Shown: positions 1 to 64,000 of the stretch, piece after piece
Layout of the letters: every line of letters starts with the position of its first letter
Numbering within the stretch: the stretch's first letter is position 1
Source of the DNA: Roseibium marinum
GTDB taxonomy: Bacteria; Pseudomonadota; Alphaproteobacteria; Rhizobiales; Stappiaceae
Direction: 5' to 3'
Assembly (NCBI RefSeq): GCF_002906165.1
Contig: NZ_PPCN01000001.1
Location: forward strand, 1,426,001 to 1,490,000
DNA length: 64,000 bases
Translations under genes and position numbers: made by a program
The notes under the pieces: model-generated
Told to the model about the DNA's origin: nothing
Database searches by the model: none
Seen by the model: the letters and a program-made list of their open reading frames with translations, nothing else

Positions 1-440
1 TCGGCGCAGCGGTCGACGATGACTTCCAGCATGGCGAAAAAAACGGCCGGCCCCACATGTGCGATGGTCGGGTCGGATTGAACCTTCCTGGACACGATCG
101 CAATGGATTTCGGTTCGCCATAGCGGACTGTGACAAGTCTTTTCGCGTTGAGGACGAATGTGACGGAGGAAACCGCCGGATCGATGGTCCGCGTCGAAAT
201 CGGCAATTGCGCCGTCATCACCACCGCGCCCGGTTCGACATAGAGCCGTTCGGACGTTTCGATCGAAGCAATTTCGTCGCGCGTTGGAATTTCCGCGCCC
301 ATGAGTTTCTCGGCTGCTTTCTGTTCCTCCTGCGTTGGAGAAACGAGATCGATCCACACGGAGGTGGTCGGCAGCGGTGCGCCGGGAGCGAGTTCGATAC
401 GCTCCAGGCCTTTGACAGAGGGGCAATAGGCAATGATCAT
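1..440 (-). CDS. corA: CorA-family divalent cation transporter, N-terminal part (cut by window edge)
   Basis: The minus strand is open from an ATG at 440 down to the left edge, giving about 146 visible residues. The protein starts MIIAYCPSVKGLERIEL and continues with VWIDLVSPTQEEQKAAEK and EIPTRDEIASIETSERLY. This is the usual start of the cytosolic domain of alphaproteobacterial CorA magnesium/cobalt channels. The C-terminal membrane segments with the GMN signature lie outside the window, so transport function comes from family resemblance only. A GGAG stands about 10 bases before the ATG. The plus-strand open frames over this stretch look like shadows. Confidence 0.8.
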   Translation of the reverse strand, partial: MIIAYCPSVKGLERIELAPGAPLPTTSVWIDLVSPTQEEQKAAEKLMGAEIPTRDEIASIETSERLYVEPGAVVMTAQLPISTRTIDPAVSSVTFVLNAKRLVTVRYGEPKSIAIVSRKVQSDPTIAHVGPAVFFAMLEVIVDRCA

Positions 441-567
441 CGGGGCAAATCTCCGCAGCGACACATGCGGTGTCGCAATCAGCGGCAGTTTGCCCAACAG
501 TCCAGGTTACGGCAACCGTCCGTACCGAGCCGGAGAAAACAGGCGAAGACGGCAGGCCCGAGGCGGC

Positions 568-708
568 CTACTTGCCTTTTTTGACGGCCGGACTCTTGCA
601 GCAAAGCGCTGCTGCGGTGAGCGCGGCAATGCCGACGGGCTTGTAGTAGTTGATCAGCTTTGCGCCATCCTGGGCTTTAGCGGTCGGCTGGGCTGTTTTT
701 TCAGACAT
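568..708 (-). CDS. Small hypothetical protein (46 aa), one hydrophobic segment
   Basis: The frame codes MSEKTAQPTAKAQDG, then a hydrophobic stretch (VGIAALTAAALCC) and a basic tail ending VKKGK. I prefer the ATG at 708. An upstream ATG in the same frame would add about 39 residues of unconvincing composition. The ribosome binding site (AGAGAAA) is weak. The pattern of hydrophilic N terminus, short membrane stretch with two adjacent cysteines and lysine-rich end resembles small conserved rhizobial proteins of unknown function. I do not recognise a family, and it could be spurious. Confidence 0.5.
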   Translation of the reverse strand: MSEKTAQPTAKAQDGAKLINYYKPVGIAALTAAALCCKSPAVKKGK

Positions 709-1217
709 TTTCTCTGGTCCGTTTTTCCGTACCCGCATTCTGGTGCTTTCTGACGGGGATCTTGCGGGCACATGTGCATGTCTTATCCAAATAAGGCATT
801 CGAAGGGCGGACTGGTCGTCCGCACGGCCTTTTTCTTACTTGGATGGCTAACTATGCGCCTCTTGCTGAAGCCCGGCCAGTCAAAAACAATAACAGGATG
901 TAACGATATCGACAGGAATTTGAACGTTTTCCGTAAGTAATTCTTTACCGGTTATCTTCAGATCAGGATTTCTGACAGGATCGCAGAATAGTCGGGATCA
1001 CAACCGGTTCCCTGGAGGGTGACTTTGTACGTATATGCAAAAAATGCGCCTGACATCTTTCCAGCCGGTGTTGCTTCAAATCTGTAATCCGCGGCATTAA
1101 AATTTTGAGAAACAGGCTGTGGAAATGAAGTTCATTTTGACAATTCGCCTGTAAATTAAGAAACAATCGTTACGCCGGTATCATCGTACGATCGCGGGCC
1201 ATTCAAGTGGGACAGAG
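709..1217. other. Gene-free stretch, AT-richer than its surroundings
   Basis: About 500 bases lie between the small minus-strand ORF and the DUF1499 gene. The open frames here are short and of implausible composition. The region must hold the promoters of both flanking genes. I see no RNA gene, clear terminator or repeat in it. Confidence 0.5.
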
Positions 1218-2207
1218 ATGAAGCGCTACGCCGCCTACAAGTCAGCCTCGGCACCCGTCAGCCGGACAAGCGGCGCTGTCGGGCTGGCAGTGGCGGCTAC
1301 GGCCCTGCTGGCCCAACGGTTCGGTGTGATCGACGCGGACGTCTTTGTCCTGTCCCTCATTGCCGCGGCGGCGGTGGCGCTGTTGTCACTCGGCCTGGCC
1401 ATATCCGCGCTTTACCGCATCTGGACTTATGGCGGACCGGGCATCCCGGCGGCGTTGTGGGGCTTTTTCTTTGGTGGCCTGGCGCTTGTTCCCTCCGCTC
1501 TGGTTCTGGGGTTGCTGGTCAACCGTCCGGGCACGATTGATCTGTCCACGGACCGCGATGAACCGCCTTATCTGAAACTGCAGGCGGTGTCCGAGGAGCA
1601 GCCTTTTCTCGTCTGGATGAACGCGATGGCGCTGGAACATGTCTGGCCGGTGCTGTCAAAGGGTTCCACCGCCGGCTCTGTTGCAAGCTCCGCACAGGAC
1701 ACGCTCTATCGCGATATCGTGTCACGCAGATACAGGATCGCACCCGCCCAGCTTCATGCGGCCGGCGCGAAGGCGTTCGAGGCCTTGAACTGGACGGTTG
1801 TCGATGAGTTGCCGCCCGATCTTCTGGATGCACCCACCCGGCTTCAGGCGGAAGGCACTTCGCGGATACTGGGGTTGAAACATGACGTGACCTTGCGAAT
1901 TCGGCCCGATCGGGTTGGCGCACTGTTGGATGTGCGCGCAAGATCGCGAACCCCACTCAGGGACCTTGCCGGCAATCCGGACCATATCCGCGCTGTTTTT
2001 GCGGAAATCGACCGGGTGCTGCTCGAGACATATGGCGACCTTGCGCGGCTGTCCGTCGAAGAAGACGGCCTGCCGCGGGAAGACCTTCAGCCCGAACCTC
2101 TGGAGGAGCCTCGCGAGACGGCGCCGGTTCCGGGCTTCAAGCCGTATTTTGAAGAAGAGGACGAACCTGTGGCCGATGATCTGGGCGTGACCGATCTCGA
2201 AGGGTGA
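1218..2207 (+). CDS. DUF1499 family membrane protein
   Basis: This is a 329-residue protein. Two or three hydrophobic segments occupy residues 20-100 (AVGLAVAATALLAQRFGV, FVLSLIAAAAVALLSLGLA, AALWGFFFGGLALVPSALVL). A soluble domain at about 165-280 has the DUF1499 pattern: YRIAPAQLHAAGAKAFEAL, then a strand-rich part with VTLRIRP and RSRTPLRDLAGNPDHIRAVF. The C-terminal 50 residues are acidic and probably disordered. DUF1499 proteins have no established biochemical role. GGGACAGAG precedes the ATG. The gene stands alone, with a convergent neighbour 21 bases downstream. Confidence 0.8.
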   Translation: MKRYAAYKSASAPVSRTSGAVGLAVAATALLAQRFGVIDADVFVLSLIAAAAVALLSLGLAISALYRIWTYGGPGIPAALWGFFFGGLALVPSALVLGLLVNRPGTIDLSTDRDEPPYLKLQAVSEEQPFLVWMNAMALEHVWPVLSKGSTAGSVASSAQDTLYRDIVSRRYRIAPAQLHAAGAKAFEALNWTVVDELPPDLLDAPTRLQAEGTSRILGLKHDVTLRIRPDRVGALLDVRARSRTPLRDLAGNPDHIRAVFAEIDRVLLETYGDLARLSVEEDGLPREDLQPEPLEEPRETAPVPGFKPYFEEEDEPVADDLGVTDLEG

Positions 2208-2228
2208 ACGGCAGGCTGTTCTATCGCA

Positions 2229-3134
2229 TCAGGACGTTCGCAGAGTGAAAGTTGCCGTCAGCGACAGAGCGGGCGAGGCTGAAACCAGACCCCGGCCGGC
2301 AAGATCCTCCAGATGGGCGAAGACCGACAGTCCGGCTGCCCGGTGCAGAGCGGGATCCACGTCCGCATAGAGCCTGACGACGATCTGCGGAATTGTGAGC
2401 GGCGTCTCCGCAAGCTCCCGCAGGACCGAGGCTTCCCTGTTCAGCCGGTGCTGCTTCAGGTCTCCGACATAGGAAAGCGCGTCGTGGATGACGCCGCCAT
2501 GTCCGGGCAGGTAGATCTGTTCCTCCCGGTTCAGGAGTTTGTCGATCGAGTCCATGTAGTCTCGCATGCTGCCATCGGGTGGGGCGACGATCGAGGTTGA
2601 CCAGCCCATGACGTGGTCGGCGGACAACAGGAGGTTTTCTTCGGCAAGGGCAAAGCACAGGTGATTGGCCGTATGGCCCGGGGTCTCGATGGTCTGAAGC
2701 GACATGCCCGCGGCGCTTAAGACGTCGCCTTCGTGAAGCTGCCGGTCCGGCGCATATTCCCTGTCGCCGCTTGCGTCGAGCGGATTGATCTCATTTTCCA
2801 TGAGTTCGCGCGCGGCTTTGTGAATGCCGCAGCCGATGATCGGCGCACCGGTTTTTTCCTTGAGCAGGCGGGCCGCGGGCGAATGGTCGACATGGGTGTG
2901 GCTCACCACTATGGCCTCAACAGAAGCTCCCGACGCCGCCTTCAATATGGTCTCGACATGAGCTTCGTCGGCAGGACCGGGGTCGACGACGGCAAGCCGG
3001 CTGGTGCCGAGCAGATAGGTATTGGTTCCGAAAAACGTGAATGGCCCGGAGTTTTTCGCCGTCAGCCGGCGCACACCCGGCAGGATTTCGACGGCAATGC
3101 CATAATTAGGGTCGAAGTCTCGATCGTGTCTCAT
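2229..3134 (-). CDS. Metallo-beta-lactamase-fold hydrolase (LACTB2-like)
   Basis: Read from the ATG at 3134 this is a 301-residue protein starting MRHDRDFDPNYGIAVEILPG, a common start for this alphaproteobacterial family. The metal-binding signature is SHTHVDHSPAARLL. Further conserved parts are NTYLLG, VDPGPADEAH, ETPGHTANHLCF, LLSADHVMGW and LYLPGHGG-like YLPGHGG. The C-terminal part (RLYADVDPALHRAAGLSVFAHLEDLAGRG) looks like the winged-helix tail of the LACTB2 branch. Members hydrolyse varied substrates, including RNA and thioesters; the substrate here is unknown. The frame stays open 50 codons further upstream, but that extension lacks family similarity. Confidence 0.85.
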   Translation of the reverse strand: MRHDRDFDPNYGIAVEILPGVRRLTAKNSGPFTFFGTNTYLLGTSRLAVVDPGPADEAHVETILKAASGASVEAIVVSHTHVDHSPAARLLKEKTGAPIIGCGIHKAARELMENEINPLDASGDREYAPDRQLHEGDVLSAAGMSLQTIETPGHTANHLCFALAEENLLLSADHVMGWSTSIVAPPDGSMRDYMDSIDKLLNREEQIYLPGHGGVIHDALSYVGDLKQHRLNREASVLRELAETPLTIPQIVVRLYADVDPALHRAAGLSVFAHLEDLAGRGLVSASPALSLTATFTLRTS

Positions 3135-3389
3135 GTCTGTTTGCGCCGCGAAGTACAGGGAAGTGACCGGCGGAAGGTGGGACTGTTTGATGTGGAAGGC
3201 AATGGCCAATCCGTCAGTGGTGTCCGGCAGGCCCCCTCCGTGGTCCGCCCTATCGCCTGCGGTCCGTACCCTAATATACGTCATGTATATGACTTTGGAA
3301 TCGGGTAGGGAAGCCCGGCTTTGCCAACCGGACTCCTTCTATGGGAAAGTGCCGGTTGAACCTGATCTGATTCATTTTGGCGGAATGCT

Positions 3390-3869
3390 ATGGCGGAAGA
3401 AACTGAATGCCGGTTTGAGGGCTTGCTGAACCTGCCGCGCGAACAGGCGTTTTCGCTGTTTGTCGATCGGCCGGGTCTGTGGTGGGCCTCTCCCTTCGAC
3501 GTGCCGGACCCTGGGGAAATCGACGCGGAAATCGAGCCGTTCGCCGGCGGCAGCTGCTATGAGATCGACAGTAAAGGCCATCGCCGGATCTGGGGAACGG
3601 TGCTTTCGATCGAAGATCCCCTCTATGTGCGTCTGGCCTGGCAGGTCTCTCTGGACGGCAGGGAAATCGCCGATCCCGCCGCGGCAAGCCGGGTGATGGT
3701 CAACTTCCGGGTCGCCGGGGATTCGACACGGCTTGAAATCGTTCACAACGAATTTTTGCGGCATGGCGAGAACGGCGCGGAGTATCTGAACTTGATGGGT
3801 CGGCCCGACGGCTGGCCACGCATCATCGGAAATTTGCGGGAAGCGGCCCGGGCCACCGGCCGGCGTTAG
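3390..3869 (+). CDS. SRPBCC (START-like/AHSA1) domain protein
   Basis: This 159-residue protein opens with LLNLPREQAFSLFVDRPGLW and continues FAGGSCYEIDSKGHRRIWGTV, VRLAWQV and LEIVHNEFLRHGENG. These are the alternating strand and tryptophan patterns of activator-of-Hsp90-like START domains. Such proteins bind hydrophobic ligands or act as small regulators or toxins. Nothing here fixes a ligand. It has no membrane segment or signal peptide. It is a single gene, 210 bases upstream of phoR, with no sign of co-transcription. Confidence 0.75.
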   Translation: MAEETECRFEGLLNLPREQAFSLFVDRPGLWWASPFDVPDPGEIDAEIEPFAGGSCYEIDSKGHRRIWGTVLSIEDPLYVRLAWQVSLDGREIADPAAASRVMVNFRVAGDSTRLEIVHNEFLRHGENGAEYLNLMGRPDGWPRIIGNLREAARATGRR

Positions 3870-4079
3870 ACGCTCTGGTTCTGATATCCGGGAAGTCCCC
3901 ATGTCCGCTACGGAAATTTTGGGGCTGCTCTGTCGCTTGAATGACATGCTTCCTGTGTTAGTCGAGGAATCCATCGACGCCCCGATTCTTTGTTTCCGGT
4001 CTTGCGCATTTACTGAGACGTCGAAATAGTATCTCCCTTCGAGGCGAAAATTTCTGGCAGGAAATCACTCTACGTATCC

Positions 4080-5429
4080 ATGACAGTACCCCCATCGTCA
4101 TTTGAGGAAAATTCCGAGCCACAGGCCACAGCATCGCCGCTCACGCGGATAGGCGAGGCACGGTGGATACTTGTGACTGCGTTCTGCACCGCCTGTTATG
4201 CCGTGATTGCTTTTGATGTTCCGGTTTTGTCCGCGGCCGCGGGGGTTGCCGCCCTGACCGCGGTCGCGGCGCTGGTGCCGCGGCGGTCCTCCAGTCGCAG
4301 GGTCAAGCTGAACGCGCAGCGGGAAATCCGCAGGATGTGGCCGGGAACCGGTATGAAAGTGACCGTTGACGCCCTGCCGACCCCTTGCTTTGTGGCCGAT
4401 GGCCGCGGAATAACCCGCTATGTCAATGCACAGGCGCAGGCAATTTACAGCGGTGTGAAACCGGGCGATCCGCTGTCCTTTTCCTTGCGCGCGCCGTCCT
4501 TGCTGGAAGCCTTTGACCGCGTCTGCAGCACGGGTGGAACGGAACGGATTAGCTGGATCGAGAAGGTCCCGACCGAAACCTGGTACGAGGCGCACATCGC
4601 ACCGATCTACATGCCGGGCACCGGTTCTCAGGAACGGATCCACAGTCGCCCGGATTTCATTCTGGTCGTTATTCAGGATCTGACGGAGAACCGCCGGCTC
4701 GAGCGCATGCGAACGGACTTCGTCGCCAACGCCAGCCATGAGTTGCGCACGCCTCTGGCCTCCCTGACCGGCTTCATCGAAACAATTCAGGGACCGGCCC
4801 GCAACGACCCGGAGGCACAGGACCGGTTTCTGGCGATCATGCTGGACCAGGCCGGCCGCATGCGGCGGCTGATCGACGATATCCTGTCGCTCTCCCGGAT
4901 CGAGCTCAAGGCCCATGTCCAGCCGGCAAGCGTCGTGGATTTATCCGAGATCGTCCGCCATACCAAGGATGCGCTGACCCCGCTTGCGGTGGACCTGAAC
5001 GTCGAGATCCGCATCCGCGTGCCGGAAAAACCCGTCAGGGTGAAGGGCGACCGCGACGAACTCATTCAGGTGATTGAAAACCTGATTGAGAACGCGTTGA
5101 AATACGGCAGCGCCGGTAAATATGTGGATGTGAGCCTGGAAGAGCAGGGCGAACCTGACAGTGCGCCATCCTGGCTCTTGTCCGTCAGCGATTACGGCGA
5201 GGGCATTTCACCGGAGCATCTTCCGCGCCTTACGGAGCGGTTCTACCGCATCGATGTCGAATCCAGCCGGGCCTTGAAAGGGACGGGGCTGGGCCTTGCT
5301 ATCGTCAAGCATATCCTCACCCGCCACAGGGGACGGCTGGACATCGAGAGCGAGCCGGGCAAGGGCGCGACCTTCAAGGTGAAACTGCCGTCGCTTGAAA
5401 ACAGCGAGGGTGTTCCCGAAAGGGCCTAG
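4080..5429 (+). CDS. phoR: Phosphate regulon sensor histidine kinase PhoR
   Basis: This 449-residue kinase senses phosphate status and phosphorylates PhoB. Hydrophobic helices lie at about residues 27-65, with a basic stretch (PRRSSSRRVKLNAQR) after them. A PAS-like domain (about 95-200) begins DALPTPCFVADGRGITRYVN. The HisKA box is FVANASHELRTPLASLTGF with the phospho-acceptor at His220. The ATPase domain shows VIENLIENALKYG (N box), VSDYGEGISPEHLPRLTERF (G1/F) and GTGLGLAIVKHILTRHRG (G2). The gene heads a phosphate cluster whose last gene is phoB; pst-phoU lies between them, a common alphaproteobacterial order. I see no convincing Pho box upstream. Confidence 0.93.
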   Translation: MTVPPSSFEENSEPQATASPLTRIGEARWILVTAFCTACYAVIAFDVPVLSAAAGVAALTAVAALVPRRSSSRRVKLNAQREIRRMWPGTGMKVTVDALPTPCFVADGRGITRYVNAQAQAIYSGVKPGDPLSFSLRAPSLLEAFDRVCSTGGTERISWIEKVPTETWYEAHIAPIYMPGTGSQERIHSRPDFILVVIQDLTENRRLERMRTDFVANASHELRTPLASLTGFIETIQGPARNDPEAQDRFLAIMLDQAGRMRRLIDDILSLSRIELKAHVQPASVVDLSEIVRHTKDALTPLAVDLNVEIRIRVPEKPVRVKGDRDELIQVIENLIENALKYGSAGKYVDVSLEEQGEPDSAPSWLLSVSDYGEGISPEHLPRLTERFYRIDVESSRALKGTGLGLAIVKHILTRHRGRLDIESEPGKGATFKVKLPSLENSEGVPERA

Positions 5430-5464
5430 AGTCTGTGAATCTTAAATGTCCACAGACTCATAGG
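5425..5464. repeat. Short palindrome fused to the phoR stop codon
   Basis: GAGTCTGTG at 5429-5437 pairs with CACAGACTC at 5451-5459 around a 13-base loop. CCTA and TAGG extend the stem with one bulged base. The left end overlaps the TAG stop of phoR. There is no T run, so it is not a classic terminator. It may be a 3' end stabiliser or a small repeat. Confidence 0.6.
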
Positions 5465-5733
5465 TGTAGGACACGGGTTCACAATGAGAGCGGAAAATCC
5501 AGCCCCGGCCGGATTGTAAAATTTGTCGGTGTCGTATTTCTGAGATCGGAGGCTGATAACAGGTGCCCGTCGGGCATGCTTCTGCATGTTTTCCGGAGCA
5601 GTCTTGCATTTGGGCCGGTCGGCTGCCGGGTCCGGGCAGGATCGGATTTTGGCTCCGCAAACGCCGGGTGGTGTGCCGCAAAGGAGCTTGTCCCGCGTTC
5701 CGGGAACGGGCTGCTTTTTAAAGGGGTTCTCTC

Positions 5734-6732
5734 GTGGCAAGGAATTTCACCGCCGGAGCTGTGGTCTGTTGCGCCTTTTATTTCTTTTCGTTTTCGGCGG
5801 AGGCGCGGGACCGTCTTCTGATCGTCGGGTCCTCCACGGTTTATCCCTTTGCGACCGCTGTGGCGGAAAAGGTCGGACATGAAGGGATGAAATATCCCAT
5901 CGTCGAATCGACCGGGAGCGGCGCCGGGTTTGGGATTTTCTGTCAGGGCGTGGGCGAAGACACTCCCGATATCACCAACGCGTCGCGGCGCATGAAACCG
6001 TCGGAGCTGGAGACCTGCAACGCGAACGGCGTGACACCGGTCGAAGTCAGGATCGGCTATGATGGGATCGTACTGGCCAATTCCATCCGCGGTCCGAAAT
6101 TCAGTCTGACGATCGACCAGATTTTTCAGGCGCTTGCTGAAAAACTGCCCGGAGACGGAACGGTCCGGGACAATCCGAACGCCTCCTGGTCCGACATCGA
6201 CCCGTCCTTGCCGGCGGAAAAGATCGAGGTACTCGGACCGCCGCCGACGTCCGGCACGCGGGATGCCTTTGTCGAACTTGTAATGGAAAGAGGCTGCAAA
6301 TCGGCCGCCGGACTGGACGGGAGTGCGTGCACCCGGATGCGGCGCGACGGCAGCTTTGTCGAGGCCGGGGAAAACGACGACCTGATCGTGGCGGAACTTG
6401 AAGCCAACCCTGTGAATGTGGGCATTTTCGGCTATTCGTTCCTCATGGGAAATCTGGATAAAATTCAAAGTGTTGGCGTAAATGGCGTCGAGCCGGATTT
6501 TGACAGGATAGCCTCCGGCGAATACCCGGTCTCCCGGCCGCTCTTTTTCTACATCAAGAAGGAGCATGTCGGTGTCGTCCCCGGGCTGGAAGAATATGTC
6601 GCCGCCTTCACCAGCGAAGACGCCTGGGGGGACGACGGCTATCTCGCCGGCAAGGGGCTTATTCCGCTCACAGCGGATGCGCGCCGGCGGCAGGCGCAAG
6701 AGGCCAGCGTGCTGAAGGCGCTGAAATTCTAG
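5734..6732 (+). CDS. Second PstS-like phosphate-binding protein
   Basis: This 332-residue protein starts at a GTG preceded by AAAGGGG. A signal peptide (ARNFTAGAVVCCAFYFFSFSAEA) ends near residue 25. The mature part contains VGSSTVYPFATAVAEK, STGSGAGFGIFCQGVGED, ITNASRRMKPSE and VRIGYDGIVLAN, which are PstS substrate-loop patterns, and ends YLAGKGLIPLTADARR. It parallels the next gene, pstS, along its whole length (for example EYPVSRPLFFYIKKEHVGV against EYPVSRPLFFYVKKAHIGV), so it is a tandem paralogue. I find no Pho box in its 304-base upstream gap, and its codon use is ordinary. It could be a lower-level or different-affinity phosphate receptor, or an intermediate in signalling. Confidence 0.88.
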   Translation: MARNFTAGAVVCCAFYFFSFSAEARDRLLIVGSSTVYPFATAVAEKVGHEGMKYPIVESTGSGAGFGIFCQGVGEDTPDITNASRRMKPSELETCNANGVTPVEVRIGYDGIVLANSIRGPKFSLTIDQIFQALAEKLPGDGTVRDNPNASWSDIDPSLPAEKIEVLGPPPTSGTRDAFVELVMERGCKSAAGLDGSACTRMRRDGSFVEAGENDDLIVAELEANPVNVGIFGYSFLMGNLDKIQSVGVNGVEPDFDRIASGEYPVSRPLFFYIKKEHVGVVPGLEEYVAAFTSEDAWGDDGYLAGKGLIPLTADARRRQAQEASVLKALKF

Positions 6733-6736
6733 GCCA

Positions 6737-6768
6737 TGTGGACGAAATGCACCTCCCATTCGTCCACA
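6737..6768. other. Hairpin after the PstS-like gene
   Basis: TGTGGACGAA at 6737-6746 pairs perfectly with TTCGTCCACA at 6759-6768 across a 12-base loop, five bases after the stop codon. No T run follows directly. It may protect the 3' end or separate this gene from pstS. Confidence 0.5.
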
Positions 6769-6948
6769 GGGCCAAGAACAGCCTGTCTTTTTCCTTCGTC
6801 GGTAAATGGATTATCTTTGGACCGGAGCCCTTCGCGAGTGGAAAACGAATGGCGGGAGGCAACGGTCCAAATTGCCGCCAAAATGACGCCGGTCGCGACA
6901 CAAAAACGTCAAGGTGATAATTTTCTTTATATTTTTCAATGCGTTAAA

Positions 6949-6988
6949 TTGTCATAAAACTGAAAAGCAACTGTCATAGAACTCTCAT
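6949..6988 (+). promoter_or_regulatory. Pho box (PhoB operator) of pstS
   Basis: Four head-to-tail 11-base units are visible: TTGTCATAAAA, CTGAAAAGCAA, CTGTCATAGAA and CTCTCAT. The last two match the established PhoB box pattern CTGTCAT-N4-CTGTCAT almost perfectly. The array ends about 86 bases before the pstS start, so phosphate-starvation activation of pstS and the downstream genes by PhoB is well supported. Confidence 0.9.
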
Positions 6989-7074
6989 CCATGGGGCCTA
7001 CGGTCCCGGCATCGCTCGAGCATTCCCATGCCCGGTGATCATCATAAACCTTGACATTCAAAGGGAGTGGTCAG

Positions 7075-8112
7075 GTGAAATTTACGACCCTCGTTAGCGC
7101 AACTGCTGTTGCTGTTGCTTCCACTGCATTCGTCGGTGCGGCTCAGGCCCGTGACCAGGTTCAGGTCGCTGGTTCCTCCACCGTTCTGCCTTACGCGTCC
7201 ATCGTCGCGGAAGCTTTCGGTGAAAACACCGAATTCCCGACCCCCGTTGTTGAGTCCGGCGGATCCTCCGCTGGCCTGAAGCGCTTCTGCGAAGGTGTTG
7301 GCGAAAACACCATCGACGTAGCGAATGCTTCCCGCAAGATCCGCGATAAGGAAATCAAGGCTTGTGCAGAAGCTGGCGTGAAGGACATCATCGAAGTCCG
7401 CATCGGTTACGATGGTATCGTCTTCGCGTCCCAGAAAGACGGCCCGGCCTTCACCGCATTCCAGCCGGCTGATATCTTCAACGCTCTGGGCTCCAAGGTG
7501 CTCAAGGACGGCGAACTCGTTGACAACCCGTACAACAACTGGGCTGAATTCAACGCCGACCTGCCTGATGTTGGCATCGCCGCTTTCATTCCGGGCACCA
7601 AGCACGGCACGCGTGAAGTGTTCGAAGAAAAGGTTCTGGCTGTCGGCTGTGAAGTTACCGGCACCCTGCAGGCCATGCTCGACAGCGGCATGTCCGAAGA
7701 CGACGCTGAAGACGCCTGCATCGACGTTCGTGCGGACGGCAAGTCCACCGACATCGACGGCGACTACACCGAAACCCTGGCACGTATCGACTCCAACCCG
7801 AACGGTATCGGCGTTTTCGGTCTGGCGTTCTACGAGAACAACACCGACAAGCTGAAAGTCGCAACCATGGGTGACGTGGCTCCGAACACCGAATCCATCG
7901 CGTCCGGTGAGTATCCGGTTTCCCGTCCGCTGTTCTTCTACGTCAAGAAGGCGCATATCGGCGTGATCCCTGGTCTGAAGGAATACGCCCAGTTCTTCAT
8001 CGCTGACGAAATCGCTGGCCCGAGCGGCCCGCTGGCTCAGTACGGCCTTGTTGCCGATCCTGAACTGGCCGCGACCCAGGCTTCCGTCGCTGCTGAAGAC
8101 ACAATGAAGTAA
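7075..8112 (+). CDS. pstS: Phosphate ABC transporter, periplasmic binding protein PstS
   Basis: The best start is the GTG at 7075, eight bases after AAAGGGAG. An in-frame TTG at 7051 lies upstream of that ribosome binding site and is rejected. The product has 345 residues with a signal peptide (KFTTLVSATAVAVASTAFVGAAQA cleaved near residue 25, given here in part as a run of small residues before AQA). The mature protein has VAGSSTVLPYASIVAEAFG, ESGGSSAGLKRFCEGVGEN, VANASRKIRDKEI and GTKHGTREVFEEKVL, the phosphate-binding loops of PstS. Codon use differs clearly from the neighbours (many GCT, GTT, AAC and GAA codons), as in very highly expressed genes. A Pho box precedes it, and a terminator-like hairpin separates it from pstC. 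Confidence 0.95.
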   Translation: MKFTTLVSATAVAVASTAFVGAAQARDQVQVAGSSTVLPYASIVAEAFGENTEFPTPVVESGGSSAGLKRFCEGVGENTIDVANASRKIRDKEIKACAEAGVKDIIEVRIGYDGIVFASQKDGPAFTAFQPADIFNALGSKVLKDGELVDNPYNNWAEFNADLPDVGIAAFIPGTKHGTREVFEEKVLAVGCEVTGTLQAMLDSGMSEDDAEDACIDVRADGKSTDIDGDYTETLARIDSNPNGIGVFGLAFYENNTDKLKVATMGDVAPNTESIASGEYPVSRPLFFYVKKAHIGVIPGLKEYAQFFIADEIAGPSGPLAQYGLVADPELAATQASVAAEDTMK

Positions 8113-8131
8113 TCGGGCTTCGGCTCGATCC

Positions 8132-8164
8132 GGGGGCGGCAATACCCGCCGCCCCTTTTCATTT
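8132..8164 (+). terminator. Terminator/attenuator between pstS and pstC
   Basis: GGGGCGGC at 8133-8140 pairs with GCCGCCCC at 8148-8155, followed directly by TTTT and then ATTTTT. It lies 20 bases after the pstS stop and 30 bases before pstC. Partial termination here would make binding protein in excess over membrane components, as is known for many ABC importer operons. Confidence 0.75.
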
Positions 8165-8193
8165 TTGTAATTTTAAATCTTTCGGGGGACCAC

Positions 8194-9666
8194 ATGTCCT
8201 TGTTCTGGCTCGTCGTGATCGTGCTCGCCATCGCGTTCGTTGGCTACGTTGCTGGGCGCGCGCGTGCCTTGGCCAGCGCCGGAGGGGATATGCGCGATCT
8301 GCATTCCCTTCCTTCATACTACGGGGCAAACGTGGCGATGAAAGCCGCGGTGCCGGCTTTCCTGATCCTTGTTCTCTGGTTGCTGGTTCAGCCGTTTGTC
8401 ATACACAGCAACATATCCGGCATGATCCCGGAAGGGTCCGTTGGCGAGGGATCGTCCCTCGGACTGGTGATGGCCGAGGTGCGCCGTGCCGCCGAAGGGC
8501 TCGACAATGCGGTCGCAACCGGTCAGATGACGGATGATTTCGCGCGTAACGCACGTGCCGATTTCAACGATATCACCACCCGCCTCAAGGAGGCCGGGCA
8601 AATCGTTACCTCCCAGATCACGCAGCCTATCATGCGGGCCGCGCAGTCCTACCGGATCATGGTTTCAACCGGCAATCTCTACATGACGATTGTCGTGCTT
8701 CTTGCCGCAATAGCCGGGGGACTGTGGGGGATCCGCGAAACGAACGCCGAATTCAGGGCGCGCAACACCGTTGAACGCGGCATCCGGGTCATCCTGTTCA
8801 GTGCCGCCCTGATCGCTGTCCTGACGACGCTCGGCATCGTTCTGTCGCTGGTCTTCAACACGGTGGAATTCTTCCGGCTCTATCCGGCGATGGACTTCTT
8901 CTTCGGTCTGACCTGGTCGCCGAGTTTCTCCGGACGTGGCGGGTCGTCGGAACTGGGTATTCTCCCGCTTCTGTGGGGTACGTTCTACATCTCCTTCGTC
9001 GCCCTCGCGGTTGCGGTGCCGATAGGCCTTTTCGCCGCCGTGTATCTGTCCGAATATGCGGGTCCGAAGGTTCGGGCTGTGGCCAAGCCGTTGCTTGAAA
9101 TTCTGGCCGGCATCCCGACCATTGTTTACGGTCTGTTTGCCCTTCTGACCGTGGGGCCGCTGCTGCTGTCGGCATTCGGCGACAACGGCCTGGGGATCAT
9201 GAAGGCGGGCACCGCGGTCATGACGGCGGGCCTGGTCATGGGGGTCATGCTGATCCCCTTCGTAAGTTCGCTGTCCGACGACATCATCAACGCCGTGCCG
9301 CAAGCCATGCGGGATGGATCTTACGGACTGGGAGCAACCAAGTCCGAGACGGTGAAACTGGTCATCCTTCCTGCGGCGCTGCCGGGTATCGTCGGCGCAA
9401 TTCTGCTGGCGGCCTCTCGGGCCATCGGTGAAACGATGATTGTGGTTCTCGGGGCCGGCGCCGCCGCGCGGCTCAGTCTCAATCCCTTCGAAGCCATGAC
9501 CACCGTCACCGCAAAGATTGTCAGCCAGCTGACCGGAGACGCCGACTTCGCCTCTCCCGTTGCGCTGGTCGCCTTTGCCCTGGGCATGACGCTCTTCGTC
9601 GTGACCCTTGGTCTGAATATCGTCGCGCTCTACATCGTGCGCAAATACCGGGAGCAGTATGACTGA
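8194..9666 (+). CDS. pstC: Phosphate ABC transporter permease PstC
   Basis: This 490-residue inner-membrane protein has an extended N-terminal half typical of alphaproteobacterial PstC: a first helix (SLFWLVVIVLAIAFVGYVAG), another at about residues 50-70, and a periplasmic stretch. The permease core (about 265-490) has TFYISFVALAVAVPIGLFA, ILAGIPTIVYGLFAL and the EAA-type cytoplasmic loop (DGSYGLGATKSETVKLVILP, AASRAIGETMIVV). Together with PstA it forms the phosphate channel. Its stop overlaps the pstA start by one base (TGATG), so the two are translationally coupled. Confidence 0.93.
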   Translation: MSLFWLVVIVLAIAFVGYVAGRARALASAGGDMRDLHSLPSYYGANVAMKAAVPAFLILVLWLLVQPFVIHSNISGMIPEGSVGEGSSLGLVMAEVRRAAEGLDNAVATGQMTDDFARNARADFNDITTRLKEAGQIVTSQITQPIMRAAQSYRIMVSTGNLYMTIVVLLAAIAGGLWGIRETNAEFRARNTVERGIRVILFSAALIAVLTTLGIVLSLVFNTVEFFRLYPAMDFFFGLTWSPSFSGRGGSSELGILPLLWGTFYISFVALAVAVPIGLFAAVYLSEYAGPKVRAVAKPLLEILAGIPTIVYGLFALLTVGPLLLSAFGDNGLGIMKAGTAVMTAGLVMGVMLIPFVSSLSDDIINAVPQAMRDGSYGLGATKSETVKLVILPAALPGIVGAILLAASRAIGETMIVVLGAGAAARLSLNPFEAMTTVTAKIVSQLTGDADFASPVALVAFALGMTLFVVTLGLNIVALYIVRKYREQYD

Positions 9667-11015
9667 TGACTGATACAACTCTATCTCCCGAGATACGCCC
9701 GGCACCGGCCGCGGAACCGGTGAAGTCGAAGTCGCTCTACGCGCTCGACGATCTGACGCGCAAACGCAACGCATCGGAGAAGCGGTTCAAGTTCTACGGC
9801 ATCGGCGCGGTTCTTATCGGTCTGTTTTTCCTCGTGGTTCTGGCCACGACGATCATCTCCGAGGGAATTCCGGCATTCACCCGCACGATTGTCGAGGTCG
9901 AGTTCACCTTGACGCAGGAACAATACGACGCGGCGGAAAAGGAACTCTTCAAGACCAAGGCCTATGAGCAGTTCTTTATCGGCGCGCTTCAGGGTCAGCT
10001 CGAGGAAAGCGGCATGAGTGTCCCGTTCGACGCCGCGGCCATCGAGCGTATCGTCGGCAAGACCGGCGGGACTATCCGGGAATTTTTCAAGGCCAATCCG
10101 GGAGCTCTCGGGTCGCCGGCGGCATTCGAGCTGGCGGCATCGTCGCGGGTCGACGGTTACACGAACGGCCGTGTCACCCGCGAGACGCTGACCGACAGCC
10201 GTTTCCTGGAGAAGTCGGACCTCGACATCGTCGACTCGCTGGTCGAGGCAGGCATCATCAAGACGGTCTTCAACTGGAACTTCATCACCGGCGCCGATTC
10301 CGGTGTCGATAATCCGGGCGGCGCGGGCATCGGTGCCTCCGTCGTCGGGTCGTTCTTCATGATGCTGGTGGTTCTGTTCCTGTCGCTGCCGATCGGTGTC
10401 GCGGCCTCGATCTACCTGGAGGAATTCGCGCCGCAGAACAGGTTCACGGACCTGATCGAAGTGAACATTTCCAATCTAGCGGCGGTTCCCTCGATCGTCT
10501 TCGGTATTCTGGGTCTGGCGGTGTTCATCCAGTTCATGCATCTGCCGCAATCGGCGCCGTTGGTGGGCGGACTTGTGCTGACGCTGATGACCCTTCCGAC
10601 GATCATCATATCGACCCGCGCCTCGCTGAAAGCCGTGCCGCCGAGCATTCGCGACGCGGCGCTCGGGGTCGGGGCTTCCAAGATGCAGTCGATCTTCCAC
10701 CATGTGCTGCCACTGGCCATGCCTGGCATCCTGACCGGCACCATCATCGGTCTGGCCCAGGCGCTTGGCGAGACGGCGCCGCTGTTGCTGATCGGCATGG
10801 TCGGTTTTGTCGCGCGCGGCTACCCTGACGGCTTTATTACCGGCTTTACCGAACCGAATTCGGCAATGCCCGCACAGATTTATACGTGGGCTGCCCGTGC
10901 GGACTACGCGTTTTACGAAAAAGCCTGGGGTGGCATCATCGTTCTGCTGGTGTTCCTCCTCACCATGAACATTCTTGCGGTCATTCTGCGCCGCAGGTTC
11001 GAACGCCGCTGGTAA
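9666..11015 (+). CDS. pstA: Phosphate ABC transporter permease PstA
   Basis: This 449-residue protein opens with a cytoplasmic tail, a membrane helix ([20 protein letters not shown]) and a periplasmic insert of about 150 residues; this N-terminal region corresponds to the DUF3333 extension of alphaproteobacterial PstA. The core begins [20 protein letters not shown] and contains [38 protein letters not shown] (EAA loop) and [17 protein letters not shown]. It pairs with PstC in the membrane and couples to PstB. The start overlaps the pstC stop, and pstB follows after 11 bases. Confidence 0.93.
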
Positions 11016-11026
11016 GGAACGATCCG

Positions 11027-11824
11027 ATGAACGAGATGCCGAATTTGGAACAGGCGAGCGATATGACTGCAAGCAAGATTTCTGCGAAAAAGGTACAAGT
11101 CTACTATGGCGCCACCCATGCCATCATAGACGTCGACATTGAAATTCAGCCGCGGTCTGTAACCGCCTTCATCGGTCCCTCGGGCTGCGGCAAGTCGACC
11201 TTCCTGCGGACCCTGAACCGGATGAACGACACGATCGACATCTGCCGGGTCGAGGGCTCGATCAAGATCGACGGCGAGGACATCTACGACGCCAAGGTCG
11301 ATCCGGTGCAACTGCGCGCCAAGGTCGGCATGGTGTTCCAGAAACCGAACCCCTTTCCCAAGTCGATCTACGACAACGTCGCCTATGGTCCGCGCATTCA
11401 CGGCATGGCCCGCAACAAATCCCAGCTGGATGACATTGTCGTCTCCAGTCTTCAAAAGGCGGGCCTGTGGGAAGAAGTCAAGAACCGCCTGGACGAGCCG
11501 GGAACCGGCATGTCCGGCGGTCAGCAGCAGCGGCTGTGCATTGCCCGCGCCATTGCCGTCAGCCCGGAAGTGATCCTGATGGACGAGCCGTGCTCGGCTC
11601 TCGATCCGATTGCGACCGCCAAGGTTGAAGAACTGATCGACGAGTTGCGGGAGAACTACACGATCGTCATCGTGACGCACTCCATGCAACAGGCCGCCCG
11701 CGTATCGCAGCGCACGGCGTTCTTCCACCTCGGTATCCTGGTCGAGGAAGGTTCGACGGAGGATATTTTTACCAATCCGAAGGACAAGCGGACGCAGGAT
11801 TACATTACTGGCCGCTTCGGCTAG
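11027..11824 (+). CDS. pstB: Phosphate ABC transporter ATPase PstB
   Basis: Read from the ATG at 11027, with AAGGA nine bases before it, this is a 265-residue ATPase. Walker A is GPSGCGKST (from about residue 51), the Q loop is [21 protein letters not shown], the signature is MSGGQQQR, Walker B is [13 protein letters not shown], and the H loop is [26 protein letters not shown] is characteristic of PstB. The reading frame stays open upstream into pstA, but that part is not PstB-like. An alternative start at 11063 would remove the variable N terminus. It energises Pi import and takes part in Pi signalling with PhoU. Confidence 0.95.
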
Positions 11825-11855
11825 GCGAATTCCGAAACTCTGAAAGGGACACAGG

Positions 11856-12554
11856 ATGTCTGAACATACAGTCTCGGCATATGACGAGGAGCTGACGGAG
11901 ATGGCCGGCAAAGTCGCCGAAATGGGCGGCCTGGCGGAAAAAGCCTTTGCCGATGCCGTGTCGGCGCTGGTTTCCCAGGATCTGGAACTGGCCCGAAACA
12001 CAATTCAGAAGGACGCGCGTCTCGACGCCCTTCATCACGAAGTCGAGGTCAAGCTGATCGAGATGATCGCGCGCCGCCAGCCGATGGGGCAGGACCTGCG
12101 CGAAATCACCGCGGCGACCCGTATCGCCAACGACCTGGAACGGGTCGGCGATCTGGCGAAGAATGTTGCCAAGCGCGTGATCGCGATCGACAGCGACCTT
12201 CAGTCGAAGAAACTCGCGATCGGCGTCGAACACATGACCGAACTCGCCCTGTCCCAGCTCAAGCTGGTCCTGGACGCGTATACCCGCAGGGATGCCGAAG
12301 CAGCGCGCCGTGTGCAGGAAGCCGACGCCGAGGTCGATGCCATCTACACCTCGCTGTTCCGCGAACTGCTGACCTATATGATGGAGGACCCGAGGGTCAT
12401 CACCCAGTGCGTCCATCTGCTGTTCTGTGCCAAGAACATCGAGCGTATCGGCGATCATGCAACCAACATTGCGGAAAACGTCTACTACATGGTCACCGGA
12501 CAGCGTTTGCCGGAAGACCGCATAAAACTCGACGAAACGACCGGTTCCGTTTAG
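11856..12554 (+). CDS. phoU: Phosphate transport system regulator PhoU
   Basis: This 232-residue all-helical protein has two PhoU repeats. The first contains MAGKVAEMGGLAEKAFADAV and TRIANDLERVGDLAKNVAKR; the second contains VHLLFCAKNIERIGDHATNI. The E/DxxRxxD metal-binding motifs are visible as DLERVGD and NIERIGD. PhoU links the Pst transporter to PhoR and keeps the Pho response off when Pi is plentiful. AAAGGGA precedes the ATG, and pstB ends 31 bases upstream. Confidence 0.95.
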   Translation: MSEHTVSAYDEELTEMAGKVAEMGGLAEKAFADAVSALVSQDLELARNTIQKDARLDALHHEVEVKLIEMIARRQPMGQDLREITAATRIANDLERVGDLAKNVAKRVIAIDSDLQSKKLAIGVEHMTELALSQLKLVLDAYTRRDAEAARRVQEADAEVDAIYTSLFRELLTYMMEDPRVITQCVHLLFCAKNIERIGDHATNIAENVYYMVTGQRLPEDRIKLDETTGSV

Positions 12555-12638
12555 CCGCTTGACCTTTAGATCGGCAGACCTCCGGCCGGAATCGGTTTGA
12601 GGTCAGAAAGTTGAACGATTTTAAAGCGTTGGGGAATT

Positions 12639-12666
12639 TCCTGTGTTCGGCTGAACGAACACAGGA
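12639..12666. other. Hairpin in the phoU-phoB spacer
   Basis: TCCTGTGTTCG at 12639-12649 pairs perfectly with CGAACACAGGA at 12656-12666 around a 6-base loop, 69 bases before phoB. There is no T run. It could be a processing or mRNA-stability site that sets the phoB level relative to the pst genes. Confidence 0.45.
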
Positions 12667-12734
12667 TGCTTTGAAGCGGAACAATGATCCGGCCGACGCC
12701 TCGGCGCCGGTTGATGAAATTGGAGCGAGAATGC

Positions 12735-13433
12735 ATGCCGAAGGTGCTCATCGTTGAAGACGAAGAACCGCTGAGCCTTCTTTTAAGATACAATCTGGAA
12801 GCGGAAGGGTACTCGGTTGAATCGTGTGTCCGCGGGGACGAAGCGGAAATCCGCTTGCGGGAAAGCCTTCCCGATCTCCTGCTTCTGGACTGGATGCTGC
12901 CGGGTCTGTCTGGGATTGAACTGTGCCGCCGTCTGCGCGCGCGTGAAGACACGGAACGCTTGCCGGTCATCATGCTCACCGCACGCGGCGAGGAAGCCGA
13001 ACGCATTCGCGGTCTGTCGACGGGGGCGGACGACTATGTCGTCAAGCCCTTCTCCGTGCCGGAACTGATGGCCCGCGTGCGGGCCATCCTGCGCCGGGCA
13101 AGTCCGGAAGTGGTGTCCTCGATGCTGCGCTCCGGAGATATCGAACTGGATCGGGAAACCCACCGCGTCCGCAGGAACGCGAAGGAGATCCATCTCGGGC
13201 CGACGGAGTTCCGCCTGCTGGAATTCCTGATGACGTCGCCGGGCCGGGTGTTCTCGCGCGAGCAGCTTCTGGACGGGGTCTGGGGGCACGATGTCTATGT
13301 CGACGAGCGCACGGTGGATGTCCATGTGGGCCGCCTGCGCAAGGCGCTCAACAAGGGCAAGGCCAAGGACCCCATCCGCACCGTTCGCGGCGCCGGATAC
13401 GCCTTCAACGATCAGTTCTCGATGGCGATCTGA
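12735..13433 (+). CDS. phoB: Phosphate response regulator PhoB
   Basis: I use the ATG at 12735, which gives MPKVLIVEDEEPLSLLLRYN and 232 residues, matching the family length of about 230. The frame opens 17 codons earlier without family similarity. The receiver domain has the acidic pocket (EDE at 8-10), the phospho-acceptor Asp52 in LLLLDWMLPG, and Lys in DDYVVKPF. The C-terminal winged helix has LGPTEFRLLEFLMTSPGRVF, DERTVDVHVGRLRKALN and IRTVRGAGYAF. It binds Pho boxes such as the one before pstS. It ends the phosphate cluster and is followed by a strong terminator. Confidence 0.94.
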   Translation: MPKVLIVEDEEPLSLLLRYNLEAEGYSVESCVRGDEAEIRLRESLPDLLLLDWMLPGLSGIELCRRLRAREDTERLPVIMLTARGEEAERIRGLSTGADDYVVKPFSVPELMARVRAILRRASPEVVSSMLRSGDIELDRETHRVRRNAKEIHLGPTEFRLLEFLMTSPGRVFSREQLLDGVWGHDVYVDERTVDVHVGRLRKALNKGKAKDPIRTVRGAGYAFNDQFSMAI

Positions 13434-13500
13434 ACCGGGGCGAGGCCTGCCGTTTCGGCGATCATGGAAATCCGGAGCGGCCTGCGTTTGTTGATCTTCA

Positions 13501-13540
13501 AAAAACACCCTGCGTTCAGCTGAACGCAGGGTGTTTTTCT
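13501..13540 (+). terminator. Strong Rho-independent terminator after phoB
   Basis: A perfect palindrome with 19-base arms occupies 13501-13538, with core ACACCCTGCGTTCAG and its complement. It is flanked by A5 and T5, so it can terminate in both directions. It lies 67 bases beyond the phoB stop. Confidence 0.9.
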
Positions 13541-13560
13541 GTTTTATCCGCGAATTGGCG

Positions 13561-13828
13561 TAATACCAACCTCAATAAATAGGAACCCATTTGATGGCCT
13601 TTTTCCTGTCTGCCGGCAAGGCGCGTTGCACAGAACGGCCTGCTTGGCCGTTCAAGCAGCGCAACGCTGTCCGGCGGGCTGGAAAAAGCCACCGAAGGCC
13701 GCGACTGGAACCTGTTCCGCTACGTCGCGCGTCTTGGCCGATGTCCCACATCGCCCTGCAACACGCTCCTCGCGGAACAGGCTCCAGTCGCGGTCAAATA
13801 GGTTCTTATTTATTGAGGTTGGTATAAG
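13561..13828 (+). repeat. Structured MITE-like element, copy 1
   Basis: This 268-base element lies between phoB and gcrA. It starts TAATACCAA and ends TTGGTATAAG. The terminal arms (about 32 bases, two or three mismatches) are inverted repeats. Inside are two hairpins: AACGGCC/GGCCGTT (13634-13652 region) nested within GCGTTGC/GCAACGC, and a second stem of about 20 bases built on CTGGAACCTGTTCCG and its near complement. Blocks GCCGGCAAGGCGC, GTCCGGCGGGC and CCACCGAAGGCCG are shared with the reversed copy at 50658-50889. It has no credible protein and no transposase. Its right end stops five bases short of the gcrA stop codon. Confidence 0.85.
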
Positions 13829-13833
13829 GCCGC

Positions 13834-14364
13834 TCAGCCTGCCTGCGCCACGACCTTGCGGCTGCGGCGGTCGGAGACCGGCTGATAGGCGATCTTGCAG
13901 TGATGCACGCAGTAAGGAACGTTCGGGTCCGATTGCCGGCCGCAGAAATAGAAGTCGTCGGTGGAGGGATCGCCGATCGGCCATTTGCAGGTGCGCTCGG
14001 TCAGGGTGAGGATCGTCGCGCGCTGGGAAATCGGCACCAGTTCGGCGATCGGCTCAACCTGCGGCCTGGCTTCGACGGCCGGCGCCGGCGTGTAATCGGC
14101 TTTCAGGGCGGTTGCCCCGATGGATTGCGGCTGTGAGGCCGGTCTTTTCGGCGCAGCACTGCCGGTAGCCGGATTGGGCCGTGCGCGGCGCGCCTTGGAA
14201 GCGGAGGACGTCGTCTTGGCTCGACCCGACAAGCCGAGACGGTGCACTTTGCCGATGACCGCGTTCCGGGTGACGCCACCCAGTTCGCCCGCAATCTGGC
14301 TCGCGCTCAAGCCTTCGCTCCAGAGTTTCTTGAGAAGCTCAACTCGTTCGTTCGTCCAACTCAT
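13834..14364 (-). CDS. gcrA: GcrA cell cycle regulator
   Basis: This 176-residue protein starts MSWTNERVELLKKLWSEGLS and continues ASQIAGELGGVTRNAVIGKV, the DNA-binding helix-turn-helix of GcrA. Its C-terminal half has the sigma70-contacting domain with CKWPIGDPSTDDFYFCGR and YCVHHCKIAYQP. GcrA is a sigma70-associated activator that reads GANTC sites methylated by CcrM in alphaproteobacteria. The linker between domains is Ala/Pro/Lys-rich, as usual. It is convergent with phoB and divergent from argD; near-matches to CtrA boxes lie upstream. Confidence 0.95.
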   Translation of the reverse strand: MSWTNERVELLKKLWSEGLSASQIAGELGGVTRNAVIGKVHRLGLSGRAKTTSSASKARRARPNPATGSAAPKRPASQPQSIGATALKADYTPAPAVEARPQVEPIAELVPISQRATILTLTERTCKWPIGDPSTDDFYFCGRQSDPNVPYCVHHCKIAYQPVSDRRSRKVVAQAG

Positions 14365-14399
14365 TGCCGCACCCTTTTATTTTGACCGCCATGCGGCCA

Positions 14400-14414
14400 T
14401 TAACCTCGTGTTAG
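14400..14414. promoter_or_regulatory. Possible CtrA half-site pair upstream of gcrA
   Basis: TTAA at 14400-14403, seven bases, then TTAG is one base off the CtrA consensus TTAA-N7-TTAA, and lies 36 bases before the gcrA start. A second near-match (TTAC-N7-TTAA) is at 14500-14514. In Caulobacter CtrA represses gcrA. With one mismatch each, these could occur by chance. Confidence 0.3.
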
Positions 14415-14632
14415 GCACAGCATGTGCGCGCCTAATGTGGCATATCTAGTGCCTCTTACTGATGTGCCTCACGAAATATCGCGTCTGACTGCCCAGAGGT
14501 TACAATAGTGTTAATTTATCAGGCAACCATTCGACCCAAACCAGTTGGGGATGAAGCAACTTTTCCCCAAATAACGCGAGGTCCTTGAGAGTTTTCGCAA
14601 AATCCCGATTTCGGACAGATGCGGCATTTCCA

Positions 14633-14697
14633 TTGACAGGCAACGGTAGGGACGGTGTATAACAAACCGCTGCGTGCCGCCTCATCGGGGCGGCACG
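14633..14697 (+). promoter_or_regulatory. Candidate argD promoter and leader hairpin
   Basis: TTGACA at 14633-14638 and TATAAC at 14658-14663 resemble sigma70 elements, with a long 19-base spacer. Just downstream CGTGCCGCC (14673-14681) pairs with GGCGGCACG (14689-14697) and is followed by TTGCGTTTTGG, an attenuator-like structure about 100 bases before the argD start. The remainder of the gcrA-argD gap, about 430 bases, shows no gene. Confidence 0.4.
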
Positions 14698-14794
14698 TTG
14701 CGTTTTGGCCTTTCCGCATGGATTCCGGGGGAACAACCTCAACAGGTGCGAACACCTTGGGGCGGAGGAGGCGTTTAAAGGAGCCAATGGGATT

Positions 14795-15994
14795 ATGTCC
14801 GAGAGTGCACTATTCGGAAACTACGCAAGATCGAACCTGACATTCGATCACGGGGAAGGTGTCTGGCTGGTCACGAGCGACGGCCGACGATTTCTCGACT
14901 GCGGTTCCGGTATTGCCGTCAATTCGCTCGGGCACAGCCATCCGCATCTGGTCCAGGCTCTGCAGGATCAGGCCGCCAAACTCTGGCACGTCTCCAACCT
15001 GCATCAGACGCCGGAAGGCGAACGGCTGGCCCAGCGGCTGTGCGCTGAGACATTCGCCGACAAGGTCCTTTTCGTGAATTCCGGCGCCGAGGCGATGGAA
15101 GCCGCCATCAAATGCGCGCGCCGCTACCATTATGACAACGGCCAGCCGGACCGGTTCCATATCGTGACCTTCGAAGGCGCTTTCCACGGCCGGACGCTGG
15201 GGACCATCGCGGCCGGCGGCCAGGCGAAATATCTGGAAGGCTTCGGCCCGAAGGCTCCCGGTTTCGATCAGGTGCCGGTCGGTGACCTGGAAGCGCTCAA
15301 GGCCGTGATCGGACCGCAAACGGCGGCGATTGCGATCGAACCGATCCAGGGAGAGAGCGGCATCCGGGAAATCCAGACCGATTTTTTGCGTGCCTTGCGC
15401 AGGATCTGCGACGAGAACGGCATCCTGCTGATCTTCGACGAGATCCAGACCGGGGTCGGCCGGACCGGCAGGCTGTTCGCTCACCAGTGGACGGGTGTCG
15501 AACCGGATCTGATGGCGGTTGCCAAGGGCATCGGCGGCGGCTTTCCGATGGGAGCCTGCCTGGCGACGGCCGAAACGGCAGGAGCCCTGGTGCCGGGCAC
15601 CCATGGCACGACTTTCGGCGGCAACCCGCTGGCCATGGCCGTCGGCAATGCCGTTCTGGATGTCGTGCTCGGCGACGGCTTTCTGGAAGAGGTCCGCAGG
15701 AAAGGCCTCAGCTTCAAGCAGAAGCTGGCCGGGCTCGTGGATGGGCATCCAAAGGTTCTGGACGAAGTGCGCGGCAACGGCCTGATGCTTGGGTTGAAAT
15801 GTGCCGTGCCGGCTGGTGACTATGTCGCCGCGGCGCGTCAGGCAGGATTGCTGGCTGTTCCGGCGGGAGACAATGTGGTGCGCATCATGCCGCCGCTGAC
15901 CATGAGCGAAGAAGAAATTGCCCTTGCCGTTGAGCGCCTGGACATGGCCGCCTGTGCAATCGAGGCGAAATTGGTGGAAGGAGCGGCCGAATGA
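14795..15994 (+). CDS. argD: Acetylornithine aminotransferase ArgD
   Basis: The chosen ATG at 14795 follows AAAGGAG and gives a 399-residue enzyme starting [20 protein letters not shown]; the frame also opens 30 codons upstream without similarity. This class III PLP aminotransferase shows [64 protein letters not shown] (Asp contacting the PLP nitrogen), the PLP-lysine region [15 protein letters not shown] and [17 protein letters not shown]. It makes N-acetylornithine in arginine synthesis. It overlaps argF by four bases, forming an argD-argF-hslO transcription unit. Confidence 0.94.
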
Positions 15995-16920
15995 CCGCCG
16001 GACAAACCTACCGGAATTTCCTGGATCTGACGGAAATCGAAAACGACGAACTGCGCGCCATCCTGGACACCGGAAAGAAGATCAAGGCCAAGCGCAACGG
16101 CGTGCACCGCGGCGAGGGGCCGCTGGCCGGCAAGGTGCTGGCGATGATCTTCGAGCAGCCATCGACGCGGACCCGGATCTCCTTCGATATCGGCATGCGC
16201 GAACTTGGCGGCGAGACCCTGATGCTGACCGGTGCGGAAATGCAACTCGGACGGGGGGAGACCATCGGCGACACCGCGCGCGTTCTCTCGCGCTTCGTCG
16301 ATGCGATCATGATCCGGATTCTCGATCACAACCAACTCCGCGAACTGGCCGAGAACGCGACGGTGCCGGTGATCAACGGCCTGACCAAGGTCTCGCATCC
16401 CTGCCAGATCATGGCGGATCTGATGACCTTCGAGGAGCATCGCGGGCCGGTCAAGGGCCGCAGCATCGCCTGGACCGGAGACAGCAACAACGTGCTGGCG
16501 TCCTGGATCCATGCCGCTCCACGGTTCGATTTCGAGCTGCGCATCGCGACACCTGAGGAACTGAAGCCCCCGCAGGAGCTGATCGACGCCGCCCGCAAGA
16601 AGGGTGGTTCCATTATCGTCACGTCGGACCCATATGAGGCAGTCAAGGGGACCGATTGTGTCGTCACCGACTGCTGGGTGTCCATGGGGGACGATGACAG
16701 CGAAACGCGTCACAACCTTCTCGGCGCCTATCAGGTGAACAAGCGGTTGATGGACGAGGCGAACAGGGATGCCTTGTTCATGCACTGCCTGCCGGCCCAT
16801 CGGGGCGAGGAAGTCACCTCGGAGGTCATGGACGGTCCCAATTCCGTTGTGTTCGATGAAGCCGAAAACCGGCTCCATGCCCAGAAAGGCATTCTGGCCT
16901 GGTGTTTCGGCGCAGTTTAA
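15991..16920 (+). CDS. argF: Ornithine carbamoyltransferase ArgF
   Basis: This 309-residue enzyme makes citrulline from ornithine and carbamoyl phosphate. The carbamoyl-phosphate motif [15 protein letters not shown] is near residue 57. Other conserved parts are [34 protein letters not shown] (HPCQ), [26 protein letters not shown] (ornithine loop) and [12 protein letters not shown] (catalytic HCLP). Its length is normal. The start overlaps the argD stop (ATGA), so the two enzymes of the pathway are translationally coupled. Confidence 0.95.
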
Positions 16921-16932
16921 GGCAAGGCCAAA

Positions 16933-17907
16933 GTGGCACTGAATCTCGATGAACTGGGCATTATGCCTGCGGGGCTGGACGCTGTCCGGCCCTTTGCCGT
17001 GGAAGGACTGGATGTGCGCGGCCGTGCCGTTGCGCTCGGTCCCGTCCTGGAAACCATTCTGGGCCGTCACGACTATCCCGAACCGGTCTCCCGTCTTTTG
17101 GCCGAGGCCATCGTTCTGACCAGCCTGCTCGGCACCTCCCTGAAATTCGACGGCCGTTTCACGCTCCAGACCCAGACCGATGGGCCCGTCTCCATGCTGG
17201 TGGTGGATTTTGCCTCGCCGGACGCGGTCCGCGCCTGCGCGACCTTCGATGCCGAGCGGGTCGCGGAGCTGGTTGCGGCCGGAACAGCCACGCCCGAAGA
17301 ATTGCTCGGCCACGGTCATCTCGCCATGACCATCGATCAGGGCAAGCATATGCAGCGCTACCAGGGCCTGGTGGAGCTGGACGGCGTGTCCCTGGAGGAC
17401 GTCGCGCGCCGTTATTTCGAACGCTCCGAGCAGATCCCGACGGAAGTTCGTCTGGGCGTCGGAGAACTCTTCACCCGCCAGGAGGGGGAAGGGCACGCCA
17501 GGACCTGGACTGCGGGCGGTGTCCTGATCCAGTTTCTGCCCGAAGCGCCGGAGCGCATGAGACAGGCCGATATCGATCCGGGCGATGCTCCGGAGGGCAT
17601 GCGGTCGCACGAGATCGAGGAAGACGATGCCTGGGTTGAGGCCAAGGCGCTGGTCGATACGGTCAAGGATATTGAACTGACGGATCCGGAAGTCAGCGTT
17701 GAAATGCTGCTGTTCCGCCTCTTCCACGAACGCGGTGTGCGTCTCTACGAGCCGCAGCCGCTTGCCGACAAATGCCGCTGTTCGCGGGAGAAGATCGAAA
17801 GCGTGCTGGCCAATTTCAGCGCCGAGGAAATCCGGCAGGTGACGGTCGGCGGCAAGATCGTCGTGACCTGCGAATTCTGCAATACCAGATACACGTTCGA
17901 CGGTTGA
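16933..17907 (+). CDS. hslO: Redox-regulated chaperone Hsp33 (HslO)
   Basis: This 324-residue protein starts at a GTG with AAGG upstream, 12 bases after argF. The N-terminal substrate-binding domain has LLAEAIVLTSLLGTSLKFDG and LVVDFASPDAVRACATFD. The C-terminal zinc switch has Cys281 and Cys283 (KCRCSREK) and Cys313 and Cys316 (VTCEFCNTRY), the four zinc cysteines that form disulfides under oxidative stress. Placement after argF is common in Rhizobiales. Confidence 0.95.
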   Translation: MALNLDELGIMPAGLDAVRPFAVEGLDVRGRAVALGPVLETILGRHDYPEPVSRLLAEAIVLTSLLGTSLKFDGRFTLQTQTDGPVSMLVVDFASPDAVRACATFDAERVAELVAAGTATPEELLGHGHLAMTIDQGKHMQRYQGLVELDGVSLEDVARRYFERSEQIPTEVRLGVGELFTRQEGEGHARTWTAGGVLIQFLPEAPERMRQADIDPGDAPEGMRSHEIEEDDAWVEAKALVDTVKDIELTDPEVSVEMLLFRLFHERGVRLYEPQPLADKCRCSREKIESVLANFSAEEIRQVTVGGKIVVTCEFCNTRYTFDG

Positions 17908-18074
17908 TTGTTGAATTCGGGTGGGCTTTGGAGCCCGCCCGAAACATATTGTTACACTTTTTCGCATGTAAATGGCTGCTTCCAGAGGTAAGTCGGGCTT
18001 GAATATTGCGCCGCAAAACAAATCTGTTCTGTGTGCAAGCAAGATCATTCCTTCGTGTGCCCGGTGAGGCGGAA

Positions 18075-19481
18075 ATGTTGCAGTCGTTACAGTCAGAAAC
18101 CGGGAAGCAGTCCGTTTCCGAAGCGATGCCGCCCGCGGAACCGCGTGGGCGAAGACGCTCTCGGCGTATCACGCTGGCGCTGAAGGCTGTGCTGCAGGCC
18201 GTTCTGGCGCTCGCCATTCTGTTCGGCGCGGTCAAGGGAATGAACCTTCTTGTCGCCACCCGCTCCGAGCTTCCCAAGCAACCTGTCCAGGAAAAAAGCT
18301 ACGCCGTGGAGACCGTGACGCTGGCGCGCGGCGACCACGCGCCGCAAATGAGTGTCTATGGCGAGACGGCCGCCGGGCGGGAGGTCGAGCTGCGCTCGCT
18401 TGTCGCCGGCGAAGTGGTCGAGGTTCATCCGAACCTGAAGGCCGGCGGGGCTGTCTCCAGGGGAGAGCTTCTCGTTGCCATCGACCGCTTCGACTACGAA
18501 GGCGCGCTGACCGAGGCGGAGGCCAATCTCGCCGAAGCCCAGGCGGCGCTCGTCGAAAGCGAGGGCCGGGTCAAACTCGAAACGGGCAACGTGCTGCGGG
18601 CGAAGGAACAGCTGGAATTTGCCCGCAAGGACCTGCAGCGGGCCGAGGAGCTGCAGGGCAGGGGCACCGTGACGGAGCAGACGCTGGATGACCGCAAGCT
18701 GCTCGTCTCCCAGCGGCGGCAGACACTGGAGCAGGCACAGAATTCCCTGACCCTTGAAGACGCCAGGGTCGTTCAGCAGAACGCCGCGATCAAGCGTCTG
18801 GAGTGGCGGCTTGAAAATGCCCAGCGCCAGCTGGAAAACACCGTCCTGAGAGCGCCGTTCGACGCCATCGTACGCACCGAAGCCGCTGAACTCGGCCGGC
18901 TCGTCGGCGTCAACGATGCGGTCGCCTCGCTTTACGGCAGTGACGCTTTCGATGTCCGGTTCACGCTGTCGGACAACCAGTATGGCCGCCTTCTGGCGGA
19001 AAGCGGAACGGTCGTCGGGCGCCCGGTACAGGTCACATGGTATCTCGGCAACGAACCTGTGACCTATCCCGCAACGGTCACGCGCATCGGCGCGGATGTC
19101 GCCAGCACGCGCGGAGGCGTCGACCTGATCGCGTCGATCGACAGCTCCGCGGTCGACATTCCTCTTCGCCCCGGTGCGTTTGTCGAGGTGGCGCTGTCGG
19201 ACCGGTCATACCCGGACAGCTTCCGCATTCCGGAAACGGCATTTTACGGCGAGGGGACGGTCTACGTGGTCCGCGAAAGCCGCCTGGAGCCGCGTGAAGT
19301 AACGTCGCTGGCAATCGATGACGGCTACATTCTCGTGGAAGGGGTGCTCAAGGACGGTGAAACCGTTCTGGCGACACGCATTCCGGAGGCAGGCAGCGGC
19401 CTGCTTGTAAAGGAAGTCAACTCCGGTCAGGACGCGGCGGCACCGCTTGCCGCTACCGGCAGCAGCAGCGACGGCGGCTAA
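18075..19481 (+). CDS. RND efflux periplasmic adaptor (membrane fusion protein)
   Basis: From the ATG at 18075 the product has 468 residues. A basic N terminus (GRRRSRR) leads into a membrane anchor (ALKAVLQAVLALAILFGAV, about residues 36-56). Then come the lipoyl-like half (VELRSLVAGEVVEVHPNLKA), a long coiled-coil hairpin (about 140-250, LTEAEANLAEAQAALVESEG onward), the second lipoyl half (LENTVLRAPFDAIVRTEAAE) and beta-barrel domains. It bridges an inner-membrane RND pump to an outer-membrane channel, which is not encoded nearby. The pump gene follows after 11 bases. No regulator is adjacent, so the substrate is unknown. Confidence 0.9.
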   Translation: MLQSLQSETGKQSVSEAMPPAEPRGRRRSRRITLALKAVLQAVLALAILFGAVKGMNLLVATRSELPKQPVQEKSYAVETVTLARGDHAPQMSVYGETAAGREVELRSLVAGEVVEVHPNLKAGGAVSRGELLVAIDRFDYEGALTEAEANLAEAQAALVESEGRVKLETGNVLRAKEQLEFARKDLQRAEELQGRGTVTEQTLDDRKLLVSQRRQTLEQAQNSLTLEDARVVQQNAAIKRLEWRLENAQRQLENTVLRAPFDAIVRTEAAELGRLVGVNDAVASLYGSDAFDVRFTLSDNQYGRLLAESGTVVGRPVQVTWYLGNEPVTYPATVTRIGADVASTRGGVDLIASIDSSAVDIPLRPGAFVEVALSDRSYPDSFRIPETAFYGEGTVYVVRESRLEPREVTSLAIDDGYILVEGVLKDGETVLATRIPEAGSGLLVKEVNSGQDAAAPLAATGSSSDGG

Positions 19482-19492
19482 CGGAGCGTGTC

Positions 19493-22400
19493 ATGGCGAT
19501 AGGCGTAATAAATCGCGGTTTTCTGGAACAGATCGTCCGCCACTCGAACGCGGCCAACCTGATCATGGCCGTCATGGTCCTGTTCGGAGCCTATGGCTTT
19601 GCAAAGCTGAACACGCAGTTCTTTCCGACCGTCAAGACCGACCGGATCACCGTCTCGATCACCTGGTCGGGAGCAAGCGCGGAAGACGTGGCGGCGAACA
19701 TCCTGGAGGTGATCGAACCGGAACTGCGCTTCATCGACGGGCTGGATGAGATCGTCTCCTATGGCCGGGAAGGCGGTGCGTCGGTCCAGATGGAATTCGT
19801 CGAAGGCACCAATATGCAACAGGCGCTTTCTGACGTGGAACAGGCCGTGTCCGGTGTAACCACGCTTCCGGTCGACAGCGAAAACCCGGTCGTCTCCGCA
19901 TCGACTTTCACCGACAGTGTCGCGACGCTCGCCCTGCGCGGACCCTATTCGGAGCGGGCGCTCAAGGTCTTTGCACGCCAGATGCGCGATGACCTGCTGG
20001 CGCGCGGCATCGACAAGGTCGAGCTCTATGGCTATCGGTCGCCGGAATATCTGGTGGAGATCCCCGAACGGGAACTGCACCGTCTGGATCTGACGGTTTC
20101 CGACATTTCCAGCCAGATCGCGGGCAACACCACCGACCTGCCGGCCGGAAATCTCGATGGCGCGGTCGAGCGGCAGATACGAGTCCTGTCCGAAGCCCGC
20201 TCTCCCGAGGCGGTCGGACGGGTAGAGGTCAAGTCTTTCTCTTCCGGTGAAAAGACGCTCGTGAAAGACATCGCTACAATTGTCCGGGATTTCGATTCCA
20301 GCAAAAACCAGGGCTTTTCCGGGGGGACGCGGGCAGTTGAAATGAAGATCCTGCGGGCGGAGAAAACCGACACGCTGAAGGCGGCGGCGATCGTCGACGG
20401 CTATCTGGCCGAAATCACTCCGCAACTGCCGCAAACGCTCGAGATCCTGAAATACGACGTGAGCGCGGACGCCGTGAAGGGGCGCATTTCCCTTCTCATC
20501 GAGAACGGTCTCTCCGGACTGGTTCTGGTCGTCGCCATCCTCTTCCTGTTCCTGAATGCGCGGATCGCGCTTTGGGTCGCCGCCGGCATTCCGGTCGCGA
20601 TGATGGCAACGCTCGGCATCATGTGGCTGATGGGCGAAAGCATCAACATGATCTCCCTGTTCGCGCTGATCATGATGCTCGGCGTGATCGTGGATGACGC
20701 GATCGTGGTCGGAGAGCACACGGCAACCCGGCAGAGCCTCGGCGACACGCCGCAGGACGCGGCGGTCAACGGCGCGACCACGATGCTGGCGCCGATCTTT
20801 GCCGCAAGCCTGACGACCATCGCCGCCTTCCTGCCGATCCTGCTCGTGGGCGACGTTCTCGGCCAGATCATGGGCACGCTCCCGATAGTCGTCGTGTCGG
20901 TGGTGATCGCGTCGCTGGTCGAGTGTTTTCTTGTCCTGCCCGGGCATCTCTCCCATGCGCTCGGCAGCCGGCCGGGCTGGAGCTGGTGGCGGGTGGTCAT
21001 CATCGCCGGTGTGCCCGCCTTTTTCCTGAGCGCGCTTGTCGCGCAGCCGGATATGTCCGTGCCGCCCTATCTCGACCTGATCGACGATCCGCTGCGAAGC
21101 CTGACGGACACTGCCGGCGCCTTTGCATTCGAGCTTGTTGTCGTTGTTGTCTGCTTCCTGCTGGCCCTCGCCGTCGAAACGTTGCTGCTGGCGCTGCGCC
21201 GCGGCCGTCAGGCACAGGATACGGACGAACAGCCCGGATGGTTCCGCCGCGGCTTCGACGCGGGCTTCGACTGGCTGCGGGACTATCCGTTCCGGGCGCT
21301 GGTCGCTGTGGCCGTACGCTGGCGCTACGTGACGCTTGCGATCGCGATTGCCGGAATGGTCCTTGCGGTCGGCCTGGTCCGTGGCGGTCGTGTCGGCTTT
21401 ACCTTCTTTCCCTCGCCGGAGGCGGAAAACCTGACCGCGTCGATCTTCTTCCATGCGGGCATCCCCGAGGACGAGGCAATCGCCGCCATCCTGCGGATCG
21501 AAGACGCGCTGAAGGTGGCCGAGAAAGACCTCACCGAAGGCTCCGACCAGAAACTGGTGCTTGCCACCTATGCCACGCTTGGCTCCGCGGGTAACAGCAG
21601 AGGAGACAATGTCGCCAATATCAGCGTGCAGCTCACGCTGTCGGAGGAACGCACGATCAGGACACCGGAAATCGTCCGGGCCTGGCAGGCTGCCGTGCCG
21701 CCTATTGCCGGGACCTCCCGGATCGCGATTGCCGAGCGCCGGGGCGGTCCCCCGGGTCGTGACCTCGATATCCGGCTGAGCGGCGCGCCCCTGAAGGACT
21801 TGAAAACCGCGGCGCAGGAGTTGCAGCAGGAACTTTCCGGATTTCCCGGCACAAGCGCCGTGGAAGACGACCTGCCTTACGGAAAGCCCGAACTTGTGGT
21901 GAAACTGACCCCGCGCGGGCGGGCGCTCGGATTCACGGTCGAGAGCGCCGCCCGGCAGATCCGCAACGCCTTTGAAGGCAATATCGCGCAGCGCTTTGCC
22001 GAAGGCGACGAGGAAGTCGCCGTCCGGGTGAAGCAGGTGTTCGATCAGGACGGAACCGCGGCGCTTCGCCAGCTTTCCCTGAAAACGCCTGCCGGAAATT
22101 TCGTTCCGTTGACCGAAGTGGTCAACCTGACGGACGCGCAGGGTTTTTCAGTGATCTTGCGGCGGGACGGCCGCACTGTGGTGACCGTCGTCGCGGATGT
22201 CGACAGTACCCTCACCTCCAATGACCGCATTATCGCGGAGCTCGACACACGGTTCCTGCCAGACCTCGCCGAACGCTACGGCCTCGATTATTCCTTTGCC
22301 GGCCGGGCGGAAGAACAGTCGAACGCCTTTTCCGAACTTTTGACCGGAGTTCTGATGGCGGTTGCCGGGATCTATATCATTCTGGCCGCGATCTTCGCGA

Positions 22401-22885
22401 GCTACGCGCGTCCGATTGTCGTGATGTCCATCATACCGTTCGGAATAGTCGGAGCGATCGTCGGCCACTATCTGATGGGCTACAACCTGACCATTCTCAG
22501 CTTGATCGGACTTCTGGGGCTTGCCGGCATCCTGGTCAACAATTCCATCATCCTGGTGGCGCGTTTCGAGGAGCGCAGGCAGACGGGCGAAGACCTGGAA
22601 AAGGCCGCCATCGGTTCGAGTTGCGACCGGCTAAGAGCTGTGCTGCTCACCTCGCTCACCACGATCGGCGGCCTGCTGCCGCTGATGTTCGAAACCAGTC
22701 TTCAGGCGCAGTTCCTCTTGCCCATGGCCATCACGATCGTCTTCGGCCTTGGCTCGGCAACCGCCCTCGTTCTGGTGCTGGTCCCGGCGCTGATCAAGAT
22801 CGGCGACGACCTGGGCGCCCTCATCCGCCTGAGGCGGACACCGGGTCTTCCCCGGAAGGGACGGTCGCTCACGCCGGCGGAGTAG
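19493..22885 (+). CDS. RND family efflux transporter, inner-membrane pump
   Basis: This 1130-residue protein has the duplicated RND plan: a helix at about residues 20-40, a periplasmic domain, helices including NGLSGLVLVVAILFLFLNAR, GVIVDDAIVVGEHTATRQSL with the proton-relay acidic pair, and a second half ending GILVNNSIILVARFEERRQ and TTIGGLLPLMFETS. It contains an insert of about 120 residues with extra hydrophobic segments near the middle (SWWRVVIIAGVPAFFLSALV, FELVVVVVCFLLALAVETLL), longer than classic AcrB. It belongs to the HAE1-like branch. GGAG precedes the ATG. It is probably co-transcribed with the adaptor gene. Confidence 0.92.
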   Translation: MAIGVINRGFLEQIVRHSNAANLIMAVMVLFGAYGFAKLNTQFFPTVKTDRITVSITWSGASAEDVAANILEVIEPELRFIDGLDEIVSYGREGGASVQMEFVEGTNMQQALSDVEQAVSGVTTLPVDSENPVVSASTFTDSVATLALRGPYSERALKVFARQMRDDLLARGIDKVELYGYRSPEYLVEIPERELHRLDLTVSDISSQIAGNTTDLPAGNLDGAVERQIRVLSEARSPEAVGRVEVKSFSSGEKTLVKDIATIVRDFDSSKNQGFSGGTRAVEMKILRAEKTDTLKAAAIVDGYLAEITPQLPQTLEILKYDVSADAVKGRISLLIENGLSGLVLVVAILFLFLNARIALWVAAGIPVAMMATLGIMWLMGESINMISLFALIMMLGVIVDDAIVVGEHTATRQSLGDTPQDAAVNGATTMLAPIFAASLTTIAAFLPILLVGDVLGQIMGTLPIVVVSVVIASLVECFLVLPGHLSHALGSRPGWSWWRVVIIAGVPAFFLSALVAQPDMSVPPYLDLIDDPLRSLTDTAGAFAFELVVVVVCFLLALAVETLLLALRRGRQAQDTDEQPGWFRRGFDAGFDWLRDYPFRALVAVAVRWRYVTLAIAIAGMVLAVGLVRGGRVGFTFFPSPEAENLTASIFFHAGIPEDEAIAAILRIEDALKVAEKDLTEGSDQKLVLATYATLGSAGNSRGDNVANISVQLTLSEERTIRTPEIVRAWQAAVPPIAGTSRIAIAERRGGPPGRDLDIRLSGAPLKDLKTAAQELQQELSGFPGTSAVEDDLPYGKPELVVKLTPRGRALGFTVESAARQIRNAFEGNIAQRFAEGDEEVAVRVKQVFDQDGTAALRQLSLKTPAGNFVPLTEVVNLTDAQGFSVILRRDGRTVVTVVADVDSTLTSNDRIIAELDTRFLPDLAERYGLDYSFAGRAEEQSNAFSELLTGVLMAVAGIYIILAAIFASYARPIVVMSIIPFGIVGAIVGHYLMGYNLTILSLIGLLGLAGILVNNSIILVARFEERRQTGEDLEKAAIGSSCDRLRAVLLTSLTTIGGLLPLMFETSLQAQFLLPMAITIVFGLGSATALVLVLVPALIKIGDDLGALIRLRRTPGLPRKGRSLTPAE

Positions 22886-22897
22886 ACCCCACCAGCC

Positions 22898-23539
22898 TCA
22901 AAGCGTTTGCGCGAAGGCGGCGGTGGCCTTGGCGGCGGCGGCGAAATTTCCCTCAAGTGTCGCAGGGGATTTGCCGCGCGGACCGAAATCGTGGCTGCCG
23001 TCTTCCAGATAGGTCAGGCTGACATATGCGGGCAGGGTAATTTCCTCCAGCTCGGCCCTGGACCCGAACGCGTCGCGGTCGCCCTGCAGGATCAGGACGG
23101 GGCGTCTGGCGTCCTCCAGCGGCGCAAGCCGCCACTCGGCCTCCGCTTTGCCGGTCGGATGAAACGGATAGCCGAAACAGCAGACACCCGCCACACGGCC
23201 GGGCAGGGACGCACCGCCGCCCAGCATGGCGGCAACGCGCCCGCCCATGGATTTGCCACCGATCAGCAGTGGACTGTCCGTTTCCTTCATCAGGGTCTGA
23301 AGCGCGGTCTGGAATTCGCCGATCAGCTTGTTCGCGCGTGGCGGCGGCTTTTTCGAACCGCCCGTGCGGCGTCCCGCCATATAGGCGAACTCGAACCGGG
23401 CCGTTGCAATCCCCTCCACCGCAAGCGCCGCCGCCAGCTTGTTCATGAAAGCGGAATCCATCGGTGCGCCGGCCCCGTGAGCCAGAAGCAGCGTTGCCGC
23501 GGGTGTCGTTTCGGGGCGGGTCCAGACAAAGGTGCTCAT
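22898..23539 (-). CDS. Alpha/beta hydrolase of the dienelactone-hydrolase/Tex30 type
   Basis: This 213-residue protein has LLLAHGAGAPMDSAFMNKLA (oxyanion loop) and the nucleophile elbow LLIGGKSMGGRVAAMLGG (Ser in GKSMGG), followed by GVCCFGYPFHPTGK. An Asp (LILQGDRDAFGSR) and a late His (LEDGSHDFGPRGKS) complete a catalytic triad. This matches the small KANL3/Tex30-like hydrolase group, whose substrates are mostly unknown. It is convergent with the RND pump gene, 12 bases away. Confidence 0.85.
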   Translation of the reverse strand: MSTFVWTRPETTPAATLLLAHGAGAPMDSAFMNKLAAALAVEGIATARFEFAYMAGRRTGGSKKPPPRANKLIGEFQTALQTLMKETDSPLLIGGKSMGGRVAAMLGGGASLPGRVAGVCCFGYPFHPTGKAEAEWRLAPLEDARRPVLILQGDRDAFGSRAELEEITLPAYVSLTYLEDGSHDFGPRGKSPATLEGNFAAAAKATAAFAQTL

Positions 23540-23651
23540 GATGATGTGATCTGTCGCAGAGGCAGGAGGTGTATAGAAGTCTATGCTCCCGACCTATAGA
23601 GCTGTGCCTGACCTGGCAAGCCGGTTTGCTTCGAAAGGCTGAAAGGACCGC

Positions 23652-24476
23652 ATGTTTGACGAGATAGATATCAATCAGCTCCGCATGGCGTGTTTTGCCG
23701 GCATCTTCCTGCTGATGGCGCTGCTGGAAGCCGGTCTGCCGAGACGGCGGAGAACATCGGGCCGCCTGAAGCGCTGGCCGGCCAACTGGGGGCTTATTCT
23801 CCTCGATGCCCTTGTGGTGCGGCTGATCTTTCCGATCGGCGGCGTCGGTCTGGCGCTTCTGGTCGTGGACAAAGGCTGGGGTCTCTTCCCCCTGCTTGGC
23901 TGGTCGGGCCTGCTCGCCGGACTGCTCACCTTCCTGGCGCTCGATCTCGCGGTGTGGTTTCAGCATCTGATGTCGCACAAGATCCCGCTCTTCTGGCGGA
24001 TACACCGGGTGCATCATGCCGACAGTGAAGTCGACGCGACCACGGCGCTGAGGTTCCATCCCATCGAGATCCTGCTGTCCTTCATCTGGAAGGGACTGGT
24101 GATCGCCGCTCTGGGCGGCCCGGTGGAAGCGGTGCTGATCTTCGAGATCGTGCTCAACGGTTCGGCCATCTTCAGCCACGCCAATCTGCGCATTCCATTG
24201 TGGGCGGATAGGCTGCTGCGCTACGTGATCGTGACCCCGGACATGCACCGGGTGCATCATTCCGTCTACCGTCGTGAGACGGATTCCAACTACGGCTTTT
24301 ATCTTTCCTTCTGGGACCGTTTGTTCGGCACCTATGTGGATCAGCCGGAAAAAGGCCATGACGGTATGGAGATCGGGCTCGGTCCGTCGCTCACCCCGAA
24401 GGCCCATTCCTTCCTCTTCAGCCTGTCCATTCCGTTTTTCGAGAATTCGAGGCGACGGTCCACCGACAGGGATTAG
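23652..24476 (+). CDS. Fatty acid hydroxylase/sterol desaturase superfamily membrane protein
   Basis: This 274-residue membrane protein has helices near residues 12-30, 45-70 and 80-100. The histidine clusters that bind the di-iron centre are visible as WFQHLMSHKIPLFWRIHRVH (HxxxH and HxxHH, continuing HHAD) and DMHRVHHSVYRRETDSNYGF. Enzymes of this superfamily hydroxylate or desaturate lipids, carotenoids or hopanoid-like compounds; the substrate cannot be read from the sequence. AAAGGA precedes the ATG. Its TAG stop is the first three bases of a long palindrome. Confidence 0.88.
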   Translation: MFDEIDINQLRMACFAGIFLLMALLEAGLPRRRRTSGRLKRWPANWGLILLDALVVRLIFPIGGVGLALLVVDKGWGLFPLLGWSGLLAGLLTFLALDLAVWFQHLMSHKIPLFWRIHRVHHADSEVDATTALRFHPIEILLSFIWKGLVIAALGGPVEAVLIFEIVLNGSAIFSHANLRIPLWADRLLRYVIVTPDMHRVHHSVYRRETDSNYGFYLSFWDRLFGTYVDQPEKGHDGMEIGLGPSLTPKAHSFLFSLSIPFFENSRRRSTDRD

Positions 24477-24523
24477 GGTGTGGACTCAAACCATTTCGGT
24501 TTCATTTATGAGTCCACACCCTA
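24474..24523. repeat. Palindrome joining two convergent stop codons
   Basis: TAGGGTGTGGACTCA at 24474-24488 is perfectly complementary to 24509-24523, with a 20-base loop that holds a smaller CC/GG stem. The terminal TAG on each strand is the stop codon of the gene that ends there. It may serve as a bidirectional terminator, although T runs are absent. Confidence 0.75.
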
Positions 24524-25390
24524 GTAAAAGCTCAGCGGGAAATAGCGCAGGTATAGCTCCCGGTAGACGCCCTTCTGGTGAAGCTGGCGAAGGGCGTAGT
24601 TGAGGGCTGCGGCGCGTTCCGGATCGCTCTGTCGGGTGACGATGGCCATGCCCTGGTCGAAATAGCCGGCTTCCAGCCAGGGACCGCCCGCGAAAGCGCA
24701 ACAGCCTTCGGCCGCCTCGCTCGGCAGCCAGAAGGACAGGCTGAGGCCGTCGCCGAAATGCGCATCGGCCTTTCCGCTCATGACCGCCTCGCGTGCGGCG
24801 GCTTCGCTTTCAAGGCTGAGGACATTCGCTTCGGGCCAGAAACGGGTCACGAAGGCCTCGTAGCGCGAGCCGGTTTCAACGGCGATGGCCTTGCCTGTCA
24901 GTTTCTGTTCATCGAACGTCTCTGCCTGGTCCTTCGGCACGACGAAGCGTGCGGGCAGTTTCAGATAGTCGTCGGTGAAATTCAGACGCCGCGTCGAGGG
25001 CAGGCTGCGTGAAAGGCCCGAAATGACGGCATCGCCTTCCTCTTCCTCGAGGGCCGGCAGGAGAACCTCGAAATCCTTGATCCTGAGCGAGCACGAACTG
25101 CCCAGTTCCTGGCAGAGCGCACGCGCCAGATCGACGTTGAATCCGGTCAGCCGCCCTTGCGGATCGCGGAAGACGAAGGGCGGATAGTCGTCTGTCGCCA
25201 GAAACTGGATCTTGTCGGGAATGGCGGCCGGCCGGTCGTGGACAGCCTTCGGATCCCAGAAATTCGGCACGCGGACCTGGCTGTCCTGGGCTGTTGCCGG
25301 ACCGGCTGACAGGGCGGCGCAGGAAATTGCGATCACCGCACCCGCGACAAGGGGTTTGACGAGAGACCGGGACATTCGGGCGAAGGACAT
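24521..25390 (-). CDS. Periplasmic solute-binding protein, family 3 (amino-acid type)
   Basis: Read from the ATG at 25390 this is about 289 residues; an ATG at 25375 (MSRSLVKPLVAG) is equally possible and no ribosome binding site decides. The signal peptide ends near ALSAGPATAQD. The mature part has LATDDYPPFVFRDPQGRLTG, NVDLARALCQELGSSCSL, WxxLLPALEEEEGDAVISGL-like FEVLLPALEEEEGDAVISG and GKAIAVETGSRYEAFV, the SBP_bac_3 fold of polar amino acid importers and lytic transglycosylase relatives. No permease or ATPase genes are adjacent, so it is an orphan receptor or works with a distant transporter. Confidence 0.82.
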   Translation of the reverse strand: MSFARMSRSLVKPLVAGAVIAISCAALSAGPATAQDSQVRVPNFWDPKAVHDRPAAIPDKIQFLATDDYPPFVFRDPQGRLTGFNVDLARALCQELGSSCSLRIKDFEVLLPALEEEEGDAVISGLSRSLPSTRRLNFTDDYLKLPARFVVPKDQAETFDEQKLTGKAIAVETGSRYEAFVTRFWPEANVLSLESEAAAREAVMSGKADAHFGDGLSLSFWLPSEAAEGCCAFAGGPWLEAGYFDQGMAIVTRQSDPERAAALNYALRQLHQKGVYRELYLRYFPLSFY

Positions 25391-25711
25391 TCCTGAGATC
25401 ACACAGCGGTCCTGCAACGGAACTGAAAAACGGCATGCCGCCATCGGCAGCCGGGGAATCGCAAGAGCAGAATATCGCGTCGCCGGCCCTTTTGTCAGCC
25501 CGGAACTTCTCGGGAAGCGCCGATGCGGTCTCGGACCGGTAAATCGGAGTGAGCGGATTTAAGCTTTTGCGCTGAATGGCGGAAGAACGGTTTTGCGGAT
25601 ATGCATGGGCAGGAACCGCCGCCGTCCGCCTCGGATGTGCGGGGAAATAAAGCGGGAGCATTTGGCCGGGAGGGGCCATGCTCCCGGCAGCGGAATTGGG
25701 AGCGAAACGAG

Positions 25712-27331
25712 ATGAACGGGCCGAACGCGCTGGAGGGAACCTACGACTACGTCATCGTCGGCGCTGGCACTGCCGGCTGCGTACTGGCCAACCGCCTGAC
25801 GGAGGATCCGTCCGTGCGCGTTCTTCTCCTCGAGGCCGGTGGCTCGGACAACTACCACTGGGTCCATATTCCGGTCGGCTATCTTTATTGCATCGGCAAT
25901 CCGCGCACCGACTGGATGATGAAGACCGCCGCCGAGCCGGGGCTCAACGGCCGCAGCCTTGTCTATCCACGCGGCAAGGTTCTCGGCGGCTGTAGCTCCG
26001 TCAACGGCATGATCTACATGCGCGGGCAGGCGGCCGATTACGACCACTGGCGCCAGCTTGGCAATGTCGGCTGGGCCTGGGACGACGTCCTGCCCTATTT
26101 CCTGAAATCCGAAGACCATCATGCCGGTAATACCGCCATGCATGGCGGTGGTGGTGAGTGGAAGGTTGCGAAACAGCGGCTGACCTGGGAAATCCTGCGC
26201 GCGGTTCAGGAGGGTGCGAAGGAATTCGGTGTCGAACCCCGCGCGGATTTCAACGATGGCAACAATGAAGGCAGCGGCTTCTTCGAGGTCAACCAGAAGG
26301 GCGGCGTGCGCTGGAATACCGCCAAGGGCTTTCTGAGACCCGCCCTGAAGCGCCCGAACCTCAGGCTGATCACCCACGCGGAAACGACATCCATCCTGAT
26401 GGAGGGCAGGCGCGCCGTCGGTGTGGCGTTCTCCCACAAGGGTAAGGACATCACGGCCAGGGCAGAGCGCGAGGTTCTGCTGGCGGCCGGTGCGATCAAC
26501 TCGCCCAAGATCCTGGAGCTCTCCGGCATCGGCAATGGCGATGTTCTGGCCGCTCACGGCATCGAGCTGCGCCACGAGAGCCCCGATGTCGGCGGCAACC
26601 TGCAGGATCACCTGCAGATCCGCACTGTCTACAAGGTCCGGAACACCAAAACGCTGAACACGATGGCCAACAGCCTTTTCGGCAAGGCGGCGATCGCGCT
26701 GCAATACGGACTGACCCGCTCCGGTCCGATGGCCATGGCCCCCAGCCAGTTCGGCATGTTCACGAAATCCGACCCGTCGCTGGACCTGCCGGATCTTGAA
26801 TACCACGTCCAGCCGCTCTCCACAGACAAGCTCGGCGACCCGCTGCACAGCTTTCCGGCCATCACCGTCTCGGTCTGCAATCTGCGCCCGGAAAGCAAGG
26901 GCTCCGTCCACATCCGGAGCCGGGACGTGTCGCAGCAGCCCGACATCCGGCTGAATTACCTTTCAGCCGAAAAGGACCGTCAGGTCGCGGTCACATCCGT
27001 GCGTCAGGCCCGCCGGATCATGACCGCCCGCGCCCTGGAGCGCTACCGGCCGGAAGAGATCCTGCCCGGTCCGGCGGTCGACAGCGAAGAGGATCTGCTC
27101 GCAAAGGTCGGCGACATCGCCACGACCATCTTCCACCCTGTCGGCACCTGCCGTATGGGCGTGGACGCCAATGCCGTGGTCGACCCGGAATTGCGGGTGC
27201 GCGGCCTGGAAGGCCTGCGCGTGATCGACGCGTCGGTCATGCCGAAGATCGTCTCGGGCAACACGGCCTCGCCCGTGGTGATGATCGCGGAGAAGGCTGC
27301 GGACATGATCCGGGGCAAGAGGGTGGCCTGA
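25712..27331 (+). CDS. GMC family flavin-dependent alcohol/choline-type dehydrogenase
   Basis: The ATG at 25712 follows GGGAG and gives 539 residues. The FAD-binding start is YDYVIVGAGTAGCVLANRLT (about 11-30), followed by PRGKVLGGCSSVNGMIYMRG and LLAAGAINSPKILELSGIG, the two GMC signatures. The catalytic pair is His about 475 in IFHPVGTCRMG and Asn about 516 in VSGNTASPVV. It resembles the choline dehydrogenase/AlkJ alcohol dehydrogenase group, which oxidises alcohols to aldehydes at the membrane. No betaine aldehyde dehydrogenase gene is nearby, so a choline role is not supported by context. Confidence 0.88.
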   Translation: MNGPNALEGTYDYVIVGAGTAGCVLANRLTEDPSVRVLLLEAGGSDNYHWVHIPVGYLYCIGNPRTDWMMKTAAEPGLNGRSLVYPRGKVLGGCSSVNGMIYMRGQAADYDHWRQLGNVGWAWDDVLPYFLKSEDHHAGNTAMHGGGGEWKVAKQRLTWEILRAVQEGAKEFGVEPRADFNDGNNEGSGFFEVNQKGGVRWNTAKGFLRPALKRPNLRLITHAETTSILMEGRRAVGVAFSHKGKDITARAEREVLLAAGAINSPKILELSGIGNGDVLAAHGIELRHESPDVGGNLQDHLQIRTVYKVRNTKTLNTMANSLFGKAAIALQYGLTRSGPMAMAPSQFGMFTKSDPSLDLPDLEYHVQPLSTDKLGDPLHSFPAITVSVCNLRPESKGSVHIRSRDVSQQPDIRLNYLSAEKDRQVAVTSVRQARRIMTARALERYRPEEILPGPAVDSEEDLLAKVGDIATTIFHPVGTCRMGVDANAVVDPELRVRGLEGLRVIDASVMPKIVSGNTASPVVMIAEKAADMIRGKRVA

Positions 27332-27366
27332 ACCGCTGAAATTTTGTGCCATCCTTCCCGGAGAAG

Positions 27367-27816
27367 TCAACCCGGCTCGGGGTCGTACGACCGCAGAACG
27401 ACGATGGTGTCGAAGCCCTTGATTTCATCGACGTAGAAATGCGCTTCGGTCAAGTTGGCGTAGGCTTCCATCGAGGCGCATTCCAGGATCATGACGAAGT
27501 CGGCATTGCCGGTCACGTGGTAGATCTTTTTCACTTGTGGAAGTTTCAGGAGCTTCCGCCGGAGGCCGTCAGTCAGGTCCGGCTGTCCACGGGCCAGCTC
27601 CAGCATCACCAGAAGCGTGACCAAACCGCCCGTAACTTTCGGCGAGACGATTGCGACTTCCTTTTCGATGGCGCCGATGTCCCGCAGCCTTTGTACGCGC
27701 CGCAGGCAGGCGGCGGGGGAGAGGCCGATCTTCTCCGCAAGCTGCTTGCCGGTTTGCCGGCTGTCGATGCTGAGAAGGTTCAAAAGATGACGGTCAAACT
27801 CGTCAAGATGGTCCAT
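27367..27816 (-). CDS. Lrp/AsnC family transcriptional regulator
   Basis: I use the ATG at 27816 (MDHLDEFDRHLLNLLSIDSR, 149 residues); the frame opens 17 codons earlier, and no good ribosome binding site decides. The N-terminal helix-turn-helix (QTGKQLAEKIGLSPAACLRR VQRL) is followed by IEKEVAIVSPKV and a RAM ligand-binding domain (VKKIYHVTGNADFVMILECA, AHFYVDEIKGFDTIVVL). Such proteins sense amino acids. It is convergent with the GMC gene and divergent from the DUF1127 gene. Confidence 0.9.
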   Translation of the reverse strand: MDHLDEFDRHLLNLLSIDSRQTGKQLAEKIGLSPAACLRRVQRLRDIGAIEKEVAIVSPKVTGGLVTLLVMLELARGQPDLTDGLRRKLLKLPQVKKIYHVTGNADFVMILECASMEAYANLTEAHFYVDEIKGFDTIVVLRSYDPEPG

Positions 27817-27976
27817 GTCATGCACAACCTGTATTGCTTCAATTACGGCTGCGCGAATATTTATCACAAGTATTGAACAGAATGCGAAATTATCGCAATT
27901 ACGCGAGAAATTTGCGCACTGGGCGCGTAAATGACTCGTAAACTTGCTTCATCGCAATTCGAATGGAGCAAGCAAG

Positions 27977-28183
27977 ATGACCGACTTTTCCGTTACCATC
28001 CCGATTGTTCAGCCGCAGCGCTCAGGCCTGTTCACTCGCTTCATCAGCGACCTGCTGCGCCGGTTGCGTCATCGGCGGGACATGAAAATACTGTCCGAAA
28101 TGCCGGACTACCTGCTGGACGACATCGGTCTCTCGCGCACCGATTTGCCCGGGCCGGACCGCGTCGGCGAAACACTGCGCTGA
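27977..28183 (+). CDS. DUF1127 small basic protein
   Basis: The ATG at 27977, with GGAGCAAG upstream, gives 68 residues: MTDFSVTIPIVQPQRSGLF, then the DUF1127 core RRLRHRRDMKILSEMPDYLL and DDIGLSRTDL. Small DUF1127 proteins in Rhizobiales and Rhodobacterales have been linked to RNA binding, phosphate and carbon metabolism, and stress responses. The exact role here is unknown. The gene is divergent from the Lrp-type regulator. Confidence 0.85.
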   Translation: MTDFSVTIPIVQPQRSGLFTRFISDLLRRLRHRRDMKILSEMPDYLLDDIGLSRTDLPGPDRVGETLR

Positions 28184-28235
28184 GCCTGAGAAGGGAGTGT
28201 TCGGTTGGCTGTTTTGTCGGTCGGACAGAAAAATC

Positions 28236-28309
28236 TGGAGCGGGTGAGGGGAATCGAACCCCCGTCTTAAGCTTGGGAAGCTTCTGCTCTACCATTGAGC
28301 TACACCCGC
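28236..28309 (-). tRNA. tRNA-Gly (anticodon CCC)
   Basis: On the minus strand a 74-base cloverleaf is complete: acceptor GCGGGTG/CACCCGC, D arm GCTC/GAGC, anticodon loop TTCCCAA with anticodon CCC, T arm GGGGG-TTCGATT-CCCCT, and an encoded CCA end. It reads GGG codons. The outermost anticodon-stem pair is G27 opposite A43, a mismatch that other functional tRNAs tolerate. Confidence 0.95.
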
Positions 28310-28460
28310 CGAGATCTTCAAGCTTTCTGCGCTGAGTTGCCGATACTGTCAAGCGGGCTTTTTAGTCTGGCAGGATCTTGCACGGCGGCGCCGGAATTGC
28401 CATCTTCCGCCCGGCGCATCGGCGCGGAATTCAGGTTCGGTCACAGTCCAGGGCGGGTAA

Positions 28461-29261
28461 ATGCGAAATCGGGTCAGGGCGCTTGTCGCCTCGCGGAATT
28501 GGGAATACGGCATCGTCGCCATCATCGTTCTGAACGCGGTGACGCTCGGGCTCGAAACAAGCTCTTCCGTGATGGCGGAAATGGGAGGGCTGCTGGTCTT
28601 CCTGGACAGCTTTATCCTCGGCATTTTCGTGATCGAGCTTGCCTTGCGGCTCTATGCCCACGGCCTGAAATTCTTCAGGGACCCGTGGAGCGTTTTTGAT
28701 TTCACCATCGTCGCCATCGCGCTGATGCCGGCCAGCGGGGCGTTTGCCGTTCTCCGGTCCCTGCGTATCCTCAGGGCGTTGCGCCTCATTTCGGTCGTGC
28801 CGTCCCTGCGCCGTGTCATCGGCGGCCTCGTCGCCGCGCTCCCCGGCATGGGGTCGATCATGGTGCTGATGGCGCTGGTGTTTTACGTCTTTGCCGTGAT
28901 GGCGACCAAGCTCTATGGCGAGGCGTTTCCGGACTGGTTCGGCAATATCGGCCGCTCGCTCTACACGCTCTTCCAGATAATGACGCTGGAAAGCTGGTCC
29001 ATGGGCATCGTGCGGCCGGTGATGGAGGCGTTCCCCTGGTCCTGGCTGTTCTTCGTGCCCTTCATTCTGTGTACCGCCTTCACGGTGCTGAACCTTTTCA
29101 TCGGCATCATCGTCTCGGCCATGCAGGAAGAGCATGACGCCGAGGCGGACGCCAACCGCCAGGCCATCCATGACGATACGGGACTGATCCTGGCAGAGGT
29201 CAGGGCACTCAGGGACGAGGTGAAGGTCTTGCGAAATGAAGTGGGCAAAGCGAAGGGGTGA
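28461..29261 (+). CDS. Voltage-gated sodium channel, NaChBac type
   Basis: This 266-residue protein has six membrane helices. S1 is YGIVAIIVLNAVTLGLETS. S4 carries regularly spaced arginines in VLRSLRILRALRLISVVPSL (about residues 93-115). The pore has the selectivity filter TLESWSM (about 175-181), which in known bacterial Nav channels defines Na+ selectivity. S6 is FILCTAFTVLNLFIGIIVSA. A C-terminal coiled coil (about 235-263) should tetramerise the channel. Bacterial channels of this kind are linked to motility, chemotaxis and pH homeostasis, mostly in marine or alkaliphilic bacteria. The upstream neighbour is a tRNA gene in the opposite direction. Confidence 0.92.
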   Translation: MRNRVRALVASRNWEYGIVAIIVLNAVTLGLETSSSVMAEMGGLLVFLDSFILGIFVIELALRLYAHGLKFFRDPWSVFDFTIVAIALMPASGAFAVLRSLRILRALRLISVVPSLRRVIGGLVAALPGMGSIMVLMALVFYVFAVMATKLYGEAFPDWFGNIGRSLYTLFQIMTLESWSMGIVRPVMEAFPWSWLFFVPFILCTAFTVLNLFIGIIVSAMQEEHDAEADANRQAIHDDTGLILAEVRALRDEVKVLRNEVGKAKG

Positions 29262-29307
29262 ATGAACCGTGTGGGGTGGGGGCTTTCCTGAAGCCTTTCA
29301 GCGGGCA

Positions 29308-29432
29308 GCTCCCCTCCCCCTTGTGGGGAGGGGTTGGGGGTGGGGGTTCTGTCCTGGCGTTGAGACCTCGACCAATTTACCGCTTCGCGGTTCACCCCAT
29401 CCCTGACCCTTCCCCACAAGGGGGAAGGGAGC
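29308..29432. repeat. Palindromic intergenic repeat with CCCCCTTGTGGGG ends
   Basis: The left arm begins GCTCCCCTCCCCCTTGTGGG. The right arm, read in reverse complement, begins GCTCCCTTCCCCCTTGTGGG. The arms are about 37 bases with a few differences, around a centre holding the small palindrome ACCGCTTCGCGGT. It lies between the convergent channel and YigZ genes. Similar C/G-tract palindromes are widespread between genes in Rhizobiales. It codes for nothing. Confidence 0.75.
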
Positions 29433-29446
29433 CCGTGAGCAACAGT

Positions 29447-29995
29447 CTAAAGCTCCGCCAGCGCATCCTCCGGACCTTCGACCGTCAGCGTCACACCGTC
29501 CTCGGTGAAGTCGCGCGAGACCACGCTCAGCCCCAGGTGTTCGATCCTGCGTTCGAGCTCGGAGCCTGAAGCGAAATCGGCGCTGATCCGTCTGGTCAAT
29601 ATCTTCTGGAAGGTCACCAGCTGCGCGTTGTTGATCGCGTCCTGCGCGGCTCCCGAATAGGCACGGGCGAGGCCGCCGCCGCCAAGTTTCGTTCCGCCGA
29701 AATAGCGCACGATCAGGACGGCGCAGTTGATCAGCTCCGCGCCCTGCAGCACCCGCAGCGTCGGCATGCCGGAGGTGCCTGCCGGTTCGCCATCGTCCTT
29801 GCCGCTTTCCTCGATGCGGTCGTCTTCCAGCAGGCGCCGGTGCGCGGTGACGATATGCGCCGCTTTCCTGTGTTCCTTGCGCAGCTCTTCAAGGCGCTGT
29901 TCGAAGCGGTCCACCGGAACGAGATGCGCCAGAAAACGGGATTTCCGGTCTTCCAGAAAGCCTTCGAATTCGCGGTGGATCGTCTTGAGGGCCAT
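29447..29995 (-). CDS. YigZ/IMPACT family protein
   Basis: This 182-residue protein has the IMPACT N-terminal pattern: KSRFLAHLVPVDRFEQRLEE, HIVTAHRRLLEDDRIEESGK, DDGEPAGTSGMPTLRVLQG and VRYFGGTKLGGGGLARAYSG. It then has the DUF1949 C-terminal domain (ADFASGSELERRIEHLGL, VTLTVEGPEDAL). The family has no firm enzymatic role; the eukaryotic relative IMPACT regulates Gcn2. It stands six bases downstream of dcd on the same strand, so the two are probably one transcript. Confidence 0.9.
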   Translation of the reverse strand: MALKTIHREFEGFLEDRKSRFLAHLVPVDRFEQRLEELRKEHRKAAHIVTAHRRLLEDDRIEESGKDDGEPAGTSGMPTLRVLQGAELINCAVLIVRYFGGTKLGGGGLARAYSGAAQDAINNAQLVTFQKILTRRISADFASGSELERRIEHLGLSVVSRDFTEDGVTLTVEGPEDALAEL

Positions 29996-30001
29996 GGGAA
30001 C

Positions 30002-31138
30002 TCAGGCGGGCATCCTGAAATGCTTGGAAAGCTTCAGCGCCTGGCCCTGGTAGTTGGAGCCGATGCCCTCGCCGTAAAGCCGCTCGGGCCGTTCCGCCAT
30101 ATGCTCGTAGACCAGACGGCCGATGGTCTGGCCGTGCTCGACAATAAAGGGCACGTCGTGGGAGCGGACTTCCAGAACCGCCCGCGATCCGACACCGCCG
30201 GCACCCACATGGCCGAAACCCGGGTCGAAGAAGCCGGCGTAATGCACGCGAAATTCGCCGACCAGCGGATCGAAGGGCACCATCTCGGCGGCATAATCGG
30301 GCGGCACATGCACCGCTTCCTGGCTGACCAGGATATAGAACGCATCGGGATCGAGGATCAGCTCCGCCGTGTGGCGGCGATAGATCGGCTCCCAGAAATC
30401 GAGCGGGTCGTGCGCGCCTACCTTGTCGACATCGATCAGGCCGGAATGCTGTTTGGCGCGGTAGCCGATCAGGCTGCCGGGACCCTCGCCCTCAAGATCG
30501 ATGGAGAGCTGGACACCGTTGCCGATGCGCTCGTTGCCACCGCTCATCAGCGTATGGGTCTTGTGAACTTCTTCCAGCTCGCTGTCCGCGATAAGCGAAT
30601 GCCCGCGCCGGAAACGGATCTGGCTGAGCCGGGAGCCGGTGCGCACCAGGATCGGAAAGGTGAGGGGAGAAATCTCCGCGTAAAGCGGACCGGTATAGCC
30701 GGACGGCACCGTGTCGAAGGCAAGCCCGTTGTCTGTGATCACGCGGGTGAAGACGTCGAGCCTGCCGGTGGAGCTCTTCGGGTTGGCGGTCGCGGAAATA
30801 TCGCCTGCCAGCGCCAGGCTTTCCTGCAAGGGCACGATATAGACGCAGCCGGTTTCCAGCACCGCGCCAACCGCAAGGTCCACGGTGTGCAGCTTGAGCT
30901 GTTCCAGGCGGTCGGCAACCCTGATCCGGGGGCCCGGCAGGAAGCTGGCGCGCACGCGGTAGGCGACCGTGCCGAGGCGCAGGTCGAGGCTGGCCGGCTG
31001 CACCTGACCGCTGACGGGTGGCTCGGGCGCGGAAATCTCGCCGGAGGCGAACATGGCGTGAATGACGCGCTCGGGCAAAATGCCCTCCGCTGAAAGAGAA
31101 GCGCTTCCGTTCAAGGCCTGACCCGTTGTCACGTTCAT
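30002..31138 (-). CDS. dcd: 2'-deoxycytidine 5'-triphosphate deaminase, long rhizobial form
   Basis: This 378-residue protein deaminates dCTP to dUTP, feeding dTMP synthesis. Family hallmarks are VQPASLDLRLGTVAYRVRAS, LQESLALAGDISATANPKSS, SSTGRLDVFTRVITDN and GLAFDTVPSGYTGPLYAEIS. At 378 residues it is about twice the size of E. coli Dcd (about 190). A second trimer-type dUTPase/deaminase-like repeat fills the C-terminal half (FYILVSQEAVHVPPDYAAEM, GFFDPGFGHVGAGGVGSRAV). This long form is typical of Rhizobiales. It is divergent from the riboswitch-controlled metZ. Confidence 0.9.
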   Translation of the reverse strand: MNVTTGQALNGSASLSAEGILPERVIHAMFASGEISAPEPPVSGQVQPASLDLRLGTVAYRVRASFLPGPRIRVADRLEQLKLHTVDLAVGAVLETGCVYIVPLQESLALAGDISATANPKSSTGRLDVFTRVITDNGLAFDTVPSGYTGPLYAEISPLTFPILVRTGSRLSQIRFRRGHSLIADSELEEVHKTHTLMSGGNERIGNGVQLSIDLEGEGPGSLIGYRAKQHSGLIDVDKVGAHDPLDFWEPIYRRHTAELILDPDAFYILVSQEAVHVPPDYAAEMVPFDPLVGEFRVHYAGFFDPGFGHVGAGGVGSRAVLEVRSHDVPFIVEHGQTIGRLVYEHMAERPERLYGEGIGSNYQGQALKLSKHFRMPA

Positions 31139-31227
31139 TTAGGTGTCCCGCATGGTCTTCTTCCTACCGTCCTTAACGGATGCGGCGGCCCGCGCCAACA
31201 GGCTTTCTGGTTCTTTGTCGAAGGAGA

Positions 31228-31256
31228 TTGACCCGGAAGCCGTTTTCGCCTAGGAC
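31228..31256 (+). promoter_or_regulatory. Candidate promoter of the SAM-II/metZ transcript
   Basis: TTGACC at 31228-31233 and TAGGAC at 31251-31256 are separated by 17 bases. The -10 element is weak, but the position 11 bases before the riboswitch is right. Confidence 0.5.
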
Positions 31257-31266
31257 AGATGCACTT

Positions 31267-31321
31267 CGTGGTGATTTGGGCCGGCCGGCTTGCAGCCACG
31301 TTAAATAAGTTGCTAAATAGG
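31267..31321 (+). ncRNA. SAM-II riboswitch
   Basis: The sequence runs CGTGGTGATTTGG, GCCGGCCGGC, TTGCAGCCACGTTAAA and AAGTTGCTAAA. CGTGG pairs with CCACG to form P1, and the GTTGC/GCTAAA part forms the pseudoknot with the loop. This matches the established SAM-II (metA/metZ) consensus of alphaproteobacteria nearly base for base. It binds S-adenosylmethionine and shuts down methionine biosynthesis genes; metZ follows. Confidence 0.93.
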
Positions 31322-31331
31322 CCGGAGGTGC

Positions 31332-31361
31332 AAACCCCGGTCTTTTGGCTGGGGTTTTTTG
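31332..31361 (+). terminator. Intrinsic terminator between SAM-II aptamer and metZ
   Basis: AACCCCGG at 31333-31340 pairs with the CTGGGGTT part ending near 31356 and is followed by TTTTTT. It lies ten bases after the aptamer and 20 bases before the metZ start, so it is probably the expression platform or a premature stop modulated by SAM binding. Confidence 0.75.
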
Positions 31362-31380
31362 CATTTGGAGCGGACTGAAG

Positions 31381-32580
31381 ATGACTGAGAACACCAAGAC
31401 CGGAAACAACACCTGGCGCCCGGCAACCACACTGGTTCACGGCGGCACCATGCGGTCACCCTTCGGTGAGACTTCGGAAGCCCTCTATCTGACCCAGGGC
31501 TTCGTCTATAGCGACGCGGAAGCCGCCGAAGCGCGCTTCAACGGCGAAGATCCGGGTTACGTCTATTCCCGCTATGCCAATCCGACCGTCTCCATGTTCG
31601 AGGACCGCCTCAAGGCGCTGGAAGGGGCGGAAGCCGCGCGAGGCACCGCCAGCGGAATGGCCGCCGTCACCCTGGCGCTGATGGCCGCCGTCAAGGCGGG
31701 CGACCATGTGATCGCCGCCAAGGCGCTGTTCGGCTCCTGCCGCTATATCTGCGAAACGCTGCTGCCGCGCTTCGGTGTCGAAAGCACGCTGGTGGACGGA
31801 ACGGATATCGCGCAATGGAAAGCCGCGGTCCGGCCGAACACCAGGGCACTGTTTCTGGAAAGCCCGACAAACCCGACGCTGGAGATCATCGACATCGCCG
31901 CCGTGGCGGAGATCGCGAAAGAGGCCGGCGCCCGCCTGATCGTCGACAATGTCTTCGCGACACCGATGTACCAGTCGCCGCTGCAGCTCGGCGCCGATGT
32001 GGTCGTCTATTCCGCGACCAAGCATATTGACGGCCAGGGCCGCTGTCTCGGCGGTGTCGTGCTTTCCGACGAGGAGTGGATCACCGAGGAGGTGATGCCT
32101 TTCGTCAAGCATACCGGCCCGCATATGAGCCCGTTCAGCGCCTGGGTGCTGCTGAAGGGACTGGAAACCCTGCCGATCCGCGTTGCCCGCCAGAGCGAAA
32201 GCGCCGCGCAGATCGCCGATTTCCTTGCCGGCAAGCCCAAGGTGAAACAGCTGATTTATCCGGGCCGGGACGATCACCCGCAGGCGGACGTGGCCAGACG
32301 CCAGATGCGTGGCGGCTCCACCATGCTCGCGCTGGAGATCGAAGGCGGCAAGGAAGCGGCCTTCCGCTTCACCAACGCGCTTGAGATCGTCAGGATTTCC
32401 AACAATCTGGGCGACGCGAAAAGCCTCATCACCCATCCGGCGACCACGACCCATCAGTCGATCGGCGAGGAGGCCCGCGCCGAACTCGGCATCAATGACG
32501 GCATCCTGCGCCTGTCGGTCGGCCTGGAAGATCCGCAGGATCTGCTGGAGGATGTCGAGAAGGCCTTGAACGCCGTTTAG
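31381..32580 (+). CDS. metZ: O-succinylhomoserine sulfhydrylase MetZ
   Basis: The ATG at 31381 gives 399 residues; TTTGGAGCGG stands just upstream. This Cys/Met-metabolism PLP enzyme shows GYVYSRYANPTVSMFEDRLK, ALEGAEAARGTASGMAAVTL, LFLESPTNPTLEIIDIAAV, the PLP-lysine motif VVYSATKHIDGQGRCLGG and SLGDAKSLITHPATTTHQS-like NLGDAKSLITHPATTTHQS. MetZ makes homocysteine from O-succinylhomoserine and sulfide. Control by the upstream SAM-II riboswitch and terminator supports the methionine role over cystathionine gamma-lyase. Its TAG stop is the end of a palindromic repeat. Confidence 0.94.
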   Translation: MTENTKTGNNTWRPATTLVHGGTMRSPFGETSEALYLTQGFVYSDAEAAEARFNGEDPGYVYSRYANPTVSMFEDRLKALEGAEAARGTASGMAAVTLALMAAVKAGDHVIAAKALFGSCRYICETLLPRFGVESTLVDGTDIAQWKAAVRPNTRALFLESPTNPTLEIIDIAAVAEIAKEAGARLIVDNVFATPMYQSPLQLGADVVVYSATKHIDGQGRCLGGVVLSDEEWITEEVMPFVKHTGPHMSPFSAWVLLKGLETLPIRVARQSESAAQIADFLAGKPKVKQLIYPGRDDHPQADVARRQMRGGSTMLALEIEGGKEAAFRFTNALEIVRISNNLGDAKSLITHPATTTHQSIGEEARAELGINDGILRLSVGLEDPQDLLEDVEKALNAV

Positions 32581-32692
32581 AGCGTGTTGCGTTTAAGCGG
32601 ATTCATGGATTTAGGAAGACGCCCGAGGCAGCGTTTGCATTGCAAATGCGTTCGGGCGATTTCCTGAATTCAATTTAACGCGACACACTCTA
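32578..32692. repeat. 115-base palindromic element spanning two stop codons
   Basis: The left end TAGAGCGTGTTGCGTTTAA matches, with differences, the reverse complement of the right end (TAGAGTGTGTCGCGTTAAA). A central palindrome GCGTTTGCATTGCAAATGCG and flanking GCCCGA blocks complete the structure. Its terminal TAG triplets are the stop codons of metZ and of the convergent phosphatidyltransferase gene. It resembles rhizobial intergenic mosaic repeats. Confidence 0.8.
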
Positions 32693-33298
32693 GGTCCGCA
32701 GCGCCTTCACGCCGATCAACACGCGTGCGGCCGCGGAAACGAAGCAGACGACCGCGAAACTCCAGGCCAGAACCGCGAACCAGCCGGGCAGGAGCGCCAT
32801 CAGCAGGAACAGTGCGATGGTCTCCGTGCCTTCGGCCAGACCGCCGAGATAATAAAGCGATTTCGACCCTTGAGCGCCGGTGCTCAGGCCTTTCCGCTCC
32901 GCCATGATGGCAAAGGCCAGAAAGGCGGAGCCATTGGCGTAAAAGCTTGTCAGCAGAGCCGCCGCGGCGAGCGCGTTGCCGGCGGGATCGTTGATGGCGA
33001 ATGCGAGCGGGATCGCGCCGTAAAAGAAAAAATCCAGCGTGATGTCGAGATAGCCGCCAAGGTCGGTTTTTCGTGTCGCCCGGGCGATCGCACCGTCCAG
33101 ACCGTCGGCGAGCCGGTTGAGCGCAATGAGCAAAAATCCAGCCAGAAAGGCACCTGACGCGATTGCGGCGGCGGCCGTCAATCCGACCGCGAACCCGGCC
33201 AGCGTCATGGCGTTCGCGCCGATCCCGGTAGCGGCAAGCATCCGGCCCATCCGGTTCAGCGGTGGGTCGATCAGGGGGCGCAAACGGGCATCGAGCAT
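32690..33298 (-). CDS. CDP-alcohol phosphatidyltransferase family membrane protein
   Basis: The ATG at 33298 gives 202 residues (a TTG one codon upstream is in frame). The family signature D-x2-DG-x2-AR-x8-G-x3-D-x3-D is perfect in LADGLDGAIARATRKTDLGG followed by YLDITLDFFFYG. About six hydrophobic helices surround it. Members transfer a phosphoalcohol between CDP-diacylglycerol or CDP-alcohol and an acceptor in phospholipid synthesis. The acceptor cannot be determined, and it does not look like standard PgsA or Pcs. It is convergent with metZ across a palindromic repeat. Confidence 0.87.
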   Translation of the reverse strand: MLDARLRPLIDPPLNRMGRMLAATGIGANAMTLAGFAVGLTAAAAIASGAFLAGFLLIALNRLADGLDGAIARATRKTDLGGYLDITLDFFFYGAIPLAFAINDPAGNALAAAALLTSFYANGSAFLAFAIMAERKGLSTGAQGSKSLYYLGGLAEGTETIALFLLMALLPGWFAVLAWSFAVVCFVSAAARVLIGVKALRT

Positions 33299-33485
33299 CA
33301 AGGGAGCACTTTTTTAGAGATTATCAGCGGGTTTCATGCAGAATTCACTCGAAAATCGCAAGTTGGTGTCTTTCACGCTTGCGTCATTCGCCCTATAAGC
33401 CCCTTCATATTTAAGGGCTTAGCCCCAGGCTCAGGACTTGTTTCCGGAAAGGGTCCTGCCTGACATTAACCCAAAGGGAACAATC

Positions 33486-33887
33486 GTGTCTGGCAGTTAC
33501 AGCGCCACTACCGAAGGGATCGAAGTTTCGGTCGAACCGTTTTATCTGGACGATGAATCGAAGCCGGATGAGAGCGAGTTTATCTGGGCCTATATGGTGG
33601 AGATCCACAATGGCGGCACCCAATCGGTGCAGCTCAAGACGCGCTATTGGCAGATCACCGACGCCATGGGCCGAAAGGCGGAAGTTCAAGGTGACGGGGT
33701 CATCGGCGAGCAGCCGGTGATCGAGCCCGGCGAGACCTTTGAATATTCCTCCCATTGCCCGCTGAGCACCGATTCCGGCATCATGGCGGGCACCTATTCC
33801 ATGGAACGCCCGGACGGAACCCTGTTCGACGTCACGATCCCGGCCTTTTCCCTCGATCTGCCGGATGCCATACACAGCCTGAACTGA
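33486..33887 (+). CDS. apaG: ApaG protein
   Basis: The start is a GTG at 33486 with AAAGGGA upstream, giving 133 residues, the normal ApaG length. An in-frame ATG at 33438 lies before that ribosome binding site. Conserved parts are VSVEPFYLDDESKPDESEFI, WAYMVEIHNGGTQSVQLKTR, YWQITDAMG and EYSSHCPLSTDSGIMAGTYS, the fibronectin-like ApaG fold. The role is unsettled; it has been linked to Co/Mg resistance and to dinucleotide metabolism. The 187 bases upstream hold no other gene. Confidence 0.92.
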   Translation: MSGSYSATTEGIEVSVEPFYLDDESKPDESEFIWAYMVEIHNGGTQSVQLKTRYWQITDAMGRKAEVQGDGVIGEQPVIEPGETFEYSSHCPLSTDSGIMAGTYSMERPDGTLFDVTIPAFSLDLPDAIHSLN

Positions 33888-33954
33888 GCGGAAGCCGTCT
33901 CGGCCATCGGTGGCTCCCGGTCCTCACGCAAACCCGATCAGACCATCAGATTAT

Positions 33955-35157
33955 TCAGAGAACACCGGCCGCACGCAGAGCGGCGATGCGCTCGAGCGGG
34001 ATGCCGCATGCGGACAGAACCTCGTCCGTATCGGCCCCGAGTGCCGGCGGCGGCGTGAGCGGGGCCGGTGCGCTGCCGTTTGCCTGAAAGCTGAGGCTCG
34101 GCACATGGATCGGCCGGTCGCTGTCCGCGATCTTCATGACATGCAGGAGCCCGCGCGCACGGATATGGTCCTCATCCAGGATTTCATCGAGCGTGCGGAC
34201 ACGTCCGGCGGGAACATCGAAACGGGCGAGCAGGTCCTCCCATTCGGCGGCGCCCCGGGTGACAAAGATCGCATTGAGCTCGCTACGCAGATCGGCGGCG
34301 TTCTTCCCCCGCGCTTCAGAGGTTTTCCAGCGCGGGTCGGTGGAAATATCGGCCCGGTTCAACGCGTCGCACAGTTGCCGGAACTGGCGGTCGTTGTTCG
34401 CCGCGAGCATCAAGGTGCCCTCGGCGGTCTCGAAAGCGCCGGAGGAGGGGCTGGCGCTCCAGGCTTCGTTGCCGTTCTGCGCCGGGACCCAGCCGGTCGT
34501 CAGATGTTGCGTCATCAGCGACGCCATGAGCAGCAGCGCGGTATCCAGCATCGCGACATCGATCTGCACCGCCTCCGAGGTGCGCTGGACCTCCATCAGG
34601 CCGGCCATGACCGCCATCGCCGCGTTCATGCCGGTTGCGTAATCGACGTAAGGTGCGCCGACCTTGGTCGGACCGTTGCCGGGCATTCCGGTGGTCTGCA
34701 TGATCCCGCACATCCCCTGGATGATATGGTCATAGGCGGGACGCGGACTGAAAGGACCGGATTGCCCGAATGCGGAAATCGAGCAGTAGACGATGGCCGG
34801 ATTGGCCGCGCGCACCGCGGCGAAATCCAGTCCCAGCCGGTTTGCCACGCCGGGTTTGAAATTCTCCAGAAAGACGTCCGCGCCGGCGGCAAGCTCCAGC
34901 ACAAGGGCGCGGCCCTCGGGTTTTTTCAGATCGATGGTGACGGATTTCTTCGCCCCGTTCTGGGTGAGGTAGTTCACCGCCATTTTTTGCCGGGCAAGGT
35001 CCTGATCCGGTCCGCCGCTGCGCGTCCAGTCACCCTCGCCGGGCTTTTCGATCTTGATGACCTCGGCCCCCATCAGCGCAAGCAGGTAGGTGGCATATGG
35101 GCCGGCGAGGACCTGGCTCAGATCGATGACGCGCTTGCCCTTGAGCGGCTGGAACAT
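33955..35157 (-). CDS. Family III CoA-transferase (CaiB/BaiF type)
   Basis: Read from the ATG at 35157, which has AGAGG five bases upstream, this has 400 residues; an ATG at 35172 would add five. It opens FQPLKGKRVIDLSQVLAGPY and continues LLALMGAEVIKIEKPGEGDW, FLENFKPGVANRLGLDFAAV, YCSISAFGQSGPFSPRPAYD (catalytic Asp) and HIIQGMCGIMQTTG. Family III enzymes move CoA between acyl-CoAs and carboxylic acids. It lies 59 bases downstream of the TTT transporter genes on the same strand and probably activates the imported acid with CoA. Confidence 0.9.
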   Translation of the reverse strand: MFQPLKGKRVIDLSQVLAGPYATYLLALMGAEVIKIEKPGEGDWTRSGGPDQDLARQKMAVNYLTQNGAKKSVTIDLKKPEGRALVLELAAGADVFLENFKPGVANRLGLDFAAVRAANPAIVYCSISAFGQSGPFSPRPAYDHIIQGMCGIMQTTGMPGNGPTKVGAPYVDYATGMNAAMAVMAGLMEVQRTSEAVQIDVAMLDTALLLMASLMTQHLTTGWVPAQNGNEAWSASPSSGAFETAEGTLMLAANNDRQFRQLCDALNRADISTDPRWKTSEARGKNAADLRSELNAIFVTRGAAEWEDLLARFDVPAGRVRTLDEILDEDHIRARGLLHVMKIADSDRPIHVPSLSFQANGSAPAPLTPPPALGADTDEVLSACGIPLERIAALRAAGVL

Positions 35158-35231
35158 AGGGGCCTCTGACATGGAGTGATGGGAAGGGCGGGCCGGATCG
35201 CCGGCCCGCGCAAATGTGCTCAGTTGAAGCT

Positions 35232-36182
35232 TCAGTTTTTCAGGATTTTCTTGTGTTTTTCATAGGTGGCATCGATCTCGGCGTAAGCTTCGTCGACACC
35301 CAGATACATGATCGGGATGTTCGCGCTCTCCGTGATTTTCACAAAGTTCTCATCGGTCTCAGCTGCCTTGAGTGCTGCGGCCAGCTTGTCCAGAATGTCA
35401 CGCGGCGTGCCCTTGGGCAGGAACAGCGTGGTACGCGAATCCATGCCGAGCGGAAAGCCGTCCTCCTCGATCGTGGCGACGTCCGGAGCCGAGGGCTGGC
35501 GGAAGGTGGTCAGCGCCGAGATGGTCTTGAGCTCGTCCGGGTTGCGGAAGTGGATGCCGCCGGAAAAGGCCAGTTCCACTTGCCGGCCCAGGAGGGCGTT
35601 CAGCATTTCGCCGCCGCTTTTCAGCGGTACGATATTGACATCCAGCCCTTCCTTTTCCGCGATGGCATTGATGTACATGCGCGCTTCCGGGCTGAGAGCG
35701 CCGTAGCTGGAACCCGGATGTTCCCTGGCCCAGGCGATATATTCCGGCAGCGTGTCGAACGGCGCGTCCTTGTGGGTCGCAAGGCCCACCTGGTAGGCCG
35801 TGATCATGCCCGCATATTCAAAGTCGTCCGGCTTGAAATTCACACGTTCAATGATGAACGGCGCGGAATTGACCACCGAATCCGAGTGGAACAGGATGGT
35901 CTGGCCGTCCGGAGCCGCCTTGAGCAACTGGTGCGCGGCGAGGGAACCGCCCGCACCGGGCATGTTGACCACATTGATCGGTTCGCCGAGTTCGCCGGAC
36001 ATGACCTGCGCGGCCGCGCGGGCCACAAGGTCGGTCTGCCCGCCGGCGCCGTAGCCCACAAGCATGGTGATCGGGCCGGACGGATAGCCGTCCGCCGCTT
36101 GAACCGGCGGAAGCCCGCCGGCAGCCGTCATGGCAAGTCCGAGCGCTGCGCCCAGCAGTCCGCGTTTGGTGAAATTCATCAT
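35232..36182 (-). CDS. Tripartite tricarboxylate transporter (TTT) solute-binding protein, TctC/Bug family
   Basis: This 316-residue periplasmic protein starts with two adjacent ATGs after GGGAGG. The signal peptide ends near LPPVQAAD. The mature start is DGYPSGPITMLVGYGAGGQT, a typical Bug/TctC ligand loop, followed by VVNMPGAGGSLAAHQLLKAA and DGQTILFHSDSVV. It captures a carboxylate for the TctAB permease encoded just upstream. The ligand cannot be named from sequence. The gene is one base from tctA. Confidence 0.9.
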   Translation of the reverse strand: MMNFTKRGLLGAALGLAMTAAGGLPPVQAADGYPSGPITMLVGYGAGGQTDLVARAAAQVMSGELGEPINVVNMPGAGGSLAAHQLLKAAPDGQTILFHSDSVVNSAPFIIERVNFKPDDFEYAGMITAYQVGLATHKDAPFDTLPEYIAWAREHPGSSYGALSPEARMYINAIAEKEGLDVNIVPLKSGGEMLNALLGRQVELAFSGGIHFRNPDELKTISALTTFRQPSAPDVATIEEDGFPLGMDSRTTLFLPKGTPRDILDKLAAALKAAETDENFVKITESANIPIMYLGVDEAYAEIDATYEKHKKILKN

Positions 36183-36183
36183 A

Positions 36184-37740
36184 TTACGATCCTCCCTTGG
36201 AATTTCGAGCGATGTCCGTTTCTGGTGTCGATCCGCGCTCGCCCGGCGCGCAGTGTGTTTGCGGGCGTTTCCACCACCCGATCCACCACAGGGTCGCCGC
36301 CGTCAGCACAAGGAAGACGATGGCGATCGGGTGGTGCAGTAAATTGACGGTGTTGTGGTCGAGCAGCTGGATGGATTGCCGGAAGCTGAATTCCAGCTTG
36401 GGACCGATCACGAAACCGATGAGAAAGGTGACGAAGGAAAAGTCGAGCTTGCGTGCGAGATACCCGAAAGCCGTGAAAAACAGCATCACGTAGATCGAAA
36501 AGATGCTGCTTGTCTCCATATAGGCGCCAACGCAGCACAAGAGCAGGACGCCCGGTATGATGAGGCGCATCGGCACAAGAATGATCTTCGCGAAAAGCCC
36601 CTGGCAGGTGTAGCCGATGATCAGCATGACGAGGCTGGCAAAGAGCATCGCCGCATAGACATCGGCCACCAGCCGCGGCTGCTGCTGGAACATCAGGGGA
36701 CCTGGCGTCAGCCCGTGCAGGATGAACGCGGCGATCAGGATGGCGGCGATCACGCTGCCTGGAATGCCGAGCGCGAACAGGGGCACAAGACTTGAGGGCA
36801 CGACGGCGTTGTCGGCGCTTTCGGCCGCGGCGACGCCTTCGATCATGCCGGTTCCGAATTTTTCCGGCGTCCTGGAAAGACGCCGGGTCATGCCGTAGGA
36901 AAGGAACGAACCGACACTGGCGCCGAGGCCGGGAAGGATGCCGATGAGGGAGCCGATCAGCGTGCCGCGCGCGATGACCGGGGCACAGCGCCGCCACTCG
37001 GCCCGTGTCACGCTCCGGTCCTCGGGCTTGCTGCTTTGGGCAAGGGCCTCGGTTTCGGTGTCGAGCTTCTTCAGATTGCCCGCCTGGATCATCATTTCCG
37101 CGACCGCCAGCATCCCGATGGCCATCGGAACCAGCGAAATACCGTCATCCAGTTCGAGAAGACCGAATGTCAGGCGGGGGATGAAGGTTTCCCCTTCAAT
37201 GCCGATGGTTGCGAAAAAGATACCGAAAGCGGCGGCGATCAGACCCTTGAGCATCGATCCGCCCGACAATCCGCCGATAAAGGTCAGGGAAAACAGCAGG
37301 ATCGCGGTGAGTTCGACCGGCCCGATCAGCAGTGCGTAGCGGGCGAGCGGCGCGGCAAGCACGATCAGGATCAGCGTGGATACGAAATCCCCGATCACCG
37401 AGGCGAAGAGGCCCATCTTGAGGGCCTTTTGAGCCTTGCCCTGGCGCGCGAGCGGATATCCGTCAAGCGCCGTCGGCGCGGAGGACGGTTCGCCGGGCGT
37501 ATTGAGCAGGATCGCCGAGACGGCACTTCCGGCGGCGCTCCCCTTGGCGATGCCGATCAGCATGCCAAGGGCGGCAACGGGCGACAGGTAGAAGGTCAAC
37601 GGGATGGCAACGGCCACACCGGTGGCTTTGCCAAGGCCGGGGATCGCCCCCAGAACGTAGCCTATGGTAACGCCCGCCGCGACCCAGAACATCGTCGCCG
37701 GGTTGAGCACGTCCACAAATCCGAGAGCCAGATATTCCAT
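36184..37740 (-). CDS. TTT transporter large permease subunit, TctA family
   Basis: This 518-residue protein has about a dozen hydrophobic segments and the two TctA signatures: GAIPGLGKATGVAVAIPLTF in the first half and LIGILPGLGASVGSFLSYGM in the second. KGSAAGSAVSAILLNTPGEP and AAESADNAVVPSSLVPLFAL GIPGS also fit the family. It forms the ion-driven import channel with the small subunit. It stands six bases after the tctB-like gene, in the same operon. Confidence 0.92.
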   Translation of the reverse strand: MEYLALGFVDVLNPATMFWVAAGVTIGYVLGAIPGLGKATGVAVAIPLTFYLSPVAALGMLIGIAKGSAAGSAVSAILLNTPGEPSSAPTALDGYPLARQGKAQKALKMGLFASVIGDFVSTLILIVLAAPLARYALLIGPVELTAILLFSLTFIGGLSGGSMLKGLIAAAFGIFFATIGIEGETFIPRLTFGLLELDDGISLVPMAIGMLAVAEMMIQAGNLKKLDTETEALAQSSKPEDRSVTRAEWRRCAPVIARGTLIGSLIGILPGLGASVGSFLSYGMTRRLSRTPEKFGTGMIEGVAAAESADNAVVPSSLVPLFALGIPGSVIAAILIAAFILHGLTPGPLMFQQQPRLVADVYAAMLFASLVMLIIGYTCQGLFAKIILVPMRLIIPGVLLLCCVGAYMETSSIFSIYVMLFFTAFGYLARKLDFSFVTFLIGFVIGPKLEFSFRQSIQLLDHNTVNLLHHPIAIVFLVLTAATLWWIGWWKRPQTHCAPGERGSTPETDIARNSKGGS

Positions 37741-37746
37741 GCTGCC

Positions 37747-38190
37747 TCACACGATCGCGGTGCCGAGCACCTTGTAGAAGAGTAGCCAGAGCGCGGTCAG
37801 CAGCAGCACGGGCATGCCGGCCAGCATGACCGGCCGCCGTTCGCCCAGAAGCAGAAGCCCACCGAAAACCAGCGCAAATCCCGCAGGCAGCGGGCCGATG
37901 AGCAGATAGAGGGCGATCACGGCAGCGAAGAGCCCGCCGATCCGCAGCACCACGCGCAGGTCGGCAAGGGTGAGCGGAGAGGGGTCGGTCGCGCCATTCG
38001 CGGATTTCAGGTTGGTGACGATGAGGACCACGGACATCGCGGCGATCGCGATCATCATCAGGTTGGGAACGAGCCGCGTGGAGATCATGCCCTTCGGCGC
38101 GGGATCGATCTGCCATGGAATGATGACAAACAGCATCACCAGGCTGAACACGGTAAGCACCGCGCCGGATATGACGTTCGCTCGTCTCAT
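37747..38190 (-). CDS. TTT transporter small permease subunit, TctB family
   Basis: This 147-residue protein has four hydrophobic helices: VISGAVLTVFSLVMLFVIIP, NLMMIAIAAMSVVLIVTNL, LRIGGLFAAVIALYLLIGPL and PVMLAGMPVLLLTALWLLFY. The FPxxxPxLLxxxLLxL-type start of many TctB proteins is replaced by TRLVPNLMM. It heads the transporter operon (small subunit, large subunit, binding protein, CoA-transferase) and is divergent from the LysR gene, 180 bases away. Confidence 0.88.
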   Translation of the reverse strand: MRRANVISGAVLTVFSLVMLFVIIPWQIDPAPKGMISTRLVPNLMMIAIAAMSVVLIVTNLKSANGATDPSPLTLADLRVVLRIGGLFAAVIALYLLIGPLPAGFALVFGGLLLLGERRPVMLAGMPVLLLTALWLLFYKVLGTAIV

Positions 38191-38370
38191 GTATCCTCCC
38201 TTGAGTTCCGCGGCCCTCCCGCCGCCAGGGCGACAGGTTTTCCGGAAACTCTCTCCACCGTTGCAGGAACCTCCGACCTGACACGGCAGACTTTTCTATT
38301 GCAAACAGCTAGACATGCTTATGTTAAAGCAAATAGACCCAGTATTCTTTGAATGTGATAGAAATTTCTT

Positions 38371-39315
38371 ATGAGCTATTCGCCGCAGCATTTCGACCGC
38401 CTCCGCCTCCGGCATCTACGTCTGCTGGCTCTGATCGACCGTCACGGGTCGTTGCGGGAAGTGGGCAAGGTGCTGAACCTGACCCAGCCCGCGGTTTCGC
38501 AGATGGTCAAGGATCTCGAGCTGGCTCTGGGCGTAACCCTGATCGACCGTTCGGTGCGCGGCGTGACCTTGTGCCCTGCCGGAAGACTGGCCCTGGAGCG
38601 GGCGCGGGCGGGCCTGGCGACATTCGACCATCTGGTCAGCGAGTTGCACGAGGATCAGGTCCTGACCTTGCGTATCGGCACAAATTCCGCGCTGGTGCCG
38701 AACATTCTTCCGGCCGCATTGCGGCGGCTTGGATCGACGAAGGAAACCATCCGCTACCGGCTGCGCACCGGCATCGTCAGCGACATGATGCACGAGCTGG
38801 CCGAGGGAACGCTGGATTGCTACGTGGGACGGGTCGACTGGGAATGGGTCCCGCACAATGTGGTCGAGGCACTGCGTTACGATCCCTTGACACGGACCGA
38901 ATTGGTGCTGGCATGCCCGCTCACCCATCCGCTGGCCGGCAATTCAGCCATGGAAGCCGGGGACCTGGCCGGACAACGCTGGGCCTTGCCACCGCACGAT
39001 TCCAGCAATCGGCTCGCGCTGGAAACCGGTCTGCGCAACCTCGGTCTGGGAGCGCCGGTCGCGGAGGTGGAGGTGGCTGCGGACCCTTCCGCGCTGATCC
39101 ACCTGGCGCGCGAGCTGGATCTGCTCACCTGCGTTCCGATGGTGGCGCTCGAGACGCATCTCGCGTCCCGGGAGTTTCAGGTTCTCAACGTGCCGGACTT
39201 GGCCTTGCCGCCAATCCAGATAGGCTTCGTGACATTGAAGGAACAGGCGGAAATTCCACCTTTGCAGGCCTTTCGCCAGGCCCTGATCGACGTGACCGTA
39301 AGTGGATGGCGATAA
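38371..39315 (+). CDS. LysR family transcriptional regulator
   Basis: This 314-residue protein starts with the winged helix-turn-helix LRHLRLLALIDRHGSLREVG, KVLNLTQPAVSQMVKDLELA and TLIDRSVRGVTLCPAGRLAL. Its C-terminal sensor domain begins about residue 95 (LTLRIGTNSALVPNILPAAL). It is divergent from the TTT transporter operon and upstream of the SDR-thiolase-MaoC genes, so it is the obvious regulator of both. The 180-base spacer contains TATTGC and GCAAATA arms that might be part of its operator, but this is weak. Confidence 0.9.
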   Translation: MSYSPQHFDRLRLRHLRLLALIDRHGSLREVGKVLNLTQPAVSQMVKDLELALGVTLIDRSVRGVTLCPAGRLALERARAGLATFDHLVSELHEDQVLTLRIGTNSALVPNILPAALRRLGSTKETIRYRLRTGIVSDMMHELAEGTLDCYVGRVDWEWVPHNVVEALRYDPLTRTELVLACPLTHPLAGNSAMEAGDLAGQRWALPPHDSSNRLALETGLRNLGLGAPVAEVEVAADPSALIHLARELDLLTCVPMVALETHLASREFQVLNVPDLALPPIQIGFVTLKEQAEIPPLQAFRQALIDVTVSGWR

Positions 39316-39420
39316 AAATTCTTTATCACATTGAAGAAATATTCGACTGTTTGTTTGAAGCCTGAAGGGTCTAAATGCGCAGTGTGCCGCTCGGGCTCAT
39401 GGAAAATACGGGAGGATTTC

Positions 39421-40335
39421 GTGGTCATTGATCTCACTGACAAGGTAGCCATCGTCACCGGTGCGGGCCGGGGACTGGGACGCGAACACGCACTTGCGCT
39501 GGCGGCGCGCGGGGCGCGGGTGGTCGTCAATGATATCGGCGGGGCCATGGACGGTGCCGGCGCCAGTGAGGACGCCGCCGCCGCGGTGGTGCGCGAAATC
39601 GAGGCGGCGGGCGGTGTGGCGATGGCCAATACGGCCTCCGTGACCGACTACCCTCAGATCGAGGCAATGGTCGGCGACGCCACGGACCGCTGGGGCGGGG
39701 TGGACATCCTTGTCGCCAATGCGGGCATCCTGCGCGACAAGACCTTCGCCAAGATGGATCTTGCCGATTTCCGCGCGGTTCTCGACGTTCACGTAATGGG
39801 TACGGTGCATTGCGCGAAGGCGGTCTGGGAAGGCATGCGGGCGCGTAACTACGGCCGCCTCATCTTCACCAGTTCCTGCAGCGGTCTTTACGGGGGCTTC
39901 GGGCAGTCGAATTACGGCGCCGCCAAGATGGCGATTGTCGGGCTGATGAACACGCTCGCGCTGGAAGGCGCCAAATATGGAATACGCGTCAACTGCCTCG
40001 CACCGAGCGCGGGCACGCGGATGCTCGAAGGGCTAATGCCCGAGGCCATGCTCGAAGCGCTCGACCCGAAATTCGTCAGCCCGGCCGTGGTGGCGCTCGC
40101 CTCCGCCGATGCGCCTTCGAAGACCATTCTGTGCGCAGGAGCCGGAAGCTTCGAGGCGGCACAGATCACCTTGACCCAGGGTGTGTATCTGGGGGGCGGC
40201 GAAGGCGTTGCCGAAGCTATCCTGAAAAACATCGACAAGCTGACGGATGCCGAAGGCCAGATGGTGCCGGGAGACAATACGGCTCAGGCAAGCCATGAGT
40301 TGCGGCTCGCGGGATTTGCCGGGGAGACCGCATGA
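39421..40335 (+). CDS. SDR family dehydrogenase, HSD17B4-like 3-hydroxyacyl-CoA dehydrogenase type
   Basis: The start is the GTG at 39421 with GGGAGG seven bases before it, giving 304 residues. The cofactor motif is [20 protein letters not shown], followed by [32 protein letters not shown] and YGAAK (catalytic Tyr and Lys) complete an active SDR site. The GREHALALA and VVVNDIGG pattern is characteristic of the (R)-3-hydroxyacyl-CoA dehydrogenase branch found in peroxisomal multifunctional enzymes. It begins a tightly coupled trio with thiolase (4-base overlap) and MaoC genes. Confidence 0.9.
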
Positions 40336-41507
40336 TGCGGGACGCCGTCATCGTTTCGACCGCGCGCACACCGATCGGCAAGGCCTATCGCGGCGCATTC
40401 AACGTCACGCCTGCTCCGACGCTTGCCGCGCACGCGATCCGCGCCGCGGTCGGACGCGCCGGACTGGAGGGCGGGGAGATCGACGATTGCCTGATCGGCT
40501 CCGCGCTGCCGCAGGGTTTTCAGCATACCATCGGGCGCACCGCCGCCATGCGCGCCGGGTTGCCGGACAGCGTGCCGGGCATGACGCTCGACCGGCAGTG
40601 TTCTTCCGGCTTGATGGCAATCGCGACAGCGGCGAAACAGATTGTCGTCGACCGGATGGATGTGGTTCTGGCCGGTGGCGTGGAATCGATTTCAACCGTG
40701 CAGACCGAAGCGCTGCGGGTCGATATGGACGCCGGGCTTGTCGCCATGCAGGCCGACATGTTCATGCCGATGATCGATACAGCCGAGGTGGTGGCCAGGC
40801 GTTACGGAATTGACCGGGACCGTCAGGATGCCTACGCGCTCCAGTCACAGCAGCGCACGGCCGCCGCGCAGGAGGCAGGCCGTTTCGACGACGAGGTTAT
40901 CCCGGTCAGCGCGGTCATGGAACATATCGACAGGCAAAGCGGCGCGCGCACGTCCCGTGAAGTGGAACTGAGCCGCGATGAAGGCAACCGGCCGCAGACG
41001 ACGCTGGAAGGGCTCTCCGGGCTCAATCCGGTTCGCGAGGGCGGCGTGATAACGGCGGGCAATGCTAGCCAGTTGTCGGATGGTGCGTCGGCTTCGGTGC
41101 TGATGGAAGCGCGCGTGGCCGAGGCGCGCGGGCTGGCGCCCCTGGGGCGCTATGTCGGTATGGCCGTTGCGGGCACCAGCCCGGACGAAATGGGAATCGG
41201 ACCGGTTTTCGCCGTGCCGTTGCTGCTCAAGCGCTTCGGCCTGAAAATGGACGATATCGATCTGTGGGAGCTGAACGAGGCCTTTGCCGTTCAGGTAATC
41301 TACTGCCGGGACCAACTGGGCATTCCAGACGATCGGCTCAACGTGAACGGCGGCGCGATTTCCATCGGTCATCCTTACGGCATGTCCGGCGCCAGAATGG
41401 TCGGTAACGTCTTGATCGAAGGCCGCCGGCGCGGCGCGCGTTATGTCGTGGTGACCATGTGTGTCGGCGGTGGCATGGGGGCGGCCGGCCTCTTCGAGGT
41501 GCTGTGA
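40332..41507 (+). CDS. Thiolase (acetyl-CoA acyltransferase family)
   Basis: This 391-residue enzyme starts [20 protein letters not shown] and has the acyl-accepting cysteine in [27 protein letters not shown], the catalytic His in [20 protein letters not shown] and the second Cys in [16 protein letters not shown]. The family cleaves 3-ketoacyl-CoA or condenses acetyl-CoA. Its neighbours (SDR, MaoC, CoA-transferase) suggest the last step of a degradation spiral. It overlaps the next gene by one base. Confidence 0.92.
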
Positions 41508-41965
41508 TGACCGCGAACCGCTACGACCTGAAAACGCTTGCCGCCGCGGCCGGCTCCGACATCGGGACGTCTGGCTGGCACGCAGTCGACCAGATCCGCA
41601 TCGACGCCTTCGCGCGCATTACAGATGACGGCCAGTATATCCATACCGATCCGGAAGCGGCCGCGCGGACACCGTTCGGGGGCACGATTGCCCACGGCTA
41701 TCTGGTGCTGTCGCTTCTGTCTTCGATGTATCACGAGGTGATCGGCGAAATCGCCGGAACCTCGATGGCGATGAATTACGGTTTCGACTCTGTCCGCTTC
41801 CTTGCGCCCGTGCGGGCGGGCAAACGGGTTCGCGGCCGGTTCGCTTTGAAGGATCTGTCGGCACGTGGTGAAGCCCAGTCGAAACTGACCTTCTCCGTCA
41901 CCGTTGAGATCGAGGGGGAAGACAAGCCCGCGCTGGCCGCGGACTGGATCGTGCTCGTTCAATAG
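41507..41965 (+). CDS. MaoC-like (R)-specific enoyl-CoA hydratase
   Basis: The ATG at 41507 overlaps the thiolase stop (TGATG) and gives 152 residues. The hot-dog fold signature has the catalytic Asp and His in FARITDDGQYIHTDPEAAAR, followed by PFGGTIAHGYLVLSLLSSMY and VRFLAPVRAGKRVRGRF. It should hydrate a 2-enoyl-CoA to the 3-hydroxyacyl-CoA that the SDR then oxidises and the thiolase cleaves, so the three genes make a compact beta-oxidation module. Confidence 0.92.
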   Translation: MTANRYDLKTLAAAAGSDIGTSGWHAVDQIRIDAFARITDDGQYIHTDPEAAARTPFGGTIAHGYLVLSLLSSMYHEVIGEIAGTSMAMNYGFDSVRFLAPVRAGKRVRGRFALKDLSARGEAQSKLTFSVTVEIEGEDKPALAADWIVLVQ

Positions 41966-41993
41966 CGCCGGTGGGGGCTATGTTCAGATTTTC

Positions 41994-42413
41994 CTAGACG
42001 GTCCGGTAGCGGGCGATCGCGCCGCGCTCGATCGCGGCAACGGTCAGCTTGTCGAAGCGGAACCGGTCACGCAGAAGCTGCAGAATCCGCAGTTCTTCCT
42101 GATGGACTTCCAGATCCGCGGCGGCCACCTCGACAGCAAGCGCATAGGCCGTGTCGTAAAGCTTCACCGGCAATATGTCGCCGACGAGCTCCAGGACCAG
42201 GGAAAGGCCGTTTTCTTCCTGAAGAATGTCCCCGCAGCGCTGGGCCGCCGGAATGATGCTGTTGGCGTCATAGTCCTTGAACACCGGCAACATCTTGATC
42301 ATGTCGCCAATGGTGGCCAGTTCCTTGTCGGTCATCGAATTGTCCGACGCCGAGACGATGACCATCACGTAGATGAGGGCTTCCTGAACGCTGATCGGTT
42401 CATTCTTAGACAC
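41994..42413 (-). CDS. TerB-family tellurite-resistance-like protein
   Basis: This 139-residue helical protein has VQEALIYVMVIVSASDNSMT, DKELATIGDMIKMLPVFKDY and VEVAAADLEVHQEELRILQL, matching the acidic-residue pattern of TerB domains (paired D/E helices). Such proteins are often metal-binding or membrane-stress proteins, and isolated copies have no proven tellurite role. It is convergent with the MaoC gene and divergent from lysK. Confidence 0.85.
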   Translation of the reverse strand: MSKNEPISVQEALIYVMVIVSASDNSMTDKELATIGDMIKMLPVFKDYDANSIIPAAQRCGDILQEENGLSLVLELVGDILPVKLYDTAYALAVEVAAADLEVHQEELRILQLLRDRFRFDKLTVAAIERGAIARYRTV

Positions 42414-42596
42414 TATAGATTCTCCAGTGACGCCGGTTCATAGGCAGATCGAAGGCCCGGTGTATAGGCTTGGCGCCAAAGCTTCAAGTCACGGACTTGC
42501 GACATTTGACTGTGTGTCGCCGCACGCGTTCCCGAGCGTCCCGCGTTCGGAGGAGTGCGGACAAGTTGCGTCAGCCTCTCCCGGCCATTCAACTTC

Positions 42597-42628
42597 CCTG
42601 CTTTCATGCGATTGCACATGAAAGCAGG
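42597..42628. other. Perfect hairpin in the lysK leader region
   Basis: CCTGCTTTCATG at 42597-42608 pairs over 12 bases with CATGAAAGCAGG at 42617-42628, with an 8-base loop. It lies 97 bases before the lysK ATG in the 311-base gap shared with the TerB gene. No T run follows. The rest of the gap holds no gene that I can see. Confidence 0.6.
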
Positions 42629-42724
42629 TTGATCTAGTGTCGCGCCGCAGCCGCCCGCCCAAGGGTTTCCGCGGCCGACGGACCTGCGCTCAAGCCAATC
42701 AAATCAGAAGAACGATATTCGAAA

Positions 42725-44383
42725 ATGACCGACCAATCCCTGCCTCCGCTTGACCTTTCGCAAGACTTTGTCGAGGCGGCCCGGAAATCGAAAGCCTGGC
42801 CGTTCGAAGAGGCGCGAAAACTGGTCAAACGGATCGAGAAGCGGGATCCGCAAAAGACGGTGCTTTTCGAAACAGGATACGGCCCGTCCGGTCTGCCGCA
42901 TATCGGCACCTTCGGCGAGGTCCTGCGTACGACCATGGTACGCACGGCGTTCCGCGTGCTGACGGAAGACAAGGTTCCAACACGCCTGCTGTGTTTTTCC
43001 GATGACATGGACGGCATGCGCAAGATTCCTGAAAGCGTGCCGGACCGCGCGGCGATGGAACCTTATCTGCAGATGCCGCTGAGCGCCGTGCCGAACCCGT
43101 TCGGCGGCGATTTCGACAGCTTCGCGGCCCACAACAACGCCATGCTGCGCAGGTTCCTGGATACGTTCGGCTTCGATTATGAATTTGCGAGCGCGACCGA
43201 GTATTACGCTTCCGGCAAGTTCGACGCGGTCCTGATCAAGGCGACCGAGAAATACCGCAAGATCATGGACGTGATGCTGCCGACCCTCGGCGCGGAACGT
43301 CAGGCGACCTATTCGCCGTTCCTGCCGATCTCGCCGACCTCCGGACGCGTGCTCTACGTGCCGATGAAGGACGTCAACCCGAAGGACGGCACCATCACCT
43401 TCGAGGACGAAACGGGCGAGGACATCACGGTATCGGTCACCGGCGGCAAGGTGAAGCTGCAGTGGAAGCCGGATTTCGGGATGCGCTGGGCGGCTCTGGA
43501 TGTCGATTTCGAGATGTTCGGCAAGGATCATATGACCAATGCCCCGATCTACGACAAGATCTGCAACATCCTGGGCGGCAAGGCCCCGGAACACTACGTC
43601 TACGAGCTCTTCCTCGACGAGAACGGCGAGAAGATCTCCAAGTCCAAGGGCAACGGCCTGACCATCGACGAATGGCTGACCTACGCCTCGCCGGAAAGTC
43701 TTGCGCTCTACAATTACCAGAAGCCGAAGACGGCGAAGAAGCTCTATTTCGAAGTCATTCCGAAGGCGGTGGACGAGTACTATACCTTCGTTCAGAAATA
43801 CGCGCAGATGCCGGTTGAGCAGAAGCTGCAGAACCCGGCCTGGCACATTCACTCCGGAAGTATTCCGAAGATCGACATGCCGGTGACCTTCGCGATGCTC
43901 CTGAACCTCGTGTCCGCCTCCAACGCGGAAAACAAGGAGGTGCTCTGGGCGTTCATCTCCCGCTATGCGCCCGGCGTGACGCCCCAAACCCATCCGGACC
44001 TGGATAATCTGGTCGGCTACGCGATCCGCTACTTCGACGATTTCGTCAAACCGAAGAAATCGTTCAAGACGCCGGACGACGTCGAGCGGACCGCACTTCA
44101 GCAACTGGACGACAAGCTGGCCTCGCTGCCGGCCGATGCCGACGGGGCGGCCATACAGGACGCGGTACTGGATGTGGCGCGAGCCATCGAGCGCTATCAG
44201 GACCCGGCGAAGAAGGGCCCCGATGGTGGTCCGGGCGTCTCGGTCGCCTGGTTCTCCGCGCTCTATCAGCTCTTGCTCGGTCAGGAAAAAGGCCCGCGAT
44301 TCGGGTCTTTCGTGGCGCTTTACGGCATTGCGGAAACGCGCGAAATGATCCGCAAGGCGCTTGCGGGACAGCTTGCGGCATAA
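42725..44383 (+). CDS. lysK: Class I lysyl-tRNA synthetase
   Basis: This 552-residue synthetase is of the archaeal-like class I kind used by most alphaproteobacteria instead of class II LysS. The HIGH-type motif is [19 protein letters not shown] (about residues 55-75) and the KMSKS-type motif is [11 protein letters not shown] (about 301-311). Other parts are [16 protein letters not shown] and [20 protein letters not shown]. It charges tRNA-Lys. It stands alone, convergent with an SNase-like gene, with a hairpin between them. Confidence 0.95.
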
Positions 44384-44406
44384 AGCTGTACCGGTAAGAT
44401 CAAACA

Positions 44407-44440
44407 GCGGACGTTCAGTCGATCCCGATTGAACGTCCGC
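44407..44440. terminator. Hairpin between convergent lysK and SNase-like gene
   Basis: GCGGACGTTCA at 44407-44417 pairs perfectly with TGAACGTCCGC at 44430-44440 around a 12-base loop. There is no T run on either side, so it is a plausible but non-classical bidirectional terminator. Confidence 0.55.
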
Positions 44441-44444
44441 CGAT

Positions 44445-45332
44445 CTATTGCGGGCGCTGGTCCTCGGGCGTGTCGAGCTCCAGGGGGAAGGGGTCCTGAT
44501 CCGGCTTCTCCCGATCCGAGCGCAGGCTCCATTCGACAATTTCCGGTTCGAGATATTCAAGTCCGGGCAGGGCGGCGGTCGCGTCTCCCTCCCAGTTCGA
44601 CTTCGGCAGGTCGGTAAGCCATTCCGACTGCCATTTGCCGATTTTCCGGTCTTTGGCCTTCTGCGCGAGTTCTGTGATGTGCGAGGGAGCACCGGGCGCC
44701 GGATCCGCCCAGCCGTAGCGCACGAGCCGTGCGCTCAGGTCGACATTGCCGCGCCTGCAACTGCCGAGGATCTGTCCGGGCCCGATCTCCTCGATCTTTA
44801 TGCAGGTGATCTTGAACTGCCGGATCAGGCCTCTCAGAAACGTTCTGGCCCGGGCCCCGCACGGCCAGCTGCCGCCAAGCCGGGAAATGCAGGTTTCGTC
44901 GATCTTCAGGGGCTGGATATAGGCGAGCGTGACAACAAGCCTGTTCGACTGGATGCGGCCGCTGTCCAGAACCTGAACGCGTGTCAGCTCGATCGGCCCG
45001 TCGGGGATCGGCTCCACGGGCGGGTCCTTGAGTTCCAGATAGCGCTTGGAGGGTTCGACCCGCTTCAGATTGCCGCTGACCTTCGGTGCCGTCACGCCTT
45101 CCGGAGAGACGTTGCGGATATCAGCGGGAAGGGGCGCCGCGGAGGTCAGCCGTTCCGGTGCCTTCTGCAAAGCATTTGGAGAAGATGCGGCCACCTGTGT
45201 TGAGCTGTCCCGGGCCGCGCCGGCCGATTGCCCCTTGGAAATATCTGGAGGATCGCTCAGCAACAGCCAGGCGAACAGACCGCCGGTGACGGTCAGGAGA
45301 ATTGCAGGCACTACCAGAGGCCGAAGCTTCAT
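44445..45332 (-). CDS. SNase-like (thermonuclease fold) secreted or anchored protein, probably degenerate
   Basis: The ATG at 45332 gives 295 residues; the frame stays open far upstream across the DUF952 gene, which is a shadow. An N-terminal anchor (LVVPAILLTVTGGLFAWLLL) is followed by a Ser/Ala/Pro-rich linker. The C-terminal half has SNase fold features: CGARARTFLRGLIRQFKITC, GRxxxxC-like LGSCRRGNVDLSARLVRYGW and AQKAKDRKIGKWQ. The usual active-site Asp/Glu loop (GIDAPE in nucleases) reads YIQPLKIDE, so catalysis is doubtful. It may be a structural or nucleic-acid-binding protein in the periplasm. Confidence 0.72.
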   Translation of the reverse strand: MKLRPLVVPAILLTVTGGLFAWLLLSDPPDISKGQSAGAARDSSTQVAASSPNALQKAPERLTSAAPLPADIRNVSPEGVTAPKVSGNLKRVEPSKRYLELKDPPVEPIPDGPIELTRVQVLDSGRIQSNRLVVTLAYIQPLKIDETCISRLGGSWPCGARARTFLRGLIRQFKITCIKIEEIGPGQILGSCRRGNVDLSARLVRYGWADPAPGAPSHITELAQKAKDRKIGKWQSEWLTDLPKSNWEGDATAALPGLEYLEPEIVEWSLRSDREKPDQDPFPLELDTPEDQRPQ

Positions 45333-45560
45333 TCCAGGTTCTCTCGTTGTTCCTGTTTCGCCTGGACCATACAGTGCGTTCGTTCGATTGCCGAGGCTGC
45401 CATGCGGTTTGTTCCAGGCTTTTCCTGACATAGTACAGGACATCCCGCAAAGACCGGAAAGCCTTCTTGTCCGGGTGATCCCCTTTGAGTAGTGTCCCTG
45501 CCGGTCGAGGACAGCCGGCACGCGGGCAAGTGCCGAAAACGTATGGAGCCGGACAAACGC

Positions 45561-45905
45561 ATGAAATTGATATTCAAGATCGTTCCCAGGTCCCTCTGGC
45601 GGGAGGCGGTCGATAGCGGAGTGTTCAAGGGGGCCCCGGTCGATCTTGCCGACGGTTTCATCCACTTTTCCACTGTGGGCCAGGTCCGGGAAACGGCCGA
45701 AAAACATTTCGCCGAACAGCAGGATCTGCTGCTGGCGGCCTTCGAAGCCTCCGCTTTCGGCGACGCACTGAAGTGGGAACCCTCGCGGGGCGGGGCGCTG
45801 TTTCCACACCTTTATGATCAGCTCGATCCGGCCTGCGCAATCTGGGTGAAGGATCTGCCGCTGGCGGCCGACGGCAGCCATGTCTTTCCCGAACTTGGCC
45901 GATGA
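45561..45905 (+). CDS. DUF952 family protein
   Basis: From the ATG at 45561 the product has 114 residues: MKLIFKIVPRSLWREAVDSG, DLADGFIHFSTVGQVRETAE, LLLAAFEASAFGDALKWEPS and FPHLYDQLDPACAIWVKDLP. These are DUF952 signatures (IYKI, GFIHFS, FPHLYG-like). The family may be related to glutathione S-transferase or ADP-ribosyl-type folds; no activity is established. A nearby ATG five codons upstream is possible. It overlaps pyrD by four bases, so it is co-translated with it. Confidence 0.87.
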   Translation: MKLIFKIVPRSLWREAVDSGVFKGAPVDLADGFIHFSTVGQVRETAEKHFAEQQDLLLAAFEASAFGDALKWEPSRGGALFPHLYDQLDPACAIWVKDLPLAADGSHVFPELGR

Positions 45906-46996
45906 CCTTGCCCTTGCTTGAAAACGTGGCCCTCAAGGGTCTCCAGTGCCTGGACGCGGAAACCGCTCACCGCCTGACGGTGCTCGCCTTGAAATCGGGC
46001 CTGATGCCGGGCCGCAGAACTTCCGCCGATTCGCGCCTGGCCGTGAAGCTCTGGGACCTGACCTTCCCAAATCCAGTCGGCATGGCGGCCGGGTTCGACA
46101 AGAACGGCGAGGTTCCCGATGCGCTGCTGAAGCTGGGGTTCGGCTATACCGAGGTCGGTTCCGTCACGCCCAGGCCGCAATCCGGAAATCCGCGTCCCCG
46201 CGTCTTCCGCCTGCCCGCCGATCGCGGGGTCATCAACCGCTACGGATTCAACAACGAGGGCGAAGCGGCGCTGCGCCGGCGGCTGGACGCGCGTCCGACT
46301 TTAAACGGCATAGTCGGCATCAATATCGGAGCGAACAAGGACGCCAGGGATCGCGTGGCGGACTATGTCTCGGGCATTTTCGCGTTTGCCGACATGGCGT
46401 CCTATTTCACCGTCAACGTCTCCTCGCCGAACACGCCGGGCCTGAGGGATCTGCAGGGCCGGGCCGCGCTGGCGGAACTCCTCACCGGGGTCATATCCGC
46501 GCGGGACGAATGCACCGCCAAATTCGGACGCCACGTTCCCGTACTGCTCAAGATCGCGCCGGATGTGACGGACGGGGATCTGCGGGACGTTGTCGAAGAG
46601 GTGCTGGCCAAGAATGTCGACGGCCTGATTGTCTCCAACTCGACCCTCGGACGCGAGGGCCTGAGCGGTTCGGGACCGGCCGGGGAGGCCGGCGGCCTGT
46701 CCGGCACGCCCTTGTTCCGCAAATCCACCATCGTGCTTGCGCGCGCGCGCAAGCTCGCCGGACCCGATCTGCCGCTCATCGGCGTTGGAGGGATAGACAG
46801 CGCCCAAACCGCCTGGACCAAGATAACCGCCGGAGCCGATCTCCTGCAGCTGTATACGGCCCTGGTGTTCCGGGGACCCGGTCTGATCGAGGAGATCCTG
46901 TCGGGTCTGTCCGCCAGGCTGGAGGAGCACGGTCTGTCGTCCTTGCGCGAGGCAAGGGACGCCAATACCGAGGCCTGGGCGGCGGAGGCGCTTTAG
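45902..46996 (+). CDS. pyrD: Dihydroorotate dehydrogenase (quinone), class 2
   Basis: This 364-residue flavoprotein oxidises dihydroorotate to orotate in pyrimidine synthesis, passing electrons to quinone. An amphipathic N-terminal part (AHRLTVLALKSGLMPG) is the class 2 membrane-association region. FMN and substrate motifs are AAGFDKNGEVPDALLKLGFG, NRYGFNNEGEAALRRRL, NVSSPNTPGLRDLQGR (catalytic Ser near residue 173), LLKIAPDVTDGDLRDVVEEV and GVGGIDSAQTAW. The overlap with the DUF952 gene is a common rhizobial arrangement. Confidence 0.95.
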   Translation: MTLPLLENVALKGLQCLDAETAHRLTVLALKSGLMPGRRTSADSRLAVKLWDLTFPNPVGMAAGFDKNGEVPDALLKLGFGYTEVGSVTPRPQSGNPRPRVFRLPADRGVINRYGFNNEGEAALRRRLDARPTLNGIVGINIGANKDARDRVADYVSGIFAFADMASYFTVNVSSPNTPGLRDLQGRAALAELLTGVISARDECTAKFGRHVPVLLKIAPDVTDGDLRDVVEEVLAKNVDGLIVSNSTLGREGLSGSGPAGEAGGLSGTPLFRKSTIVLARARKLAGPDLPLIGVGGIDSAQTAWTKITAGADLLQLYTALVFRGPGLIEEILSGLSARLEEHGLSSLREARDANTEAWAAEAL

Positions 46997-47008
46997 TTCA
47001 GCTTTCCG

Positions 47009-48361
47009 TCAGGCATCCGCGAATGTCCGCGCCGCCCGCTTGCGGCAGGCGGCAAGCAGCGTGATGCCGCGTATCCCCAGGAACAGTTCGAGCGCCAGCC
47101 AGAGCCCGTGATTGCCGAGAAGCGGGAAAAGGATGTAGTAGGCGGCGATATAGGCCGCCAGCGAGATCAGCATCATGTTGCGCATGGTGTCGGACCAGGT
47201 GGCGCCAATGAAGACACCATCCATCTGAAACGCCAGAACACCGAGAAGCGGCGTCATGACGGCCCAGATCAGATAGGCGTCGCCGAGCGCGCGGACTTCC
47301 GGCACGGTGATCATGAAGGCGATCAGGGCAGGGCCGAAAATATAGAAGAAGACCGCGAGGCCGCCTGCCAGGGCAAAGCTCCAGAGCGCCGTGAGCTTCA
47401 ACGTCCTGTCAAACGCCGGCCGGTGCCTTGCGCCGACCGCCCGCCCCGCCAGTTGTTCCGCAGCCGTCGCGAGACCATCGAGGAAATATCCGGAGACGAG
47501 AACGAATTTTTCCAGCACCGCGTTGGCGGCCAGCATCGCGTCGCCCTGGTCGGCTGAGCGGGCCATGAAAAACGCATAGGCGTAGAGAAGGGCGAAGGAC
47601 CGGATCATGATGTCCCGGTTCACCGCCATCATGCGCATCAGCAGCCGCCGGTCGAACACCACCGCGAGAGCGGGCCACGAACCCCGTTTGACGCTGGCGA
47701 GAACCAGCACAAGGCCGAGCGCCATCGCCGCGAACTCGCTGAGAACGGTGGCGAGCGCGACCCCTTCGACGCTCCAGCCCAGCCCGATGACGAACCAGAC
47801 GCTGAGTGCGATATTGATGCTGTTGAGGAACAACTGCAGCACCAGGGCCGTTCCGGCGCGGCCCAGACCTATCAGCCAGCCCAGAATGGCGTAATTGGCG
47901 AGCAGGAACGGCGCACTGAAAATCCGCACGTCGAAATAACGTACTGTCGCCGCCTGCACTTCGGAACTGCCGCCGAGAAACCACAGGCCCGCCTCGCGGA
48001 CCGGGGCATGCAAGGCGATGATCGCAAGGCCGCCGATGGCGGCAATGATCAGCGCCCTGAGAAGCGTTGCCCTGATTTCCACGTCGTTGCGGGCGCCGAG
48101 AGCCTGCGCGGTCAGTCCGGTGGTGCCGGATCGCAGGAAGTTGAAGCTGGTGAAGGCCAGGTCGAAGATGATGCCGCCCATGGCGATACCGCCGAGCAGC
48201 GCGGCATCGCCGAGCCGTCCGATCACCGCCATGTCGACGACACCGAGCAGGGGCGTCGACAGATAGCCAAGCGTCATTGGAATGGCGACGGCAAGCACCG
48301 AGCGGTGAGTCACCGTGAAGGCCAGTCGCGACGGATCGTTGATGGTGGCGGATTGGGTCAT
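47009..48361 (-). CDS. MATE family multidrug efflux transporter (DinF-like)
   Basis: From the ATG at 48361 the product has 450 residues and twelve predicted membrane helices. The N-terminal start is AFTVTHRSVLAVAIPMTLGY, then LSTPLLGVVDMAVIGRLGDA, IFDLAFTSFNFLRSGTTGLT and ATVLSEFAAMALGL, as in the DinF branch of MATE exporters, which use H+ or Na+ to expel cationic compounds. The frame opens 18 codons further upstream. It is convergent with pyrD, 12 bases apart, and divergent from the histone-deacetylase-family gene. Confidence 0.92.
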   Translation of the reverse strand: MTQSATINDPSRLAFTVTHRSVLAVAIPMTLGYLSTPLLGVVDMAVIGRLGDAALLGGIAMGGIIFDLAFTSFNFLRSGTTGLTAQALGARNDVEIRATLLRALIIAAIGGLAIIALHAPVREAGLWFLGGSSEVQAATVRYFDVRIFSAPFLLANYAILGWLIGLGRAGTALVLQLFLNSINIALSVWFVIGLGWSVEGVALATVLSEFAAMALGLVLVLASVKRGSWPALAVVFDRRLLMRMMAVNRDIMIRSFALLYAYAFFMARSADQGDAMLAANAVLEKFVLVSGYFLDGLATAAEQLAGRAVGARHRPAFDRTLKLTALWSFALAGGLAVFFYIFGPALIAFMITVPEVRALGDAYLIWAVMTPLLGVLAFQMDGVFIGATWSDTMRNMMLISLAAYIAAYYILFPLLGNHGLWLALELFLGIRGITLLAACRKRAARTFADA

Positions 48362-48510
48362 GGAGGCTCGTATGGGCAGGAAAACCTTCTTGTCCGGCTT
48401 TGGCCGGTTCGTCAAATGTTTTCCGCGCCTTGTCTCCCCCCGGAACGAACGGCAAGGCTCTGACTTTCGAAAGGATGCCAGAATGGAAAACCCGCCATAT
48501 AGTGTCCACC

Positions 48511-49455
48511 ATGACCATGCCGATTGTCCATCATCCGGCCTATTGCGCCGATCTGCCCGCCAATCACCGGTTTCCGATGGACAAGTTCCGGGCGGTTGCC
48601 GAACTGATCCGCGCGGAAGGTCTGCTGGACGGCGGCAGTTTCTTTCGGCCCCGGCCGGCGCCCTTCGAATGGGTCGCCCTGGCGCATGATCCCGCCTATG
48701 TGGACCAGGTGTTCAACGGCACGGTTCCGGAAAGGATCGCCCGGGAGATCGGCTTTCCGATGCGCGAGGACATCGCGCTGCGGGCACGCTGTGCGACAGG
48801 CGGGACGGTCCTTACCTGCTATCTGGCGCTGGAACACGGGATTGCCTGCAACACGGCCGGGGGCAGTCATCATGCCCGAAAGGCGCATGGTGCGGGGTTC
48901 TGCGTATTCAACGATGTCGCGGTCGCGGTCCGGGTCATGCAGGCGGACGGGGCCATCGGCAAGGCGCTGATCGTCGATCTCGACGTGCATCAGGGAGACG
49001 GCACCGCCGACATCTTCCAGGGCGACCCGGACATTTTCACGTTTTCAATGCATTCGGAAAGAAATTATCCGGTCCGCAAGATCCCCTCGCATCTCGATAT
49101 GGGCTTGCCCGACGCGACCGCAGACGCACTCTATCTGGAACGGCTCGCGGAGGTCCTTCCGGCGCTTGTGAAACAGGAGGCCTGGGATATCGTGATCTTC
49201 AATGCCGGTGTCGATCCCTACGAACATGACCGCCTGGGCCGCCTGGCGCTGACGCGCGAAGGACTGCGACTGCGGGACCGATTCGTGATCGAGACGGTCG
49301 CGGCCACCGGTATTCCTCTGGCCGGTGTCCTGGGTGGGGGCTATTCAACCGATATCGAGGAACTCGCCGACCGTCACCTGACGCTGCATCGCAGTGCGAT
49401 CGCCGTCTCCGCGGGGAAAGTGAATGGTCAGGCGATGGTTCAGGTGCCAGGCTGA
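48511..49455 (+). CDS. Histone deacetylase family protein
   Basis: From the ATG at 48511 (ATG at 48517 is also possible) the product has 314 residues. The zinc-enzyme signature is complete: NTAGGSHHARKAHGAGFCVF (tandem His of the charge relay), LIVDLDVHQGDGTADIFQGD (zinc ligands Asp158 and His160) and FNAGVDPYEHDRLGRLALT (third zinc Asp), plus GVLGGGYSTD. Bacterial members deacetylate acetylpolyamines or other small N-acetyl compounds, or act on lysine side chains. The upstream neighbour is a divergent MATE pump. The substrate is unknown. Confidence 0.92.
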   Translation: MTMPIVHHPAYCADLPANHRFPMDKFRAVAELIRAEGLLDGGSFFRPRPAPFEWVALAHDPAYVDQVFNGTVPERIAREIGFPMREDIALRARCATGGTVLTCYLALEHGIACNTAGGSHHARKAHGAGFCVFNDVAVAVRVMQADGAIGKALIVDLDVHQGDGTADIFQGDPDIFTFSMHSERNYPVRKIPSHLDMGLPDATADALYLERLAEVLPALVKQEAWDIVIFNAGVDPYEHDRLGRLALTREGLRLRDRFVIETVAATGIPLAGVLGGGYSTDIEELADRHLTLHRSAIAVSAGKVNGQAMVQVPG

Positions 49456-49504
49456 GCCAGCCATCGGAGGCTTGAGAGCTTTCGGAAAGGGTGTGACCCA
49501 AGCC

Positions 49505-50548
49505 TCAGACAATCACTTCCGAGATGGTGGCCGTTATGCCGACAGTGGAAACACTGGCGCCGATCCCGACTTCGGTTGAGGTCGTCAGTGAGGAGGGAGC
49601 GGGCAGTCCCGCCCCGGGTTCAAGGGCGCGTTCCAGGTCAGGATCGTTCAGAGCCCTTTTCCCGGCTTTCAGGTTTTCACGGACATCCTTGAGCTCTTTC
49701 CCGGCGTCCTCGTCATCTTCCTTGGCGAGTTTCTCCAGCCGGTCGGCCAATACCTTGATTTCCTGAGCCATTTTGCGCAATTCCTCGCGCTGGGCTTTCA
49801 GGCCCGCCCCTCGGCCGGACCGATAGGCCTTGTCCGCTTCTTCCTGGCGTTCCGTGTAGGTTTGAATGGCGGTCGTCAGGTCTGCTTTCCAGCCGGCCTC
49901 TTCGTCCTGCTCTTCTTCTTCGCCGGGTGCGGTCTCACCGGATGTCGCGGAAGCTCCGCCCTCTTCATTGGACGGCTCGGTCGCGGGCGGTTGAGCAGTG
50001 GTGGGCGTGGTGCCTCCCGTTGAAGGGACCGCATCGAGTGTTTCGGTGGAGGCATCTGTGGGATTGACGGCCGTGCCGGAGGTCCCAGTGGCATTGATGA
50101 CGTTTCCCGCAGAGCTTGCCGTGGCCGATATCATCGATGCGGAATTTCCCGAGACCAAGGCACTTCCGGCTTTCGCAAGCCCCTGGGAAGCGGTCTTGAA
50201 TTCCTTGGAAATCTGCTTCAGCTCCTTGAGCAGCCGCTCCGCCTGCTCGGGCGACGCGAAGCGCAGCATCTCCTTGAGCTGTTCGATCCGCTGCTTGATC
50301 TGGGAGATCTTCTGGCTGCGTGTCGACTCCTGGTTGTTCTCGACGGATCTGGCGAGGCTGCTGTTGAGTTCGACGGATTCCTTGTAGTCTTCAAAAAGCG
50401 ATTGCGCGGCTTCTTCACTGTCAAAGCCGACGGTCGTCATGAGGGTCTCGGCTGTGGACAGCTGCCTGGAAATATTGAGGTTTTCCTGTCCGGAGCGGAA
50501 CGCGAACCTCTGGAAACCAGCCGATTGAAGAAGAGAGGAAACAGACAT
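49505..50548 (-). CDS. Unknown coiled-coil protein with a perfect CtrA box upstream
   Basis: The ATG at 50548 has GAGG nine bases upstream; a GTG one codon earlier is possible. It gives 347 residues. The N terminus (VSSLLQSAGFQRFAFRSGQ) is not a signal peptide. A coiled coil runs about residues 75-125 (QKISQIKQRIEQLKEMLRFA, LKELKQISKEFKTA), then a Ser/Thr/Ala/Pro-rich acidic linker (about 130-225), a second charged coiled coil (about 230-310, ELRKMAQEIKVLADRLEKLA) and a Ser/Thr/Val-rich C terminus. I do not recognise the family. The CtrA box suggests a cell-cycle, surface or motility role. Confidence 0.8.
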   Translation of the reverse strand: MSVSSLLQSAGFQRFAFRSGQENLNISRQLSTAETLMTTVGFDSEEAAQSLFEDYKESVELNSSLARSVENNQESTRSQKISQIKQRIEQLKEMLRFASPEQAERLLKELKQISKEFKTASQGLAKAGSALVSGNSASMISATASSAGNVINATGTSGTAVNPTDASTETLDAVPSTGGTTPTTAQPPATEPSNEEGGASATSGETAPGEEEEQDEEAGWKADLTTAIQTYTERQEEADKAYRSGRGAGLKAQREELRKMAQEIKVLADRLEKLAKEDDEDAGKELKDVRENLKAGKRALNDPDLERALEPGAGLPAPSSLTTSTEVGIGASVSTVGITATISEVIV

Positions 50549-50600
50549 CACCAGCCTCGCGCAGGTGGGAAAGGATACGATCAGTTTCTCTTCACACTGG

Positions 50601-50615
50601 TTAACAGAGTCTTAA
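50601..50615. promoter_or_regulatory. Perfect CtrA box containing a GANTC site
   Basis: TTAACAGAGTCTTAA matches the CtrA consensus TTAA-N7-TTAA exactly. Its spacer contains GAGTC, a CcrM methylation site (GANTC). It lies 53 bases before the start of the coiled-coil gene on the minus strand, in promoter range. CtrA activation or repression, modulated by methylation state or GcrA, is a reasonable inference. Confidence 0.65.
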
Positions 50616-50657
50616 CTTCGCCGTCCGGTTGCGGGGGAGTTTCGCCGGCAAACGGTG

Positions 50658-50889
50658 CTTATACCAAAGAGTGTTGATTATGACTCATCTGACCGATTTT
50701 GGACGCGCTTCGGCAAGACGTGCAACGCAGCCCGAAGGACGTCCAAAACCGGCCTTCGGTGGATCATCCCCGCCCGCCGGACGTCGTTGCACCGCTTGCC
50801 CGGTCAACCAGACCGCACTGCGCGATGCGCCTTGCCGGCATACGGGAATGGTTCATCAGATGGGTCATAATCAACACTCTTTGGTATTA
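50658..50889 (-). repeat. Structured MITE-like element, copy 2
   Basis: Read on the minus strand this 232-base element begins TAATACCAA and ends TTGGTATAAG, exactly like copy 1 at 13561-13828. Its arms (ATACCAAAGAGTGTTGAT and onwards, 32 bases, one or two mismatches) are different in sequence from copy 1 but equally self-complementary. Shared blocks are CCCAT-x-TGATG, GCCGGCAAGGCGC, GTCCGGCGGGC and CCACCGAAGGCCG. Two internal hairpins (CGGTC/GACCG and TTTTGGACG/CGTCCAAAA) sit in the same places as in copy 1. The first TAA of the element is the stop codon of the gene at 50887-51162. Confidence 0.85.
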
Positions 50890-51162
50890 CCGGCTCCGCC
50901 CCATGGACATGATCCGGATCACCAGCCATATCGGCACGACGACGATCGCACCGATAAGCAGATAGCCGCCGAGGCGTCCGATTGCATGGAAGCCCATGTT
51001 CCACAGCCGCTCGACGAATTCGACCGCCATGTTGACGAGGTCAAGAGGATCCAGGTTGAGGGCCGAAAGCACGATGCCGACCACGAACGAGAGGAACACG
51101 AGCCGCAACAGCACCTGCGCGGGCGAGCCTCCCAGAAAACGGCTCAAGCCGGTGTCGGACAT
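50887..51162 (-). CDS. Small DUF6460-like membrane protein
   Basis: The ATG at 51162 has AGGAGA at good spacing and gives 91 residues. It reads MSDTGLSRFLGGSPAQVLLR, with helices LVFLSFVVGIVLSALNL and GGYLLIGAIVVVPIWLVIR, linked by DPLDLVNMAVEFVERLWNMG. This fits the small two-helix DUF6460 family of Rhizobiales, of unknown role. Its TAA stop is supplied by the end of the structured repeat element, so the native C terminus may have been changed by insertion. Confidence 0.8.
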   Translation of the reverse strand: MSDTGLSRFLGGSPAQVLLRLVFLSFVVGIVLSALNLDPLDLVNMAVEFVERLWNMGFHAIGRLGGYLLIGAIVVVPIWLVIRIMSMGRSR

Positions 51163-51644
51163 GTCTTTCTCCTGATTGACGTTGATAGCGGATTTCTTGG
51201 CGAAAGTTAGGAACAAATCATTCCGATTACAATGCGCAAGCACGCAGCCTGTCTGAGGCGGTGAAACGGCGCCGAGAGGAAAATGGTGTATCGACAAATA
51301 TCCGGATTAATTACATGTGGTGGCGTAAATGGTAAAATTCTGTTCGTCTCAGGCCAAAGACGCAAGTGATCCTGTCAGCTAAGGTTATCGTCAGGAATGC
51401 TTACCCGGGCATTTGCGGTTACCCACAGTCGCTTTCGTCCGGAACTTCCTCGAGCTGCAGTGAAAGACAGACTTCGGATCAAATTCGAGAAGGATCCGGC
51501 CAAGAAAACTTTCACGCTGCAGAGTGGCCCCTGACACCAGGGAATAATCGGACGGTTTTTTCTTAAAAGCACGTCTGGAACCACTGTGTGTGCCGGACGA
51601 TCGAACAAAAGTCTCGATATCTGCCGGGTGAAGGAATTATCTCA
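51163..51644. other. Gene-free stretch with nested RNA-like secondary structure
   Basis: No convincing protein lies in this stretch. CTGCAGTGAAAG (51455-51466) pairs with CTTTCAC-g-CTGCAG (51509-51522), enclosing CGGATC (51475-51480) paired with GATCCG (51493-51498). A small CCCTG/CAGGG hairpin and TTTTTT (51556-51561) follow. Together with the orphan plus-strand terminator at 51645, this could be a small RNA gene read on the plus strand. There is no clear promoter, so this is only a candidate. Confidence 0.35.
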
Positions 51645-51690
51645 GGCACGGCGACGGGTCAGCCCGTCACGTCTCCGTGCCGCAATTTTT
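51645..51690 (+). terminator. Orphan plus-strand terminator
   Basis: GGCACGG (51645-51651) pairs with CCGTGCC (about 51675-51681), with an inner GACGGG/CCCGTC stem, followed by AATTTTT. The T run is on the plus strand, but no plus-strand gene precedes it. The minus-strand AraC gene ends 23 bases away, so the hairpin could also serve that gene without a T run. Confidence 0.6.
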
Positions 51691-51712
51691 CCTGAGCGCG
51701 CGGTCCACCGCT

Positions 51713-52735
51713 TTATCGGGCCTGACTGGCAGGCGCTTCCCGCACTTTCCTGGGCGAGACGCCAAACCAGCTCTTGACGGCTCTTGAAAATGTGCTCAGT
51801 TCGGAAAATCCCAGCAGATAAGCGATCTCTTTCATCGGCAGTCCCGTGCTTCGCAGATATCTTTCGGCCGCGGAGCGCCGGATTTCTTCGCTGAGTTTGC
51901 GGAAGCTCGTTCCTTCCTTTTCCAGAACACGTTGCACGGCTCTTTGGGACATGCCCAGCTTCGCCGAGATTTGCGGCAGCGTGCAGGACCCGTTCGAAAG
52001 GCTCGAGGCGACTTCATTGGCAATTCTGGAAAGCGGCGATTCAAGCTGGTCGAATGATTCCATCTCGCTGACGGCTGCCTTCAGAATGATTTCGTACAAA
52101 TAGGCATCGTTGCGGCGCAGCCGCCGCGAAAGCAGCGCGCGCGGAAAGGAAATCCGATTATGCGGGGCACAGAATTTCAGCCGCCCCTGATACTTCTTCT
52201 GAAAGGCTGAGGTGTTCTTCGGCTCGGGCGTCGCCAGCTCGATCAGAATCGGCGGGACATTCATGTCCAAAGCGTGCTCAAGTTGCTGGGCGGCCCAGCC
52301 GATACGGGCGAACATGTTCTGCTGCCAATTGCCGCGCCCTTCCAGAATCGGCCATTCGACATAGCCGCTTGTTTCGGTTTCCTGGAACTTGATCCGATAG
52401 GCGTTCGAGCGGATCGGCATGTACTTTACCCAGGCCTGACAGGCGTCGCGCAAGGTGGGGGCGCAGGCAAACAGGTAATCGAAGATGGAAAAGCAGCCGA
52501 TTTCGATATTGTTGAAGAGATCGAACATCACCGCGTCGTTGCCCAGTGTCTCGGCAACATGCTCAAAGACCGCATGCCAGGCGGTGATCGGCACAACCCC
52601 GCGAGGGTCTTCGAGACTGGACAGTTCGAAACCGTAAATACGCGCGATATGGGGCCAGTCCAAATTCTCATTTGAACAGATATCACGCAAGACACGGAAT
52701 ACGTCAGCGCGCGCCCACTCGCCTTCTAGCGGCAT
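51713..52735 (-). CDS. AraC family transcriptional regulator (OruR/ArgR-like N-terminal domain)
   Basis: This 340-residue protein has a long ligand domain of the Arabinose_bd type (about 20-200: LDWPHIARIYGFELSSLEDP, VVPITAWHAVFEHVAETLG, DYLFACAPTLRDACQAWVKY). A C-terminal AraC DNA-binding domain (about 240-335) has LPQISAKLGMSQRAVQRVLE and MKEIAYLLGFSELSTFSRAV KSWFGVSP. Relatives often respond to amino or fatty acid derivatives. The next gene upstream on the same strand is fadJ-like, and a terminator lies between them, so it has its own promoter. A link to fatty acid metabolism is possible but unproven. Confidence 0.9.
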   Translation of the reverse strand: MPLEGEWARADVFRVLRDICSNENLDWPHIARIYGFELSSLEDPRGVVPITAWHAVFEHVAETLGNDAVMFDLFNNIEIGCFSIFDYLFACAPTLRDACQAWVKYMPIRSNAYRIKFQETETSGYVEWPILEGRGNWQQNMFARIGWAAQQLEHALDMNVPPILIELATPEPKNTSAFQKKYQGRLKFCAPHNRISFPRALLSRRLRRNDAYLYEIILKAAVSEMESFDQLESPLSRIANEVASSLSNGSCTLPQISAKLGMSQRAVQRVLEKEGTSFRKLSEEIRRSAAERYLRSTGLPMKEIAYLLGFSELSTFSRAVKSWFGVSPRKVREAPASQAR

Positions 52736-52853
52736 CTACTTCTCCCGCCGACCCCTGCACAACTGTTGTTTACAACTTTGCATGATGACACGCGATGGAT
52801 CAAGTTTTGTCGCAATTCGCTAACACCTATTGCATATGCATTAGGCAAAACTA

Positions 52854-52896
52854 TCAATGCCGCCGCCCCGCCCTCCCTGGCGGGAAGCGGCATTGA
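52854..52896 (-). terminator. Terminator of the beta-oxidation operon
   Basis: TCAATGCCGC (52854-52863) pairs with GCGGCATTGA (52887-52896), with a CCCGCC/GGCGGG inner stem. Read on the minus strand it follows the FadJ stop by about nine bases and is followed by TAGTTTTGCC, a weak T run. Confidence 0.7.
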
Positions 52897-52904
52897 GAGT
52901 GCGG

Positions 52905-55115
52905 TCAGGCGGCGTCCTTCTGTTTGTGCTCGGCTTTCGGCGGGAACTTGCCATAGAAGGATTCGTTTTCCCTGGCCATATCGCGCAGCAGCCGGTTCGG
53001 CTTGAATCGCGGTCCCCATTTGCGGGTGAATTTCTTGCACAGATCGACAAAGGCGGGCGTCCCCATCGTGTCGATGTAACTCAGCGTTCCACCCGAATAG
53101 GGAGCGAAGCCGAAACCGAGGATCGAGCCGACATCGGCCTCGCGCACATCGGTCAGGCATTTCTCCTCGAAGATGCGTGCGGTCTCCAGGGCCTGCATCA
53201 CCAGAAGGCGTTGCTTCAGCTCTTCGATGTTGAAGCTTTCCGCTGGTTTCGGCTGGCCGGTGACTTCGGTAATACCCGGCCACAGGCTCTTGTCCTTGCC
53301 CTTGTAGTCGTAAAAACCCTTGCCGTTCTTGCGGCCGAAGCGTTCCCGCTTGACCACCATCTCTTCCAGGATGTTGTCCAGCGGGCCCTCGAGATATTTG
53401 ACGCCCAGGTCCTTGCGGGTGGCCGATACGATTTTCCAGGCAAGGTCGAGAGCGACTTCATCTCCCAGAGACAGGGGACCGACCGGCATGCCTGCCATCT
53501 TGCCCGCATTTTCGATCATGGCTGCCGGAACGCCGTCCGCCAGCATCATCAGGCCTTCTCGGATATAGGTCATCACGACACGGGACGTGTAGAAGCCGCG
53601 GCTGTCGTTCACGACGATCGGCGTCTTCTTGATCGCCTTGATGTAATCCATCGCCATAGCCAGCGCCCGGTCCGAGGTCCGTTTGCCGAGGATCACTTCA
53701 ACGAGCATCATCTTGTCGACGGGCGAGAAGAAGTGGATGCCGATGAAGTTTTTCGGACGCTTCGAGGCCTGTGCGAGCGAGGTGATCGGCAAGGTGGAGG
53801 TGTTCGACGCGAAGATCGCCCTGGATTTCATCACGGCTTCGGCATTTTCGGTCACCGTTTTCTTGATCTCGCGGTCTTCGAACACCGCCTCGATCACCAG
53901 GTCACAATCACCGAGGGCATCGTAATCGGCCGTCGCGTTGATCCTGGAAAGCAGCTTTTCCTTCTGCTCTTCGCTCGCCCTGCCGCGTTTGATCGCCTTG
54001 CTCATGAGCTCGTCGGCATGGGCCTTGCCCTTGTCGGCGGCGTCCTGGTCGCGGTCGATCAGAACGACATCGATCCCGGCCTGGGCGGTGACATAGGCGA
54101 TGCCCGCGCCCATGAACCCGGCGCCCAGAATGCCGACCTTCCTGATCCGGTTCGGGCGCTGGTCCGCCGGACGGCGGGCCAGCTTGTTCAGCTCCTGCAT
54201 GGAGACGAACAGGGAGCGGATCATGTTGGCCGCTTCCGGTGTTTGCAGAACCTTGGCGAAATACCGGCTTTCGACCTGCAGGGCGAGGTCCATCGGCAGT
54301 TGCAGACCTTCGACAACCGAGCGCAGGAGGTAGCGGGCGCCCGGATAATTGTCATGGGTTTCCCGCCGGTAGATGGCGTTCGCCGCCGGCCAGAACTGGA
54401 ACCCGGCGGGAGAATAGACCTTGCCGTTCGGCAGCTTGTAGCCCTTCTTGTCCCAGTCCTTGACCGGATCGAGACCGGCTTTCAGCATCTTTCTGGCGGC
54501 GGCCACCAGCTTCCTGGACGAGGCGATCTCGTCAACCAGCTTCATCTGCCTGGCTTGCGGCGCGCGCAGGGTGCGGCCCTGCAGCAGGAACTGCAGGCCC
54601 TGCTGTGCGTCGGCCATGCGCATGACGCGCTGGGTGCCGCCGGCGCCCGGAAAGAGGCCGATCTTGACTTCCGGCAGGCCCATTTTCAGGCCGTCATCGG
54701 CAACCCGTCCGTGGCAGGCGAGCGCCAGTTCCGTTCCGCCGCCCATGCAGGTGCCCGAAACGGCGGCGACAAACGGTTTGCCGCAGGTTTCCAGCTTGCG
54801 ATAGACCTGCGACAGTTTGCGGGAACCTTCGAACAAGGCTTTCGCAGCGGCCTCGGCATCTTTGCCGCGCTTGATGTGAAAGTCCTTTAAAAGGCCTTCG
54901 AGCATGGTCAGGTCCGCGCCGCCGGAAAAGGCGGTTTTGCCGGACGTGATAATGGCGCCCTTGACAGCCTCGTCGCCCGCGACCTGATCGACAATGGCGT
55001 TCAGTTCGTCCATGACGGTGAGGTCGATGACGTTCATCGATTTTTCCGGCATGTCCCAGGTAACCAGGGCAATCCCGTCTTCATCGGTTTCAACGGTGAA
55101 ATTCTTGTAGCTCAT
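52905..55115 (-). CDS. fadJ: FadJ-like multifunctional enoyl-CoA hydratase / 3-hydroxyacyl-CoA dehydrogenase
   Basis: This 736-residue protein performs two beta-oxidation steps. The hydratase domain (about 1-190) has GAIITSGKTAFSGGADLTML and AVSGTCMGGGTELALACHGR with LPEVKIGLFPGAGGTQRVMR (Glu pair). The NAD-binding domain (about 325-510) has KVGILGAGFMGAGIAYVTAQ and IFASNTSTLPITSLAQ with HFFSPVDKMMLVEVI. The C-terminal half (about 510-735) has the paired 3HCDH domains. It is the last gene of a five-gene minus-strand operon, after thiolase and cupin genes, and a terminator follows. Confidence 0.94.
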   Translation of the reverse strand: MSYKNFTVETDEDGIALVTWDMPEKSMNVIDLTVMDELNAIVDQVAGDEAVKGAIITSGKTAFSGGADLTMLEGLLKDFHIKRGKDAEAAAKALFEGSRKLSQVYRKLETCGKPFVAAVSGTCMGGGTELALACHGRVADDGLKMGLPEVKIGLFPGAGGTQRVMRMADAQQGLQFLLQGRTLRAPQARQMKLVDEIASSRKLVAAARKMLKAGLDPVKDWDKKGYKLPNGKVYSPAGFQFWPAANAIYRRETHDNYPGARYLLRSVVEGLQLPMDLALQVESRYFAKVLQTPEAANMIRSLFVSMQELNKLARRPADQRPNRIRKVGILGAGFMGAGIAYVTAQAGIDVVLIDRDQDAADKGKAHADELMSKAIKRGRASEEQKEKLLSRINATADYDALGDCDLVIEAVFEDREIKKTVTENAEAVMKSRAIFASNTSTLPITSLAQASKRPKNFIGIHFFSPVDKMMLVEVILGKRTSDRALAMAMDYIKAIKKTPIVVNDSRGFYTSRVVMTYIREGLMMLADGVPAAMIENAGKMAGMPVGPLSLGDEVALDLAWKIVSATRKDLGVKYLEGPLDNILEEMVVKRERFGRKNGKGFYDYKGKDKSLWPGITEVTGQPKPAESFNIEELKQRLLVMQALETARIFEEKCLTDVREADVGSILGFGFAPYSGGTLSYIDTMGTPAFVDLCKKFTRKWGPRFKPNRLLRDMARENESFYGKFPPKAEHKQKDAA

Positions 55116-55133
55116 TTGAAAATCCTCCCCGGG

Positions 55134-55517
55134 TCAGGCGCCCTGCGCATTCAGATGGGCCCGTTGCTCGGCAGCCGATTTGGAACCTTTCACGACGACA
55201 TCGCCCGTGTGCCTGGTTTCCGCCGGTTCAAACAGCATCACCCAGCATTCGTCTTCGGCGATCGGGTTATGCTCCACGCCCCTGGGCACCACATGCATGT
55301 CGCCGGTGCTCAGGACCACGTCCTCCCGGTCGCGATAGCGGATGGTCAGGCTGCCTTTGACAATGAAGAACAGCTCGTCCTCGTTTTCATGGTCATGCCA
55401 GACGAATTCGCCTTTCACCTTGGCGAGCTTGACGCACTGGTCGTTGACATCGGCCACCACGCGCGGCGACCAGTAGTCGGTGATCCGCTCGAACTCCCTG
55501 TCGATGTTGCTGATCAT
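55134..55517 (-). CDS. Cupin domain protein in the beta-oxidation operon
   Basis: This 127-residue protein has a single cupin barrel: [20 protein letters not shown] (metal-binding His, His and Glu), [20 protein letters not shown] and [20 protein letters not shown] (third His). It has no signal peptide. Single-domain cupins of this type are often metal-dependent isomerases or binding proteins, and no function is known for this one. It lies three bases after the thiolase gene and 18 bases before fadJ, so it is firmly in the operon. Confidence 0.88.
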
Positions 55518-55520
55518 GGT

Positions 55521-56729
<1,209 letters not shown>

Positions 56730-56829
56730 CAGATCCTCCTCTGGACCAACCTGAAGTTGATCGATTTTAAAGTGCCGGAGCATCTTGTCGGCGTTCGTTC
56801 GACCGCTGGATGCTCCGGTCAGATCCGCC

Positions 56830-57468
56830 TCATTTGGCGTCCGGCAAGGGGTGTCCGGGCATGAGGTCGTAGGGATGTTTCCAGCCGGGCAGGGACTTGA
56901 TCCGTGCCAGCCATGTCGTGACGTTCGGATAGGCGCCGACGTCGAAGCCGAGCTCGCCGTCGTAGTAGAGATAGCTGCACAGGGAGAAATCGGCGATGGT
57001 CGGCTTTGCCCCGACAGCAAACGCGTTGCCGTCGAAATGCTTGTCCATGATGGCAAGCGCCGATTTCGAACGGCCATCCAGAAACTTCGTCACCTCGGTC
57101 TCGCCGGTTTTGGCGAGCGTTCGCATGAAACGGAGCGGGCCGATCAGGCCGGAAACCTTCTGGTTGTCGAAGATGGTCCAGCGCAGAACTTCCCGGCGTT
57201 GGTCTTCATTCTCCCAGCCGAACTTGCCGAATTTCTCGAACAGATAGTCCATGATCACGGCGGACTGGGTCAGGAGCTTGCCATTGTGATTGAGCACCGG
57301 GACCTCGCCCATCTCGTTCACGGTCTTGCGGTATTCTTCCGTGCGGGTTTCCCCGTTGAAGAAATCGACCCATTTCGGCGTCCAGTCGGCACCGCATAGC
57401 TCCAGCATCAGGGCCGCTTTATAGGAGTGCCCTGACTGGGCCATGCAATGAAGAACGTATTCAGCCAT
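56830..57468 (-). CDS. Glutathione S-transferase family protein
   Basis: This 212-residue protein has the N-terminal thioredoxin-like GST domain (AEYVLHCMAQSGHSYKAALM, MGEVPVLNHNGKLLTQSAVI with the conserved Pro and the Ser of the GSH site). A helical C-terminal domain (FMRTLAKTGETEVTKFLDGR, AVGAKPTIADFSLCSYLYYD) has the N-capping box ADFS. Its position between acyl-CoA dehydrogenase and thiolase genes suggests detoxification or thiol transfer connected with fatty acid catabolism. Spacers of about 100 bases on either side leave room for internal promoters. Confidence 0.9.
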   Translation of the reverse strand: MAEYVLHCMAQSGHSYKAALMLELCGADWTPKWVDFFNGETRTEEYRKTVNEMGEVPVLNHNGKLLTQSAVIMDYLFEKFGKFGWENEDQRREVLRWTIFDNQKVSGLIGPLRFMRTLAKTGETEVTKFLDGRSKSALAIMDKHFDGNAFAVGAKPTIADFSLCSYLYYDGELGFDVGAYPNVTTWLARIKSLPGWKHPYDLMPGHPLPDAK

Positions 57469-57572
57469 GTCTTGAAAATCTCCCTGGCAAATCAGATCGG
57501 AGCGAGACTATAGCCGCGCGATCCGGCTTGCGGGGTTCAAATTTCCATCATTTTTCTCCGCCGGGGAGCGCA

Positions 57573-59369
57573 TCAGAAAGCCTCTGCGCTCACCGACATG
57601 ATGGTATCCGATCCGGAGGAGATACGGGCCAGATGCGCCGCGGTCTCCGGGAGGGTCCGCTCCATGAAGAACGTGCCGAAGGCAAGCTTGTTCTCAAGCC
57701 AGGCGGCCTTGTCGCCCGCGCCCGCCGCCAACTGCTGCCTGGCTGTTACCGCGATGCGGGCCCACATGTAGCCGAGCGCGGTCAGACCGAAGAGATGCAT
57801 GTAGTCGGTGGATCCTGCCCCTGCGTTGTCAGGGTTTTTCATGGCGTTGTTCATGAACCACATGGTCGCGGTCTGAAGATCGTCCATGGCTTTCTTCAGC
57901 GGGCCGGTGAAGGCGGCAAGCGCTTCGTCGTCCTTGTTTTCCTTCAGGAAGGTGTTGACCTCGTTGAAGAAACTCATGACCGCGCGTCCGCCGTTGGCCG
58001 GCAGCTTGCGGCCGACCAGATCGAGCGCCTGAATGCCGTTCGCACCCTCGTAGATCATGGCGATGCGGGCGTCGCGGACGAACTGCTCCATACCCCATTC
58101 GCCGATGTACCCGTGGCCGCCGAACATCTGCTGGGCGCTGACGGCATTGGCGAAACCGGTGTCGGTCAGGACGCCTTTCAGTACCGGCGTCATCAACCCC
58201 ATCATGTCGTCCGAGAACTGCCTGGTCTTTTCATCGTCCGAGCGGTGCGAGACGTCGCCGTTGAGAGCGGTCCACAGGACCAGCGCCCGGGCCGCCTCGT
58301 TGAAGGAGCGGATGGACATCAGCGTGCGCCGGACGTCCGGATGCACGATGATCGGGTCGGCCGCCTTGTCCGGGGCCTTCGGGCCGGTCAGGGCGCGGCC
58401 CTGCAGACGGTCCTTGGCATAGGCCGCGGCGTTCTGATAGGCGACCTCGGACTGGGCCAGGCCCTGAACCGCGACGCCGAGACGGGCCTCGTTCATCATG
58501 GTGAACATGGCGCGGAGGCCCTTGTGCTCCTCGCCGACCAGCCAGCCCGTCGCATCGTCGTAATTCATCACGCAGGTGGCGTTGCCGTGAATGCCCATCT
58601 TGTGCTCGATGGAGCCGCAGGAGACACCGTTGGTGTCACCGACCGAGCCGTCCTCGTCGATCCGGTTGCGTGGCACGACGAACAGCGAGATGCCCTTGGT
58701 GCCTTCCGGCGCGCCTTCGATCCGGGCGAGCACCAGATGAATGATGTTTTCCGCCAGATCGTGTTCGCCGGCGGAAATGAAGATCTTTGTGCCGGTGATC
58801 CTGTAGGACCCGTCCGCCTGCGGGACGGCTTTTGTGCGGATAAGTCCGAGATCCGTGCCGCAATGGGGTTCCGTCAGGTTCATCGTGCCGGTCCAGGTGC
58901 CGGCGATCATATTGGGCAGATATTGCTGTTTCAGCGCGTCGCTGCCATGCAGGGTCAAGGCCGCGACCGCGCCCGCCGTCAGACCCGGATACATGGCGAA
59001 GGCCATATTGGCGGACGACGTGAATTCGTTGAAGACGGTTGCCAGCGTGTGCGGCAGGCCCTGGCCACCATGGTCCGGATCCGCCGACAGCGTGCCCCAG
59101 CCGCTCTCGCAAAAGGCCTTGTAGGCTTCGGCGAAACCTTTGGGCGTGGTCACCGTGCCGTCGTCGTGCCGGGTGCAGCCCTGCTGGTCGCCGCTCTGGT
59201 TCAGCGGCTGCAGCACTTCCTCGGCAAACTTGCCGCCTTCGCGCAGGATCGCTTCCACCAGATCGAGCGGGGCGTCGGAAAAGCCCGGCAGGTTGGAATA
59301 TCGTTCATAGCCGAAGACATCTTTCAAAAGAAAAAGCGTGTCATCGACAGGCGCGGAATAACTCGGCAT
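57573..59369 (-). CDS. Acyl-CoA dehydrogenase, about 600-residue type
   Basis: This 598-residue enzyme heads the operon. It has the acyl-CoA dehydrogenase N, middle and C domains (GWGTLSADPDHGGQGLPHTL, MNLTEPHCGTDLGLIRTKAV, ITGTKIFISAGEHDLAENII, MGIHGNATCVMNYDDATGWL, and the catalytic Glu in MIYEGANGIQALDLVGRKL) plus a C-terminal extension of about 130 residues. This long form includes DmdC-like and FadE-type enzymes; the chain length cannot be assigned. A MerR-type operator lies 36-57 bases upstream of its start. Confidence 0.93.
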   Translation of the reverse strand: MPSYSAPVDDTLFLLKDVFGYERYSNLPGFSDAPLDLVEAILREGGKFAEEVLQPLNQSGDQQGCTRHDDGTVTTPKGFAEAYKAFCESGWGTLSADPDHGGQGLPHTLATVFNEFTSSANMAFAMYPGLTAGAVAALTLHGSDALKQQYLPNMIAGTWTGTMNLTEPHCGTDLGLIRTKAVPQADGSYRITGTKIFISAGEHDLAENIIHLVLARIEGAPEGTKGISLFVVPRNRIDEDGSVGDTNGVSCGSIEHKMGIHGNATCVMNYDDATGWLVGEEHKGLRAMFTMMNEARLGVAVQGLAQSEVAYQNAAAYAKDRLQGRALTGPKAPDKAADPIIVHPDVRRTLMSIRSFNEAARALVLWTALNGDVSHRSDDEKTRQFSDDMMGLMTPVLKGVLTDTGFANAVSAQQMFGGHGYIGEWGMEQFVRDARIAMIYEGANGIQALDLVGRKLPANGGRAVMSFFNEVNTFLKENKDDEALAAFTGPLKKAMDDLQTATMWFMNNAMKNPDNAGAGSTDYMHLFGLTALGYMWARIAVTARQQLAAGAGDKAAWLENKLAFGTFFMERTLPETAAHLARISSGSDTIMSVSAEAF

Positions 59370-59404
59370 GGAAATCCTCCCAGATCTGCCGTTTTCCTTT
59401 TGAC

Positions 59405-59426
59405 CTTACGTTTCCGTAAACGTCAA
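59405..59426. promoter_or_regulatory. MerR-type operator upstream of the acyl-CoA dehydrogenase operon
   Basis: The core ACGTTTCCGTAAACGT is a perfect palindrome (ACGTTT-N4-AAACGT), within a longer conserved stretch that begins CTTACGTTT. It nearly matches the site at 60311-60332 before the MerR gene itself (18 of 22 positions). This type of palindrome is known for MerR regulators of fatty acid and branched-chain amino acid breakdown (LiuR-type). Confidence 0.8.
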
Positions 59427-59639
59427 CTCTTTCTCTGTATACGCGGCTTGAATGGCTTCGGCAAGTGGTGTCCCAAGGGAAGGGATGACAAAAAATTACG
59501 CCTAAAACATGCATTTGGGAATGGTTTTGAAGACCTGGCTGCACAGTTTCGTGCTGCTTGCCGTCATTTTCGGGTCTTCCGCTGGAACCGGAGTGCCGTG
59601 CGGCCCCGGGCGGCAAAACGCGTTGGAAGGCTGCATATG

Positions 59640-59670
59640 AAAAAACCGCCGGTCGGAGGACCGGCGGTTG
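59640..59670 (-). terminator. Terminator of the MerR gene
   Basis: On the minus strand AACCGCCGGTC pairs with GACCGGCGGTT around CTCC, followed by seven T residues. It lies about 30 bases after the MerR stop codon and before the acyl-CoA dehydrogenase promoter, so the operon has its own promoter. Confidence 0.9.
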
Positions 59671-59698
59671 ATGTTGACGGTTCGCTGAGGAGAAAAGC

Positions 59699-60160
59699 TC
59701 AGGCTTCCTCGGCTTCCTTGTGTTTCAGCATCCCGGAGACGATTTCGACGGTACGGGAAAGTTCCTCGATCGCCTGTTCGATGTCCTTGCGCTGGTCTTC
59801 CAGAACGGCGATCTGTTCGTTGAACTTCGACAGGGCAACCCGAAGTTGGGTGACCTGTCCGTCGCGCAGGTCGTACAGGTCGAGCATGTCGCGGATTTCG
59901 GAAAGCGAGAAACCGACGCGCTTGCCCATAAGAACCAGTTTGAGACGCGCCCGGTCGCGGCGGTTGTAAATGCGGTTCAGGCCGTCGCGTTTGGGGTTCA
60001 AAAGCCCACGGTCCTCGTAGAACCGCAAGGTTCTGAGGGTGCAGTCGAATTCTCTCGCCAGATCACCGATCGTGAATTGGGTCTTCTTGGTACTGTCGTC
60101 CGTGGCGGATACGACATCCACCAGATTTTCTTCGTTGAGGATCGAAAGCGCTTCGCTCAT
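59699..60160 (-). CDS. MerR family regulator of the adjacent beta-oxidation operon
   Basis: Taken from the ATG at 60160 this has 153 residues; an in-frame ATG at 60199 would add 13, and no ribosome binding site decides. The winged helix is TIGDLAREFDCTLRTLRFYE DRGLL, then RIYNRRDRARLKLVLMGKRV and GFSLSEIRDMLDLYDL. The C-terminal dimer coiled coil is VALSKFNEQIAVLEDQRKDI with EELSRTVEIVSGML. No metal-binding cysteines are at the C terminus, so it is a LiuR/SoxR-unlike organic-ligand type. It should autoregulate and control the acyl-CoA dehydrogenase operon through the two operators described here. Confidence 0.9.
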   Translation of the reverse strand: MSEALSILNEENLVDVVSATDDSTKKTQFTIGDLAREFDCTLRTLRFYEDRGLLNPKRDGLNRIYNRRDRARLKLVLMGKRVGFSLSEIRDMLDLYDLRDGQVTQLRVALSKFNEQIAVLEDQRKDIEQAIEELSRTVEIVSGMLKHKEAEEA

Positions 60161-60310
60161 ATCAGTTGGTGCTCGTGCTACAGCCGTTGTCCGGCTCATC
60201 GTTGATGTTGATACGGTTTTTGAAACCGGTGCCGGGGATCTGTTGCCGGCGTCGTCGCGGAAGCCGCGGCCGGACGCCGGCTGCGGGCCGGTTTCTTAAG
60301 GTGCTTTTAG

Positions 60311-60332
60311 CTTACGTTTGCGTCAACGTCCA
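60311..60332. promoter_or_regulatory. MerR-type operator upstream of the MerR gene
   Basis: The core ACGTTTGCGTCAACGT differs by two bases from the operator at 59405-59426 and sits in the same extended CTTACGTTT context. It lies about 110-150 bases before the regulator's start codon, consistent with autoregulation. Confidence 0.75.
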
Positions 60333-60453
60333 GTCGCGCCGGGCATACGGTGGCAAATGCGTCATCGGCAGCGTGGCGATTCGGTTTTCTCCACATGCGC
60401 CTCCTGGTTGTTTGCGAGTGGAATCAGCCGGTTTTCGCATTTGGCAACGCCGA

Positions 60454-60468
60454 TTAACGGCCTGTTTA
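60454..60468. promoter_or_regulatory. Near-match CtrA box before the PodJ-like gene
   Basis: TTAA at 60454-60457, seven bases, then TTTA differs from TTAA-N7-TTAA by one base. GAATC, a GANTC site, is at 60421-60425. It lies 112 bases before the start codon of a polar-organelle-type gene, a class that is CtrA-linked in Caulobacter. The evidence is only one imperfect motif. Confidence 0.4.
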
Positions 60469-60579
60469 CCCTAAATCGACAAAGTCTCTTAAAACGCTGC
60501 GTCCTTTCCGCCATCGATGGAAAATGGCCGCGGCCTGTTCCATCAGCGGTTAGAAAAGCCGTAAGCCCAGGGTCAAGAT

Positions 60580-63500
60580 ATGCCGGCTTGGAAGAAACAC
60601 GAGGCAGGAAGCCGCGGTCGCGATGCGTATGAAGGTGACGACTTTTACGAGTCACCGCGCCGCGAACGCGCTCGTGACCGTATTGAACGGCTGACTCGTA
60701 CCGCAACCGCACTGGGCGGGCGCGAGTCCCGCATGGATGAGCGGGATGAGGATCTCGATGCCGTGGCCGATGAGCTCGACCGGTTGTTGTCGGAAAAGGA
60801 ATCCGCCGCGCCGCAACGCCCCGTCAGGTCCGACCGTCAGACCCGTCAGAACAGTCAACCCCGCCAGAACAGTCAGCCCCGTCAGGCGCCGCGCCGCCGT
60901 GCACCGGCACGCGAGAGCGCGCACGATTCAAGAGTGGACGAAGTGCTTGGCGCGCTCGACCGTCTGGATGAACAGGTACAGGGCCTTGAAGGCGGCAGTG
61001 GATTTGAGAAGCCGCAGGGCGCGTCTTCAAGGCCGCGTTCGCGGCCCGGCCGCTACGCGATCGACAGCCTCCGGGAGGATCGTTATCAGGACCCTTCCGA
61101 TCCTTATTACGACGACGAGGATGAGGACGCCGGAAACGAAAATTATGGCGAGGACTATTATGATCCCGCGCCGCCACCCCGCGAACGCGGTGGCCGTGAC
61201 CGCCACGACGCCTCTTACCATGTGTACAAGGACCTTGGCCGGCGTATCGACGCCCTGAGGGCGCCGCAGGAAAAGGTCCTCGGTCAGGTGCGTGAGGAAA
61301 TCGGTTCCCTGCGCGACGCCCTGGGCGGTATGTCGCAGGGCACCAGTGAAACGGTCAACCGGCAGAATGCGGAACTGCGGCGCCTCGCCGACATGGTGGA
61401 ACGTCTGCGGAACGACAAGAAGACGGACCATCTGGCACGGGAAATCCGCAAGGAAGTCTCCGAACTCAAGTCCATGGTCGGCCGTACAAATGTGGAAGGT
61501 GCCCTGGAGACCCTGGAGCACGGATACGCCCATATCCTGCAGCGCCTTGACGAGCTTTCCCGCGCGTCGGTGGACCCCAGGGTTCTGCGCAGCGTGACGG
61601 CACGCCTCGAGGAGATTGAAGATGCCTTCGCGGCCTTGCCGCGGTCCGAGCACATGGTGGTGCTTGAGGACCGGATCGTCACCATCGCCGAACGCGTCGA
61701 AGAGCTGTTGCAGCGCAAGGACCATGCGCAAATCGAACCTCTTCGCGCGGAACTGCGGGAAGTGCGGGGCTTTGTCGAGCAGATCGACATAAAGGGGCTA
61801 GTCGAAGGCATCGACGACCGTATGAAATTCGTCTCCGGACGGCTGGACGATCTGGAAGTCCTGGCGCGCGAACAGCGCGGCCTCGACAGCCGCCTTTCCG
61901 CGATGGAAGACCGCATGCCGGAGCCGGAAACGATTGCCCGGCTCCAGGGCCGCCTGGAAGATATTGTCGGCATGATGTCCGACGACCGGGCCGAACCGTC
62001 GGGCGACGAACACCTCTCCCGGGTCGACCGGCGTCTCGACGATATCGTCGACCGCCTGGAGCGCATGGAACATGCCGCCCCGTTGCCGTCCGCGCACGCC
62101 GGAGCGTTCGAAGCGCTGGAGAAGCGGCTGGAAATGATTTCCGGCAAGATCGACGCCATCGAAAAGAAGACTTCCCGTTCGCGCCCGGCAAAGGCGAATG
62201 CCAAGGGTGGCGGAGAAGCGGACAATGAATTTCTGTCGCAGCTTCAGGACCGGTTGAGCGATTTGACCGCGCGGCTCGATCAGCCGTCGGACACGGTGAC
62301 GACGGCGGACCTCGACAAACTGCGCGAGGAAATCGGGTCCATGCGGGCCAGCGTTGCCGCGCCCGCATCGACCGAAGCGCTGGAGCAGCGGATCGCGGAT
62401 CTCGCCCAGGTCGTTACCAAAGGCGGAGAGCTTACGGATGACGGCCGTTTCGAGCAGCTTGGCGAAAAAGTCGCCGCGCTTGCGCAACAGCTCGAAAACT
62501 CCTCAACCACGGCCTTCGGCGTCGAGCAGTTCTCGCCGGTTCTGGAACGGATAGAACAGGGGCTGCAGCAGACCCGCGCGGACGTTGTCGAAATCGCCAG
62601 GCAAGCGGCGACGGAAGCCGTTGCGAACCTGCCGGCTGCGAAAAGCTCGCAATATGACGAGGAAATCAATGCCCTGCAGGGCGACCTTCGGCGCTTGCTT
62701 GATGCGGCGGAAGGCGGCGATGAGCGCACCCGTAACACCTTTGACGGCGTCAAGTCCGTCCTCGGGTCGCTGACGGAGCGCCTGGACAATCTGGAGCGCT
62801 CGGAAACCATCGCCGCCGCGCCTGCCGCAAGCTTCTCGCCACTCAAGGTCGCCGATCGGACGCCTGTCTTTACCAAGCCCGTGCTGCCGGCAAGCCCGGA
62901 AGAAGACGGGAGGCAAACGTCCGCCGACGATGCCGCCCGTCCCGATATGCGTACGCGGGACCGCAAGGCCGATTTCATCGCCGCCGCCCGCCGGGCCGCG
63001 CAGGCGGCCTCCGCGGAAGCCGCCCGGCTCGACAAAAAGCCGAAAGGCCGCGCCGGATCGGAGACCGCCGACGAGGAACGCGGCAAGGCGCGGGTCGGTT
63101 GGCTGCGCAATGTTCTGAGGCGGGAGAAGCCGGCCGTCTCCGGGGAAACCGCGGCGGAACCGGCCGATGATCTGGAACTCGGCGCTGAGGATATCGCGGA
63201 CAAGGAATTCCAGGCGCAGGATTCCAGGGTTCTGCCGGGCGACCGTCCGGCGCCCGAGCTTTCGCCGTCCTCCGGTGGCCGCCGCCGCACTATTCTTTAC
63301 GCCGCAGCCGCCGTTGTCCTGCTGATCGGAACGCTGCAGGTCTACCGGCTGACGACCGGTGGGGCCGATGAAGGCGAGCAGATCGCCTCCACGGCGGAAA
63401 AAACGCTAGAGACTGTCGAAGCGCTGCCCGAAGACCTCGAGACGGATCTGGCCGCCGCCGCTGCGAAAGCCGCCGCCGCACGGTCCGTTGAGCCGCAACC

Positions 63501-64000
63501 GGCTTCGGACGCCACCACCGTTTCCCGCCCTGAAACGCAGCCGGTACGCGCCGCCGCGGCGCCCGCCGATCCTTCTGCCGCACCTGTGGCGGATCCAGTT
63601 CCGGCGGCCGGGAAGGTTCAGCAGGCATCCGCCAACGGTTCTCAGGATGCAGACACCGAACTGACCTTTGCACCGCCGGCCGGGGTGGCCAGCAGCTTCG
63701 GAACCGGAAAAACAGAAAACCCGTCGACCTTCAGCCCGAGCGGGTCAGACGCGGCGGGCAAAAGTTCCAAGGAAACCGAAGTGGCCGGTGCCGGCCAGTC
63801 CTCGACCGGCCTGATTGCAAATCTGCCGCCCGAAGGGATCGGACCGATGGCCCTGCGCAGCGCCGCTGCCGGCGGCGATCCCGCGGCGGAATTCCTGGTC
63901 GGCGTGAAATATACCGAAGGCAGCGGCGTTCCGGCCGACCTGGAAAAGGCCGCCGTCTGGTATCAGAAAGCCGCCGACAAGGGTCTGGCGCCGGCGCAAT
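60580..64000 (+). CDS. PodJ-like SEL1-repeat polar development protein (cut by window edge)
   Basis: An ATG at 60580 opens a frame of 1140 codons that runs to the window edge. The N-terminal 200 residues are basic, then acidic and Gln/Arg-rich (PRQNSQPRQ, YYDDEDEDAGNENYGEDYYD). A very long coiled-coil region follows (about 210-740, for example RRIDALRAPQEKVLGQVREE, RLEEIEDAFAALPRSEHMVV). One membrane helix is near residues 905-920 (RRRTILYAAAAVVLLIGTL), then a periplasmic Ala/Pro-rich stretch, and the start of SEL1 repeats (AAGGDPAAEFLVGVKYTEG, LEKAAVWYQKAADKGLAPAQ). This plan matches PodJ, an organiser of cell-pole proteins; a C-terminal peptidoglycan-binding domain is expected outside the window. 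Confidence 0.9.
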   Translation, partial: MPAWKKHEAGSRGRDAYEGDDFYESPRRERARDRIERLTRTATALGGRESRMDERDEDLDAVADELDRLLSEKESAAPQRPVRSDRQTRQNSQPRQNSQPRQAPRRRAPARESAHDSRVDEVLGALDRLDEQVQGLEGGSGFEKPQGASSRPRSRPGRYAIDSLREDRYQDPSDPYYDDEDEDAGNENYGEDYYDPAPPPRERGGRDRHDASYHVYKDLGRRIDALRAPQEKVLGQVREEIGSLRDALGGMSQGTSETVNRQNAELRRLADMVERLRNDKKTDHLAREIRKEVSELKSMVGRTNVEGALETLEHGYAHILQRLDELSRASVDPRVLRSVTARLEEIEDAFAALPRSEHMVVLEDRIVTIAERVEELLQRKDHAQIEPLRAELREVRGFVEQIDIKGLVEGIDDRMKFVSGRLDDLEVLAREQRGLDSRLSAMEDRMPEPETIARLQGRLEDIVGMMSDDRAEPSGDEHLSRVDRRLDDIVDRLERMEHAAPLPSAHAGAFEALEKRLEMISGKIDAIEKKTSRSRPAKANAKGGGEADNEFLSQLQDRLSDLTARLDQPSDTVTTADLDKLREEIGSMRASVAAPASTEALEQRIADLAQVVTKGGELTDDGRFEQLGEKVAALAQQLENSSTTAFGVEQFSPVLERIEQGLQQTRADVVEIARQAATEAVANLPAAKSSQYDEEINALQGDLRRLLDAAEGGDERTRNTFDGVKSVLGSLTERLDNLERSETIAAAPAASFSPLKVADRTPVFTKPVLPASPEEDGRQTSADDAARPDMRTRDRKADFIAAARRAAQAASAEAARLDKKPKGRAGSETADEERGKARVGWLRNVLRREKPAVSGETAAEPADDLELGAEDIADKEFQAQDSRVLPGDRPAPELSPSSGGRRRTILYAAAAVVLLIGTLQVYRLTTGGADEGEQIASTAEKTLETVEALPEDLETDLAAAAAKAAAARSVEPQPASDATTVSRPETQPVRAAAAPADPSAAPVADPVPAAGKVQQASANGSQDADTELTFAPPAGVASSFGTGKTENPSTFSPSGSDAAGKSSKETEVAGAGQSSTGLIANLPPEGIGPMALRSAAAGGDPAAEFLVGVKYTEGSGVPADLEKAAVWYQKAADKGLAPAQ

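Follow-up and report, generated by a model that had tools for sequence, protein, structure and literature searches.

A widespread family of miniature mobile elements that carries a conserved two-hairpin core on different inverted-repeat ends

We analysed 64,000 nucleotides of the Roseibium marinum genome (contig NZ_PPCN01000001.1, positions 1,426,001 to 1,490,000; this whole stretch is called the window), in which a first-pass annotation had pointed out two copies of a structured repeat. Our main finding is that these copies belong to a family that is real, mobile and widespread. The best reading of the sequences is that the element behaves as a MITE that DDE transposases mobilise in trans, with a putative role of its interior in transposition or in transcripts. 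We think it reasonably probable that the element is non-autonomous and mobilised in trans, IS5-type transposases being the probable agents, and that selection acts on its hairpin core as a folded single strand. The two copies lie where they had been annotated (Table 1), they have the named blocks in common, and on alignment their first 9 and last 10 bases are the same; neither contains a transposase. The difference between their arms is also real and not a sequencing artefact, since each arm type is found again in further copies of the genome, copy 2 representing a second arm type with relatives of its own there.

Table 1. Features of the two copies, in positions of the window.
Feature	Position	Strand	Remarks
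Copy 1, whole element TACC...GGTA, ATACC end class	13564..13824	+	261 bp
Copy 1, target-site duplication TAA, left	13561..13563	.	Empty sites in G012 and G011 have a single 3-bp unit, AAA
Copy 1, target-site duplication TAA, right	13825..13827	.	
Copy 1, P1 left arm	13563..13594	+	32 bp, last duplication base included
Copy 1, P1 right arm	13794..13825	+	32 bp, first duplication base included
Copy 1, first hairpin, core GCCGGCAAGGCGC ... GCAACGCTGTCCGGCGGGC, sense on +	13595..13693	+	Core match
Copy 1, three-way junction sequence CCACCGAAGGCC	13689..13700	+	
Copy 1, second hairpin, same core family, diverged, sense on -	13697..13793	-	Core match, E 8.8e-13
Copy 2, whole element, ATACC end class, arm sequence unlike copy 1	50662..50886	-	225 bp
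Copy 2, target-site duplication TAA, one side	50659..50661	.	
Copy 2, target-site duplication TAA, other side	50887..50889	.	Stop codon of ORF 50887-51297 (-), DUF6460
Copy 2, P1 left arm	50856..50887	-	
Copy 2, P1 right arm	50661..50692	-	
Copy 2, hairpin with intact core	50762..50855	-	Core match
Copy 2, junction CCACCGAAGGCC	50751..50762	-	
Copy 2, second hairpin	50693..50754	+	About 35 bp shorter; core match

A typical element is about 261 bp long and consists of a 32-bp terminal inverted repeat (P1) and two hairpins that hold one core in opposite orientations, as the core matches in both window copies indicate. With the junction read as GGCCTTCGGTGG, the order is P1 arm (32), hairpin a (HPa), TTCGG, hairpin b (HPb) and P1 arm. 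The hairpins can be aligned after reversing one of them, with GGC-N-AGGC ... GCAACG-NN-GTCC as their pattern, and they are 91-102 nt long, 83 of the 86 hairpins taken from 43 elements falling at 95-99. In our proposal this would be a MITE-like non-autonomous element of fixed plan, each half of which reads an end and a sense hairpin on its own strand. The length difference between the window copies is due to the bases missing from the second hairpin of copy 2. Copies 1 and 2 are each flanked by TAA on both sides; because the middle base of these TNA flanks varies among copies and is mostly equal on the two sides, we take the flanks as target-site duplications and TACC...GGTA as the element proper.

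Elements were collected as inverted-repeat stretches, of which 155 were found. The 24 without a junction match were left out, several of them clearly related and 262-328 bp long; among the excluded loci, L080, L081, L107, L108, L306, L308 and L311 are longer variants of 294-328 bp with similar ends that do not match GGCCTTCGGTGG. The remaining 131, a few of them spurious, have a most frequent length of 263 bp with one duplication base counted per side. Filters on length, junction and arms were passed by 108, and those below 85% ungapped identity make up a set of 77. Four further loci (L019, L217, L139 and L135) are short palindromes of P1 only, in which the interior is absent, and are possible excision or deletion products.

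Both window copies fold far better than their shuffled sequences, with energies of -163.6 kcal/mol for copy 1 (z -15.0) and -136.3 kcal/mol for copy 2 (z -12.1), which none of 200 shuffles equalled in either case. The three-stem fold with covariation proposed by the annotation holds in the set of 77 diverse copies, where the stems are 85-93% Watson-Crick and most pairs are compensatory. Hairpin a reaches 84.6% Watson-Crick (slid 25-27%, partner-shuffled 57%) and hairpin b 86.9% (slid 20-32%, partner-shuffled 63%), and P1 reaches 92.5% (slid 23-27%, partner-shuffled 55%), in part by construction, elements having been kept if at least 23, then at least 25, of 32 arm positions paired; at least 27 are paired in 126 of the 131 elements. 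Compensatory pairs, counted where compensatory types have at least three sequences each, number 25 of 32 in P1, 32 of 38 in HPa and 27 of 38 in HPb. In the 86 hairpins, standard pairs fill 93.2% of cells (69.1% shuffled, 30-45% slid) and 515 cells hold double changes against 183 in shuffles, a value reached by 0 of 500; the contrast is weaker when pairs with at least one double change are counted, 20 against 17.5 (9 of 500 shuffles). These figures should not be read as probabilities, since the structure was derived from the same alignments and the shuffles leave relatedness in place. A first covariance model of the core, built from copies as the annotation had suggested (16 sequences), already had double changes in 13 of its 31 pairs.

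The same annotation had argued that selection, and not only recent copying, lies behind the pairing. Diverged copies do keep their pairing, and recent copying is real as well: a BLAST search of the own genome with copy 1 returned six full-length copies, copy 1 included, at 98-100% identity on contigs C1, C3, C4 and C7, together with diverged partial matches at 72-79%.

What kind of constraint acts on the stems can be approached through their wobble pairs, the reasoning being that a strand-symmetric process leads to equal G·T and A·C departures. In P1 of the 77 elements the two are equal over all pairs (G·T:A·C 61:61), and they stand at 42:51 after filtering. On the unfiltered top strand the counts are 233:59 for HPa and 132:143 for HPb, 89 of the 132 coming from two poorly paired positions, 163-205 (T·G in 72/77, an internal loop in the hairpin alignment) and 139-230. 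For the filtered count we kept pairs with at least 60% Watson-Crick and neither wobble type above 15%, which gives 91:34 for HPa and 34:61 for HPb, or 61:34 on the core-sense strand of HPb; the 60% limit removes 163-205 and 139-230 and also three G·T-rich pairs of HPa, and the wobble count depends on the pairs kept. Per sequence, the filtered wobble stands at 45 to 10 for HPa and 34 to 19 for HPb. Over 22 pairs of the hairpin model the core-sense ratio is 153:20, and 58:15 without pairs where either type exceeds 15%; these sequences are related, so both the wobble and the covariation counts are of non-independent events. The strand-biased wobble suggests that each hairpin, on its own strand, is under selection in single-stranded form; P1 gives no such indication. 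To judge from sequence, P1 behaves like duplex transposon ends and the hairpins like a selected single-stranded motif, and strand-biased mutation could be an alternative source of the skew. Of the three stems put forward in the annotation, the two inner hairpins (153:20) bear the single-strand signal and the P1 arms (61:61) do not.

A second force beside selection is suggested by comparing copies within one genome, since double changes occur between copies that are 92-100% identical, which points to templated correction from arm to arm. Six copies of the own genome (G000), 97.3-99.6% identical, include one pair changed from AT to CG. Among 11 copies of another genome (G017; 97.7-100% identical) the opposed P1 positions 13/251 are C·T (5), A·T (4), C·G (1) and A·G (1), as if the arms had been converted or the interior flipped between them. 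A third genome (G014) has three pairs changed on both sides among four distinct copies of at least 92.4% identity, in a comparison set that contained one locus twice; the within-genome comparison omitted L425 and L426 (G017) and L431 (G014), in which no ends were located. Given these early double changes and the equal wobble, duplex recognition and arm-to-arm correction explain P1 at least as well as an RNA fold, and the pairing of the 32-bp arms no longer serves as evidence for one. Arm-to-arm correction may help to keep P1 paired beyond about its outer 12-15 bp.

The same observations raise the alternative that these are plain MITEs with functionless hairpins, whose pairing comes from palindrome correction by template switching between the arms and whose core reflects shared ancestry. 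The double changes over short times within G000, G017 and G014 would agree with this, as would the absence of a strand bias in P1. However, correction should erase unpaired bases of the core loop, and A29, G31, C32, A75 and A76 of the internal loop are conserved in 75-84 of the 86 hairpins; the wobble bias also tracks the orientation of the core, and a length near 263 is kept across families. We consequently hold this explanation to be unlikely. Returning to a core selected as a folded single strand, the hairpins may act as a cis transposition signal extruded at the replication fork, or alternatively as RNA, in which case every transcript running into the element from one side or the other would meet them first. 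How the element spreads or is tolerated may depend on the fold.

Mobility of the ATACC class is shown by near-identical dispersed copies, target-site duplications and an empty site. Equal TNA is found on both sides of 24 of 37 elements of this class against 9.4 in shuffles. The AGAGC class sits in YT...AR, with T at -1 in 45 of 49 and A at +1 in 41 of 49; the shuffle test shows no duplication beyond these invariant flanks, because they hardly vary, and a duplication of TA is probable for this class. The flank test scored 86 of 117 elements, the other 31 being without the canonical 5-base end on both sides. As the annotation had proposed, empty sites were sought in relatives: when the flanks of copy 1 are joined, they have a contiguous 402-bp match in two of 45 genus genomes (G012 and G011), a partial one in 42 (the own occupied site being counted there) and none in one. 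The empty site reads TTGGCG-AAA-GGC, the occupied one TTGGCG-TAA[element]TAA-GGC. Around copy 1, a terminator-like palindrome (AAAAAACACCCTGCG...CGCAGGGTGTTTTT, about 13500-13541) lies between a PhoB-like gene (12684-13433, plus strand) and the element and is also present in the relatives with the empty site; a GcrA gene (13834-14364, minus strand) is on the far side.

These insertion sites bear on a different kind of explanation, in which a folded single-stranded DNA is mobilised by an HUH or tyrosine-type enzyme in the manner of REP/RAYT or integron cassettes. A strand-polar core and a sense hairpin beside the 5' end of each strand would suit such an enzyme. Short fixed target-site duplications are typical of DDE transposition, and the short fixed TNA duplications with a matching empty site argue against the HUH or tyrosine-type explanation strongly enough that we regard it as very improbable.

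Insertions often adjoin the 3' ends of genes. A crude ORF call for the 49 long-flanked elements placed 17 of them with a 3' end on each side, 23 with a 3' end on one side and a start on the other, and 6 with a start on each side; for 3, only one neighbour was called. At stop codons (frames of at least 100 codons) we find 14 of the 38 long-flank elements that have canonical ends, against 177 of 1968 control motif sites; copy 2 is inserted at the stop codon of a DUF6460 gene. Such insertion would render many copies harmless. A host-useful structured regulatory RNA (a 3' UTR element, processing site or terminator) that is repeated incidentally might show the same preference for 3' ends and stop codons, and also the wobble bias of the hairpins. 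Speaking against it are copy numbers that vary from 0 to at least 31 within the genus, the empty orthologous site and the duplications, the copies between two gene starts (6/49), a P1 without wobble bias, and an Rfam search at gathering score without a match to the elements, and we find it improbable. That search, made with the whole window and 14 loci outside the order, matched only tRNAs and a SAM-II riboswitch; in the E-value mode there were only weak sub-threshold matches below the gathering scores. The riboswitch (SAM_alpha) is at 31258-31337 of the window on the plus strand with 80.9 bits.

For an element moved in trans, a candidate partner is suggested by shared ends. The own genome has an IS5-family element of two frames (PF13340, PF01609, NF033580) with ends CTAG-nn-TCTGTGGACATTTA, and two elements of this genome, L083 and L327, which are both matched by core models, have ends CTAG-GG/GA-TCTGTGGACAAT(T/A)A (in full CTAG-GG/GA-TCTGTGGACAATAAGG and CTAG-GG-TCTGTGGACAATTAGG). 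Only about the outer 12-15 bp are common to the IS5-family element and these two, so a transposase would need only those. We propose that a trans-acting DDE transposase, most likely an IS5-family enzyme, would recognise about the outer 12-15 bp, with ends that differ between subclasses. IS1031-group elements duplicate TNA.

The corresponding searches for the ATACC ends were negative. The three PF01609 matches of the own genome lack ends like the window's two ATACC arm types, and none of the loci examined from a PF13340 search of 12 element-bearing genomes, four of which had no match to the profile, is an IS with ATACC ends. Single arms were looked for in 15 stretches of the own genome and found in nine, in remnants or beside ordinary genes and not in an IS; an arm pattern in eight genus genomes gave elements, solo palindromes and chance-like matches, and the 13 loci examined out of 30 again showed no IS. 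The core was not found inside an IS at 33 loci (30 of 55 PF13340 places and three of PF01609), where three core matches lie within elements or likely copies beside the IS. One IS5 element (L182, 809-2185, in G017) was considered as a partner and rejected: it has inserted into a copy, within the right arm, and is flanked by TA at each end.

The conserved core was used to search the genome and its relatives, as the annotation had recommended. In the own genome the first model has 25 matches at E<=0.1, two of them weak (E 0.008 and 0.017), and 23 at E<=0.001. With the own genome and relatives taken together, 32 of 61 genomes and 5 of 25 genera have matches at E<=0.001, and in the order 44 of 397 genomes and 28 of 141 sampled genera at E<=1e-4. 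Exact core matches in named genomes are those of Roseibium sediminicola, bacterium BMS3Bbin10 and an uncultured Afifella. Copy numbers reach at least 51 in the order, all such numbers being lower bounds from 67 candidates scored per genome (own genome and relatives) or 10 (order, class and phylum). A second model, built from the 86 hairpins, matched 44 of 385 genomes and 35 of 277 sampled genera of the class. In the phylum it matched 27 of 398 genomes at E<=1e-5: besides the own genome these are one from its order, 10 from its class and 15 that lie outside the class. The ends were examined for the best 27 loci of this phylum survey: 13 of the 15 best loci outside the class lie within inverted repeats 264-287 bp apart, the other two within repeats 103 and 235 bp apart. 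These folds have the hairpins within a closing stem, and the junction is CCC-GAAG-GGG or CCC-TTCG-GGG in 7 of 13, a similar CCC...GGG in 5 of 13 and absent in L397. By blastn, copy 1 is unmatched in plasmids and phages and the L167 element in plasmids; viral contigs have no match to one exact core pattern, and a scan of genome contigs with the copy-1 arm gave no match.

At least three kinds of ends are found on elements that carry the core. In the L015-L018 group the ends, CTAGAGCACTTTAAAAG, are quite unlike the others and the core is the same, with 44 bases between two conserved blocks as in other groups (43 in one copy). The interior is the most widely conserved part of the family, a near-constant-length, covarying and strand-polar two-hairpin module on different ends. 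A more far-reaching idea, which we offer tentatively and with less belief than in trans mobilisation with a selected core, is that a phylum-wide lineage keeps this single-stranded two-hairpin signal and exchanges or diverges its ends for different IS5-type transposases, so that the fold would be its heritable identity and active in transposition. Whether a folded single strand acts in DDE-type transposition or in making insertions harmless is now testable. A body of repeats that now go unannotated, several of which lie at contig ends, may also be explained by this family.

The annotation knew of no described family that fits exactly, and this agrees with our searches: there is no Rfam match at curated thresholds, and no description of this family was found in open-licence papers, a scope outside which most subscription papers fall. 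RIME and Bru-RS are alphaproteobacterial intergenic palindromes. CIR is another, with two arms joined by a linker; in the parts of the source available to us it is described with a GANTC motif at the loop and without a closing terminal stem, which sets it apart from our element (PMC2229807). By the part of its description consulted, the BRE of Bordetella is a 75-91 bp repeat that is often tandem (PMC3110155). The GTAG/CGTC REPs, of which the CGTC type is found mainly in alphaproteobacteria, are similar in being palindromes, often inverted dimers and some inside longer palindromes, but according to the portion of the report at hand they are 20-40 bp long with a tetranucleotide foot (PMC3733652), whereas our element has hairpins of about 97 nt with an internal-loop core, terminal inverted repeats and target-site duplications. 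Similar in some respects are QMITE1 and QMITE2 of Coxiella, folded MITEs often at the 3' ends of genes; the excerpt of their description that we could consult sets both apart, QMITE2 by duplications of 7-11 nt and a GTAG REP and QMITE1 by being reported as Coxiella-specific (PMC5896051). The IS427 group of the IS5 family, at 832-865 bp with short inverted repeats, has mostly 2-bp duplications in the section of the source seen, which fits the TA that is probable for the AGAGC class (PMC3281130). The ends of an IS5-family element recur in one subclass within the same genome. Our element, unlike the IS5 family, is without a transposase and has 32-bp paired ends.

Bacterial MITEs are usually viewed as internally deleted insertion sequences with arbitrary interiors. 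The miniature element family that the annotation had suggested is borne out by multiple copies, inverted-repeat ends, target-site duplications (ATACC class) and an empty site, the dispersed recent copies being too short for a transposase. Like bacterial MITEs as characterised in the passages available to us, the elements are short and non-coding, with inverted-repeat ends, short duplications, many copies and stable predicted folds (PMC10969869, PMC2229807), and the former source, as far as consulted, traces bacterial MITEs to IS. Unlike them, they have a conserved and covarying two-hairpin interior of near-constant length that is found on different ends and also outside the class.
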